45,815 bases of DNA, taken from positions 1 through 45,815 of the forward strand of contig JAQWNP010000009.1 of NCBI GenBank assembly GCA_029268515.1, read 5' to 3'. The first letter of the stretch is position 1. Each line of letters begins with the position of its first letter. This stretch comes from Phycisphaerales bacterium. GTDB lineage: Bacteria > Planctomycetota > Phycisphaerae > Phycisphaerales > SM1A02. Shown piece by piece: positions 1 through 45,815 of the stretch. The translations under genes and the position numbers were made by a program. Below the pieces are notes generated by a model. The model saw nothing but the letters and a program-made list of their open reading frames with translations, did no database searches and was not told the DNA's origin.

Positions 1-2546
1 TATGGGCAGTCTGTACCAAACACAACTAAGAATGCTGAGAAGTCAGCAAGATCAACGGTACCACTGCCATCGATATCTTCAACGCAGCCTGAGCACGTTG
101 TACCAAAGGCCACCAAGAAGCTTGAGAAGTCGCTGAGTCCAACAGAACCATCATCATCAAAGTCACCGGCACACGGTGGCTCAGGATCGTTGGTGCAGTT
201 GGTGCAACCATCATTGGGCGTGTTGTTGCCGTCATCACACTCTTCGCCATCTTCAACAACACCGTTACCGCAGACTGACTGTGGTTCGCCAGGTATGAAG
301 TTAATGGTGAGTGATCCAGTCGTGAATCGATTGTCGCAACCATTGGGATCTTCGTCGTAGTTACCATTACAACCGGTATTGGTATCACATTCGAATATCT
401 CAACGTAAAACCGACCGTTTGGATCACTGACGACGCTTGTAAAGTTCCAGGTACCATCATCTTCTGGTCCACCATCAGCTTGACCAGAGAATGGCAAGTA
501 GTAGAAACCATTTTGCTGAGATTCATCAGCAACCAAGATGCCGATATCTGACGACCAGCTATTACTTGCAACGGTTTCGATAAGAATGTCGTCCCAACTA
601 AAACCAGTCACCTCAGCGCCAACGCCGAGATCGATAATCCAGGATTGATTATCTGCGTCACCAAGATTATCCCAGCTGCATAAATCCGTCAGGTCGAGGA
701 CATTAGGACCTGGTCCAGTACCACATGTACCTGTCTCACAAGAGGTACCTTCTCCCTGCCAGTTTCCTCCAGTTGCTGAACAAGCAGCTTCTGAGGCAAC
801 AACAGAACAGTCCAAGTCAACACAACATGCGCCACTCGAACCGCTGCCACCGGAACAACTCACGTTCAGTGTTCCTGAACCAATTGGATCATCAATATGA
901 CCACCCAGGCGAATCAAAATTTGATCGCCGGAGGATACTGAAAGCGTCAGTCGAGAGGAGAAATCGCTGCATCCGCTCGCATCATCGCTACAGCCAATGA
1001 TGTTTCCTGTTCCGGGAATAACCCAGCTTGAGTAGGCTGCGATTTTAGTATCAAAATCAACTGTCCCACACGTGGAGAATGTTGCCGTTCCATCACATGT
1101 TGCGGTATAGCGGTACCAAATGTCATTATTGACGGTACCGTCATTCGCTTCGTCAGAGTCATCACATATACCACCAGCACCATGATCTACACCATCAGTT
1201 GTGGCCCCAATGGTGCTAAAGCTTGTGGCTCCATCGGTGATTACAATTGCTTGAAAGAGACCATTATTCGCTGGCGGCTCGCCGCCAGGTTCGCCACAGG
1301 TGCCCGAAAGACAATTTCTTGAGTCACGGTGGGCAACTAAAGATGGAATCGTTTCTGTGTCATTGAACGTATTTGAACAAGTAATCGATGGATTCATTGT
1401 GTTGCTGGTGCAGCTACAGTGAAAACCACCCCAAAGGTGTCCAAGTTCGTGCGCATGCAGATCGGTCGTACACGCAAAACTACCGCAACAGTCTGATTCA
1501 CACAGGCTGTAGCGACTGTTTGTACAGATGCCAGCAATCGTCCATGCAATACCAATTGTTCCCCCGTCAATGCTACGGCCCGTGAATAACTGGGCTGTAT
1601 CGTGTGCAACACCAGACTGATTATTCAGCCATTCTGAACGAAACTGACTCAGCAGTGTTTCAGCATTATTTGATGAGTAGGGATTCGAACCCGATGAAGT
1701 ACGCACGATGATGGTGGTAATCTCATGTGTCAGACCAACTTCTAGTTGATACTGACTATTCATTGTATTAATGACTTGGTTGACGCGACTCTCTACATTT
1801 GATGTGCTACTGCTGTAGTCCTGATAGAACTCGAAGTCTGCATCAATACCTAACTCAGCTACACAAAGAGAACCAACTGATGCCGAGCGATTGGTGATAC
1901 CAGGATTTTCCTGCTGCACAGGCTTTGCTGGCTGATCAGGTGTACCACACGTACCTCCTGATGGAATGACATCGTCATTGTTATAAGCAACATATTCATC
2001 CGGTTCAGCGTCTTGAACTCGGTCACCAATTGGCTCAATCCAGCCACGGTAACCATCAACGATAATCGTGAGATAGAGTCCATCCTCCATCAATGAACCT
2101 GAGACGAGCGAGCCAACATGCCCATGCACTTCGCCTTGCACCGTTCGGATGGCACCAGGCTCAACAGGCACAAGACTGCCATCCGCCCGATGCTCAAGAA
2201 CCTGATAGTTCTTGCTAGAACGCGTGGAGTGTTCCCAGAAGGTGAGATCAACTGGGCCGTATCCTGGCAGTTCAAGAGCCTCAAGTGTGATCGTACGACC
2301 AACATCTTCAACCGGATCGACGTCTAGATTGGTAAGCAAGCAATCCCTGAGGCCTAACACTGTCTTCGCACCAGCAATCACTCGAGTGCTGCGATCCAAA
2401 GCGGGGCTTTTGATTGGCTGCATCTCGATGCTTGAGACACGACTCGGTTTTCCTGGTGCAACGAAAGCCACGGTTCCAGCAACGACGGCGCCATAGACAC
2501 ATAGACATGTCCATGTTCGCAGACCACCCTTATAAAGCTGTCTCAT
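1..2546 (-). CDS. Secreted metzincin zinc metalloprotease with DUF4215-like and dockerin-like C-terminal repeats (3' end cut by window edge)
   Basis: One reading frame is open from an ATG at 2546 to the left edge (848 codons plus TA, so the stop is probably the next base). GAGGAG lies about 10 nt upstream of the start. An N-terminal hydrophobic segment follows a short basic start, as in a secretion signal. The zinc site HELGHLWGGFH is at residues 366-376, the metzincin HExxHxxGxxH pattern, and is followed by an NTMNPS Met-turn about 20 residues later. After the catalytic domain come a Cys-rich beta region, a second beta-rich domain, a DUF4215/Myxococcus-type Cys-rich repeat (CGNGVVEDGEECDDGNN, about residue 757), and two acidic repeats each ending DFSxFLVxFGT, resembling dockerin calcium repeats. 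Inferred role: extracellular or surface protein degradation. The family assignment is firm from the zinc motif; the substrate is unknown. Confidence 0.88.
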   Translation of the reverse strand, partial: MRQLYKGGLRTWTCLCVYGAVVAGTVAFVAPGKPSRVSSIEMQPIKSPALDRSTRVIAGAKTVLGLRDCLLTNLDVDPVEDVGRTITLEALELPGYGPVDLTFWEHSTRSSKNYQVLEHRADGSLVPVEPGAIRTVQGEVHGHVGSLVSGSLMEDGLYLTIIVDGYRGWIEPIGDRVQDAEPDEYVAYNNDDVIPSGGTCGTPDQPAKPVQQENPGITNRSASVGSLCVAELGIDADFEFYQDYSSSTSNVESRVNQVINTMNSQYQLEVGLTHEITTIIVRTSSGSNPYSSNNAETLLSQFRSEWLNNQSGVAHDTAQLFTGRSIDGGTIGIAWTIAGICTNSRYSLCESDCCGSFACTTDLHAHELGHLWGGFHCSCTSNTMNPSITCSNTFNDTETIPSLVAHRDSRNCLSGTCGEPGGEPPANNGLFQAIVITDGATSFSTIGATTDGVDHGAGGICDDSDEANDGTVNNDIWYRYTATCDGTATFSTCGTVDFDTKIAAYSSWVIPGTGNIIGCSDDASGCSDFSSRLTLSVSSGDQILIRLGGHIDDPIGSGTLNVSCSGGSGSSGACCVDLDCSVVASEAACSATGGNWQGEGTSCETGTCGTGPGPNVLDLTDLCSWDNLGDADNQSWIIDLGVGAEVTGFSWDDILIETVASNSWSSDIGILVADESQQNGFYYLPFSGQADGGPEDDGTWNFTSVVSDPNGRFYVEIFECDTNTGCNGNYDEDPNGCDNRFTTGSLTINFIPGEPQSVCGNGVVEDGEECDDGNNTPNDGCTNCTNDPEPPCAGDFDDDGSVGLSDFSSFLVAFGTTCSGCVEDIDGSGTVDLADFSAFLVVFGTDCP

Positions 2547-2702
2547 TCTCTTTAATCTCCTCGGGAAAGCCCCCATCATCAATAATCAGGGCATATAGAG
2601 CGTCTCTCGCGCTCACATGAAAAGTACCCCAGATCGGTTCAAGAACAACCGAATTCCAGGTTCAGATATGTCGTACCACATCTCAATATCCGCAAAAATA
2701 GA

Positions 2703-2939
2703 CTAATCGGTTGCCTTTTCCATCTTTTTAGACGGAATAACACCATTATTGGCACCCAATGCCGCCAATTGCAACACCGTAAACAGGACCCGCCCCAGTG
2801 AAAACCAGTTGCTCGTTGATTTTGGTGACGATTCATCAGGATAGGCTGCACCCGAGATCTCTGGCTGCGGGAGCGATCCATCCTCATAATAGGTAAATGA
2901 GGTGGCATCATTCCGCCTTCCTGATGGAAGGCTGGCCAC
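2703..2939 (-). CDS. Doubtful short ORF or gene remnant, unknown function
   Basis: A 78-codon frame with a GTG start lies downstream of the antiporter gene. Its composition (ATSFTYYEDGSLPQPEISG, then a hydrophobic stretch FSLGRVLFTVLQLAALG) looks more protein-like than the overlapping frames. The protein-like reading continues upstream of the GTG (AYRAPEANWQFVV) back to a TAG near 3005, with no ATG in that extension. This suggests either an unusual start or the tail of a degraded gene. No family is recognised. The competing frame at 2639-2911 looks like noise. Confidence 0.28.
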   Translation of the reverse strand: MASLPSGRRNDATSFTYYEDGSLPQPEISGAAYPDESSPKSTSNWFSLGRVLFTVLQLAALGANNGVIPSKKMEKATD

Positions 2940-3030
2940 GACGAACTGCCAATTGGCTTCTGGTGCGCGATATGCGAGAAGAACCCCCGCGCATCTCTTG
3001 GAAGTGGATCGCTATTGCCTCGCTCTGAGT

Positions 3031-4521
3031 CTAATGCACTTCTTTTTGATGAGCAGAGGTCTCTACATTCTCATGGGCTAGTAATTCTTCTGGTGGCGCC
3101 CAATGGGGTCGCCGAAAGGCGTAAATGATAAATGGCACGATGACGATGATCACGAATGCAGGAACGGTATAAATAACCCACATCAGCTTCCAGTTTTCAC
3201 CGGCAGCTTCAACGAAGGCTGTCTCAGTTGTGGCTTCTGGGGGGAAACAACTAAGCACAATACCTGCAATACAGGTGATTGTGCCCACCCCAACCAATAG
3301 CCAAATACCAATCCAGCCACCTGGAATCTTGTAGCTGCGCTCAACGTGCGGGTGCTTATAACGAAGCACTAAGCAGGTAATGAACATCAGCGCATACATC
3401 ACGAGATAGACCATGCCGGACACGAGCGTGACGATTGCAAAACCAGCATTGATGTTGATCATCCCCATCACAATGCTCAACGCCGTTACCACAACGCCCT
3501 GCACTAAAAGCATCGCAACGGGAACGCCAGCTGAATTGCGCCCTTGCAAGAAAGGTGGCACAACGCCATCGTGCGCAGCGACAGAAAGTGCTTCTGTCGG
3601 GCCGATGATCCAAACAATGATGTGGCCGATGGCCCCAATGGCAACACAAGCAGCCATCACCGGCAGCGCCCACTCAAATCCAAACTCATGGAAGAAGGTC
3701 TCAAAGACCTGCAAAGGACCAGATTGAAGTTCGAGGTTATTGATTGGGACGAAGATAGCCACAGCAAGGGCGCCAAGAATAGACACCGAGAGAATGATCA
3801 CAAACGAGATGAAAACCGCCAATGGAATAGATCGCTTTGGCCGTTCAGTCCGGCGGAAGTGCACTGCGTTTACTTCCAACCCGGAAAGGAACGAGAAGAC
3901 CATCAATACCATGACAATCCTGCCGACACTGGTGAGGTCAGGAATGAGATACTTCGGCTCTAGTGGGGTTTGCGATGGGTGTCCGCTCATGAGCCAATAC
4001 ACCGCCATGATGATGATCAGTAGTAATGGAAAGAGCGTGCCGACGTAGAGGCAAAAGGTCGTCAGAATGCCACTCCAGCGAAGGCCACCGAAGTTCAACA
4101 ACGTTGCTACCCAAAACACGGCTAAATTGACCGGGACAAGGAAACGCCAGTTCTCGGCGAGGTCTGGATCGAACATGTACGCAATTGCAGCGGTCGCAAA
4201 AGCAAGAACACTCGGATACCAGACCACAACCTGCATCCACTGACACCAAACACCCAGAAATGCCATGCGTTTGCCAAGACCGGTCTTGATCCATAGATAG
4301 ATGCCACCCCGCCCCGGCCATCCCGCTCCAAGCTCAGCTGTCACAAGTGTGATGGGTATAAAGTAAACGATTGCAAAGAACACATAGAAGGTCACAAGAC
4401 TGAGACCATAGGACGCCATGTCTGGCAAGCCTTCAAGACCAATGACAATCGCTGTGATCATCATTGATAGAACAAATGGGCTCAGTGACTTCTGGTTTGG
4501 TTTATCGGCTGATTGATGCAT
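3031..4521 (-). CDS. APC-superfamily amino-acid permease, GadC-like (glutamate/GABA antiporter family)
   Basis: This 496-aa protein has about twelve hydrophobic segments. Its N-terminal region (AIVIGLEGLPDMASYGL, then ELGAGWPGRGGIYLWIK and WCQWMQVVVWYPS) matches what I know of the GadC/YjeM branch of the APC family, which exchanges glutamate for GABA or moves related amino acids. The C-terminal tail after the last membrane segment is hydrophilic and ends in EVH. The gene starts 9 bp after the stop of the glutamine amidotransferase gene, so the two are probably co-transcribed. That pairing fits handling of glutamate or gamma-glutamyl compounds, but the substrate cannot be read from sequence alone. 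Confidence 0.85.
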   Translation of the reverse strand: MHQSADKPNQKSLSPFVLSMMITAIVIGLEGLPDMASYGLSLVTFYVFFAIVYFIPITLVTAELGAGWPGRGGIYLWIKTGLGKRMAFLGVWCQWMQVVVWYPSVLAFATAAIAYMFDPDLAENWRFLVPVNLAVFWVATLLNFGGLRWSGILTTFCLYVGTLFPLLLIIIMAVYWLMSGHPSQTPLEPKYLIPDLTSVGRIVMVLMVFSFLSGLEVNAVHFRRTERPKRSIPLAVFISFVIILSVSILGALAVAIFVPINNLELQSGPLQVFETFFHEFGFEWALPVMAACVAIGAIGHIIVWIIGPTEALSVAAHDGVVPPFLQGRNSAGVPVAMLLVQGVVVTALSIVMGMININAGFAIVTLVSGMVYLVMYALMFITCLVLRYKHPHVERSYKIPGGWIGIWLLVGVGTITCIAGIVLSCFPPEATTETAFVEAAGENWKLMWVIYTVPAFVIIVIVPFIIYAFRRPHWAPPEELLAHENVETSAHQKEVH

Positions 4522-4530
4522 AAATTAGGC

Positions 4531-5346
4531 CTAGACGGGGTCAAATATGTTCGTTGTGACGTTTCCATGATGTGCCACGAGAACGGAACCCGTTTCAATC
4601 GGCTCCCAGTGTTCGCTTATGTCATCAAGAGGCTCTGATAATATCAACATGCCATCTGATGATGCATTCTTTAGATCACCACATACTTCATGTAGCGCTT
4701 TCTCAGATCGGCTGTGATAGAGAGTCGGTGCCTCACCGTCTGCACAAAATCGTACAGCGATGATTCTTTGACCATCCGAAACAGACACGGTCATTCGGAA
4801 CGGCTCCTTAACCCCTGCTTTATTTCGAGCATCACAGACAGCCTTCGCCATGCCGTGCAATCCTCGAACAGGGTCATCCTCCAAACCATGGGTCAATGCC
4901 AGATAGAACATTGTCTCACTATCAGTGCATCCCAACATAAACGGATAGAACTCAGGATCAATCGAGAAGTCTAAATCACGCTTAATTTTCTCGAATTCCC
5001 CAATCGACCCATTATGTTGAAAAAGCCAACGACCATGCTTAAACGGATGACAGTTGGTTCGTTGAATTGGCGAAGACGTTGCTGCACGGACATGTGCGAA
5101 GAAAAGCTTTGTGCAAATCTGTTGGGAGAGCGCCCGTAAATTTAGGTCATGCCAAGCCGGCGTTGTATCACGAAAGATACCTGGTTCGGGTCGTCCATCA
5201 AACCAGCCAATACCGAATCCATCCCCGTTAGTCGCGTAAACAGATCGCTGCGCATTGATACTTTGATTAATAAGCGAATGCTCTGGCCGAACCAAAAGAG
5301 TATCCATAAAAATGGGTGATCCAATATAAGCCAGCCATCGACACAT
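4531..5346 (-). CDS. Class II glutamine amidotransferase (YafJ/EgtC-like)
   Basis: This 271-aa protein starts Met-Cys-Arg-Trp, leaving Cys2 as the N-terminal nucleophile after Met removal. Other Ntn-glutaminase landmarks are visible: NGDGFGIGW at 40-48, AHVRAAT at 84-90, NCHPF at 98-102, QHNGSI at 110-115 and TDSE at 141-144. The length matches stand-alone amidotransferases of the YafJ and EgtC kind, which hydrolyse a glutamine or gamma-glutamyl amide. No synthetase domain is attached. It is the first gene of a probable two-gene operon with the GadC-like antiporter downstream, 9 bp away. The catalytic class is clear; the natural substrate is unknown. Confidence 0.88.
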   Translation of the reverse strand: MCRWLAYIGSPIFMDTLLVRPEHSLINQSINAQRSVYATNGDGFGIGWFDGRPEPGIFRDTTPAWHDLNLRALSQQICTKLFFAHVRAATSSPIQRTNCHPFKHGRWLFQHNGSIGEFEKIKRDLDFSIDPEFYPFMLGCTDSETMFYLALTHGLEDDPVRGLHGMAKAVCDARNKAGVKEPFRMTVSVSDGQRIIAVRFCADGEAPTLYHSRSEKALHEVCGDLKNASSDGMLILSEPLDDISEHWEPIETGSVLVAHHGNVTTNIFDPV

Positions 5347-5812
5347 TTATAAAAAAGCTCCTTTGCAACTCCGAGCGAGCATTGTAGTTGATGCGCAGAA
5401 TGACGCTGCCAATCAAATATGGTGCTCAGATCATGAAAGCCACAATCGACTTCTTGATGTCTGTATGCATGTAAAGCGCAGAAATATCCAAAGCCAAAAA
5501 GCTCACCGCCCCGGACAATGTCCGAGGCGGCGAAGGAGGGGAGGAAGAGCAAGGTAGGACGAGAACTAAATCTCGTTTGGCAAGAGCCGTTCGGCCCCGA
5601 CATTTAACTACATAAGAAACATTGCTAAACTTCGGACCTCGCCCCCGATAAGTCATTATCAGTCTTCATTGATCGAACAAATGAAACGGAAATACAGTGA
5701 TCTTCTTTTTGAGCCGCTTTTATTTTTTAAGATGGGTGATGCGACACTGATCCCAATTTGGATTTCGCATGTCTTAACTGCGTGAAGTAACGTATGCACA
5801 GAGACAAAAGAT
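5347..5812. other. Intergenic region without a convincing gene
   Basis: About 470 bp upstream of the amidotransferase gene. It contains the minus-strand hairpin at 5506-5530. Open frames in it are short or overlap the amidotransferase gene out of frame, and none gives a recognisable protein. Weak similarity to the sequence left of the second repeat copy (around 7210-7330) may mean that the repeat starting at 5813 extends into this region. Confidence 0.5.
5506..5530 (-). terminator. GC-rich hairpin, probable terminator on the minus strand
   Basis: CCGCC and GGCGG enclose a CGGAC/GTCCG stem with a three-base AAT loop. Read on the minus strand, the stem is followed within a few bases by a run of five T. 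It would end transcripts coming from the repeat/methyltransferase region before the amidotransferase gene. Confidence 0.5.
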
Positions 5813-6073
5813 GGTGCCAATAGGCTACAGAAGAAAGACCCCCTTTCCACATCTCATCAATTATCAAATCGCCAGGACTACCGCATTTACCTGAGTAAGT
5901 GATACTCTTTGCAACTGGATTGATGTAGGAAGTGACAGCTTTTCCACCTAGATCTGCCCTATCTAAATCTAACCACAGCGACAGTGAAGGAGCCGGCAAT
6001 CGCCCGAAGGCGCCTACCGATATCCTGAAAGATGCTGTCTTTATGTAATGACCGCTGAGAATTTCCCGCCCAC
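5813..6073 (-). repeat. Long repeat, copy A, with UUCG hairpin (downstream of the methyltransferase gene)
   Basis: About 260 bp that match 7334-7576 along their whole length by eye, with small indels. Shared landmarks are GGTGCCAATAGGCT, CTCATCAATTATCAA, GCCCGAAGGCGCCTACCG and GCTGAGAATTT. On the minus strand 5995-6018 folds into a stem capped by a UUCG loop (one G/A mismatch in this copy). It begins about 45 bp past the stop of the methyltransferase gene. Orientation is given by the transcript strand of the hairpin; the function is unknown. Confidence 0.8.
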
Positions 6074-6117
6074 GGTAGGTACAAGTTCTGCACCCCCATT
6101 AGCACAGCGTGGCACAC

Positions 6118-6873
6118 TCAAACGAGTTGGTCACGGCTCCACACGCCCAGACAGCGCCGGTACACCGCATCGTGGGATCCATGATCCTCAATAGAGCGCA
6201 AGGGCGAGGGGAGGTCGAAAGGCGCGATTTGCAAGTTGAGGGTGTTTGTGCCGCCAGTCAATCCCCTTGGGTTGAATTTCACATCTGGGAAGGTTGTGGT
6301 AATCAGGTAACGACAGGACGAGCGGCAGAAGTTGTCAAGAACTTTCTGCGCCAGCTCCAAGGATAGGTGCTGGAGGCAATCGCGACAGAAGAGGGCATCC
6401 ACGTCTGGCAGTGAATCGGTTGTTAGATCGATAACGCGGAAAGTGCGGCCGGAATCACCGGCGTACTCAGCAGTCAGTTTTTCGATCAGTGCTGGGACGA
6501 TATCGCCGCCGACGTACTGGTCAACGCCGAGTTCGACCTTTCGCATCCAGTAAAAGTCTCCGCAAGGGGCGTCCAGCATCGACTTGATGCCAAGTTCGGC
6601 AAGCAATTCTGGCAAGTCGCTGCGCAGGGATGCCGTAGCATCCATAGTAGATCCGCCGCCAGAGGCTGACTCTTCGCTGTTCCAGTAGTTCTCCTCGTAG
6701 ATTGATGTGAAGATCTCTTGAGGGGTCTTGTTTTCCAACGCCCAACGCCGCTGCTGACGTTTCCGCATACTGGGCAAGATCGAGCGAACAGCGTGTGCTA
6801 AGCGCGGAAAGCGCAACTTCAACTGTCCCATGATTTGACGTTGGGACTTGCTGGAAGAATTCTTTAAAGTCAT
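6118..6873 (-). CDS. Class I SAM-dependent methyltransferase (substrate unknown)
   Basis: This 251-aa protein has a basic, helical N-terminus. A Rossmann SAM-binding motif, LDAPCGD, is at about residues 100-106, an acidic strand end GGDIV at 122-126, and a post-motif CRDCLQHL at 163-170. The short conserved set (LDAPCGD.YWM, then LQHL and TTTFP) is seen in small methyltransferases often found in polysaccharide or glycan clusters, but no such cluster is present here. The gene stands alone between two copies of a ~250 bp repeat, and its base use looks more GC-rich than its surroundings. Both points suggest acquisition or rearrangement. The class is fairly certain; the acceptor is not. Confidence 0.8.
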   Translation of the reverse strand: MTLKNSSSKSQRQIMGQLKLRFPRLAHAVRSILPSMRKRQQRRWALENKTPQEIFTSIYEENYWNSEESASGGGSTMDATASLRSDLPELLAELGIKSMLDAPCGDFYWMRKVELGVDQYVGGDIVPALIEKLTAEYAGDSGRTFRVIDLTTDSLPDVDALFCRDCLQHLSLELAQKVLDNFCRSSCRYLITTTFPDVKFNPRGLTGGTNTLNLQIAPFDLPSPLRSIEDHGSHDAVYRRCLGVWSRDQLV

Positions 6874-6959
6874 AAAACTGTCCTTTACTTCTTCTTTGGC
6901 TGCCAGGCTGAACGCTCATTATCTCAATCACGCCTACAGCAACTAAGGTCATCCCTACC

Positions 6960-7205
6960 TCACCAGACTTCATTGTTGCAATAATTGTAATGCCTGGCCC
7001 AAATTACCCAAGTTGTTGTATTCCGTTTCTTCGTCCTAGTTGATGGATCCTTCATAAAATCGTCGTCGCCATCTCTTCCTGCAGCCAGCAGCGCAGGCAC
7101 TTGCTCGGCCAGAATTGCAGCTACGGCTTCATATAGCCATTCAATATGATTGGTGCCGTCCATATGACCATGTTCAAAGCCTCTAAATAGATCCTTTGCT
7201 GTTTC
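6960..7205 (-). pseudogene. Gene fragment (C-terminal remnant), unknown family
   Basis: A minus-strand frame opens after a TGA just above 7205. It reads ETAKDLFRGFEHGHMDG then NHIEWLYEAVAAILAEQVP, ending in an acidic stretch and a basic, non-protein-like tail. The first ~50 residues have the composition of a real, amphipathic protein and continue upstream of the only ATG (7163). This suggests the 3' end of a broken gene rather than an intact 67-aa gene. I do not recognise the family. Confidence 0.35.
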
Positions 7206-7333
7206 TCAGATGGCGTTATCGTCATTCTGATCGCCGATCAGGCATTTAAGATCTCATTTCAGACTGCAGAGAGACCGCCTCTTGGCTGTGCAAATCGCCT
7301 CTGATCGCGTTTCGAAAATATGCAGAGTTGGAG

Positions 7334-7576
7334 GGTGCCAATAGGCTGAAAAAGAAGAAAGACCCCTTTTCCATATCTCATCAATTATCAATTCGCCAAC
7401 CCTCCTAAGTAAGGGATACTCTCTGCACCTGGATTAATGTATGAAATGACAACTTTTCAATCTGGAACTGGGCTATCAATCTAAATACAGCAAAGGAGCA
7501 GGCAAGCGCCCGAAGGCGCCTACCGAACTCCCGAAAGATGCTGTTCTGATGCAATGACAGCTGAGAATTTTTCACC
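7334..7576 (-). repeat. Long repeat, copy B, with UUCG hairpin (downstream of the 208-aa gene)
   Basis: Second copy of the 5813-6073 element in the same orientation, about 1.5 kb away. Here the minus-strand hairpin at 7501-7524 is complete: ten pairs (two of them G-U) around a UUCG loop. On the plus strand the same sequence would have A/C mismatches, so the RNA form is better on the minus strand. It starts 11 bp past the stop of the 208-aa gene. Frames running through both copies are interrupted in this copy, so the element is more likely non-coding. Confidence 0.8.
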
Positions 7577-7587
7577 AACAGCAGCCA

Positions 7588-8214
7588 TCAAGTTCTAGGA
7601 AGCAATAAGTCCGTTCGCAGACTGTCCTTTTTAACCTCTTTCTTTAGAACAACTTGTCTTGCAATTCGGCGGTAGGCACGATCCCCCGGCAGCCGAGGTG
7701 TGGTCAATATGAGATAGTCAGCATCACCCAAAATTAGTAGCGCAAAACAATCCTTATGACATGGCCTGATTTCGATGGGCATATTACGCAAAGAAAACCG
7801 TAACCGTTTCACTGAGTAATTCGCTAGCTGGCTGAGCAGTTGTGCTGGCGATCCGGTGATTTGTAGTCTTTGTGGAGGGTCGTGTAATTCATTGGCACAA
7901 TGAAAGCTCCGGTCATTTGGGAAGTCCAGCTGAAGCTCAACTTGGCCCCTGAGCCCTTGGGTTACTGGCCAATCAGTGATCATTGCACCTGAGAGGGTCA
8001 CTGATATTCGCCGGATACCTTTTTTCGTTTCAATCTCACACCATCCACGTAAAAGGCCATCCTCCGGTTGAGAATTGATCAGTTGAGCCCCCCCTGTTGG
8101 CTTCCCAACAAGCTGCTGGACATTGCTATGACACGTTTTCGATATGTGAGGGGGTTTAATATCAGCACAAGTGGGCTTTGTAGTCAGAACAAAGGGTGTG
8201 ATCCAGATGACCAT
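7588..8214 (-). CDS. Hypothetical protein, 208 aa
   Basis: An ATG-started frame of 208 codons with balanced, protein-like composition. The N-terminus (VIWITPFVLTTKPTCA) is mildly hydrophobic and could be a weak signal or anchor. The middle is rich in beta-type alternation (ISVTLSGAMI, VELQLDF), and the C-terminus is basic (KKEVKKDSLRTDLLLPRT). Cysteines occur at several places (TCADI, KTCHS, GWCEI, PCHKDC). No family is recognised. It is transcribed away from the HTH regulator gene at 8578, with a 363 bp divergent gap between them, and the repeat copy B follows its stop closely. Confidence 0.55.
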   Translation of the reverse strand: MVIWITPFVLTTKPTCADIKPPHISKTCHSNVQQLVGKPTGGAQLINSQPEDGLLRGWCEIETKKGIRRISVTLSGAMITDWPVTQGLRGQVELQLDFPNDRSFHCANELHDPPQRLQITGSPAQLLSQLANYSVKRLRFSLRNMPIEIRPCHKDCFALLILGDADYLILTTPRLPGDRAYRRIARQVVLKKEVKKDSLRTDLLLPRT

Positions 8215-8577
8215 GGTCCAGCATCTCCAAATTAGGTTTCTAGGCTCATCGATGCTTCCATTGTCTGTGTTCTCGCTCCATGAGCGGCTATTTAGTGGTG
8301 TATTTCTGATTTTTCAAAAAGCACCATGCCCGAGCAAAAGAACGTCTCAATTGCGTTTTCGCAATTTCTAAGGGTTACATAGTCAATCTAATAGATCCTA
8401 TTGCTATGGAATAAGTTGTACGTAATCACAAGGAAGTGGGAGTACATATTTCATCTGAAGAAAGAGGGTGCCCAAGAGAGCGAGCTCATACAACCCTTTG
8501 GTCAATTCCAAGACACAGGTAGTAATTGGAATTCGTATTAGAAGGATTGGAAGGAGCTTGTAAAACAGGGAAAGAAA
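8215..8577. other. Divergent intergenic region, no gene seen
   Basis: 363 bp between the 208-aa gene (minus) and the first HTH regulator (plus). The only open frame over 60 codons (8171-8371) overlaps the 208-aa gene and has no protein-like features. The region presumably holds both promoters, but I could not pick a convincing -35/-10 pair or an operator palindrome. Confidence 0.45.
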
Positions 8578-9864
8578 GTGAGGTCACAATTGAGCGTAGA
8601 AATTAAAGATGAGACTAGGAAACATCGCCTGGAACGATTACTAGATCTTGCCCAGGCTTACAAGGGCTGGACTCGGAAAGAACTGGCCAAAGCACTTGGC
8701 CGCGATCCCGCTAATCTTGTACCAGCCAGCGGAAACCCAAAACTTGATTACGTTGTTGATCTAGCCGAAGTTCTAGACTGGCCAATTGGTGATGTTGCGG
8801 AAGTGTTGTTTACTCATGCCGAAATTACAACTCGTTCACAATCTAAAGGTGGCCAAAAAGATGAGTTCGAGAACTTCAAAGATTATCACCATGCGTTGTT
8901 TGAAGCTCAGAAACTCGGTGAGTATTCAGCAATTCTCACGTTAGCAGTTGAGGCCAAGCAAGTCGCTGAAGAACCTGACCAGCGTGCACTAGCTGCTCAC
9001 TACGAAGCCCTGGGTTGGGATGGCCTAGGCCGCTACCATCGTTCTCTCGAAGCTTCTCAAGACGGGCTGAATGAGCCTATCTCTGATATTGATCTACGTT
9101 TCGCACTTGAGACCGCGCTCGCCAATGCACACTACAGCCTTTGGCATCTCGCTGAGGCACGAGCGACCTCCGGCGAGATCATTACTTGGTACCGCCAGAA
9201 TCCAGCATCAACATCAACCGGTAAGTATGCAGAAGCACAAGCTGTCTATACACGAGGCCATGCTCTTCGAAGAATTGCTGGTGTCTCTCCATGTATGACC
9301 AAATTAGGCATCTCACGAAGCCGTGCTGATCTTGAACGAGCGCTCCGACTCTGGAAAGAACTTGCAGTGGAATACGATGATAGCTGCGACGGAATCGGCA
9401 ACATTTGCCATGCAGGTATTATCGAACTCGATGTCATGGATGAAAAGCGTATCGCTGAAGATGCCTTAGCTGAGATTTGCCGAGGTCTTGAGAGCGTCAT
9501 CGAACCCAATAAAATGCCCATTGGCAACTGGCTAGAGAGCTATGGGTGGTGGTGCGTCTTTGGTTGCAATATTGCTCTTCGACACTTGACCAAACAACGC
9601 GATGTCCAACATTACATGGCACTGTTCACCAACAAAGCTGATGAAATTGCTAATCGCCTTGGCAACTGGTCACTTCGGGAACGGGTTTTCACCATGCAAT
9701 TCCTAGGCCACCAACACTTTGTTGGCTGGGCGGGGCGTGAATTGCCTATGACCATCGACTCCGATGATATCCGCCTCATCGCTGGCACCATGGGGCGATT
9801 CCCAACCTTTAGACGTACTGGATGGAAAATTCTTAACACTGCTCATGTCATCAAAGACAAATGA
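8578..9864 (+). CDS. HTH regulator with helical-repeat (TPR-like) sensor region, paralogue 1
   Basis: A GTG start preceded by GGGAAAG gives 428 aa. Residues ~15-70 form a predicted Xre/Cro-like helix-turn-helix (LLDLAQAYKGWTRKELAKAL, then GNPKLDYVVDLAEVLDW). The rest is almost all alpha-helical, with repeating Ala/Leu/Tyr patterns (ALAAHYEALGWDGLGRYHRS) typical of TPR-type repeats. It aligns end to end by eye with the protein at 10877-12157: both share NPKLD, LDW, ESxGWxCV, LRER and DDxRLI..TM.RFP.FR near the C-terminus. The stop lies 14 bp before the start of the secreted protein gene, so the two form an operon. DNA binding is inferred from the HTH; the sensed signal is unknown. Confidence 0.72.
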   Translation: MRSQLSVEIKDETRKHRLERLLDLAQAYKGWTRKELAKALGRDPANLVPASGNPKLDYVVDLAEVLDWPIGDVAEVLFTHAEITTRSQSKGGQKDEFENFKDYHHALFEAQKLGEYSAILTLAVEAKQVAEEPDQRALAAHYEALGWDGLGRYHRSLEASQDGLNEPISDIDLRFALETALANAHYSLWHLAEARATSGEIITWYRQNPASTSTGKYAEAQAVYTRGHALRRIAGVSPCMTKLGISRSRADLERALRLWKELAVEYDDSCDGIGNICHAGIIELDVMDEKRIAEDALAEICRGLESVIEPNKMPIGNWLESYGWWCVFGCNIALRHLTKQRDVQHYMALFTNKADEIANRLGNWSLRERVFTMQFLGHQHFVGWAGRELPMTIDSDDIRLIAGTMGRFPTFRRTGWKILNTAHVIKDK

Positions 9865-9878
9865 AGGGAGGTAAGACC

Positions 9879-10493
9879 ATGAAATTGACTAAACTAACAA
9901 CTCTTTTAGTAACAACGGCAACAGTCTGCCTTTCTTGCAGTTTCGCGAGTGCTACGGGGCGAGGAAATACTATCCTTAGTGATGTGTACCTCTATCAGTA
10001 CGGAATAAAAATAGAACCCCGTGACACAAATTCTAATCCTACCGTGATGAGTTTAATGGCTGCTATTGGTGGCCTTCCACCATCTGCAAACATGAATTCA
10101 ATACTGAGCAATACAGTTGACACTGATCTGCTGAATGCCATAGGTGGGTTCAATAGCTTTGATTCAGGCAAACGCCCGAGCTACTTCTCTGGCCTTGGGC
10201 AAGCAACAAATTTGGCTATACCTGGTCAAGTGATGCTGCTACCCATCGATGTCAATGCTGATTACACCATCAGTTCTTGGGTTGCTTCAGACACGTTCTT
10301 TCCTGATATTGAGAGTCCAGCTAGTAACATCGATGCCTCTATCCTCAATCCAACGACGGTTGGATCGGGTATCAGTATGGATCATCATTCAGTTAGCTTG
10401 GATGATGTAAGCAGTAATGCTGTACCTGCCCCTGGTGGTATCGCAATCTTAATGGGAGCTCTTCTATGCGGCCGACGCCGACGGAGGGATTAA
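9879..10493 (+). CDS. Secreted protein with PAPG-type C-terminal sorting signal (PEP-CTERM-like)
   Basis: The ATG at 9879 is chosen because GGGAGGT lies just upstream; an earlier in-frame ATG (9861) overlaps the preceding stop. The 204-aa product has a classic signal peptide (MKLTKLTTLLVTTATVCLS, cleavage near ASA-TG). Its middle is Ser/Asn/Gly-rich with few charges, and the tail is PAPGG, a hydrophobic segment IAILMGALLCG and RRRRRD. That tail is the planctomycete form of PEP-CTERM sorting signals, processed by an exosortase-type enzyme. It is translationally close to the upstream HTH/TPR regulator. The mature function is unknown; a surface or matrix protein, or a precursor of a signal, are both possible. 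Confidence 0.75.
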   Translation: MKLTKLTTLLVTTATVCLSCSFASATGRGNTILSDVYLYQYGIKIEPRDTNSNPTVMSLMAAIGGLPPSANMNSILSNTVDTDLLNAIGGFNSFDSGKRPSYFSGLGQATNLAIPGQVMLLPIDVNADYTISSWVASDTFFPDIESPASNIDASILNPTTVGSGISMDHHSVSLDDVSSNAVPAPGGIAILMGALLCGRRRRRD

Positions 10494-10512
10494 TCCTCGA
10501 AAATTAGAGTAA

Positions 10513-10542
10513 GCCATCAGGCTTCGGCACCAGCCGGATGGC
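10513..10542 (+). terminator. Hairpin 20 bp after the secreted-protein gene, probable terminator
   Basis: GCCATC-A-GGCT pairs with AGCC-G-GATGGC around an eight-base loop. It is followed by CCTCTTATG, so the T-tract is weak. The position directly after a stop codon supports termination or 3'-end protection. Confidence 0.45.
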
Positions 10543-10636
10543 CCTCTTATGAGACCGTGATGTCCTTCAAAGCCTGTTTTAGCCATAAATTGGTTGCAAC
10601 AGAGGCTCTTGTGGGGCATCGCGGTTTTCATCATTT

Positions 10637-10837
10637 TTGCTTGAATCTCAATTCGGACCGAGTACCTTTGAATATGGCGATGGCCCTGCAAGGATCATCG
10701 CTGATGAGATTTGGCTGCCAAACTTGTGGCCAGATCCCGCATGCACCGTCCTTGTGGTGGGGGGCGACTGGCGTGCCATAACTTTTATGCTAGTTGATCA
10801 CGGTCAATGGGTCGCCTTGCCCTCATCTATGAGCTGA
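10637..10837 (+). CDS. Doubtful short ORF, 66 aa
   Basis: A TTG-started frame reads ESQFGPSTFEYGDGPARII then DEIWLPNLWPDPACTVLVVG, ending VALPSSMS. The composition is protein-like (Trp, Gly, Asp and a beta-type hydrophobic strand), but there is no ATG or GTG start and the frame opens only a little further upstream. It lies between the secreted-protein gene and the second regulator. It may be a small gene with a TTG start or a remnant; no family is recognised. Confidence 0.25.
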   Translation: MLESQFGPSTFEYGDGPARIIADEIWLPNLWPDPACTVLVVGGDWRAITFMLVDHGQWVALPSSMS

Positions 10838-10876
10838 GGGCGACGATCAAGCTGAAGTCCAACGAAGGACGAGGTT

Positions 10877-12157
10877 GTGGTGAACAATACGACGACTAAT
10901 CGTAGAGACCGCTTACACCAGCTCTTTGAACTGGCTCGCTCCTACCGCAACCTGACATTGAGCGAACTTGCCGCTCGAATGGACCGCAGCCCTTCTAACA
11001 TCCTACGCCAGGGCGACAACCCAAAGCTCGATCTCATCATTGGCTTAGCCAATTGCCTTGATTGGACAATAGATGAAGTGACTCGGTTTATCTGGAGTGG
11101 AAAATCCACCGCCAAGATTGATCATCAAGGCACCCCCGCTAGTTCCGGGCCTATAGCAAGTTTGTCATTTGCCAATCTCGAAAACAGGGCTCGTCAGGCG
11201 CGCGAGAAGGGGCGCCTGGGAGCTCTCATTGAGACGGTTGATCAAATGCAAAAATCAGCCAAGACGGTCAAGCAAAGAGCATCTGTTCTTCTCAGCCGTG
11301 CAATCATTGCCGCGGCGAGTGGCAATCCATCTCAACAGGAGCATGCTGGTCAACAACTGGTCATTGACGAGAGACTACCTCAAGAGTTTAAATTGATGGG
11401 ATTGGCACAAATTGCCCAAGCGAATCTATCACTTGGCCGCTTATCTGCCGCGAACGATCATGCCAAGGCTGTGATTCGGCACACCCAAGATCTTGTGTTT
11501 GATATCGACGATGAAGTGACCTGTGAAAAATATAGAGCCCGGGCAGCCGCCCAAGAAGTCAGAGGCCATCTTGCCTGCCGACAACTGAACCGCCCTATTG
11601 GACGTTGGAAGGTTAACACAGCTGCATGCCGACGTGATGCCTCTCAGGCCAGACGTTGGCTAGATGGAACATATGATGAAGTTCGCCCTGACCACATTAC
11701 CGCTTCTATTACTCGATGTAATGCTGCGTTAACTGAGCTGGATGTAGCACTTGGCAACATGCAAGCTGATGATGCTGTTGCGATGCTTCAGTCTCAAATT
11801 AGTGAGCAAGTACCTTTGCATCATGACCTCGTAGAAAGCCTTGGATGGGTGTGTGTTTATGGTGCTGACATTGCAATGCGATTTATGTCCCCGTCCCGCC
11901 AACAGCAATGTTCACTGGGCACGTTCTCAGAGAAGGGCTTTGAACTTGCTGACAGGATTGACGGATGGCAACTTCGAGAACGCCTTCTCACACTTGATTA
12001 CGAGGGCAATAAGATTCTGGAATCTGAGCAAAAAAAGAGAATCACCCGCATCATTGACAACGATGATGTACGCCTGATTAATTCAACGATGAGACGCTTT
12101 CCAAACTTTCGAAGCATCGGGCTCGATATATTGACAAATAGTGAACTGTCTTTTTGA
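10877..12157 (+). CDS. HTH regulator with helical-repeat (TPR-like) sensor region, paralogue 2
   Basis: A GTG start with GACGAGG upstream gives 426 aa. The N-terminal HTH (LFELARSYRNLTLSELAARM, then DNPKLDLIIGLANCLDW) matches that of the protein at 8578-9864, and so do the C-terminal signatures ESLGWVCVYG, LRERLL, DNDDVRLINSTM and RRFPNFR. The middle is helical and Ala-rich with repeat-like spacing (ANLSLGRLSAANDHAKAVI). The two proteins arose by duplication and have diverged widely. The gap of 383 bp from the secreted protein gene means it probably has its own promoter. No separate small secreted gene follows it. Confidence 0.72.
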   Translation: MVNNTTTNRRDRLHQLFELARSYRNLTLSELAARMDRSPSNILRQGDNPKLDLIIGLANCLDWTIDEVTRFIWSGKSTAKIDHQGTPASSGPIASLSFANLENRARQAREKGRLGALIETVDQMQKSAKTVKQRASVLLSRAIIAAASGNPSQQEHAGQQLVIDERLPQEFKLMGLAQIAQANLSLGRLSAANDHAKAVIRHTQDLVFDIDDEVTCEKYRARAAAQEVRGHLACRQLNRPIGRWKVNTAACRRDASQARRWLDGTYDEVRPDHITASITRCNAALTELDVALGNMQADDAVAMLQSQISEQVPLHHDLVESLGWVCVYGADIAMRFMSPSRQQQCSLGTFSEKGFELADRIDGWQLRERLLTLDYEGNKILESEQKKRITRIIDNDDVRLINSTMRRFPNFRSIGLDILTNSELSF

Positions 12158-12219
12158 TACCGCTCGATATTTCTCTTCCAAAAGATATCAACGTCAGCAC
12201 GGTCTTCGATCACGCATTC

Positions 12220-13140
12220 TTAGAAATTAGGAAGTGGCTTTGTGGGACGATCGCCCTCAGTGTCCTCAGGCTGTTTTATGGACGGCTTTAAGTTAGGCGA
12301 CCATTCCAACCAACTCTCTTTTAAAGATTCGGCGAGATCAAATCGAGCGCCACTTTGTGCCTCCACACCTGCATCCGTTGGCGTTGCCATTCCAATACCA
12401 CCAACAAGAAGTGATGAAAGTGACTCCGTCTTAACTGTGGCTCCAAAAAGGCTCAGATCAACGCCGATCCCACTCGTGTTCCAAAATTTCGAGTTCACCC
12501 GCACCAGATGGGCATACCTACCTTTTATTGCACACTTAATTTGAACCTTCTGACCTGTGGGCGAAAGTTGAACTGAAGAAATGCTTCCGATAGTCATGTG
12601 CCGATATTCAACTGGCGAACCAGCCCTAAGGCTTCCTCCCTCATTGGCCTCAATGATGATATTGACTGCATGCTCGTCACCCATCTCAGCTGGACTTTCT
12701 AACAAACCAACAAAGTGTGACTGTTGTTGACCAGTACCAGGCTGCACACTGATGTATTGCTGACCAAGTACAGTATCGAGTCCAGAAACACCGCCAAGAC
12801 CAACTTCTGGATGCACGATCCAAAACACTGAACCCTTAACTGCGAGGCGCCGGGCCGTCCTTTGCAAAACAACAGTGACAACAACTTTAGATAGATCGTC
12901 GTTGAGATCAACAGCTTTGACTGAACCAATGCGAACACCCCGATACTTAATAGGCGCCCTCACTTGCAGGTTCTGTCCATTCTGAAACTCAATTTTAATT
13001 GTTGGACCAGCGTTCATAACGTCTACCCAGATCACCACCAGACAAACCAATAGCGCAAGGATCGGAATGATCCAGACCCAGACCATTTTTGATTGACGAG
13101 GTTTGACGGAAGCAAACGGCAATTGATCTTGTTCAGTCAT
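12220..13140 (-). CDS. pqiB: PqiB-like MCE (MlaD-domain) protein, two MCE domains
   Basis: 306 aa with one N-terminal membrane helix (MVWVWIIPILALLVCLVVIW) and then two MCE/MlaD-like domains, at ~45-135 (PTIKIEFQNGQNLQVRAPIKY, VRIGSV) and ~160-255 (GSLRAGSPVEYRHMTIGSIS). MCE proteins form hexameric rings or tubes that move lipids between inner and outer membranes; Escherichia coli PqiB has three MCE domains in about 546 aa, so this is a shorter version. Its ATG overlaps the end of the pqiA-like gene by 8 bp, so the genes are translationally coupled. No pqiC homologue is adjacent. Confidence 0.82.
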   Translation of the reverse strand: MTEQDQLPFASVKPRQSKMVWVWIIPILALLVCLVVIWVDVMNAGPTIKIEFQNGQNLQVRAPIKYRGVRIGSVKAVDLNDDLSKVVVTVVLQRTARRLAVKGSVFWIVHPEVGLGGVSGLDTVLGQQYISVQPGTGQQQSHFVGLLESPAEMGDEHAVNIIIEANEGGSLRAGSPVEYRHMTIGSISSVQLSPTGQKVQIKCAIKGRYAHLVRVNSKFWNTSGIGVDLSLFGATVKTESLSSLLVGGIGMATPTDAGVEAQSGARFDLAESLKESWLEWSPNLKPSIKQPEDTEGDRPTKPLPNF

Positions 13141-13741
13141 TTGCTGAGTCCCATATCAACTTTGGGTTAAATGTCGCCGTTGAAAGCAAACTAAACAACA
13201 CAACCATACAGAAGAAAAAGGCACCAGGCCCTGGATAGACGTTAACCCAGGATCCAAGCTTGACTGCTGCAACCAGAATTGCGATCACAAGAACATCAAG
13301 CATCCCCCACTTTCCAACTAAGTCAATCGTACGAAATGTCCAAACACGATGACTTGGCTTAAGCGCAAAGTTACCCATACAAAGCAGAAACATACCTAAG
13401 ATTTTTATTGCTGGAATAATGATTGAAGCGATCAATATAATCAGAGCAATAATCCAATCACCTGATTGAACAAGACTAACCACACCTGACCAGATAGTTG
13501 TCTTATTGACATATCCCATCTGAGACAGTTCAAGAACAGGCAGAGCCATCGCAAATGGATAAAAAATGAGTGCTGTCGCGGCCAGTGCGGCGGTCAGCTG
13601 AATATTCCCACCATGCGACTGTTTTAGATGTGCGCTGCAACGTGAACACACTGAACGCTCATCAGGTGCAATATGTCCAACACGCTGAATCAAACCACAT
13701 ACTGGGCATGCATGGATCTGACTTGACATTTGCACCGCCAT
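13133..13741 (-). CDS. pqiA: PqiA-like integral membrane protein, single-domain form
   Basis: 202 aa. The N-terminus has a Cys4 zinc-ribbon pattern, CPVC at ~12-15 and CSRC at ~32-35, then four hydrophobic segments (for example ALIFYPFAMALPVLELSQMG and GMLDVLVIAILVAAVKLG). The order zinc ribbon, then LPVLELSQMG, then KWGMLDVLVIAILVA is what I know of the PqiA family, the inner-membrane partner of PqiB. E. coli PqiA has two such halves (about 417 aa); only one is present here. It is the first gene of a two-gene operon with the MCE protein. Confidence 0.85.
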   Translation of the reverse strand: MAVQMSSQIHACPVCGLIQRVGHIAPDERSVCSRCSAHLKQSHGGNIQLTAALAATALIFYPFAMALPVLELSQMGYVNKTTIWSGVVSLVQSGDWIIALIILIASIIIPAIKILGMFLLCMGNFALKPSHRVWTFRTIDLVGKWGMLDVLVIAILVAAVKLGSWVNVYPGPGAFFFCMVVLFSLLSTATFNPKLIWDSAND

Positions 13742-13967
13742 TTAAAAACAACCTCTCTTTTGCTTCAAGGGATATCGGCCGAATGAGTCTAACGACGATG
13801 AAATAAGTATCTCCTTGACCGAGAATACCATCTATGGGTTGCACCGCTAAGATGCTCCTATCAACCAGCCAAGCAAAAAGATTCGCATCGGTATTCTGAC
13901 AGGCGAGGATAGCCTTTGGAGCGTTGGGCAGTGGCGCCGCACTGCCACCACTCTTCGCAACGCGGGC

Positions 13968-14687
13968 ATGGACGTTGTTGGCTTATGGTCAGTCAATGAA
14001 TCTACTAGCCAATTTCACCAAGAAGATATTGGCACTTGGTACCGGAAGACTTTTGGCCTCTGGAATTTTATAAAGTTCTGCGCCTATGCGTGTGCCATTT
14101 GGACAGGACGACTCATTTGCCGCCATCCAATGACATTCCCGAGTCTATGCCGGCGTCAGAACATTCCTTATTGGGCAATTCAAAACCCTGACGATCCAAG
14201 ACTTCACGAATGGCTTGATGAACAGGACGTTGATGTGCTTGTCATACTCACCTCACATATTCTAAAAGAACCACTGCTTTCAAAAACACGCCTAGGCATA
14301 CTCAATAAGCACACGGCACTACTACCCTCATACCGCGGCCTCTTTCCATACTTTTGGGCTTCTATCGACAAGGCGCCACAAGGGATCACCATTCACCTAG
14401 TTGATGAAGGTATTGATACAGGAACGATCATCTGCCGTGAAGCGATTGGCGGCAAAGCAACTCAATCAATGTCTTCGTTCTACGCCCACGCAGATCGGAT
14501 GTTTCCAGATCTACTCGTCCAAGCAGTTACACGGCTGCATCAAGATAGCGCAGCAATTGAGCCACTTCCTCAGATCAAAGAAAGCTATAAAGGTAAGCCC
14601 AAAAGATCTGACTACGTCAATTTTCGAAAAGCAGGAGGAAAGATCACAACGCTGCGGGACGTGTTCAGGGCTCTGACTTGGGGCTAA
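13968..14687 (+). CDS. Formyltransferase-family protein (true N-terminus probably further upstream)
   Basis: From the first ATG the product is 239 aa. The formyltransferase core is clear: ILNKHTALLPSYRG carries the Asn-x-His pair and VDEGIDTGTIICRE the catalytic-type Asp, as in GART and methionyl-tRNA formyltransferase relatives. The frame is open upstream to a TAA at 13848-13850, and the extension reads KIRIGILTGEDSLWSVGQW. That is exactly the first beta strand and loop expected of this Rossmann fold, so real coding sequence starts near 13860-13881. No ATG, GTG or TTG lies in that stretch. A rare start (ATC/ATT) or an indel at the AAAAA run just upstream (13875-13879) would explain it. Substrate unknown; UDP-sugar formylation is possible. 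Confidence 0.75.
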   Translation: MDVVGLWSVNESTSQFHQEDIGTWYRKTFGLWNFIKFCAYACAIWTGRLICRHPMTFPSLCRRQNIPYWAIQNPDDPRLHEWLDEQDVDVLVILTSHILKEPLLSKTRLGILNKHTALLPSYRGLFPYFWASIDKAPQGITIHLVDEGIDTGTIICREAIGGKATQSMSSFYAHADRMFPDLLVQAVTRLHQDSAAIEPLPQIKESYKGKPKRSDYVNFRKAGGKITTLRDVFRALTWG

Positions 14688-14770
14688 GATTAGGTTCTCA
14701 TGCGTTCTCTACTTTGATCAGAGAGTTGTTATGTTGATGAACCTAGCTTCAATGACTACCTTCGCACCAT

Positions 14771-16108
14771 ATGAGTGACCTTAAAGGCAATCAACCTGAG
14801 CTTTGGACGAGAGGTTTTCTGGGACTTCAGTTGGCTCAGTTTATGGGTGCATTCAATGACAATTTGGTCAAGATAGTTCTCATGCTCATGGTTGCCAGTG
14901 AAAGTGGCAACCTATGGGCTGGTGATCTCGGCCCAGGCGGGCAATCATATATCTCATTGCTCATGACCATTCCCTTCCTATTGCTACTGGATTTTTCGGG
15001 TCGATGTGCTGACCGTTTTTCCAAACGCCGCATTATCTTTTGGGTTAAGGTTTCTGAAATTCCCATCAGTATTATCATTGCTATTGGACTCATCGCAGGC
15101 AGCATCTGGTTGACACTCATCGGATATGCCTTGCTCATGATGGAAAGTGCTTTCTTTAACCCATCAAAGTACGGCATGATCCGTGAGGTCATCATGACTC
15201 GTCAGCTGAGCCGTGGTAACGGCCTGATGAACATGACCACGAACATGGCTATCATTTTGGGTACGGCAGTTGGCGGCCCACTCCTGGGCTTCGGCTACTG
15301 GCCCGTTGGCGCTGCGATCATCATCATCTCCATTATTGGTTTTTTGGGCGTCTTTGTGATCCCCCCACTACCAGCTATCAAACCGACTACCGCCCTCACC
15401 CCATGGCCCGGAGCCAGCTCTATCAGAACGCTGCTTGGTATGCGTACCCGCCATCCTGTGGAATCGCATCAACAAATCCACGCAGGCCACAGATACCATC
15501 CATTGCTTCTCATAACAATTCTTTGGGCTTGGTTCTGGTTCGCAGCCGTATTGGTGATGCTTATTGTGCCTGAGTACAAAGGCCTCTTGAATGTCTCAGA
15601 CGCTGCAACCAGTGGCATGCTTGCCTTACTCGGTATTGCGATCGGCATAAGCTGTGCGGCGGCTGGGTACATCTCTGGCGGGCGTGTTCGCATGTCACTG
15701 ATACCATTTGGAGCCTTTGGGTTAGCTTTATTTTTCCTACTGTTAGCGGTCTTACCCCCAAGCTATTGGTTAGCCGTATTCCTTTTATGCCTCGGGGGTT
15801 TATCGGCTGGATTTTATCTTGTTCCCTTACAAGCACTCATCCAACAAGCAGCACCAAATGATATGCGGGCTCAATATGTTTCTAGTTCGAATTGGCTTTG
15901 CTATTTACTCATGACCATCGCAGCTGTCGTTTTCAAGATCGCCAGCACCATGAACATACAAATCGGCTGGATCTATGGTTTTTGCGCGGTGACGATGGCA
16001 TTGACACTCATACCCTTGATTCTCTACCGCAAGTTGCTTTGTGTGGCTGAAGGATGCGGATTTGATCAACCGAATATCTTGGCTACCAGCCTCACTGACT
16101 CCAGGTAA
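14771..16108 (+). CDS. MFS transporter, LplT-like (lysophospholipid transporter type)
   Basis: 445 aa with about twelve hydrophobic segments. The opening (FLGLQLAQFMGAFNDNLVK) and the segment SAFFNPSKYGMIRE are characteristic of the LplT branch of the major facilitator superfamily, which flips lysophospholipids across the inner membrane and is sometimes fused to an acyltransferase (Aas). Here there is no acyltransferase domain. Upstream (83 bp) is the formyltransferase-like gene on the same strand and downstream (86 bp) a cysteine desulfurase. Family assignment is good; substrate is inferred. Confidence 0.8.
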   Translation: MSDLKGNQPELWTRGFLGLQLAQFMGAFNDNLVKIVLMLMVASESGNLWAGDLGPGGQSYISLLMTIPFLLLLDFSGRCADRFSKRRIIFWVKVSEIPISIIIAIGLIAGSIWLTLIGYALLMMESAFFNPSKYGMIREVIMTRQLSRGNGLMNMTTNMAIILGTAVGGPLLGFGYWPVGAAIIIISIIGFLGVFVIPPLPAIKPTTALTPWPGASSIRTLLGMRTRHPVESHQQIHAGHRYHPLLLITILWAWFWFAAVLVMLIVPEYKGLLNVSDAATSGMLALLGIAIGISCAAAGYISGGRVRMSLIPFGAFGLALFFLLLAVLPPSYWLAVFLLCLGGLSAGFYLVPLQALIQQAAPNDMRAQYVSSSNWLCYLLMTIAAVVFKIASTMNIQIGWIYGFCAVTMALTLIPLILYRKLLCVAEGCGFDQPNILATSLTDSR

Positions 16109-16194
16109 GAGATCCAGAAAATCATGCCCTTTTAGCCGATAAGTCTTTTTTTGCCTGTTCTGGTACGACCCTCACTCGATTACAATAGACCAAC

Positions 16195-17403
16195 ATGGAA
16201 TCGATTTATTTAGACAATGCAGCGACGACCTGTCCACTTCCTTCTGTTTGCGTAAAGATGCAGCAAGTTCATGGAAGCTGCTGGGGCAATGCGTCCAGTA
16301 GCCATCGTGTTGGCCAACAAGCCCGCAGAGAGGTGGAGCTTGCTCGTGAATCTGTGGCCAAACTGATCGGGGCGCAGCCTGCTGAAATTATATTTACCTC
16401 TGGCGGTACCGAATCATGCAACCTGGCTATTAATGGCACCTTGGCATGCCTACCAAATCATCGCAAAGTGATTACGAGTCGCCTAGAGCATAGCGCCGTG
16501 CGCGGTTCACTCAAGGACATGGATGGCAAAGGTATAGAAGTGCTTTGGCTTCCTAATGATGGCAGTGGTGTCGTTGATCTTGATGTACTCAAGACGATGC
16601 TCAAGGATAACAGTGACGAGATTGCATTGGTTTCTGTGATGTGGGCCAATAATGAAACTGGTGCTATCCAGCCAATTGAAGAAATCTGCGAGATATGTCA
16701 TGCATACGATGTCCGCGTGCATACAGATGCCACACAGTGGATTGGGAAGATGCCAACAGATCTGGCCTCATTGCCCGTGGATCTTCTGAGTTTTACAGGA
16801 CATAAGTTTCATGGGCCAAAGGGCACGGGTGTCCTTTATGTTCGCGCTGGTTGTGATCTATCACCGTGCGTGACTGGTGGGCCGCAAGAACGAGGACGAA
16901 GAGCCGGCACTGAAAATACCGCTGGGATTGCTGGGTTAGGCGTCGCATGCGACGAAGCTCGTCAGTGGCTCGATGAAGATCACTGGCGGCACAGACGAGA
17001 GCTGCTCAGTCACTTCGAGCAAAGCTTACTAGAAGCTGTTGATGGAGCTTGGCTTAACTCCGGCGCCGTCACTCGACTATGGAGCACGACCAACATTGGT
17101 TTTCCTGATGTCACAAGCGAGATGATGCTCTTAGCACTCTCCGAACGCGGTATCTGCTGTAGTGGTGGCTCTGCCTGCTCAAGCGGTTCTACGACAAGAT
17201 CTGCCGTCCTTGAGGCATTAGAGTTGCCAGATCACATTCCGCATGACCGCTGCCACGCCTCACTCCGCTTTAGTATTTGTCGTCATACCTCCTCTGAAAC
17301 GCTGGAAGAGGCTTTTCACATCATCGTGGAGGTACATCAACGCTTATCGCAGATGGTGATCGCCTCAGAGACCCCGAGTGTCTGCATTGAATCGGATTCT
17401 TGA
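16195..17403 (+). CDS. Cysteine desulfurase (NifS/IscS family)
   Basis: 402 aa, the usual length. The order of landmarks is standard: YLDNAATT near the N-terminus, GGTESCNLA at 70-78, HTDATQWIGK with the cofactor-binding Asp, SFTGHKFHGPKG with the PLP Lys at 204, GGPQERGRRAGTENT, and the flexible loop SGGSACSSGS with the catalytic Cys at 328. It transfers sulfur from cysteine to iron-sulfur cluster or thionucleoside pathways. No iscU or iscR neighbour is present, so its pathway partner is elsewhere. tRNA-Lys follows 55 bp after the stop. Confidence 0.93.
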   Translation: MESIYLDNAATTCPLPSVCVKMQQVHGSCWGNASSSHRVGQQARREVELARESVAKLIGAQPAEIIFTSGGTESCNLAINGTLACLPNHRKVITSRLEHSAVRGSLKDMDGKGIEVLWLPNDGSGVVDLDVLKTMLKDNSDEIALVSVMWANNETGAIQPIEEICEICHAYDVRVHTDATQWIGKMPTDLASLPVDLLSFTGHKFHGPKGTGVLYVRAGCDLSPCVTGGPQERGRRAGTENTAGIAGLGVACDEARQWLDEDHWRHRRELLSHFEQSLLEAVDGAWLNSGAVTRLWSTTNIGFPDVTSEMMLLALSERGICCSGGSACSSGSTTRSAVLEALELPDHIPHDRCHASLRFSICRHTSSETLEEAFHIIVEVHQRLSQMVIASETPSVCIESDS

Positions 17404-17458
17404 CGACGTCTCAAGCGGGTTTACAATCCTCGTCCATCTTTAGACACTGGTGACGAAA

Positions 17459-17531
17459 GCCCTGTTAGCTCAGTTGGCAGAGCAGCGGATTCTTAATCCG
17501 CGGGTCGCAAGTTCGAGTCTTGCACAGGGCA
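17459..17531 (+). tRNA. tRNA-Lys (anticodon CTT)
   Basis: 73 nt cloverleaf: acceptor GCCCTGT pairs with ACAGGGC, D-arm GCTC/GAGC, anticodon stem GCGGA/TCCGC with loop TTCTTAA (anticodon CTT), T-arm with GTTCGAGTC and discriminator A. CCA is not encoded. Confidence 0.96.
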
Positions 17532-17716
17532 TTTCTAGACTATTGCCGCCTTCTCAATCCAGTGGTAACCATGGCGTAGCTGACTTCCCGCTGGCGTGTC
17601 CTTTTCAGGATGACTGTATTAGGACCTTTAGCCTCAGACTTCAACCGAGCTAGAGGAGTCATCAAGAAACAAGGCGCCTTTGAAATCCGGATCAATTACC
17701 GTGAGCAGTGTCATGG

Positions 17717-18931
17717 CTAACAAACTCTTTTTGGAAGAGATTCAGTCAACCAACTCAAGATCACGCAGGCCGTTGCCACAACCATAACGATACCGCCTAT
17801 CAGGAACAACGTTGGGTAAGACACGCCTCGTGACAGCATAGAACTGAGCCCATAGCTTCCAGCTATCCATCCAAATGCCGCACTAAAAGTGATCAAGCCC
17901 CAATAGTGTGCGTGTCGTGATAAATCAACAATGTCGCGGGTGCGCAATGCTGTCAGCGCTACACATTGAAACAAGAATACACCGTTAAGAAATCCAGCTG
18001 CGGTCACCAAAACAAGTGAACTCGTCCACAGCACCATAAAAATAGATAGAACTCCAATGAGATAATTGAAAACCAAAGCTAATTGATTTCCCATAAAGCG
18101 ACTCATGATGCCACCTAAAATAGCTCCGACAAAGCAGCCCACACCATAAAGAGAAAACAAGGTACTACTCAAACCGATACCGGCTTTGAGATACACATGC
18201 ATATAGTCAACTAAAAAGATCGCGTGGGGTGTCACCGCCACGGCGGCTAGCACATACGCCATACCCAAAAAGAAGAGTGGTAGTTTTTTGCATGAATCCA
18301 GCGCCTCTAGGGCTTTATTTCGCTTTTCCGGGGTACCAGCTGCAGTTGAAATCAGGCGCCAACTGACAATACCCCCGACCAGCGTCAAAACCGCCTCAAA
18401 GAGCCAACCATCTCTCGGCCCCTGCCCAACAAAGTAAGGCAAGAACAGGCTGACAAATACGATCGCGGCTCCGGCACCACTAAAGATAATCCCACCACAA
18501 ATGCTCTTTGCCTGGTCAGATACATGCTTCAGCATCACTGCTGGCGTATGAATGATGAGTGCCGCGCCGCCAAGGCCCGTGATAAAACGACCCACCGCCA
18601 GCCAAACAAAGCCTATGTCCCATGCACATATGAGCAGCCCTGTAAATGCCGCAAGCAGAGACCAACGCATAAGTGGACGGACACTGACCACACGCGGGAG
18701 CCAAATAGCCACTGCACAGCCAGTCATATACCCAAGAAAGTTACAAGCTCCCAAGTACCCAGCGCCCGCTTTATCAACCCACCCCGCCTCGATAATTGAT
18801 GGCACGATCGGCGTGTAAGCAAATCTCGCCATGCACAAACCAATAGCTATTAAGCAGAACCCCGCAATCGTTGCATAGGCAAGACTGAGCTGTCGCTCTG
18901 GCATATACCTGGAAGCTATTGAAGTGTTCAT
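17717..18931 (-). CDS. YbfB/YjiJ-type MFS transporter, paralogue 1
   Basis: 404 aa, about twelve membrane segments. The start region (CLIAIGLCMARFAYTPIVPS) is typical of the YbfB/YjiJ group of the major facilitator superfamily, and RFITGLGGAALIIHTPAVML and RDIVDLSRHAHYWGLITFSA are shared almost position by position with the neighbour at 18994-20178. The two are tandem duplicates on the same strand, 62 bp apart. The N-terminus could also start at internal ATG (MPERQ). Substrate unknown. Confidence 0.82.
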   Translation of the reverse strand: MNTSIASRYMPERQLSLAYATIAGFCLIAIGLCMARFAYTPIVPSIIEAGWVDKAGAGYLGACNFLGYMTGCAVAIWLPRVVSVRPLMRWSLLAAFTGLLICAWDIGFVWLAVGRFITGLGGAALIIHTPAVMLKHVSDQAKSICGGIIFSGAGAAIVFVSLFLPYFVGQGPRDGWLFEAVLTLVGGIVSWRLISTAAGTPEKRNKALEALDSCKKLPLFFLGMAYVLAAVAVTPHAIFLVDYMHVYLKAGIGLSSTLFSLYGVGCFVGAILGGIMSRFMGNQLALVFNYLIGVLSIFMVLWTSSLVLVTAAGFLNGVFLFQCVALTALRTRDIVDLSRHAHYWGLITFSAAFGWIAGSYGLSSMLSRGVSYPTLFLIGGIVMVVATACVILSWLTESLPKRVC

Positions 18932-18993
18932 TGAAAGTGCGTTTCCGATACCACGATAACCGTCGTAAGTTCAACCGATTGTTACATTATTTT

Positions 18994-20178
18994 TTAGTCG
19001 ACTTTTCGGCAAGTCCACGATGACACAAGGATGAGAATCAAACCCATAATCAAAGCGACCTCCGCCACCATGAATAGATTGATGTATTCAAATCCAAGTG
19101 ATAGCAGGGCTGACATGCCATAACTACCCACCAAGAGCCCGGAACCGAATGCGAGCGTCAACAAACCCCAGTAATGAGGATGCCGATTCAAGCCAACAAA
19201 TTCACGAGTACGCATCGAAGTCAGTGGCACACACTGCAATAGGAAGAAACCAATCAAAAACGCTGATCCCGTCACGATGGTTAACGAACTAAAGATCAAT
19301 ACCAGTGCCACTGCAATAGCACCTATCAAATAGTTGATCGATAAGCTCAGTCGTGTGCCCAGAAACTTACTAGCCACACCTGAAGTCAGTGCTCCGACAG
19401 CACATCCAATACCAAAGATAGCAAATAAAGAACTACTTCCGCTCGCAGATACGCCGAGATCACGATGCATATAATCGGTCAAGAACAGTGTGTGCGGAAT
19501 AACGCCAATGGCAGCCAACACATAAGCCGCTGACAAGACAAACAGACGTACGCGCTCTTTTCGTTCAATTGGCTCATATACCAAACTACTTACATGACGT
19601 TCATTCGAAGACGACGAAATAAGATGCCACCCAATAACGACCATAAGTAGAGTAAGCGCGCTCTCAAACAACCAACCATCACGAGGTCCATTCGTAATAA
19701 AATATGGAAGAAACAAGCTCACCGACATGGTCAATACACCTGCACCGCTAAAGGCGATTCCACCACAAATACTCTTGTATTTATCGTCAATACATTGAAG
19801 CATGATTGCTGGCGTATGGATCACGAATGCGGCACCTGCTAACCCAGCTAAGAATCTACCTATTGCCAGCCAGATAAAGCCAAAGTCCCATGCACACATC
19901 GTGAGGCCTATGACAGCCAAGAAAGTCGAGGTGCGCATCAACAATCGAATACCGATCAGATTCGGTAGACATATTCCAGCTACACATGCGATGATATAAC
20001 CGAGGCAATTGAAACCACCGAGATAGCCCGCCTGCGCTCGATCAACCCACTTTGCATCAATGAGCGAAGGGATGAGTGGCGTGTATGCAAAGCGACAAAG
20101 GCAGAGCCCAGTAGCAACCAGACAAAAACCAGCAATGGTCGCATAGATGGGGCTTGGGCGGTCCTTTGGCATTACCAA
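18994..20178 (-). CDS. YbfB/YjiJ-type MFS transporter, paralogue 2
   Basis: 394 aa, about twelve membrane segments. Shared blocks with the downstream paralogue include CLVATGLCLCRFAYTPLIPS, KSICGGIAFSGAGVL, NGPRDGWLFESALTLL and RHPHYWGLLTLAFGSG. It is the upstream member of the tandem pair and sits just across from tRNA-Leu, which is on the opposite strand. Two copies in tandem suggest dosage or substrate divergence after duplication. Confidence 0.82.
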   Translation of the reverse strand: MVMPKDRPSPIYATIAGFCLVATGLCLCRFAYTPLIPSLIDAKWVDRAQAGYLGGFNCLGYIIACVAGICLPNLIGIRLLMRTSTFLAVIGLTMCAWDFGFIWLAIGRFLAGLAGAAFVIHTPAIMLQCIDDKYKSICGGIAFSGAGVLTMSVSLFLPYFITNGPRDGWLFESALTLLMVVIGWHLISSSSNERHVSSLVYEPIERKERVRLFVLSAAYVLAAIGVIPHTLFLTDYMHRDLGVSASGSSSLFAIFGIGCAVGALTSGVASKFLGTRLSLSINYLIGAIAVALVLIFSSLTIVTGSAFLIGFFLLQCVPLTSMRTREFVGLNRHPHYWGLLTLAFGSGLLVGSYGMSALLSLGFEYINLFMVAEVALIMGLILILVSSWTCRKVD

Positions 20179-20249
20179 ACAGTCTAACTAGCATCCACCC
20201 GTTGCATACCCTCAACGAACGGGTAAGATCGGACCCCCAAACACCAAGA

Positions 20250-20335
20250 GCGGGTGTGGCGAAATTGGCAGACGCGCATGGTTCAGGTCCATGTGGGAGT
20301 AAAATCCCGTGGAGGTTCGAGTCCTCTCACCCGCA
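20250..20335 (+). tRNA. tRNA-Leu (anticodon CAG)
   Basis: 86 nt with a long variable arm, as in Leu tRNAs. Acceptor GCGGGTG pairs with CACCCGC, anticodon stem CATGG/CCATG with loop TTCAGGT (anticodon CAG), T-loop GTTCGAGTC, discriminator A. CCA is not encoded. Confidence 0.96.
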
Positions 20336-20359
20336 TTCTTATTGACCTTTGATTTAATA

Positions 20360-20400
20360 ATAAAGAAGCGGCGATGCTACAAGCCTCGCCGCTTCTTTAT
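20360..20400. terminator. Perfect 15-bp hairpin, bidirectional terminator between tRNA-Leu and recA
   Basis: ATAAAGAAGCGGCGA pairs without mismatch with its complement at 20386-20400 around an 11-base loop. The A/T-rich ends give a T-run on both strands, so it can end the tRNA-Leu transcript (plus) and the recA transcript (minus). Confidence 0.88.
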
Positions 20401-20448
20401 CGTGAGCGTGTTGTCTCTATTTTCCCAGGAACCTAAGAGCCTCGCACA

Positions 20449-21732
20449 CTAGGCGTTCGTTAATTCACCTTCTGGCTTCGTCTCAACTTCCACATGAGGC
20501 ACCTCGTTTACATCAACTTCGGTGGTAGGATTTTCCCCAGTATCAAGCAATCCTTTTTGTTTAAGAATCTCATGCTTAATCTCTGCGAACAAATCTGGGT
20601 TCTCGCGTAAGAATGCCTTAGAGTTCTCACGCCCTTGGCCTAGCCGCAGACCTCCCTTGCTAAACCAAGCACCTGACTTCTGAACAATCCCCTCTGTCAC
20701 CGCCAGATCTAGTAGATCACCTGAAGCACTAATTCCTTCATTAAACATAATGTCAAACTCAGCATCACGGAATGGTGGCGCCAACTTATTTTTAACAACA
20801 CGAGCTCGCACACGGTTTCCGACATTTTCATCACCGTCTTTGATGGCACTGATACGTCGAATATCTATACGAACCGATGAGTAGAACTTTAAGGCACGTC
20901 CACCTGGTGTCGTTTCAGGGCTGCCAAACATGACACCGATCTTCTCACGAAGCTGATTGATGAAGATCACCGTACAGTCACTCTTTGCAATCGCGCCCGT
21001 CAGCTTGCGTAGCGCTTGACTCATAAGCCGCGCCTGCAGACCAACATGACTTGCGCCCATTTCGCCTTCAATTTCCGCTCTTGGAATCAATGCTGCCACT
21101 GAATCAATAACCACAACATCAACAGCATTAGAGCGAACCAAAAGTTCACAGATTTCTAAAGCCTGCTCACCCGTATCTGGCTGAGAAACCAAAAGATCTT
21201 CTAATTCCACGCCAATACGCCGGGCCCAACTTGGATCTAGCGCATGTTCAGCATCAATGAATGCAGCCACCCCACCTGCCTTCTGTGCGCTGGCTACAAC
21301 GGTGAGAGCTAAAGTGGTCTTACCTGATGACTCAGGCCCATAGACCTCCACAACTCGGCCACGGGGAACACCACGTCCACCCAAGGCCAGATCAAGGCTT
21401 AAGGTACCTGTAGAGGTGCCTTGCACGACCTTAGGTACTCCATCGAGCCGCATGATCGAACCGATTCCGAACATCTTGTCTATTTGGCCAATGGCTCGGT
21501 CGAGTCCCTCACTCGGAACACCTGTTTGGTCTTGGGATGTCTTCTTTTTACTACCCTTTGCGGCTCCGCCGCTCGTCTTTCTTGCCACGTCCTTGCCCTC
21601 TTTTGCGAGCTTTCCCTTGGTCCCATTGGCCTTATGGCCTTTCAAACGGCCTCCTGCCGTTGCTAATGGGGGCTTATTGGTGTCTATTGTACCTGCGTTC
21701 TTCGACTGCTTTGACTTCGTGGCAAAAACCAT
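20449..21732 (-). CDS. recA: RecA recombinase with ~65-residue lysine-rich N-terminal extension
   Basis: 427 aa, compared with about 350 for typical RecA. The core starts near residue 75 ([20 protein letters not shown]). The Walker A motif GPESSGKT is at 132-139 (66-73 in E. coli), followed by [20 protein letters not shown], so the recombinase is complete. The first ~70 residues are low-complexity and rich in Lys, Gly, Thr and Ala ([18 protein letters not shown]). No ATG lies between the start and the core, so the extension is probably translated, although an in-frame GTG exists near residue 49. The C-terminus is acidic and ends ELTNA, as usual for RecA. A LexA-type box upstream was looked for but not clear. 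Confidence 0.95.
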
Positions 21733-21920
21733 GATTTATCCTTATCTGCAACGGGAAAATGTTCTTTATGTTCGGCTTTCGATAGGGTAACTAACTCATC
21801 GGGTTCGCCAAGGTCTGTTCGGTAGTTTTTCGGGTATTTTGGGCATCTTTTTTTCAGACCGGGTCTGGCGCTCGGCTTAAATGGGATAAACCACTTCAAG
21901 GTACCGACCCTGAAGCACGT

Positions 21921-23051
21921 TTAAGGTCTGCTTACGAATGACCAAACACCAGCCAGCGGTGCTGGTTGGCTGCAGCCGGTAATCTGCGGCAGTGAGATAC
22001 TGATGCCATCGCTACTCAAAATACCCAGAGCTGCCATTGCTGCCGCTTCACGTGCTTCAATAGGAATGCCAAATTCACTAGTGCGCCGAATAGGTCTTTG
22101 AAGGGCTTCCCCCAGCAACTCTAGTAAAGCGACGTTATGTGCCCCACCACCAGCAACGAGAACTTCGCTTGTGCTGTCACGGTCAACAAACTCCTGCAAA
22201 CTATCAGCAATACTTGTTGCTACCGCTGCGGTCGCCGTGGCCTGAGAATCGTCAGGCGAAAGATGTGTAAAGAGCTGTTCTAGTTTTGGTGGAAGTTCAT
22301 CACCTGAGCCAAGTGATCTTCTTTGCCGGCGTTGCTCACAGAGAATGTCTACTGCCGCATTGAGCACTGGATCGTCAACCCTACCTCGCAAGGCAGCTTT
22401 CCCATCTAAATCATAGGAAGCATTGAGACGTACTCGAGCCAGTCCATCAAGCAGTTGATTACAACTACAGCAATCGAAGCCGGCAATACCATCAATGGTG
22501 GCGTCTGTGCTAGCTAAAGGCAACGATGTCACATTCGCAAAACCACCTAAATTCACAATCAAGCGAGGCTTATTTGGATGACGAAAAAAGACCCAGTCTG
22601 CCAACGGTGTAATTGGCGCCCCTTGCCCACCTGCTGCAAGATCAGCCTGGCGCAGATCAGAAATGACTGGAATGCCAAACTGCTGAGCAATTGGCGCTGC
22701 ATTCATTAACTGTAAAGAGAGTGGTGGGACATGGAAGAGCGTCTGCCCATGAACGGCAATGATGTCGGGCTGATACTGCTTATCGAGCACGCCAGCAATC
22801 GCCTCACTGCATACTTTGGCTAGATCCTGACTCAGTTGGCCCCATTGCACTGCCGTTTGTGCCACACCCAGGGATGCTGCTCGTAGCCGGTCTGCCAGAT
22901 CACCCATGGACACAAAATGATGAGCCTCGAAGCGTGCCTTGAGATTCAGGCCAGAGCCCTCGAATGACACCAATGCTGCATCAGCACCGTCCATGCTTGT
23001 ACCGGTCATCACTCCAATTGCTTGTCGGTGTTGAACCACTGGCTTGTCCAT
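21921..23051 (-). CDS. anmK: Anhydro-N-acetylmuramic acid kinase
   Basis: 376 aa, the normal length. The signature GVMTGTSMDGADAA is at residues 13-26. HGQTLFHVPP, the DLRQADLAAGGQGAPITPLAD loop and VNLGGFANVT follow in the family order. The enzyme opens and phosphorylates 1,6-anhydro-MurNAc during peptidoglycan recycling, giving MurNAc-6-phosphate. Its presence supports muramic acid metabolism in this organism. It stands alone between recA and the UXS gene. Confidence 0.95.
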   Translation of the reverse strand: MDKPVVQHRQAIGVMTGTSMDGADAALVSFEGSGLNLKARFEAHHFVSMGDLADRLRAASLGVAQTAVQWGQLSQDLAKVCSEAIAGVLDKQYQPDIIAVHGQTLFHVPPLSLQLMNAAPIAQQFGIPVISDLRQADLAAGGQGAPITPLADWVFFRHPNKPRLIVNLGGFANVTSLPLASTDATIDGIAGFDCCSCNQLLDGLARVRLNASYDLDGKAALRGRVDDPVLNAAVDILCEQRRQRRSLGSGDELPPKLEQLFTHLSPDDSQATATAAVATSIADSLQEFVDRDSTSEVLVAGGGAHNVALLELLGEALQRPIRRTSEFGIPIEAREAAAMAALGILSSDGISISLPQITGCSQPAPLAGVWSFVSRP

Positions 23052-23158
23052 GAAAGTATTCTCTCCACCTCACATCCCGGCCACAAGACCATCCCTGCTG
23101 TGGATCGTCTATCCTGCTTACTGATCTTCATCTCAAAGCAATTTGGAGCCCTTTCGCA

Positions 23159-24130
23159 ATGAGTAAACGAATCCTTGTCACAGGCGGTGCTGGCTTCCTA
23201 GGTTCTCACCTCTGCGATCGCCTGATTGAACGAGGTGACGAAGTGATCTGCCTCGATAATTTCTTCACAGGGACGCGATCTAATATCGCTCACCTCATTG
23301 ATCACAAGCAGTTCAGTGTCATAGAACATGACATTATCGAGCCGGCTTATATCGATGTTGACCAGATTTATAATTTAGCCTGCCCTGCGGCACCTGGGCA
23401 CTATCAATACGATCCTATTTACACCACCAAGACGTCCTTTCTTGGCACCTGGCATATGCTTGGTTTGGCAACACGGTGCAAAGCACGATTCCTGCAAGCC
23501 TCAACCAGCGAGGTCTATGGTGATCCAGATGTTGACCCACAGCCTGAAACCTATAGAGGCGCTGTGAATCCTATCGGCCCACGCGCCTGTTATGACGAAG
23601 GAAAACGCGCCGCTGAATCTCTGATTTTCGATTACCACCGGCAACATAAAGTCTGCATTAAGGTGGCGCGCATCTTCAACACCTATGGGCCTCGGATGCA
23701 TCCATTCGATGGACGTGTTGTCAGTAACTTCATTCGCCAAGCAATACACGGCGAGGACCTCACGCTCTATGGCGATGGCCAGCAAACCCGTGCCTTTTGC
23801 TACGTCAGTGATCTCGTCAGCGGTCTCATGGCATTGATGGACTCAACAGATGAGGTGACCGGCCCCATCAATTTAGGTAATCCCGGAGTGTTCACGATTC
23901 GCCAGCTTGCAGAAATGGTTGCCGCCCAAACAGACAACAAGAGTGAGATTGTTCAGACCCGGCCTCTACCAGTTGATGATCCGAAAGACCGTCGCCCTGA
24001 TATTACTCTTGCCGGCAAGATGCTCCAGTGGGAGCCAAGCATCCCACTTGAAGATGGTCTCGCTAGAACGATTGAGTGGTTCAAGTCGATCAATATCAAT
24101 GACTATGAACCGCCCACTCCGAACTACTAG
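23159..24130 (+). CDS. UDP-glucuronate decarboxylase (UXS), extended SDR family
   Basis: 323 aa. The NAD-binding motif GGAGFLG is at 9-15, STSEVYGDP at 115-123, the active-site Tyr145 and Lys149 in YDEGKRAAE, and the [18 protein letters not shown] segment, all in the order of UXS proteins. The enzyme converts UDP-glucuronate to UDP-xylose for cell-surface polysaccharides. The usual CPASP.HYQ segment reads CPAAPGHYQ here, a small deviation. It converges with the M32 peptidase gene, leaving only 25 bp between stops. Confidence 0.88.
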
Positions 24131-24155
24131 GCTTTCATCAGCACAAATGGAATCA

Positions 24156-25709
24156 TCAGACTCCGTATAGGGGCCGCAACTTACTCTCTAGGTGCCGGAG
24201 CAGCGGCTCTGCTGAGAGCGGCTTACCAGTAACAACCTCACACAGATCAGCAGCTCGGTACTTACGCCCTTGCTCGTGAATGTTGCTGCGAAGCCAACTG
24301 AGTAGTGTGCCAAATTCACCCTTAGAAAATGCTTCAACCATGCCTGGATGTTCCTCTACTGCCTTCTCAAAGAACTGGGCACAGTAGAGATTGCCGAGCG
24401 TATAAGTTGGGAAGTAACCCATTGATGTCATTGACCAATGGATATCCTGCAAACAGCCCTTCGAATCATCCGGCACTTCGAGCCCCAAGTAATCACGATA
24501 CTTCGTGTTCCACGCATCTGGAATATCTTTGACTTCAAGATCTCCGGCCAGAATTGCTCTTTCTAATTCAAAACGAATCATGATGTGCATGTTGTAAGTC
24601 GACTCATCAGCCTCAACGCGAATGAAGTCCGGCTTCACAATGTTCGCCCCACCATAGACATCATCAAAGCTCAATGATGATACAGATGCACCAAAATGCT
24701 CTTTCAGTAACGGATGGCACCATCGCCAGAAAGACTCACTGCGACCAACCTGATTTTCCCACATGCGGCTTTGTGATTCATGAATGCCAAGTGAGACTGC
24801 TCGCCCCATTGGCGTTCCAATATGCTTGGTCAGAAGTCCCTGCTCATAGAGGCCATGTCCTACCTCATGCATCGTTGACCCCAATGCATCATTCACATTC
24901 GCTTCATGGAATCGGGTTGTCATACGAATATCATTGCAATGAGAACCACTACAAAATGGATGGGTCGACTCATCGAGCCGGCCTCGTGAAAAATCGAAAC
25001 CGAACTGCTCTGCCACCTTGTGAACAAATAGCTTCTGTTCTGAAACAGGGATAGCGACTTCGTTAAAAGCATTACTCGGCCCATGACTTGAGCCCATGAT
25101 GTCATCCAACAGTCCCTGCAACTGTTTACGCAATGGCGTAAACACTGACTCAACCCATGCTGCGGTACAACCTGGCTCATAATCCTCAGCCAGTGCATCC
25201 CAAGGCTCACCACCCTCAGCCCAACCATAACACGCTGCCTTGCGGCGCAACATATCGATGATCTTGGATAAAACCGGCGCAAACTCAGAGAAGTTCTTAT
25301 TGGCACGAGCCTTTTTCCAAGTATGCATGCCTTCACTACTAAGCTTCGCTTCCTCTTGAACTAATGCTGCGGGCAACTTTGTTCTTCGATCCAATGCCCA
25401 GCGAAACTCCCGCAAATTGACTGCGGTAACACTCATTGGATCAGAAGTCAGATCGTTATCTGCCTCACATTCCGCAAGTGCGTCAGCAAATTCTTTACTT
25501 GTACCCATCTCATGTTCAATTTTGGCAAGAAGCGCTAACTGATCGCTGCGATAGGCAAGCCCACCTTCTGGCATCAACACTTCTTGATCCCAACCAAGCA
25601 TGCTCAAGCTACCGCCGATCAGATCGTTTTCACGAGCAAGGGTAATCAGCTTGGTGTAGCACATCGGATAAGAGGTTTTTGAGGGGGGAACCGAAGTAGC
25701 AGTACTCAT
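24156..25709 (-). CDS. M32-family metallocarboxypeptidase (carboxypeptidase Taq type)
   Basis: 517 aa from the ATG at 25709, which is preceded by AAGGAG at the right spacing; a longer TTG-initiated frame is less likely. The zinc motif HEVGH is at residues 281-285, with STMHEVGHGLYEQGL, DESTHPFCSG and the N-terminal GWDQEVLMP all characteristic of M32. The family trims residues from peptide C-termini in the cytoplasm; no signal peptide is seen. It stands alone, convergent with the UXS gene. Confidence 0.93.
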   Translation of the reverse strand: MSTATSVPPSKTSYPMCYTKLITLARENDLIGGSLSMLGWDQEVLMPEGGLAYRSDQLALLAKIEHEMGTSKEFADALAECEADNDLTSDPMSVTAVNLREFRWALDRRTKLPAALVQEEAKLSSEGMHTWKKARANKNFSEFAPVLSKIIDMLRRKAACYGWAEGGEPWDALAEDYEPGCTAAWVESVFTPLRKQLQGLLDDIMGSSHGPSNAFNEVAIPVSEQKLFVHKVAEQFGFDFSRGRLDESTHPFCSGSHCNDIRMTTRFHEANVNDALGSTMHEVGHGLYEQGLLTKHIGTPMGRAVSLGIHESQSRMWENQVGRSESFWRWCHPLLKEHFGASVSSLSFDDVYGGANIVKPDFIRVEADESTYNMHIMIRFELERAILAGDLEVKDIPDAWNTKYRDYLGLEVPDDSKGCLQDIHWSMTSMGYFPTYTLGNLYCAQFFEKAVEEHPGMVEAFSKGEFGTLLSWLRSNIHEQGRKYRAADLCEVVTGKPLSAEPLLRHLESKLRPLYGV

Positions 25710-25821
25710 AGGGCGACTCCTTGGGCACAATGATGAGATGAGGTTCGATCAGCACCCCATCATAACTTGAAGAACCAAAAAAGCCCAAGCCCGAAACATC
25801 CCACTGAGCTCAAAAAAGAAC

Positions 25822-25852
25822 CAGCCCGTGAGGCTGAAGGCCTCACGGGCTG
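25822..25852 (-). terminator. Strong terminator of the FKBP-ankyrin lipoprotein gene
   Basis: A perfect 13-bp stem (CAGCCCGTGAGGC and its complement) with a five-base loop. On the minus strand it is followed by GGTTCTTTTTTG. It lies about 30 bp after the stop at 25884. Confidence 0.9.
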
Positions 25853-25883
25853 AAAAATCTCAGTACAGATAAATGCAAAAAGG

Positions 25884-28349
25884 TTATTCGCTGCCGCTGT
25901 CGGCATCAGAATCGTCTGCGGATGGCTCTTCTGTAGGTTGTTCAGAACCTGCTCTGGAAGCAGTTTCCAGGTATTCAACCACAGCGGTTTTACCACCATC
26001 GGATCGCTCATCTCTTGCGATTTCAAATGCAGTCAACCCACGGTTGTCCTTTGCATCGATATTGGCTCCTGATTCAACGAGTAGTCGAATCTTGTCAACA
26101 CCACCATTACGATGACCCGCTGCTGCGTGCAATGCCGTCTTGCCATTGCGATCAATCATCTCCAAATTTGCATTGCCATTGATAAGTGCCTGAAGGTGAG
26201 CTACTGAACCTGTTTTCGCTGCATGGTGCAATGCAGAAGAGCCATCAGTCACATCGACAACATCCAGTCGTGCACCAGCATCGATGAGAATTGTTACTGC
26301 TTCTGAATCACCAAAACCGGATGCCCAAACAAGTGGCGTAAATCCAGTCTGATCACTCACTACTTCGACATCAGATCCAAAGTCAACCAACTCTTGCACG
26401 CTATCAGCACTCCCGAAAGCAGCGTGCCATGAAAGTGCATTGCCAACGAATGGATCACGTGCACGAACATCTGCACCAGCCTCTAGAAGTGCACGCGTAA
26501 CAGCTGCATCCTTCGCCTGACTAGCTGTCATCAGTGGCGTACGGCCAACCTGATCAGCTGTCTCAAGCTCTGCGCCTGAATCAATCAGGAACTCAACCAT
26601 CTCAATATTGCCGTTCTGAGAAGCCTGCCCGAGCAGCGTCACGCCTGACTTGCCACGTGTGTTTACGTCAGCACCACCATCAATCAGCTCTTTCAAACGA
26701 TCGACATCGCCACGCTTCACTAACGAACTCAGCTCATTGCGCTGGGCCCCAACACTCTGTTGACCTGGTGTTCGGCCTGGTGCTGATGCCTGTACACGGT
26801 CCTTGATGATGTCGTTCAGCTGCGCTCTTCCATCAGGATCTAGTTTGACGCGAAGAGAAACCTGCTCCGCTAATGGGTGCGTTGTGTGAATATTCAGCAT
26901 TTTGCCGCCACCCACAGTTGTCACATTCTGCCAGTAACTGTCCCAAGGCAGTGTGAGTTCATGTTCAACGGCCTCCTCAGAACTAAACTCGCCCACAATC
27001 GGGGGTGAAACACTCACGATCGCGAACGGCTGATCGTCCACTGCTCTAAGGGTAATCTTGCCATCCGGATTCAAAACGTTGTCGTATTCTTCCGGAGTTG
27101 CTGTCACATATAAAATCGTATTCAAACTCACCTGCATTTTTACAGGCGCTGCATCTTTGACCATAAAGGTGACCGTCTTTGTGACGGGAACTGCCTTTGA
27201 AGCACCACGCAGATTGATTGTAATTTCAGAAGACTCGCCTGGTTGCAAAACGGTATTTGGAACAAAATCGCTAGTTGTGCAGCCGCAATTCGTCTTCGCT
27301 CGTTCAATTGTAATTGGCTTATCACTAATATTTGTAAGTTTGACAGGGCCAGAACCCAGTTGCTTGGCAGCAACGTTTCCAAGATCCAGTGACGCAGGCG
27401 TTAGCTCCAACATAACTTCTGTACTGGCTGGTTCAGCGGGCTCACCAGCTGGATTGTTGATCGTCACTGGTTGACCATCTGCTTGCCCAGCAGCGTCATG
27501 CACTTGAATGAGCTCAATATCAAACACAAGTGTTGAGTTTGCTGGAATTGTGGGTGGGCGACCAGCCTCACCGTAGGCCAATGGCGCGGGGATCACGAGC
27601 TTGCGTTTTCCACCAACCCGCATCGAGCCAACACCTTCGGTCCAGCCCGAAATAACACCATTCAGTGCGAAGGTACTGGGACGCCCCCGATCAACTGAAC
27701 TATCGAACTTTGTGCCGTCCGGTAGGTAGCCGGTGTAATGCACCGTCACTCGGCTGGCTGAAGTCGCTGGTGAAAAACCAACCCCGCCGTCAATATCATA
27801 AAACTGAAGGCCGCTGGGCGTGGTCCTTGGCGAAGTTGTGACAGCCCATCCCGGAAGATTTTCGGGATCTCTAAGACTTGGATCAATTGCAGCTGGGGGC
27901 GTGGTCTTTCCAGGCGATGCTAATTGCTCACCGCTCGATTTACCTGGTTTGGTTTTGCCCGGATCGTTTTGGCCTGAGTCAACTTCAGAGGCAATGTTCA
28001 GCCTGCCGGACTCTCTCGCCTGAAGGGCACGACTCCGCGCTTCCTGCTGTTCGGCTCGGATCCGCTGTGCCTGATCCATTGGGATCGCACCATTTGGTAA
28101 TGACCTGTTCACACCAGTCGATTGAGTTGCCTGCCGACTAGGTGTATTTCCATCAGCAGCAGCAGCAGCTAATGCCAACTGAGCGGGGCTTTTGCCCGTA
28201 TCTGCATTACTGTTTTTGTCAGGCTGCGTTGTCGCATCCTTCGCTGGCGCTTCCGGATTTGGTGCGCTTGCTTCTTTCTTGTCACAGCCTGCGGCAAATA
28301 CAGCTAGACCTAGTACAACGCCCGTTACGATTCGATCGAGACCATTCAC
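25884..28349 (-). CDS. Lipoprotein fusing FKBP-type prolyl isomerase, DUF1573 and ankyrin repeats
   Basis: 821 aa. Residues 1-22 are a lipoprotein signal with lipobox FAAGC (Cys22). A low-complexity linker runs to about 175. Residues ~190-286 form an FKBP domain (VTVHYTGYLPDGTKFDSS, then GVGSMRVGGKRKLVIPAPLAYG and FDIELIQVHD). Residues ~310-420 match DUF1573, with its NCGCTTS and QPGESSEI pattern. Residues ~540-790 contain about seven ankyrin repeats (for example GDVDRLKELIDGGADVNTRG). The C-terminus is acidic. The protein should be membrane-anchored, with the isomerase and repeats facing the periplasm or outside. Each domain is common; I do not know of this three-part fusion. Confidence 0.88.
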   Translation of the reverse strand: MNGLDRIVTGVVLGLAVFAAGCDKKEASAPNPEAPAKDATTQPDKNSNADTGKSPAQLALAAAAADGNTPSRQATQSTGVNRSLPNGAIPMDQAQRIRAEQQEARSRALQARESGRLNIASEVDSGQNDPGKTKPGKSSGEQLASPGKTTPPAAIDPSLRDPENLPGWAVTTSPRTTPSGLQFYDIDGGVGFSPATSASRVTVHYTGYLPDGTKFDSSVDRGRPSTFALNGVISGWTEGVGSMRVGGKRKLVIPAPLAYGEAGRPPTIPANSTLVFDIELIQVHDAAGQADGQPVTINNPAGEPAEPASTEVMLELTPASLDLGNVAAKQLGSGPVKLTNISDKPITIERAKTNCGCTTSDFVPNTVLQPGESSEITINLRGASKAVPVTKTVTFMVKDAAPVKMQVSLNTILYVTATPEEYDNVLNPDGKITLRAVDDQPFAIVSVSPPIVGEFSSEEAVEHELTLPWDSYWQNVTTVGGGKMLNIHTTHPLAEQVSLRVKLDPDGRAQLNDIIKDRVQASAPGRTPGQQSVGAQRNELSSLVKRGDVDRLKELIDGGADVNTRGKSGVTLLGQASQNGNIEMVEFLIDSGAELETADQVGRTPLMTASQAKDAAVTRALLEAGADVRARDPFVGNALSWHAAFGSADSVQELVDFGSDVEVVSDQTGFTPLVWASGFGDSEAVTILIDAGARLDVVDVTDGSSALHHAAKTGSVAHLQALINGNANLEMIDRNGKTALHAAAGHRNGGVDKIRLLVESGANIDAKDNRGLTAFEIARDERSDGGKTAVVEYLETASRAGSEQPTEEPSADDSDADSGSE

Positions 28350-28861
28350 TGTTCTTACTCCAAGTATGCTCTCTGTTAAACCTGAAGCCTATTGGGGCGC
28401 CACGCAATGGAATCACCACATTCAGGTTCAACTAAGACGCGAGAAACCCACAGAGGTTCGTCGCATGTGCTTGTTATATTTACCCTCATCTGAGGCCTTT
28501 ATACGAGACCCCTACTAATAAATTCGACCTACCAACGTGCCGAGAATCGGTTCCCGCCGTGTTATCTCCACAGGATTAGGACTAAAAAACCACGACGATA
28601 GCCCGATAAACGCGAAAAACGGCTCAAAAGCCCAGCACGGGCAACTAAGCCAAAAATGCCTCCACTAGGCGAACGCACCGCAGTGAAAGCTATTGCTCCA
28701 ATGTTCGCAAGGATGGTACAGGAGGATTCAAATCCTTATTCGAGACTGATGAAAAAACGGGGTATTTTTGCTCCAATGGTCGATTTTTTAGCTGTTAGGG
28801 CAGGCTCAAGTAATTCAAAATGCTATTCTTGATATTCATAAATTTAGGAGCGCCAGGCTTT
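28350..28861. other. Divergent intergenic region, no gene seen
   Basis: About 510 bp between the FKBP-ankyrin lipoprotein gene (minus) and the MEMO-like gene (plus). Short open frames here are fragments that overlap the neighbours or lack protein-like composition. AGGAG upstream of 28862 is the only clear signal. Confidence 0.45.
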
Positions 28862-30070
28862 ATGAATATCGATCCCTCATCCTTACCTGACCACCTTCAG
28901 CAACCTCATGTCAGGCCAATTCATCCAATCCCTCTGAAGAAAGATGGGAAGCAGTTAATTGCCCTGCGGGATCCGGCCATGCTCAGTCGGCAGAATATGT
29001 TGGTGCCACCGCAAGTCATTCCCCTGCTCCGCCAGTTTGATGGCAATCACCACATCACTGAAATTGCCAAGAATTTGTCGATTAGCCAGGATCAATTGAT
29101 CGGGCTGATTCAGGGCCTTGAGAAAATTGGCCTCTTGTGGGGCCCCACCTTCGAAGCGATTGAAGCGGAAACACGGACGCAAATAGCTCAGAGAGGTGCC
29201 TTCGCAACACCAGCTTGCGCCTCGCTTGGTGAAAGTGATGAATCATTCCGTAACTTCCTCGGTGACTACTTCGATCAAACCGAGGATCCGGAACTCGACT
29301 CTGCATGTCTCGGCATTGTTGCTCCCCATCTCGATTTCCAACGGGGATGGCCAAACTATGCAACTGCCTATCACCCTTTGCGCGATGTCGAATCGCCGGA
29401 TCGCGTTGTCATACTCGGCACCAATCACTTCGGTCTGGGTGATGGAATGACGCTCACTGAGTTTGGCTTTGAAACGCCCATGGGAATCTGCCCTTGTGAT
29501 ACAGAAGTTGTGTCACGGCTCACTGATGAACTTGGTGACACACTCTTGATTGATCAGTTAGATCACCTTGCAGAGCACTCGATCCAACTCCAGATCCCCT
29601 GGATTCAATATTGCTTTGGCAATGTTCCTATTGTCGCTGCACTCGTACCCGATCCGATGGTCCCAATGATTGAGGATGATGGACAGCGTGTTGAACTCAA
29701 TCCATTCACTGAGGCACTTTCGACAATCCTTAATGATGTCCAGGGATCAACCTTCTACGTAGCGTCTAGCGATTTAAGTCATGTTGGCCCACAATTTGGC
29801 GAGCCACTTGCAGTGGATGATCAACGCAAGTTTGATGTTGAGCGGCATGATCGGGATATGCTTGGAAAATTCATCGACGGAGATGCTGAAGCATTTCTTG
29901 GCGCCATGCAATGGTCAAAAAATCCAACCCGCTGGTGCAGCGTTGGCAATATGACGGCACTACTTCAGATTAGACCGAGTAGCACTCTAGAGATGTTGGA
30001 CTATCGCCAGGCGTGTGATGAACAAGGTCAAGCGATGGTCACTTCTGCTGCGATTGCATTGACCGCATGA
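28862..30070 (+). CDS. MEMO-like protein (AmmeMemoRadiSam system protein B type) with N-terminal extension
   Basis: 402 aa from the ATG at 28862, which has AGGAG upstream; an earlier in-frame ATG at 28820 lacks one. The MEMO core spans about 140-400 with the landmarks APHLDFQRG, GTNHFG, EHSIQLQIPW, SSDLSHVG and RWCSVGNM, including conserved His and Cys of a possible metal site. The first ~120 residues form an extra helical domain with DGNHHITEIAKNLSISQDQL, resembling a winged-helix. In other bacteria MEMO genes neighbour AMMECR1 and a radical SAM gene; neither is here. The stop is 10 bp before dtd, suggesting an operon. Confidence 0.85.
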   Translation: MNIDPSSLPDHLQQPHVRPIHPIPLKKDGKQLIALRDPAMLSRQNMLVPPQVIPLLRQFDGNHHITEIAKNLSISQDQLIGLIQGLEKIGLLWGPTFEAIEAETRTQIAQRGAFATPACASLGESDESFRNFLGDYFDQTEDPELDSACLGIVAPHLDFQRGWPNYATAYHPLRDVESPDRVVILGTNHFGLGDGMTLTEFGFETPMGICPCDTEVVSRLTDELGDTLLIDQLDHLAEHSIQLQIPWIQYCFGNVPIVAALVPDPMVPMIEDDGQRVELNPFTEALSTILNDVQGSTFYVASSDLSHVGPQFGEPLAVDDQRKFDVERHDRDMLGKFIDGDAEAFLGAMQWSKNPTRWCSVGNMTALLQIRPSSTLEMLDYRQACDEQGQAMVTSAAIALTA

Positions 30071-30080
30071 GCAATCATCG

Positions 30081-30524
30081 GTGATTACTGTTATCCAACG
30101 CGTCGATGAAGCCTCCGTCACCGTGGCGGCTGAAACCTATCAGGCAGAAATAGGCACAGGTTTACTGATCTTGTTAGGCGTCGCCAAAGGAGATCAACCT
30201 GAGCAAGCTCATTGGTTAGCGAACCGAATCGCAAACCTCCGAGTTTTTGCAGATGAACAGGGGCGATTCAATCGTAACGTCACAGAAGCTGGCGGCTCTG
30301 TCTTGGTTGTCAGTCAATTTACATTGCTCGGAAATTGCTCCAAGGGTCACCGACCGAGTTTTCTTGAAGCCGCTGATCCTGATACAGGAAGAACGCTTTA
30401 CGAGTTGTTCTGTCAAGAGTTGACAGAGACGCACCACCTCGATGTCAAGCGCGGAATATTCCAGGCAGCGATGTCGGTATCGCTGGTCAACAACGGGCCA
30501 GCGACCTTCATCCTCAGTCGCTGA
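30081..30524 (+). CDS. dtd: D-aminoacyl-tRNA deacylase
   Basis: 147 aa with a GTG start 10 bp after the MEMO-like stop. SQFTL is at ~78-82 and NNGPAT at ~138-143, the two signature loops of DTD; the cis Gly-Pro dipeptide that rejects L-amino acids is kept. The enzyme removes D-amino acids (and glycine) misattached to tRNA. The length is that of the family. Probably co-transcribed with the MEMO-like gene. Confidence 0.93.
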   Translation: MITVIQRVDEASVTVAAETYQAEIGTGLLILLGVAKGDQPEQAHWLANRIANLRVFADEQGRFNRNVTEAGGSVLVVSQFTLLGNCSKGHRPSFLEAADPDTGRTLYELFCQELTETHHLDVKRGIFQAAMSVSLVNNGPATFILSR

Positions 30525-30599
30525 TCAACCGAATACTGACTCCAACCGTTAAGAAGTCTCATCTTCGCTACACTGCCTCTTGGAGATAGTAAAAATAAA

Positions 30600-31379
30600 A
30601 TGACCCGCCAAAATGAAGAAATTTTTAAACAATACCTTGAGAGCAATGCGCTCATCGGTGTTGACTTCGTCCCAACACAAGTACTTCAAATGAACACCTC
30701 TAAAAAAACTCAGAAGAAAACTGCTTCTACCACGAAGAAAAAAGTGCCTCAGGCAAAATTAAAAACCAGCGCATCAACGGCATCTTCGCGGGCCAAAGGA
30801 AAGCAAGCTAGCGTTCTAGAGGAAATTAGAGAACGGCATGATGCAACCTGTCCGCATTGCACAAAAGTTGAAGACATTACCCAAACAGTATTTGGTGAAG
30901 GCAATCCTCATGCCGATCTCATGTTCATTGGCGAAGCGCCTGGTGCAGAAGAGGATCGACTTGGGCGCCCCTTTGTCGGGCGCGCAGGCCAAAAGTTAGA
31001 CCAGATCATTGAGGCAATGGCGCTCACGCGCGAAGAGATCTATATCGCCAACGTGCTTAAGGCTCGGCCGCCCGAGAACCGAACACCGCTGCGGCACGAA
31101 ATAGATCTATGTGCCCCATTCCTCACCGAACAGATTCTTGCAATCGCCCCGAAGGTCATCGTGACGCTTGGAGGTCCAGCGACGAAGTTTCTGCTCGACA
31201 CCAATACTGGCATCACCAAGCTCAGAGGCCAGTGGACGACATGGGTGAGCGCCGACCTGAAAGTTGATGTCATGCCAACCTTCCATCCAGCCTATTTACT
31301 GCGTAATTACACCGTCCAAACACGGCAGCAAGTATGGTCAGATATGCAGGCAGTCGCCGACCGGCTTTCAAAAAAGTAA
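30600..31379 (+). CDS. Family-4-type uracil-DNA glycosylase with a missing iron-sulfur ligand
   Basis: 259 aa. The start at 30600 is supported by conserved-looking [15 protein letters not shown] near the N-terminus, followed by a ~55-residue Lys/Ser/Thr-rich linker. The catalytic motif GEAPG is at 111-115, [13 protein letters not shown] at about 122, and HPAYLLR at about 229. Family 4 enzymes use four Cys for a 4Fe-4S cluster. Here Cys84, Cys87 (TCPHC) and Cys171 (DLCAPFL) are present, but the LKCRPP position is Ala155 ([10 protein letters not shown]). The enzyme removes uracil from DNA to start base-excision repair. Whether the cluster still forms is uncertain. Confidence 0.9.
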
Positions 31380-31499
31380 ATTGGCCCAAAAAAAATCAAT
31401 TCACACGCTCTCAAAAAGAGGCGTTCTGATCCTCTAAAACGGCATTTTTGACTCATCTCGTGCTGATCTGATAACTCTGAAAGTTAAAATAGGAAATAT

Positions 31500-31673
31500 G
31501 GGAACTCCCCGCCTCTAGATCCCGAACAGTTCAAGGTAGGGAGCAGAGAAGAGCAATCAAACTCATCCCCTAGACCCGGTCAGCATCAACGCACATTTGT
31601 GATCTTGACCACTCAATACGCCCCCCCCACAAGGAGCCCGCTTCGTCACTGACGACGGGCTCTCTTTTTTTTT
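31500..31673 (+). ncRNA. Candidate small RNA gene of unknown class (~175 nt)
   Basis: The 318 bp gap after the uracil-DNA glycosylase has no open frame but shows a transcription unit. TTGACT (31448) is followed after 16-17 nt by ATAACT/GATAAC, and TAAAAT (31485) is a second -10-like hexamer. A strong terminator ends at 31673. Between them are a GGTCA/TGACC hairpin (31578-31610) and a GGGAGCAG segment at about 31536 that weakly recalls the signal recognition particle RNA tip. However, the flanking pairs expected in SRP RNA do not form. A class cannot be named. Confidence 0.45.
31634..31673 (+). terminator. Strong Rho-independent terminator
   Basis: GAGCCCG pairs with CGGGCTC, with an inner CGTC/GACG stem, and is followed by TCTTTTTTTTT. 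It lies about 250 bp after the uracil-DNA glycosylase stop, so it more likely belongs to a separate transcript than to that gene alone. Confidence 0.88.
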
Positions 31674-31697
31674 GTCATCTCATTTTTGCGCGGGCAG

Positions 31698-32036
31698 TCA
31701 AGTCATTCCAAAGAGTCGAGCGCGTAATTCCAAAACCTCTACTGGGTCGAAACAACCGCCATAGACCTCAGCAACATGATCAAAGCAGCCTTCACTAATC
31801 AGAATTGCTGCAACATCAAGCCCACCGGCTGCACGAGCCCATGTCGTCACTAAACGACGTTGCCGACGGTTGAGACCCATCCGCTTTGCAAGCCGCCCGC
31901 CGGCAGCAGTAATGCCTCGATGCCGATTCCACCAAAGCATCGTTATTGCCATGCAAAGCAAGATACCACCCGTCGCCAAAGCAACCACTCCAGTGGTCTC
32001 GACTGCTAACAGTAGATTTGTGCTTGTTTCAAACAT
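31698..32036 (-). CDS. Small hypothetical membrane protein, 112 aa
   Basis: One clear membrane helix (~residues 10-35, VETTGVVALATGGILLCMAI followed by TMLWWN), then a basic segment (RLAKRMGLNRRQRRLV) and an amphipathic C-terminal region with two Cys. Its ATG overlaps the end of the HEAT-repeat gene by 8 bp, so it is translationally coupled to it. No family is recognised; it is probably an accessory partner of the HEAT protein. Confidence 0.65.
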   Translation of the reverse strand: MFETSTNLLLAVETTGVVALATGGILLCMAITMLWWNRHRGITAAGGRLAKRMGLNRRQRRLVTTWARAAGGLDVAAILISEGCFDHVAEVYGGCFDPVEVLELRARLFGMT

Positions 32037-34038
32037 TGCCTTCGCTTTCGATCACGTACCCTATCGAACTACCTACCGTGTCTTCGAGCTTCAATTCTTG
32101 AACACTGGGCGGCGTTTCGTTTTGTTCTTGGCGACTCAATATCATCTGCACGGTTTCCTCTGCTCGCTGTTGCAGGATAGGTACGGGGTCTGTTTTTGTA
32201 ATGCGGCGAAGCGCTGCCAACACCGAGTCAGTGTTACATTGGCGCGCAGCCCAGATGGCGCTTGCACGGCACAGCGGATTCCCATCATTGAGCATATTTG
32301 TAAGCCTATGAGCGGCAAGCTCTGGATAAAAATCAGCTAAAACAACGATAGCGTTTGCTCGAGTGCGATTTCCAGATTGAAGCGTCAGTGGTGAAATAAC
32401 GCGACCGATCTGTTGTGGTGAAAGGCGTCCAGGAAGTGCCCGATGCACCTGCCCTAAAGCCTCAACCGCATTCGCCTGAACACGATCATCAGTATGGCTG
32501 AGCCGAGCTGTAATGACGGAGACCGTACGTGGGTTGGGATGATCACCCAAGCATGCAACTGCCGTCGAAGCGATGCGTGTATCACTGGCTGCAGACAACT
32601 CAATGAGACGGTCTGTAAATTCAGCGGTGAGACCCATCTGACGCAAGAGCTGCATTGCCCAAACAACAGTCCATCGCTCTCCATCCAGCAGTAATGCGTC
32701 AACCGCTCGACAAAAATCTGCCTGGGAACGTTCCCGCAACTCGACGGCTGCGTCCATGCGTTCCTCAGATGTGAGATGTGGCCAAAAAGCAATCAGATCT
32801 TCTGCGCATGCACTCGCTAATTTTTGTCTTGCCCATTGAGCAATTTGACCAGTTGACCGCTGAGCAAGTCGCACAAGGTCATCCCGTTTTAACAATCTTC
32901 TTTGCAGGGCACCGGTAGCGGCACGAACCACTGCTGGGTGTGCGTCCATACAGAAATGCACAATGGAATCGGTCGCTCGCTGGTCTTCGTAGCAACTCAA
33001 GGCAATCACGGCACGACAACGGGCTTGTGTATCATCGAGTGCAATCAGATCACACAGTGCTTCAATTCGGCGTCCTTGTGCCAAAGGAAGTGATTGAATC
33101 AAATCAGGCATCGCGCGTTTGGAAGAACGAGGCCACTGTGCGCAAGTGCTCAAAAGTGGAAGGCAACGTCTACCACTGGCAATCGCTTTGAGACGTTTTC
33201 GAACAAGTGGCCTTCGCAGTCGATGCCCAGATGCTAAGACAAAGTGAACCGATTCAGGATCCATCAGTGCATCAGCAATCCAACGCCTTGCAGTGCCTGC
33301 TAAGGGCTCATACTCAATCCAAAGCAAGAGATGCTGGGCAACAACTGGGTCTTTTACATCACGTATTGCTCGCCGAGCAGCAATAAGTACAGGATGATCT
33401 GATTCCTGCATCAGTTCATTGATAGGTGAATGGGGTGCCAAGGCAACAATCGCTGCTGCCAGGCCAGCAGGATGTGGGCCTCTTGATGGAGACTTCTGGA
33501 TACGATTTTCAATTGCAACAACGATCGCTTGCAGGAATGCCGCGTCAAAACGAATGACACCCTTTTCTTCGGTGATTTCATTCGTTCGGTGCTGGCCAAA
33601 CTGTGTACTCGAAAGTTCAACGGCTAAACCGACCAAGAGTTGATCGGCAATGGCGTTGATAGCAGGCTCATCAAGTTCCAAGAGGGCGATGAGTCCATAG
33701 AGATCACCTGTCTCAGTGCGTCCTACTTTCAATCGAGCCAATAGAATATTTGCTGCTTCGATGGCACCATCTGTATTTTTGTCTGCCGCAAGGCGTCGCG
33801 CGGCCCAAGCCAATAAGGGCCCTGCACACCGAGTCAGTGGCTTTTGTAATGCCTGAGCAGAGCGGGTATCACCCAGAATCTTCGCTAAGGCACCACCGCG
33901 TCCCACCTTCACGAGCTGTTGACCGAGCGGCTCCATCTCCCTGGCCGATGCCAGTGGAATAGCCTGTGCTAGTACTTTTGCGACAACAATTGGGTTCTCG
34001 CGTTTGAGTAGTGCACATCGTTGATTAATTGTGGGCAT
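32029..34038 (-). CDS. Large HEAT-repeat protein, 669 aa
   Basis: An ATG-started frame of 669 codons made of tandem ~30-residue alpha-helical units (for example STAVACLGDHPNPRTVSVITA, and later VQANAVEALGQVHRAL), the HEAT/armadillo pattern. There is no signal peptide or catalytic motif. Such scaffolds bind other proteins or prosthetic groups. The downstream 112-aa membrane protein overlaps it by 8 bp and is probably its partner. A second, broken copy of its 5' end lies at 35513-35609. Confidence 0.75.
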   Translation of the reverse strand: MPTINQRCALLKRENPIVVAKVLAQAIPLASAREMEPLGQQLVKVGRGGALAKILGDTRSAQALQKPLTRCAGPLLAWAARRLAADKNTDGAIEAANILLARLKVGRTETGDLYGLIALLELDEPAINAIADQLLVGLAVELSSTQFGQHRTNEITEEKGVIRFDAAFLQAIVVAIENRIQKSPSRGPHPAGLAAAIVALAPHSPINELMQESDHPVLIAARRAIRDVKDPVVAQHLLLWIEYEPLAGTARRWIADALMDPESVHFVLASGHRLRRPLVRKRLKAIASGRRCLPLLSTCAQWPRSSKRAMPDLIQSLPLAQGRRIEALCDLIALDDTQARCRAVIALSCYEDQRATDSIVHFCMDAHPAVVRAATGALQRRLLKRDDLVRLAQRSTGQIAQWARQKLASACAEDLIAFWPHLTSEERMDAAVELRERSQADFCRAVDALLLDGERWTVVWAMQLLRQMGLTAEFTDRLIELSAASDTRIASTAVACLGDHPNPRTVSVITARLSHTDDRVQANAVEALGQVHRALPGRLSPQQIGRVISPLTLQSGNRTRANAIVVLADFYPELAAHRLTNMLNDGNPLCRASAIWAARQCNTDSVLAALRRITKTDPVPILQQRAEETVQMILSRQEQNETPPSVQELKLEDTVGSSIGYVIESEGNV

Positions 34039-34224
34039 AGTGGAGCACCATTGACGCCAAAGACCTTCAGGCCGGTCAATGCTCGGATATCACCGAAGTG
34101 CCGCAGAAGAGCCCTAATCGGATCCGCAGCTCGGAATTGACCGCCCGATGCCAAGTCATCGACCAGATAACCGCGCAAACTTGACACTCTGAATAGTGCG
34201 ATTTTTGGCTGGCGATTAGAATAA
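34021..34224 (-). repeat. Duplicated block, copy A (upstream region and first codons of the HEAT gene)
   Basis: Matches 35605-35820 by eye: TTGATTAATTGT, GTGGAGCACCATTGA, CCAAAGACC, ATATCACCGAAGTG, TGCCAAGT, GCGCAAACTTGACACTCTGAA and ATTTTTG recur in the same order with substitutions and indels between. Here the block includes the start codon of the HEAT-repeat gene and lies upstream of the polyesterase-like gene on the other strand. TTGACA is kept in both copies and points toward the plus-strand gene. Confidence 0.75.
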
Positions 34225-34364
34225 TGAGCACCAGAACGCCCTTTGGTGTCTGATCACTTATTCCTGCCAAATCATCAGAAGCAAGACTGCCTCTCACCAT
34301 CTAAATGGACCTCTATGACACGACCCATCGGAATATTCCCAACTAACAAAAAGATGAGGATCTT

Positions 34365-35441
34365 ATGAATCACCTCGTAAAATTCATTGTGATCGCGGCT
34401 CTTTCGAGTACCTCGTATGCCCTTGCGGGCGAAGCGTTCTCTGTCTCAACTGTTAGCACACCGAATTCATTTGGCAAGATGGGACCCTACGCAGTCACCA
34501 TGTCAGAAGTTTCTGATCAGGGGCTGCTACTCATACCTCAAACCACTGATTCCTCACAGTCAAAACAACAATGGCCAGGACTCGTTTTTGCCCACGGTCT
34601 TTGCGGCCCAGCTCGGAGCTACTCCGATACACTTCAGCGACTCTGTTCATGGGGCTTTGTCATCATCGCCAACCAAGAACAAGAAGATTGTGGCGTCATG
34701 GATATCCGTCAACCGCTCCAATCATTTGGAAGCCATGCCAAGTTTCAGCATTGCGCAGATTCATCAATCATGGCCGGTAATATCAAAAAGAACCTGCACT
34801 ATCTTGCTTCACGAAGTGATGTGAATGCAGAATCCTTGGCCTTGATTGGTCATAGCATGGGTGGCGGTGTTGTGATTGATGTTGCAGCTAACTTGAACTC
34901 CGAACATGCCGGCCTCGTGAAAGCAGTTGTCGCAATAGCGCCTTGGAACGGCGCTCAGCCAATACCAAGCTCGGTTGTCGACAAGATCAGTGCGCCCCTA
35001 CTGCTCTTCTGCTCCTCTTCAGACTCACTATGCCCTTGCTCAGGGCCTGCGACAGTGACTGATACACAGGGGCCGTTCACCTCCCCCGCTGCGATCGGTA
35101 TTCCCATGCTTTTTGGACCCGGAGCAGACGCTCATTGGAATGGCGGAGTCGCAGCAATTTACAAGAACGCAGTGACTGCAACGCTGATGCAGGTCGATAA
35201 AGCAAGCCACATGACGATCGCCGGTACTGATGGAGTCCAGATGCAGCACCTCGCCTATCAGTCAACCAAGTTGTATGGGCTCAATTTCAATAACCCCGAT
35301 CGACCCTACTCGATGATTCCCACACTCGAATACAGCGTGGCCTTCCTCTACGACATCTTGGATATCAATCGTCAAGAGGGCCAGGAAGTGATGGCGGCGG
35401 CAAAAAGCGACGCTCGTATCTCGGAAGTTCTCTCCAAATAG
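34365..35441 (+). CDS. Secreted alpha/beta hydrolase resembling cutinase/PETase-type polyesterases
   Basis: 358 aa. The N-terminal signal peptide (HLVKFIVIAALSSTSYALA) predicts export. The nucleophile elbow GHSMGGG places Ser164, with candidate triad partners Asp220 (CSSSD) and His282 (KASHM), the spacing of bacterial cutinase/polyesterase folds. The order FAHGLCG (oxyanion region), GHSMGGG, CSSSD, SHM matches that group, and several Cys suggest disulfides (CGPARS, LCSWG, LFCSSSD, CPCSG). Dienelactone hydrolases and lipases are alternatives. It starts 141 bp beyond duplicated block A. Substrate unknown. Confidence 0.72.
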   Translation: MNHLVKFIVIAALSSTSYALAGEAFSVSTVSTPNSFGKMGPYAVTMSEVSDQGLLLIPQTTDSSQSKQQWPGLVFAHGLCGPARSYSDTLQRLCSWGFVIIANQEQEDCGVMDIRQPLQSFGSHAKFQHCADSSIMAGNIKKNLHYLASRSDVNAESLALIGHSMGGGVVIDVAANLNSEHAGLVKAVVAIAPWNGAQPIPSSVVDKISAPLLLFCSSSDSLCPCSGPATVTDTQGPFTSPAAIGIPMLFGPGADAHWNGGVAAIYKNAVTATLMQVDKASHMTIAGTDGVQMQHLAYQSTKLYGLNFNNPDRPYSMIPTLEYSVAFLYDILDINRQEGQEVMAAAKSDARISEVLSK

Positions 35442-35512
35442 TGCCCTCTGATGCGAGCTGGCCGGGCCCCAGGGGTCGGGGATCTTTCTTGGGATGACCA
35501 TCCTGACCCGAT

Positions 35513-35609
35513 TCAGGTCGCCTTGGACAGCGATGACATCAGAGACTGGGCAAGAGATTTAGCGACGAGAATTGGGGCTGGCACTCGTGCACAAATCACA
35601 TCTTTTGAT
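35513..35609 (-). pseudogene. Decayed 5' fragment of a second HEAT-repeat gene
   Basis: The minus strand reads CARVPAPILVAKSLAQS, which lines up with the real HEAT protein N-terminus CALLKRENPIVVAKVLAQA (shared P-I-x-V-A-K-x-L-A-Q). The initiator ATG is gone, a TAA precedes it, the frame has shifted relative to the start and a TGA ends it at 35513. It joins directly onto duplicated block B, just as the live gene joins block A. A 53-codon plus-strand frame here (35451-35612) is its antisense. Confidence 0.6.
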
Positions 35610-35820
35610 TAATTGTTGACCTCGTGGAGCACCATTGATGCCAAAGACCGTCGAGCCGGCCAGTGCTTGTAATATCACCGAAGTGGCGTATTCGAGGCTA
35701 TTTACAGGCCTAAACTGACTAATGTCTCAGGATTGAAAGCCCAATGCCAAGTGCTGGACCAAATAACTGCGCAAACTTGACACTCTGAATATTGAGATTT
35801 TTGACTTGCTATTACAATGG
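35605..35820 (-). repeat. Duplicated block, copy B
   Basis: Second copy of 34021-34224, same orientation, about 1.6 kb away. It continues on its left into the decayed HEAT fragment. Like copy A, it ends roughly 110-140 bp upstream of a plus-strand gene (here the DUF2617-like gene). Confidence 0.75.
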
Positions 35821-35937
35821 AGGCCGCAAGAATGCTCCCTCACGGTATTACAAGCGAACTCTGAGAAGGGTCTAGAGGTCAACCCATCCTCTACCAGGCC
35901 CCCTCGATCTCCTCTTTCCAACCCGTAAGGTATTTTG

Positions 35938-36483
35938 ATGAGCATCCCATCTAAAGCAAGTAGCCTTCAGGCTTACAATATGCTTCTTTATCGAACAGCT
36001 TTGCACCCAGAGTTTTTCGAAATCTGTGGCCGGACCCGTATCGATCATGGTGATTATGAATTTGAAGCTTGGTTGTCTCCAGGAGGACACCTGGCACGTT
36101 TCGAACATTCGGGCGTATGTGTCACCGAGGTGGTCACTGAAGCGGGCGATAACCTTCCTGACCGAGGTTTGCTCACCACATTCCCATGTGCTGGAGAAAA
36201 AGACCACGAGTCTGAATTTGGTGATGACTTGCTCTATATCACGTCAATCCAGACTGAGATGTTGCCTGACCACCTCTTTGCTGGAACTTATTCGGAACTG
36301 AAACGACATGCAGAGTCCGGTGACTCGCTCCATACCCATTGGAGCGATGACATTGGGAATAACAATCTATCGTTAATGGACGTACAACGATTCAGTAACC
36401 AGGTGCATGTACAGAGCTATCACCTTAGGCAAGACTGTAAGCTGGTACTGCGAACGCAGACCATCTTTGAAATCAAAGCGTAA
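35938..36483 (+). CDS. DUF2617-like protein of unknown function
   Basis: 181 aa from the ATG at 35938 (TAAGG upstream; a TTG directly before it would add one residue). The sequence LLYRTALHPEFFEI, SPGGHLARFEH, CVTEVV, CAGEKDHESEF and YITSIQTEMLPDHLF recalls, from memory, DUF2617 proteins of planctomycetes. No enzyme motif or signal peptide is seen. It is preceded by duplicated block B. The DUF call is from recollection and should be treated as tentative. Confidence 0.6.
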   Translation: MSIPSKASSLQAYNMLLYRTALHPEFFEICGRTRIDHGDYEFEAWLSPGGHLARFEHSGVCVTEVVTEAGDNLPDRGLLTTFPCAGEKDHESEFGDDLLYITSIQTEMLPDHLFAGTYSELKRHAESGDSLHTHWSDDIGNNNLSLMDVQRFSNQVHVQSYHLRQDCKLVLRTQTIFEIKA

Positions 36484-36524
36484 GTACGAATCCGTCATAA
36501 AAATGATTTTTTGAAGCAGAGACC

Positions 36525-37892
36525 CTACACCTCAGTAGTGGTCTTTTCTTCTGCTGGAATCTGCTCACTTGTCAATGTGGCATAGGTACCCGGTACCATA
36601 CCGGGTTGCCAAATGGCTGAGAAATCTTGGCCATCGCTTGCACGTCGCATGAGTAGATACATCGTTGTCGATGCAGAGAAGAAGAACGAAAAAGCCCAAG
36701 CCGAAACAAGCCATAAAACCAGTTTGATCCAGAAGCTCAGCGCAGAAGCAGTCCACTCTGAGAAAAGGTTCGCCTCTAGAACTGCTTCTTGGCCAACACC
36801 TAACTGATACAAAGACCACGAATCAGAGAAGATAGAAAATGCAACAGGTGCATCGGCGGTGCCATAGAAACTACCACCCAGTGATGACCACGACACCGCT
36901 ATATTGACCATAAATGTGGCAATCAGGCCAACAGCAATAAAACCAACCAAGAGTCCAATCAGACCCACTGCGTAGTAGCAGAGCATGTGGATTGGCCGGC
37001 TTGCGATATACGAATAGGCACGTTGCATTGCATCGAAACCATCTGCTGCTTCACAGGTGACGGCCGGTATAAGTAGAGGAAAACCGAACAAATAGCCAAG
37101 AAGGCACCAAGTGGCCAGAAAGCTAAGAACCAATGAAACACCAAAAACGATCCCGCCGATGACATCCAATACTGGCACAAGAAAGAGCAAGCCAATGAGG
37201 CTGATCAGGAAACAGAAAATCAATGCCAGTGCCAGCGGCCCAACTAACGCTGAAAATAGCCGCCCAACAAATGCGATTGAAAAAGCAAACGACCGTAAAA
37301 CAGATGGTGTGGTAACACCCGCCAGTTGACAGGCTGCCGTTCGACTCAAGGCGCCACCACCTAATGATATGAGGATGAAAAAGATGATCCCAAACAGAAC
37401 AGTGAACCAGTACTGACCAGCCATCCAAAGTTTCGTGGGCAATCCGTAGATCATGTCAACAAGAGCTGAACCCATGCCCACAAAATTCAAACTTCGTGTG
37501 GTTTGGACTAAACTCTGAAACTGTTCAACAATGAATGTTTGGGATGCCTCAAAAGAACCCTTCGGTCGCATCAGCTCAAGGCGGCCAAGCGCTTCTGTCA
37601 ACTGAACACCGTCTCTATCTTGCATCTGATCAAAGCGTTCGGCCGCGTTTTGGTAAGACTCTATATCAGCGACGGTAGCAGCGCCCGCATTCAGCCCCGC
37701 TGGGGAGACCGTGCTCGGCCAAATGAGATCCCAAATGCTGCCACAAAACATAATGGAGGCAACCAGCAGCAGACCAATAATCAGACGCTGCGGCTGCATC
37801 GCCGAAACAGCAGCCGTCACCATTTTGTGAAAATGGAATACCTTCCCCCAAGCAATAGAATCAATGGTGGCTATCGGTTTTGGATCTGACAT
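36525..37892 (-). CDS. Multi-pass membrane protein of unknown function
   Basis: 455 aa from the ATG at 37892, which has GAGGAG 8 nt upstream; GTG two codons earlier is less likely. About seven hydrophobic segments occur (LIIGLLLVASIMF, TVLFGIIFFILISL, LALALIFCFLISLIGLLFLV and others), with one ~90-residue hydrophilic loop after the first. The tail is acidic (EQIPAEEKTTTEV). No family is recognised; a role as transporter or membrane scaffold is possible but not supported by a motif. Confidence 0.6.
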   Translation of the reverse strand: MSDPKPIATIDSIAWGKVFHFHKMVTAAVSAMQPQRLIIGLLLVASIMFCGSIWDLIWPSTVSPAGLNAGAATVADIESYQNAAERFDQMQDRDGVQLTEALGRLELMRPKGSFEASQTFIVEQFQSLVQTTRSLNFVGMGSALVDMIYGLPTKLWMAGQYWFTVLFGIIFFILISLGGGALSRTAACQLAGVTTPSVLRSFAFSIAFVGRLFSALVGPLALALIFCFLISLIGLLFLVPVLDVIGGIVFGVSLVLSFLATWCLLGYLFGFPLLIPAVTCEAADGFDAMQRAYSYIASRPIHMLCYYAVGLIGLLVGFIAVGLIATFMVNIAVSWSSLGGSFYGTADAPVAFSIFSDSWSLYQLGVGQEAVLEANLFSEWTASALSFWIKLVLWLVSAWAFSFFFSASTTMYLLMRRASDGQDFSAIWQPGMVPGTYATLTSEQIPAEEKTTTEV

Positions 37893-38108
37893 CAACACAT
37901 CTCCTCGTAGGCCGATCTACTCGTCTTGTTCGCGCCAAGCGAGCCCAGAAGAGGCACGCCTGATACACCCAGTGGATGCTACCAGTTCATCGGACCAGAA
38001 TGCCTTTAGACTGTTGGGGGACTCAGTGGACTATCTCTGATAGCATCCCCAGTTCGTTCTTCTCAAAACCGTTTGAAGAGCCCTCTGCTGACCTTAAGGA
38101 GCCTTACC

Positions 38109-38738
38109 ATGGCATTTTCACTGCCTGATCTTCCCTACGCCACCGATGCACTTCAGCCACATATTGATGCACAAACCATGGAGATCCACCATGGAAAGCA
38201 TCATGCAGCCTATGTCTCCAAACTAAATGCTGCTCTTGAGGGCCACGATGCACTGGGCAACGAGACCATTGAGTCAATTTGCAGCGATCTCAATCAGGTC
38301 CCAGAGGCAATTCGAGGTGCTGTACGGAATAATGGTGGTGGCCACTACAACCACTCCCTGTTCTGGACCATTATGGCTGGTGGCGCTCATGGCGGTGGCG
38401 AGCCGACCGGATCGCTCGCTGATGGCATCAACGCTGCGTTTGGTTCCTTTGATGGCTTCAAAGAGAAGTTTGCTGCTGCCGCTGCAACACGCTTTGGCTC
38501 AGGTTGGGCTTGGCTGTGTGTTTCTGAGGGTGACGGCAGCTTATGCGTCTGCTCAACGCCCAATCAAGACAACCCGCTTATGAAGGGCTTTGTTGACTGC
38601 CCCGGCCGACCACTGCTGGGACTCGATGTCTGGGAGCACGCTTACTACCTCAACTATCAAAACCGGCGTCCAGACTACATCACGAGCTGGTGGAATGTGG
38701 TCAACTGGGATGCCGTTGCCAAGCGCATGCTGGGATAG
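38109..38738 (+). CDS. sodA: Superoxide dismutase (Mn/Fe family, Mn-type features)
   Basis: 209 aa from the ATG with AAGGAG upstream. Metal ligands are visible: His in [13 protein letters not shown], His in [13 protein letters not shown], Asp and His in [16 protein letters not shown]. The Gly-Gly-His context and Gln in TPNQDNPL follow manganese-type enzymes; metal use should be tested. No signal peptide, so it is cytoplasmic. It stands alone between the membrane protein and the sulfotransferase. Confidence 0.95.
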
Positions 38739-38844
38739 CGAGAGCGAAGATGCATCTGAATACAGCAGTTGATTTGATGGCAGAAATTGTTGCCATGAGG
38801 GCTACCACTCTGCTCACTCTTAGCACGCTGAGAGCCAGCTCGTA

Positions 38845-39693
38845 TTACCAATCGTATCCGAGCCGCTGAAGCACAGGCTCCATGACCGGTCTGATGGCGT
38901 CGAGCGTCTGTTGATCTATTGCCTCTCGCCACTTATTGGCGCGACTGGGATCAACGCTTGAAACAACCTGATCAACTATTTCTGGGTCAGATTCTAATTG
39001 TGTCACGTCAAAAATACGTTCCATGATCTGGCGAGGACCATTGACGAATTCTTCATAACGGTACCTAAAGTACTGATTCGATGGCAGCGCCTGCCCATCC
39101 TCAATTGCACGTGTGATTGTTCCCGCCCACTGTCGAGCCAGCACGACATGAGGTGGATCATCTTCCAGCCACTGACGCCAGCCGCTAGGCCTTGGACCCC
39201 AAAATTTCAAAGGCTGCTTGGTAATTTTCCGTTTGAGCGCTGCCATGGCAGGCAACATATAAGCTGGCCACCCCCAGACCGGTGTCTCCAATGCACGCTG
39301 AACTATTCGGCGACTTGGAATGCCGCCACTCATAATGTTCTTGGTTGATTGAATGACACTGCGACCATCACGGATGATCTGTATAAAAATCGCGTCCGGA
39401 AAGATTTCATGAATGAAACTGATACGTAGGCAGTTGCTCGGTGTCTTCTCAATCAGACGAGCTCGTCCGCGATCATTGACAAAGCGACTGAATTGCTTGT
39501 GTATGTGGCGCTTAATCCGAGGTGTCACATCGCTGGCCGTCAGAACATCATCCTTACGATAACTATTGCCCCAGGTCCACACATGACGTGGCTCTGACCA
39601 ATAGGCCAGTGATGGATGCTCAGAAAAGACTCCGCCCATGTATGTCGTGCTCGAGCGCTGGGTACCCAGCAAGATGATTGGACGATCAATCAT
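38845..39693 (-). CDS. Sulfotransferase-family protein
   Basis: 282 aa. The PAPS 5'-phosphosulfate loop GTQRSSTTYMGG lies near the N-terminus (10-21), and the 3'-phosphate region IIRDGRSVIQSTKN is at about 106-119, both typical of sulfotransferases. It would move sulfate from PAPS to a polysaccharide, lipid or protein acceptor at the surface. Its neighbours do not name the acceptor. Confidence 0.85.
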   Translation of the reverse strand: MIDRPIILLGTQRSSTTYMGGVFSEHPSLAYWSEPRHVWTWGNSYRKDDVLTASDVTPRIKRHIHKQFSRFVNDRGRARLIEKTPSNCLRISFIHEIFPDAIFIQIIRDGRSVIQSTKNIMSGGIPSRRIVQRALETPVWGWPAYMLPAMAALKRKITKQPLKFWGPRPSGWRQWLEDDPPHVVLARQWAGTITRAIEDGQALPSNQYFRYRYEEFVNGPRQIMERIFDVTQLESDPEIVDQVVSSVDPSRANKWREAIDQQTLDAIRPVMEPVLQRLGYDW

Positions 39694-39889
39694 TTGGAGT
39701 GATCTTTGTTTGATGATTTTTTGTGCCTACCAAGTTCCCGACCAGTATACAGCGATCACTCTACCGTCGGTCTTGCTGAACCGGATATCTGGTGCTTCAC
39801 CTGGGAACGAGTAGACACGGAAAATCTATTGCCATTGATAATCAACTAGACACATCCAATCGCAATTTTTCATTGAATAGATCGCCGAT

Positions 39890-42151
39890 TTAGAAATCGA
39901 TGATTTTTGGTTCAATCAGCTTCAAGACACTGTCGCCTTCGGTAATCTCGATCATTGCATTGATCGGCACATCTGTGAATTCTTGCTGTTGACCAGAACT
40001 CGGCCATGTCACCGTTAACCGACCGATGGCTGTTGCATCTCCGAGACCAATCTCTTGTCGTCTGGGCGAACCACCAAAGCTGCTTACTGAACCAACCGCC
40101 CGGTGCAAAGTACGAGCACCTGATGGTGCGTCTAGATCAACTTGAATTCGAGCACCATAGGCACTGCGGTTACTTTCGATTCCAATGAGATGAACGGTTA
40201 GGTATGCCTGCTCATTACCAGGGTTAAGAAACAAGGCATTGTGAAATGCATCACCTGGATAGAAGCCCCCTACCTGGTGATAGACATCTTGATCACCATC
40301 GTTATCAATGTCAGCAAAAGCAACACCGTGGCCTTTCTGCAAATGGCCAAATCCGCCCGCTCGAGTAACATCCTGAAAACCACGCCCCGCATCATTGCGC
40401 AACATCACATTGGGCATAATGCTCTCATAACTTGGATTGCCTGTCGTCAAATACATATCGAGATAACCATCGTTATCGAGATCACCAAAGTTTGCTCCCA
40501 TTGGCAACAATGGCCTATCGATGCCAGCCTGCACAGTCTGATTCGAGAAAGTCCCATCAGCGTTATTTCGATAAAGTGCCGGCGAAGCGCCACTATGTGG
40601 TTGACCAAGGTAATCAGCCGCAAGATCTTCCAGCTTGGCGTCATAAGCGGTAACAAACAAGTCAAGCCAACCGTCATTGTCATAGTCGAAGAACCACGGA
40701 ACAAAGCTACGCCCAATTGGCCCCTGAACACCAACCTCTTCAGCAATATCAGTGAATGTCATGTTTCCATTATTTCGATAGAGACGATTACGGCCCAGAT
40801 TCGAGACATAAAGATCGAGATCTCCATCGTTGTCATAGTCACCAGCAGTAGCACCCTTGGCATAACGATCATTGGTCACACCCGCCATAATGGACACATC
40901 TCGAAATGTCCCATCGCCACGATTCTGAAACATCTGTGAAGGATATGAGCCACCCGTTGCTTCTTCAGGTGGAAAATAGGTGTGATCAGCTCTTGACTCG
41001 TTCGCAACGTAAAGGTCAACATGCCCATCATTATTAAAGTCACCAAAAACAGCCGCCTGGGTTGGGCTCGCTGGCATTGCAAGGCCGACTTCATGAGTCA
41101 CATCTTTGAAGACGCCATAACCATCATTACGTAATAGTGAGTTTCGAATTCGACCTTCATCAAACAGCCACGCGCCGCGCAGAACGAGAATGTCAACATC
41201 TCCGTCACTATCATAGTCCGCGCCAATGATGTTCAAACCACCAAGCTGCTGACTAAGATTTGAGTGTTTTGAAATGTCAGAAAATGTGCCATCACCATTA
41301 TTCACATTAAAGGTCATTGCCCCAGAGGGATCAATGGTAGATGTCACAACATCGAGCAGCCGATCGCCATTGAAATCATCAACAATGCAACCACCACAAA
41401 GGTTAAATTCATCAAGACCAAGCCTCGGCGCAACATCTGGGAAGCGTTCAATCTGATGTTCAGAATCATAGGTATCAACTGGAATCTGCTGGCGACTGGG
41501 GATGCCCTTGGACTGTTCACCGAGGGCCATGCTTGCAATATTCAAAAGCCATCGAGAACGAAGATTCTCTGGATCCTGCTCGAGGTGGTCAAGGTAAGCC
41601 GCCTTCGCTTGAGCCGCTGGCTCATCAACGCTATGCACACCTCCAGCTGCCAATGGAAAAAGACAGCAGTCGGCATTATGGCGATTCACACAGTTTTCAA
41701 CCTCCGCAAGCCGAAGGTAAGCCAAGCCACGAAGCTGATGCAGCTGGGGGTTGTCTTGCAGAAACTTGGGATTGTCCTCAAACTTTTCAAAGAGTGCATC
41801 AACTTCTTCGATTGCAGCTTCAACCTGGCCATCTTGGAGCAGCTGTAGAATGAGTTGGCGAGTCAAAACGGAATACTGAGCGAGATTACCTTTGATGGCA
41901 TCCCGGTTTTCTCTGATCCTAATTACTGCGCCACGTTCAAAAAATCCACCTTCCGCGGTGTAGAGTTCTTGGGCAATGGCCTCAAATTCTCTTCGATTCG
42001 CTGCCGATAAATTTTCAGTACCGGAAATCATATCGGAATCAGTATGTGGCGATCTGACGGTGTTCTTTGACAGCTGATCTTCAGTACATCCAGTCAAGAT
42101 CAAAAACATCCCCCCCAGCAACAAGGCTGGTCGACTTTTGGGTAATCTCAT
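39890..42151 (-). CDS. FG-GAP/ASPIC (CRTAC1-like) surface lipoprotein
   Basis: 753 aa with lipobox LILTGC (Cys22). A helical N-terminal part (~60-210) is followed by many calcium-binding FG-GAP repeats (VDDFNGDRLLDVV, GADYDSDGDVDILV, GDFNNDGHVDLYV, GDYDNDGDLDLYV, ADIDNDGDQDVY). The ASPIC/UnbV C-terminal domain includes NRSAYGARIQVDL and VSSFGGSPRRQEIGLG. Such proteins are probably beta-propellers anchored to the envelope; binding partners are unknown. Confidence 0.9.
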   Translation of the reverse strand: MRLPKSRPALLLGGMFLILTGCTEDQLSKNTVRSPHTDSDMISGTENLSAANRREFEAIAQELYTAEGGFFERGAVIRIRENRDAIKGNLAQYSVLTRQLILQLLQDGQVEAAIEEVDALFEKFEDNPKFLQDNPQLHQLRGLAYLRLAEVENCVNRHNADCCLFPLAAGGVHSVDEPAAQAKAAYLDHLEQDPENLRSRWLLNIASMALGEQSKGIPSRQQIPVDTYDSEHQIERFPDVAPRLGLDEFNLCGGCIVDDFNGDRLLDVVTSTIDPSGAMTFNVNNGDGTFSDISKHSNLSQQLGGLNIIGADYDSDGDVDILVLRGAWLFDEGRIRNSLLRNDGYGVFKDVTHEVGLAMPASPTQAAVFGDFNNDGHVDLYVANESRADHTYFPPEEATGGSYPSQMFQNRGDGTFRDVSIMAGVTNDRYAKGATAGDYDNDGDLDLYVSNLGRNRLYRNNGNMTFTDIAEEVGVQGPIGRSFVPWFFDYDNDGWLDLFVTAYDAKLEDLAADYLGQPHSGASPALYRNNADGTFSNQTVQAGIDRPLLPMGANFGDLDNDGYLDMYLTTGNPSYESIMPNVMLRNDAGRGFQDVTRAGGFGHLQKGHGVAFADIDNDGDQDVYHQVGGFYPGDAFHNALFLNPGNEQAYLTVHLIGIESNRSAYGARIQVDLDAPSGARTLHRAVGSVSSFGGSPRRQEIGLGDATAIGRLTVTWPSSGQQQEFTDVPINAMIEITEGDSVLKLIEPKIIDF

Positions 42152-42409
42152 TCGTTCTCATCTCTACTAACACCTGATGCGACGCGTTCGCGACAGGATT
42201 ACACTGAAGATCGCTTTGCGATTTGAAATCGCAGAAGGAAGCCTGAGCACATACTCCAACTCACCGACCACCCAATACGCAGTCAGGCCCTGTGAGATCT
42301 TCTAAAATGATGAGAACCGCAGATATAACTAAAAATAAACCTTATTTGTGGCCGACAGTGGATGTACTAGACATCTTCAAGGCAACCCGACGTAGAATCA
42401 CTCCCACCC

Positions 42410-43564
42410 ATGAATATCGGCAACTATGTTTCAGTCGTTTCAGGCCAAAAGGGCTTTGAAAACAACGTCTCCGGACACATCCAGATTCCGTTGCATGCCA
42501 TGAGCCTTCTTAAAGATGCGGGGCACCAGGTGCATCTGGTCACCAATGAGTTTGGCCCAGAGCGATCACTTCCAAATTGCATGCCTGACGATATCCCAAT
42601 CCACTATGTCATCGATGCTCGACGGCGAGGTGGCATTCTTGAACGCACTGGTGAGCAATCAAGGGGCGTGAGGCCGGGCCAGTTTCTCAAGCAATTACGA
42701 CAAATGAAAGCAATTGCCAAGAGAGAGAAGTTTGATGTCTTCCACTTCTTTGGCTTCAATCGCACCGGCCACCTGGCAGGAATCCTACGATTGAGCGGTA
42801 TGAAGTGCCCAACCGTCATGACCACTTTTAAAGCGATTTTCCCCGAACGAATGGCACCAGTCACCCGCTTTTTATGGCGACGAGTCGATGTGATTGCAAC
42901 GGCCACCGACTATGTTCAAGAGCAATATCGCCAAAATGGAATAACCACTCAGATTCTAAGACACGGCCTGGTTCGCGACATTACTGCCGAACTGGGTGAT
43001 GAAGTAATAAGCGACAAGCACCGCGTCTTATTTTGGCGTGATCCTTCAGTTGATAATGGCGCGGATGTGGTGATGGATGTCTACGATGTCCTGGCGCCAA
43101 AATATCCGAAGATCAGTTTCGATTTGGCTGTACGCCCTCACTGGAAAGAGATACCCAATCTCGAGGAGCGCGCATCAAAGCACAAAAATGTTCATGTGTA
43201 TCGCTTCCCATACGAAGATGGAATCACCTTACCCAAGCTCATGCTCGAGTCTTTGTGTGTCTTAATGCCAATACGCAATATGAGCATTGATCCCCAACTC
43301 GTCATTGCAGAAAGCTTGGCCGCAGGCGTACCGGTCATCGCAACAGACAAAAATGGGAATGGTGAAATGATTACACCAGGTCGAAGTGGATACCTTATTG
43401 CCGAAGGTAATGTGAAGGCCGGAATAGAAGCGCTTGATTCTATTTTGTCGAATCATGAAAATGCACTCGCCATGGGGCATCATGCAAAGCAAGATATCTC
43501 AGAACGATTTAACTGGAACACCTATGTCGATGAAGTCGTCAAGATGTACCAAGGTGTTCTGTAG
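42410..43564 (+). CDS. Family-4-type glycosyltransferase
   Basis: 384 aa with a GT-B layout: an N-terminal acceptor half (ISGHIQIPLHAM-like region, VFHFFGFNRTGHLAG) and a C-terminal donor half with AESLAAGVPVIATDKNGNGE, the conserved Glu-containing sugar-nucleotide site of GT4. It would add a sugar to a surface glycan or lipid. It diverges from the ASPIC lipoprotein gene and precedes cutC. Confidence 0.82.
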   Translation: MNIGNYVSVVSGQKGFENNVSGHIQIPLHAMSLLKDAGHQVHLVTNEFGPERSLPNCMPDDIPIHYVIDARRRGGILERTGEQSRGVRPGQFLKQLRQMKAIAKREKFDVFHFFGFNRTGHLAGILRLSGMKCPTVMTTFKAIFPERMAPVTRFLWRRVDVIATATDYVQEQYRQNGITTQILRHGLVRDITAELGDEVISDKHRVLFWRDPSVDNGADVVMDVYDVLAPKYPKISFDLAVRPHWKEIPNLEERASKHKNVHVYRFPYEDGITLPKLMLESLCVLMPIRNMSIDPQLVIAESLAAGVPVIATDKNGNGEMITPGRSGYLIAEGNVKAGIEALDSILSNHENALAMGHHAKQDISERFNWNTYVDEVVKMYQGVL

Positions 43565-43699
43565 TCAATTGCTTTTCTATAAACGCAGCTTCAAAAGTAC
43601 TTTAGTCATATCCCCTTGCGAGTGTCATTGCCTCAGACACCGGAATAAATACCACCATCCCGGACGGCAAACAAACTGCTGAAGTGAAGAATCAACCGG

Positions 43700-44410
43700 A
43701 TGAAAAATGAAACATACACCCTCGAAGTACCGGTCGATCATCCGACCACTGCAGAGGCTGTTGCCTCTTTTGTGACACGCGTGGAAGTCTGTACGCAACT
43801 GGATCAACACGGCTTTACACCGTCAACAGAACTCGTGGAATCTATTTGTAAAAGTCTGGCAGGCCGCTGCAGCTGCACCGTCTTGATTCGTCCAGATGAT
43901 TCCGACAGCATGTGTGTGTCTATTTCTGCAATGGAGTCTGCGCAACGTGCCATTACCCAGCTCGCAGATGCAGGTGCGGATGCCGCGGCATTTGGTTTTC
44001 TTGATCAGCACAATCAACTTGATCATTTATCAAATGCAAAACTAGCGAACGTCTGCCGTGACCATGGCATCGAACCATGTTTACACCGTGCATTCGATTT
44101 TCATGATCGTCTTGAGGATGCTGTTGAGATAGCGGCTGACATTGGCATCATCCGCGTGCTTAGTGCCGGCACATCATCACTTGATCAGGCAATCTCTCCT
44201 CTTGATGTTCGCACTGAGCGTCTCAAGCAGATCGTGTTTGCCACCGGGCAGCGATTTCAAGTCATCGCTGCTGGTGGTGTTCGTGGGCACAATGCACTCC
44301 AATTTCTTGCTTGTACGCCACACCTTCATGCATCGTGTAGAACCAAACAGAAACTGAGCCCAGATGAATTGTTTGAGTTGCTTCGTGTTTTCAACGATCG
44401 TGGACCATAA
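43700..44410 (+). CDS. cutC: CutC-family protein
   Basis: 236 aa, the usual size. VEVCTQL near the N-terminus, VLIRPDD, GADAAAFGFLDQHNQLD, LHRAFDF and RVLSAGTSS, then VIAAGGVRGHN, are the CutC TIM-barrel landmarks in order. The typical RPRGGDF stretch is RPDDSDS here, so the site is altered. The family was linked to copper tolerance, but its biochemical role is unclear. It starts 135 bp after the glycosyltransferase stop. Confidence 0.82.
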   Translation: MKNETYTLEVPVDHPTTAEAVASFVTRVEVCTQLDQHGFTPSTELVESICKSLAGRCSCTVLIRPDDSDSMCVSISAMESAQRAITQLADAGADAAAFGFLDQHNQLDHLSNAKLANVCRDHGIEPCLHRAFDFHDRLEDAVEIAADIGIIRVLSAGTSSLDQAISPLDVRTERLKQIVFATGQRFQVIAAGGVRGHNALQFLACTPHLHASCRTKQKLSPDELFELLRVFNDRGP

Positions 44411-44427
44411 GTGTTTCACGCCCCGGG

Positions 44428-45159
44428 TTAAGAGGCCTTTGTGATACACACAAAATCGTTAAACTCTTTGTATTCCATCTCGACCCACTGAGAAGGCAAC
44501 AGACGCACATCATGGCCCTCAGCAGCCATCGCCTTCATCACTGGCTCTACGTACGCCTGCCGTCGTGGAGGTTTATTGACAGACCAAGTCGGAAAAATTC
44601 GCACTTGATGGCTGACACGCACAAGCTCGCGTACAGCAGCGATATGAAAATCTAAATCAAATTCATCATGGCTCATCAGGCCACCTTGTTCCACGCTGGA
44701 ATAAACGAACAAGAGATGACCGCTTAACGAAAGGTCAAAAGCATTATCTTCAAAAGGCAGCGATGGCAGTGTGCCAGTGATGAACCGCTCCGGATATAAC
44801 CTAAAGGCTTTGATAAATAACTGGAGCGCTTTAAGCTTAAGTTTTTCATATGCATCGGCTTGCTTTTGATCCGCCGCAAGTTTCGGATCCTGCTGGAAAC
44901 TGATCATTGTCTCGGATATTTCCTTCAACCCCAATGCCTCTAATTTTTCGGGCGTTTGGCTGTAATTAGGATCGACAGCGACAATGTCCAAACCACGAGT
45001 GGCCCCCTCGATGACCATTGCGTCTGGGCCTCCTGGGCAGTCGAGGATGCGCTTGCCGCGCATCTCCTCTTCAGTAAGGCCGTACATACCCGTAGACTCC
45101 TCCCAGGTGCGGCCAAAAAACACAGTATGATCGAGGCTAAAAGGCATTGGCAATAGCAT
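44428..45159 (-). CDS. SAM-methyltransferase-like protein
   Basis: 243 aa. KRILDCPGGPDAMVIEG resembles a SAM-binding motif I, with IVAVDPNYSQ as the acidic strand end and LPFEDNAFDLSLSGHLLFVY as the post-motif region. The middle has a basic, helical insertion. Convergent with cutC, 17 bp between stops. The fold call is good; methyl transfer itself is inferred. Confidence 0.68.
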   Translation of the reverse strand: MLLPMPFSLDHTVFFGRTWEESTGMYGLTEEEMRGKRILDCPGGPDAMVIEGATRGLDIVAVDPNYSQTPEKLEALGLKEISETMISFQQDPKLAADQKQADAYEKLKLKALQLFIKAFRLYPERFITGTLPSLPFEDNAFDLSLSGHLLFVYSSVEQGGLMSHDEFDLDFHIAAVRELVRVSHQVRIFPTWSVNKPPRRQAYVEPVMKAMAAEGHDVRLLPSQWVEMEYKEFNDFVCITKAS

Positions 45160-45240
45160 ACAGAGCTTGGCACAAATTTATCCGATACGTGACCATCAAA
45201 CGCGGATGCGACCGTGCACGAATCAGCTACCCTTCACACA

Positions 45241-45815
45241 ATGCTCGTAATCATCGTATTAACCATGGCGATCTTTCTCTTAGCCACCCTTTATAGTTCG
45301 GTCGGCCATGCAGGCGCCTCCGGCTACCTGGCGGCCATGGCACTCATTACACAAATGCCACAGGAAGAAATGAAGGGCATTGCCCTGACCTTAAACATCT
45401 TTGTGGGCTGCATCGGCACTTGGCGTTTTGCTCGTGCTGGTCACTTCCATTGGCCTACCTTGTGGCCGTTTGCTGTCATCGCCGTACCACTGGCTTTTGT
45501 AGGCGGACTCTGGCAACTCCCTGATGCTGTCTTTCAGCCGCTCATCGGTGCGGTCCTTCTCTTTGCAGCCATCATGCTCCTTATTCGTGGCAATCGCCGT
45601 GAAGACAATCAGAATAAACCACGCATGCCACATCTATCGGTCGCCTTAACAACTGGTGGCATACTGGGGTTGATGGCGGGATTGACGGGCACTGGAGGTG
45701 GCATCTTTCTCTCGCCACTCTTGATTATCTGTGGGTGGGCAGGCCCAAAACGAACTGCGGCCATTTCGATTGTTTTTGTATTAGTCAACTCACTTGCTGG
45801 TCTTGGTGGCGTCAT
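45241..45815 (+). CDS. Sulfite exporter TauE/SafE-family permease (3' end cut by window edge)
   Basis: 191 codons are visible, open to the right edge. Hydrophobic segments and the family pattern YSSVGHAGASGYLAAM near the start and GLMAGLTGTGGGIFLSPLL in the second half identify TauE/SafE. These transporters export sulfite or related anions or sulfonates. An ATG at 45265 is an alternative start; no clear ribosome site is present at either. Confidence 0.85.
   Translation, partial: MLVIIVLTMAIFLLATLYSSVGHAGASGYLAAMALITQMPQEEMKGIALTLNIFVGCIGTWRFARAGHFHWPTLWPFAVIAVPLAFVGGLWQLPDAVFQPLIGAVLLFAAIMLLIRGNRREDNQNKPRMPHLSVALTTGGILGLMAGLTGTGGGIFLSPLLIICGWAGPKRTAAISIVFVLVNSLAGLGGV

Follow-up and report, generated by a model that had tools for sequence, protein, structure and literature searches.

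RNPP-type peptide receptors have been described from Bacillota and their mobile elements, and the known mature RRNPP peptides sit at the C-terminal end of their propeptides. For Planctomycetota, no RNPP/RRNPP or peptide-pheromone system was found at title and abstract level in the open-access literature, among the matches listed. A large RRNPP screen covered complete Firmicutes and virus genomes only, and its criteria include a receptor of 250-500 aa (PMC10075063). Another report describes Asn227 of RapF as a conserved groove asparagine holding the peptide backbone (PMC3601957).

Here we analyse a window of 45,815 nucleotides from a Phycisphaerales bacterium (GenBank assembly GCA_029268515.1, contig JAQWNP010000009.1), in which the gene of a regulator (A) is followed by that of a putative exported protein (S) and by a second regulator gene (B). 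We conclude that an RNPP-like receptor/ligand module is present in Phycisphaerae, in which the ligand would be re-imported and bound. Judged by its sequence, the pair in the window has diverged: the motif found in related partners is missing from S, the matching groove residues have been lost from A, and B is partner-less.

Locus layout and predicted regulator fold

Coordinates of all features are collected in Table 1. The original prediction saw two paralogues of approximately 427 aa sharing DDxRLI and RFPxFR signatures, and this is correct: A and B (428 and 426 aa) are 28% identical over 425 columns (E 9e-45), both signatures included. They are the sole matches in their own genome in a search with protein A, and the family profile likewise gives two. 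The coordinates reported earlier and the 14-bp gap between A and S also agree with our ORF calls and the sequence. The ATG of S at 9879 lies 14 nt past the stop of A; an in-frame ATG at 9861 overlaps this stop and is an alternative start, and 9879 was taken over it because a ribosome site precedes it. The proposed duplication of the whole module did not hold up, since it covers the regulator alone and no exported gene lies behind B. In the tree, B clusters on a long branch with the second regulator of a same-genus genome (G001).

A putative 8-bp inverted repeat is located upstream of A (8504-8533). Across the family, inverted repeats precede the regulator in 8 of 95 cases where 3.9 were expected, which is close to chance and therefore no family feature; promoter- and terminator-like sites are near chance too. 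A short palindrome lies just upstream of the regulator in a freshwater clade.

Table 1. Features of the regulator/exported-protein locus in the window.
Feature	Position	Strand	Basis
Regulator A: N-terminal HTH and TPR-like superhelix, 428 aa, GTG start	8578..9864	+	ORF, AF2 model
HTH region of A, approximately residues 10-78	8605..8811	+	model helices 2-29, 33-40, 56-66, 70-78
Helical-repeat (TPR-like) domain of A, residues 100-385	8875..9732	+	paired helices, pLDDT mostly >90
Residues 141-145 of A: H141, Y142, L145 (N141, R142, G145 in motif-bearing relatives)	8998..9012	+	column table
Shine-Dalgarno-like GGGAGG ahead of S	9866..9871	+	sequence
S: putative exported partner, 204 aa, signal-like N-terminus, VPAPG/poly-Arg tail, without H[TSN]xQ[DEG]	9879..10493	+	ORF, motif scan
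Candidate replacement ligand segment of S: FDSGKRPSYFSG (FDQGKRPSYIFSG in the G001 partner)	10158..10193	+	pairwise alignment, inference
Sorting-tail-like C-terminus of S: VPAPGGIAILMGALLCGRRRRRD	10422..10490	+	sub-threshold MYXO-CTERM, PEP-CTERM and LPXTG-type matches
Regulator B: diverged paralogue of A, 426 aa, without exported partner downstream	10877..12157	+	ORF, alignment

S has no curated family over the cut-off in Pfam or NCBIfam, and its tail stays below the curated sorting cut-offs (MYXO-CTERM: E 0.026, 14.9 of 20 bits; PEP-CTERM subfamily NF038120: E 0.03, 14.2 of 80 bits). It is identical to the partner in G001 at 84 of 184 aligned positions. Exosortase (PF09721) gives two matches over the cut-off elsewhere in the window's own genome and is matched in all 61 genomes, which gives exported proteins with a tail a route for sorting.

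A TPR-like fold had been set as a test of the original prediction, and the predicted model of A bears it out: the AF2 model (pLDDT 90.4) consists of an HTH and a TPR superhelix, and its best solved match is PlcR-PapR7-DNA (E 1.9e-4; TM 0.34/0.49, rmsd 18 over 339 columns). Eukaryotic TPR proteins come next after PlcR in this search (E 1.4e-3). In a second fold comparison Rap, NprR and AimR reach Z 15-18, eukaryotic TPR proteins score at least as high as Rap and NprR, and PlcR is not among the 50 matches listed. Since generic TPR proteins score as high, the fold by itself cannot identify a peptide receptor.

The family profile matches designed TPR proteins. Neither A nor B reaches a Pfam or NCBIfam family over the cut-off; the sub-threshold Pfam matches are HTH_23 for A and Sigma70_r4 for B. 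The HTH of A was assigned from model and sequence, and R42, P54, K55 and W68 in this region are invariant or nearly so in the family alignment. For 88 relatives Pfam lists nine families at E 0.01, weak repeats only and none of them an RNPP family; TPR_2 is found in nine of the 88 (best E 0.0011) and not in A of the window.

Pairing of regulators with partners and the partner motif

Homologues occur in 31 of the 61 genomes, the window's own included, and in one Phycisphaerales-like family most of the genera sampled have the pair (29 of 37 genomes of this family). The relatives set retains 80 of 182 relatives; four of the 53 class profile matches (G106, G179, G185, G207) are weak, partial-model matches and probably only TPR-like. 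A signal-peptide-like ORF lies directly downstream in 109 of 128 members (distinct only in their last 120 residues, some being fragments and L161 being one gene counted twice in two frames), against 70 of 488 control ORFs passing the same home-made hydrophobic signal-like rule that picked the partners. Three of the 109 (L083, L086, L087) are apparently false calls, and the rule missed the partners of L034 (first copy), L036, L070 and L120. Conservation of the pair in related genomes, on which the original prediction had been made to depend, is thus seen from gene order.

The two genes are close: 73 gaps measure 0-25 nt and 29 are negative, so that 102 of 109 pairs lie at no more than 25 nt or overlap. 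One partner family is found, by coordinates, directly behind a regulator in 10 of 10 matches in 397 genomes. Partners have a median length of 147 aa and reach 554 aa, with eight of 109 at 100 aa or less. The sorting-tail pattern is fitted by 46 of the 109 and over half do not fit it; many partners without the tail keep the motif.

This motif, H[TSN]xQ[DEG], is present in 69 of 109 partners against 0.28 expected, and its strict form is absent from 40. It occurs 77 times in 17,473 partner residues. Outside the partners, eight ORFs in 830 (330,035 residues) have it, and a single missed partner, whose locus is present in two copies, accounts for two of these eight. The motif is carried by 32 of 45 partner clusters that have no BLASTP match (E 0.01) to one another after motif, signal peptide and tail have been cut out. 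The clusters may share descent: L095, L105 and L112, with closely related regulators, have common residues around the motif. The motif lies at residues 34-88 (median 53), also in six partners of 340-554 aa (residue 35-61), and eight partners hold it twice. Its variants track the regulator clades of the tree. Codons vary freely, with both TCN and AGC for Ser and all four ACN for Thr; selection therefore acts on the peptide, and conservation is at the protein level.

In 61 genomes the HTNQD-coding pattern turns up at 39 places, and coordinates put 12 of these beside a regulator; where loci were read (30), the non-adjacent ones are mostly short or odd frames. Long ORFs with the pattern are L187/L201 (G036, two copies, dockerin-like end), L177, L192 and L194 (tail-like end). 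The reversed pattern gives two matches; since stop codons occur within it, this control is weak.

Across sequences, the motif covaries with residues of the predicted groove. G145 is present in 75 of 75 regulators with a core-motif partner against 5 of 18 without, in a set that leaves aside B copies, partner-less members, G028 paralogues, L086 and fragments. It was chosen after a scan of 192 columns, in which it ranks first for association with the partner motif. The top columns (145, 107, 104 and 141) map to the first helix of each of repeats 1 and 2, in the predicted groove. With G028 restored the counts are 81 of 82 with and 9 of 43 without the core motif. The lone core-motif case without G145 appears to be L058, whose HVEQ fits the loose pattern only.

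Held-out rows gave the same association: G145 in 6 of 6 with the motif against 4 of 15 without (one-sided p 0.004; 0.013 with five doubtful rows kept). These 21 rows remain from 42 after leaving out 13 at 95% identity or more to known rows and eight without usable partner (five of which are the doubtful rows), and the held-out rows include close relatives (L222-L224; L226, L227, L230; L238-L241). In phylogeny-aware pairs, column 145 changes in the same direction in 5.6 of 7 and in the opposite direction in 0.0 (median p 0.03, range 0.016-0.375); a sign test on the first set alone cannot reach 0.05. Other columns follow with 4.2 of 7 (107), 3.1 (104 and 141), 2.3 (198), 2.1 (142 and 317), 1.9 (276) and 1.6 (164), and positions 231, 252 and 283 give 0.5-0.8. 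N141, N180 and N331, candidates for a counterpart of RapF Asn227, reach 92-99% conservation among 71 members with the motif.

Regulators without an exported partner differ in kind. Seven low-scoring 'B' copies (in the window and at L032, L050, L062, L130, L140 and L155) all adjoin a regulator whose partner is without motif. L041 and L047 each hold a second regulator that is partner-less, retains the groove consensus and sits beside a motif-bearing partner, so a partner-less copy as such is not tied to motif loss. In one genus, four regulators retain the groove consensus but are followed by a transporter-like ORF instead of an exported partner.

Proposed peptide signalling and its alternatives

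The five-residue tag of otherwise dissimilar partners appears to be what the receptor reads. We see an even chance that A and S form a two-gene signalling module, with the partner motif read in the TPR groove of the regulator by way of export and re-import. The first gene would encode a cytosolic HTH-TPR regulator and the second an exported protein, whose H-[TS]-x-Q-[DEG] segment, some way behind the signal peptide, would serve as ligand for the groove. Most likely the partner would be exported and a motif-containing peptide released outside; this peptide would be taken back up and bound in the groove, altering DNA binding as in PlcR-PapR and NprR-NprX. Groove binding, export, release and import, as well as the regulated genes, are what we infer. 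An importer marker (PF00496) in 57 of 61 genomes is permissive only, and it was not found in G009 and G023 (88% and 91% complete), both with the module. The RNPP-like layout proposed originally survives in part: the adjacent pair, the exported partner, the TPR fold and the shared, covarying motif agree with it, whereas the module is not duplicated and S lacks the motif.

More tentatively, and with somewhat less than even confidence, this may be a signalling type of Phycisphaerae's own. Each regulator would read a five-residue address, or a clade replacement such as GKRPSY in the window, on the adjoining surface protein; cargo would be swapped freely while address and groove coevolve. Loss of the address would tend to go with loss of the groove residues, in some lineages together with a strongly diverged partner-less second regulator.

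A serious rival to the re-imported peptide is sensing of the unexported precursor, which we consider rather unlikely. The TPR groove would then bind the motif of the cytosolic precursor, with nothing released or re-imported; if Sec/exosortase capacity were short, the precursor would accumulate, bind the regulator and alter how strongly the surface-protein gene or export genes are transcribed. The early position of the motif, and hence its early synthesis, would suit such a sensor, and so would mostly long partners, close or overlapping genes, a tail pattern in 46 of 109 partners and the two module-bearing genomes in which PF00496 was not found. Doubling of the motif in eight partners and variants following clades, however, fit signal diversification at least as well, and we know of no characterised export sensor of this design and architecture.

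Quite improbable in our view is a surface-protein locus with its own regulator, which would respond to another signal while the pentapeptide acts outside the cell in processing or attachment. The ubiquity of exosortase, the tailed partners, the small share of HTNQD places adjoining a regulator and the long ORFs holding the pattern (L187/L201, L194) are in keeping with it. It does not account well for a motif that covaries with predicted inner-helix residues of the regulator, held-out rows included, that tail-less partners carry as well, and for a partner family found only behind regulators in 397 genomes. Finally, we give a negligible likelihood to a nucleic-acid element, either a DNA operator or a structured mRNA, that is read as peptide by chance. 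The shortness of the motif and its place close to the start of a gene that follows one for a DNA-binding protein would suit such an element, but its synonymous positions are free, it lies at distances from the start that range over 50 codons and inverted repeats upstream of the regulator are near chance; we reject the DNA-element reading on codon variation.

A natural regulator-partner pair read through the stop in AF2 left the motif unplaced, with a partner pLDDT near 30; this is weak evidence either way because 6 of 51 rows held a partner. If true, the signalling module would represent a switch, sensing either a peptide or export, of a kind not yet described outside Gram-positive bacteria. 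With a named pentapeptide and a named receptor residue, whether planctomycetes sense peptides or export inside the cell can be tested directly.

Comparison with known systems

Generic TPR proteins (LGN, APC subunits, MalT domain III) share the superhelix of helix pairs, with Z scores at least those of Rap and NprR; to our knowledge they have no paired exported gene behind them and a different domain make-up. With PEP-CTERM/exosortase proteins S shares VP[AT]PG, a hydrophobic stretch and an Arg cluster at its C-terminus. It differs in scoring below the curated cut-offs, and more than half of the partners fall outside the tail pattern.

The RRNPP systems (PlcR-PapR, NprR-NprX, Rap-Phr, AimR-AimP) differ in several respects. 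Our module occurs in Phycisphaerae rather than Bacillota and matches no curated RNPP family. Propeptides of 10-100 aa stand against 204 aa for S and usually more than 100 aa for the partners, often with a sorting-like tail, and the motif is internal instead of lying at the C-terminal end. Nonetheless, the likeness is considerable: both have an adjacent pair, a putatively exported partner and a short conserved segment that is sometimes repeated (PMC10075063, PMC3601957). A and B fall within the receptor size of 250-500 aa and are predicted to share the TPR superhelix, and as in PlcR and NprR the HTH is placed in front of the TPR domain.

Regulators and their exported partners

The regulators A and B share 28% identity over an alignment of nearly full length, and a gap of 14 nt separates A from the exported partner S (see table). 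A curated family cut-off is reached by none of the three proteins. In their own genome A and B are the sole matches, both in the homologue search and with the family profile.

Genes of the module in the window
Gene	Position	Description
A	8578-9864	regulator, 428 aa
S	9879-10493	exported partner between A and B; good ribosome site, signal-like N-terminus, tail VPAPGGIAILMGALLCGRRRRRD
B	10877-12157	regulator, 426 aa

Homologues were obtained in 31 out of 61 genomes, including the own genome (29 of 37 in the same family, 2 of 24 in the same order). A class-wide sample yields matches in 53 of 397 genomes, four of them weak; 31 of the matched genomes belong to the same family, and the same-family genomes G180 and G010 are listed without a match in this search. 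Genome G028 shows 23 matched places, part of which are fragments of a single gene. Among 182 relatives we kept 80 named loci, mostly from metagenome assemblies of Phycisphaerae, Phycisphaerales or Planctomycetota; some are named after other planctomycetes, and the title of one reads Chitinophaga.

The set comprises 129 distinct members, 128 of which have at least 400 nt downstream. When partners are called as signal-like ORFs starting between -60 and +120 nt relative to the regulator stop, 109 of the 128 members are paired, against 70 of 488 control ORFs (at least 250 aa, same loci). The gap is 0-25 nt in 73 of these pairs, negative in 29, 26-45 nt in four and larger in three. Three of the 109 calls are probably false (L083, L087 and the guanylate kinase-like ORF of L086), and four partners are overlooked by the rule (the first copy of L034, L036, L070 and L120). 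The profile of one partner family finds 10 matches in the 397 genomes, all 10 located immediately 3' of a regulator according to the coordinates.

Several local features were also observed. An ORF starting with MCRWLAY, presumably class II glutamine amidotransferase-like, lies near the pair in the window (4531-5346, reverse strand) and at locus L006 (3467-4225); its presence beside the pair in both genomes suggests an old shared locus. In the shortened regulators L077 and L080 (G028) the profile matches are confined to the HTH, the C-terminal end or both, the TPR region being largely or wholly absent, and an exported-type ORF still overlaps downstream; L080 has three tandem partners with an identical C-terminal stretch and differing N-termini. 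Four regulators (L225, L228, L231 and L237, from G282, G133, G338 and G247) keep the full groove consensus and are directly followed by a transporter ORF, which we take to be cation-efflux-like; no motif-bearing partner turned up in the flanking sequence retrieved for these loci. A guanylate-kinase-like ORF (SGPSGVGKTT) is seen downstream of the regulator locus in several genomes (L055, L065, L086, L043). In a freshwater clade (L136, L139, L144, L146, L142, L157, L164, L166) the short palindrome CGGAC-N5-GTCCG closely precedes the start of the regulator gene, and in some members both arms have changed in a matching way (L157: GCAGGAC...GTCCTGC).

A short motif in diverse partners

A VPAPG-like tail pattern is fitted by 46 of the 109 partners; other types are small (about 100 aa) or span 340-554 aa, in some cases with dockerin-like ends. 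The motif H[TSN]xQ[DEG] is nonetheless present in 69 of the 109 (0.28 expected from shuffling) against 8 among 830 other ORFs; a single overlooked partner, whose locus occurs in two copies, accounts for two of these 8. Stripped of motif, signal peptide and tail, 106 partners form 45 clusters between which BLASTP finds no match (E 0.01); the motif occurs in 32 of these clusters. Some of the clusters are surely related by descent, because partners of near-identical regulators also separate. The motif codons vary synonymously (CAC/CAT; ACC/ACG/ACA/ACT; TCC/TCG/AGC; CAG/CAA) and therefore the peptide is conserved rather than the DNA. The motif is found at residues 34-88 (median 53), with two copies in eight partners. 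An alignment of 15 partners from one family has M1, F57, M61, G66, W69, H71, T72, Q74 and E75 as invariant columns, which indicates that the motif is the core of the retained sequence. Its variants HTGQD, HTNQG, HSNQG, HTVQE and HSMQE track regulator clades.

The partners that lack the motif include two distinctive groups. At L222, L223 and L224 the partners measure just 60 aa and have a hydrophobic C-terminal stretch (GWL...); G145 is kept in the regulators. A separate family, without HTxQ, adjoins a B-type regulator at L050, L062, L130, L140 and L155; a different segment, around ERWV..VPPWH, recurs in it at all of these loci except L062.

Predicted groove residues that change with the motif

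The column scan covered 192 columns in 93 regulators with partners (G028 excluded), with H[TSNV]xQ taken as core motif and residues numbered as in A. G145 is present in all 75 regulators with a core-motif partner against 5 of the 18 without, and is the top-ranking one of the 192 columns; A107, D104 and N141 come next. Each of these four columns falls within the first helix of repeat 1 (100-113) or of repeat 2 (133-149). Assuming the usual TPR numbering, anchored on G114 and G151, residues 104, 141 and 145 would be the ligand-facing repeat positions 5, 5 and 9.

Held-out rows from previously unused genomes, several of them closely related to one another, have G145 in 6 of 6 cases with the motif against 4 of 15 without (one-sided p 0.004; retaining five doubtful rows raises it to 0.013). 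Independent pairs were taken from a tree of 125 rows with columns 99-150 omitted, which contains 12 label changes. G145 and the motif change together in 5.6 of the 7 well-supported pairs, and 0.0 pairs show the opposite direction (median p 0.03, range 0.016-0.375); the value is 4.2 for column 107 and 0.5-0.8 for columns 231, 252 and 283. Residue 141 differs according to some of the motif variants: it is I beside HSNQG, L beside H[TS]EQG and, in two rows, H beside HNEQG, but the held-out HNEQG row L216 is a counter-example with L141.

The pair in the window is a diverged case. The motif is absent from S, and the partner in the same-genus genome G001 carries HTAPG. Regulator A has L145, L107, H141, Y142 and A180, as against G, A, N, R and N at these positions in its motif-bearing relatives. 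The segment FD[SQ]GKRPSY, common to S of the window and S of G001, may on sequence grounds be a candidate for a replaced ligand segment. Seven diverged second regulators without partner were labelled B; each adjoins an A whose partner is without the motif, and they form two groups on long branches. Two more second regulators without partner, at L041 and L047, retain the consensus and stand beside motif-bearing partners.

Predicted fold and comparison with peptide-sensing systems

In the AF2 model of A (mean pLDDT 90.4) HTH helices reach up to residue 78, and a loose linker leads on to paired helices (residues 100-385) and to a C-terminal cap, which is conserved; as modelled, the fold is TPR. 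PMC3601957 attributes the concave surface of TPR domains mainly to helices A. In a Foldseek comparison with the PDB, PlcR with PapR7 and DNA is the sole match at E <=0.001 (E 1.9e-4; rmsd 18 across 339 columns, TM 0.34/0.49), and LGN and Rap come next (E 1.4e-3 to 2.4e-3). A second aligner gives Z 17-18 for Rap with CSF, Rap Phi3T, NprR and RapF, and 15.5 for AimR; PlcR is absent among the best 50 matches listed. Eukaryotic TPR proteins score equally or higher (Z up to 21), so the fold alone does not establish peptide sensing.

The economical reading is that the partner's motif is read by the TPR groove of the regulator. The ligand might be an imported peptide, as in RNPP systems, or the partner precursor while it is still within the cell. 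PF00496 importers occur in 57 of the 61 genomes and exosortase in all 61, and the presence of both is permissive; in the 61-genome search PF00496 was not found in G009 and G023, both of which have the module. An AF2 read-through model, with a natural regulator-partner pair joined across the stop, yielded no placement.

Since the partner does not have the size of a propeptide and the regulator has no curated sequence family, we do not class the pair as a member of the RNPP systems; its likeness to them lies in the layout and the fold.
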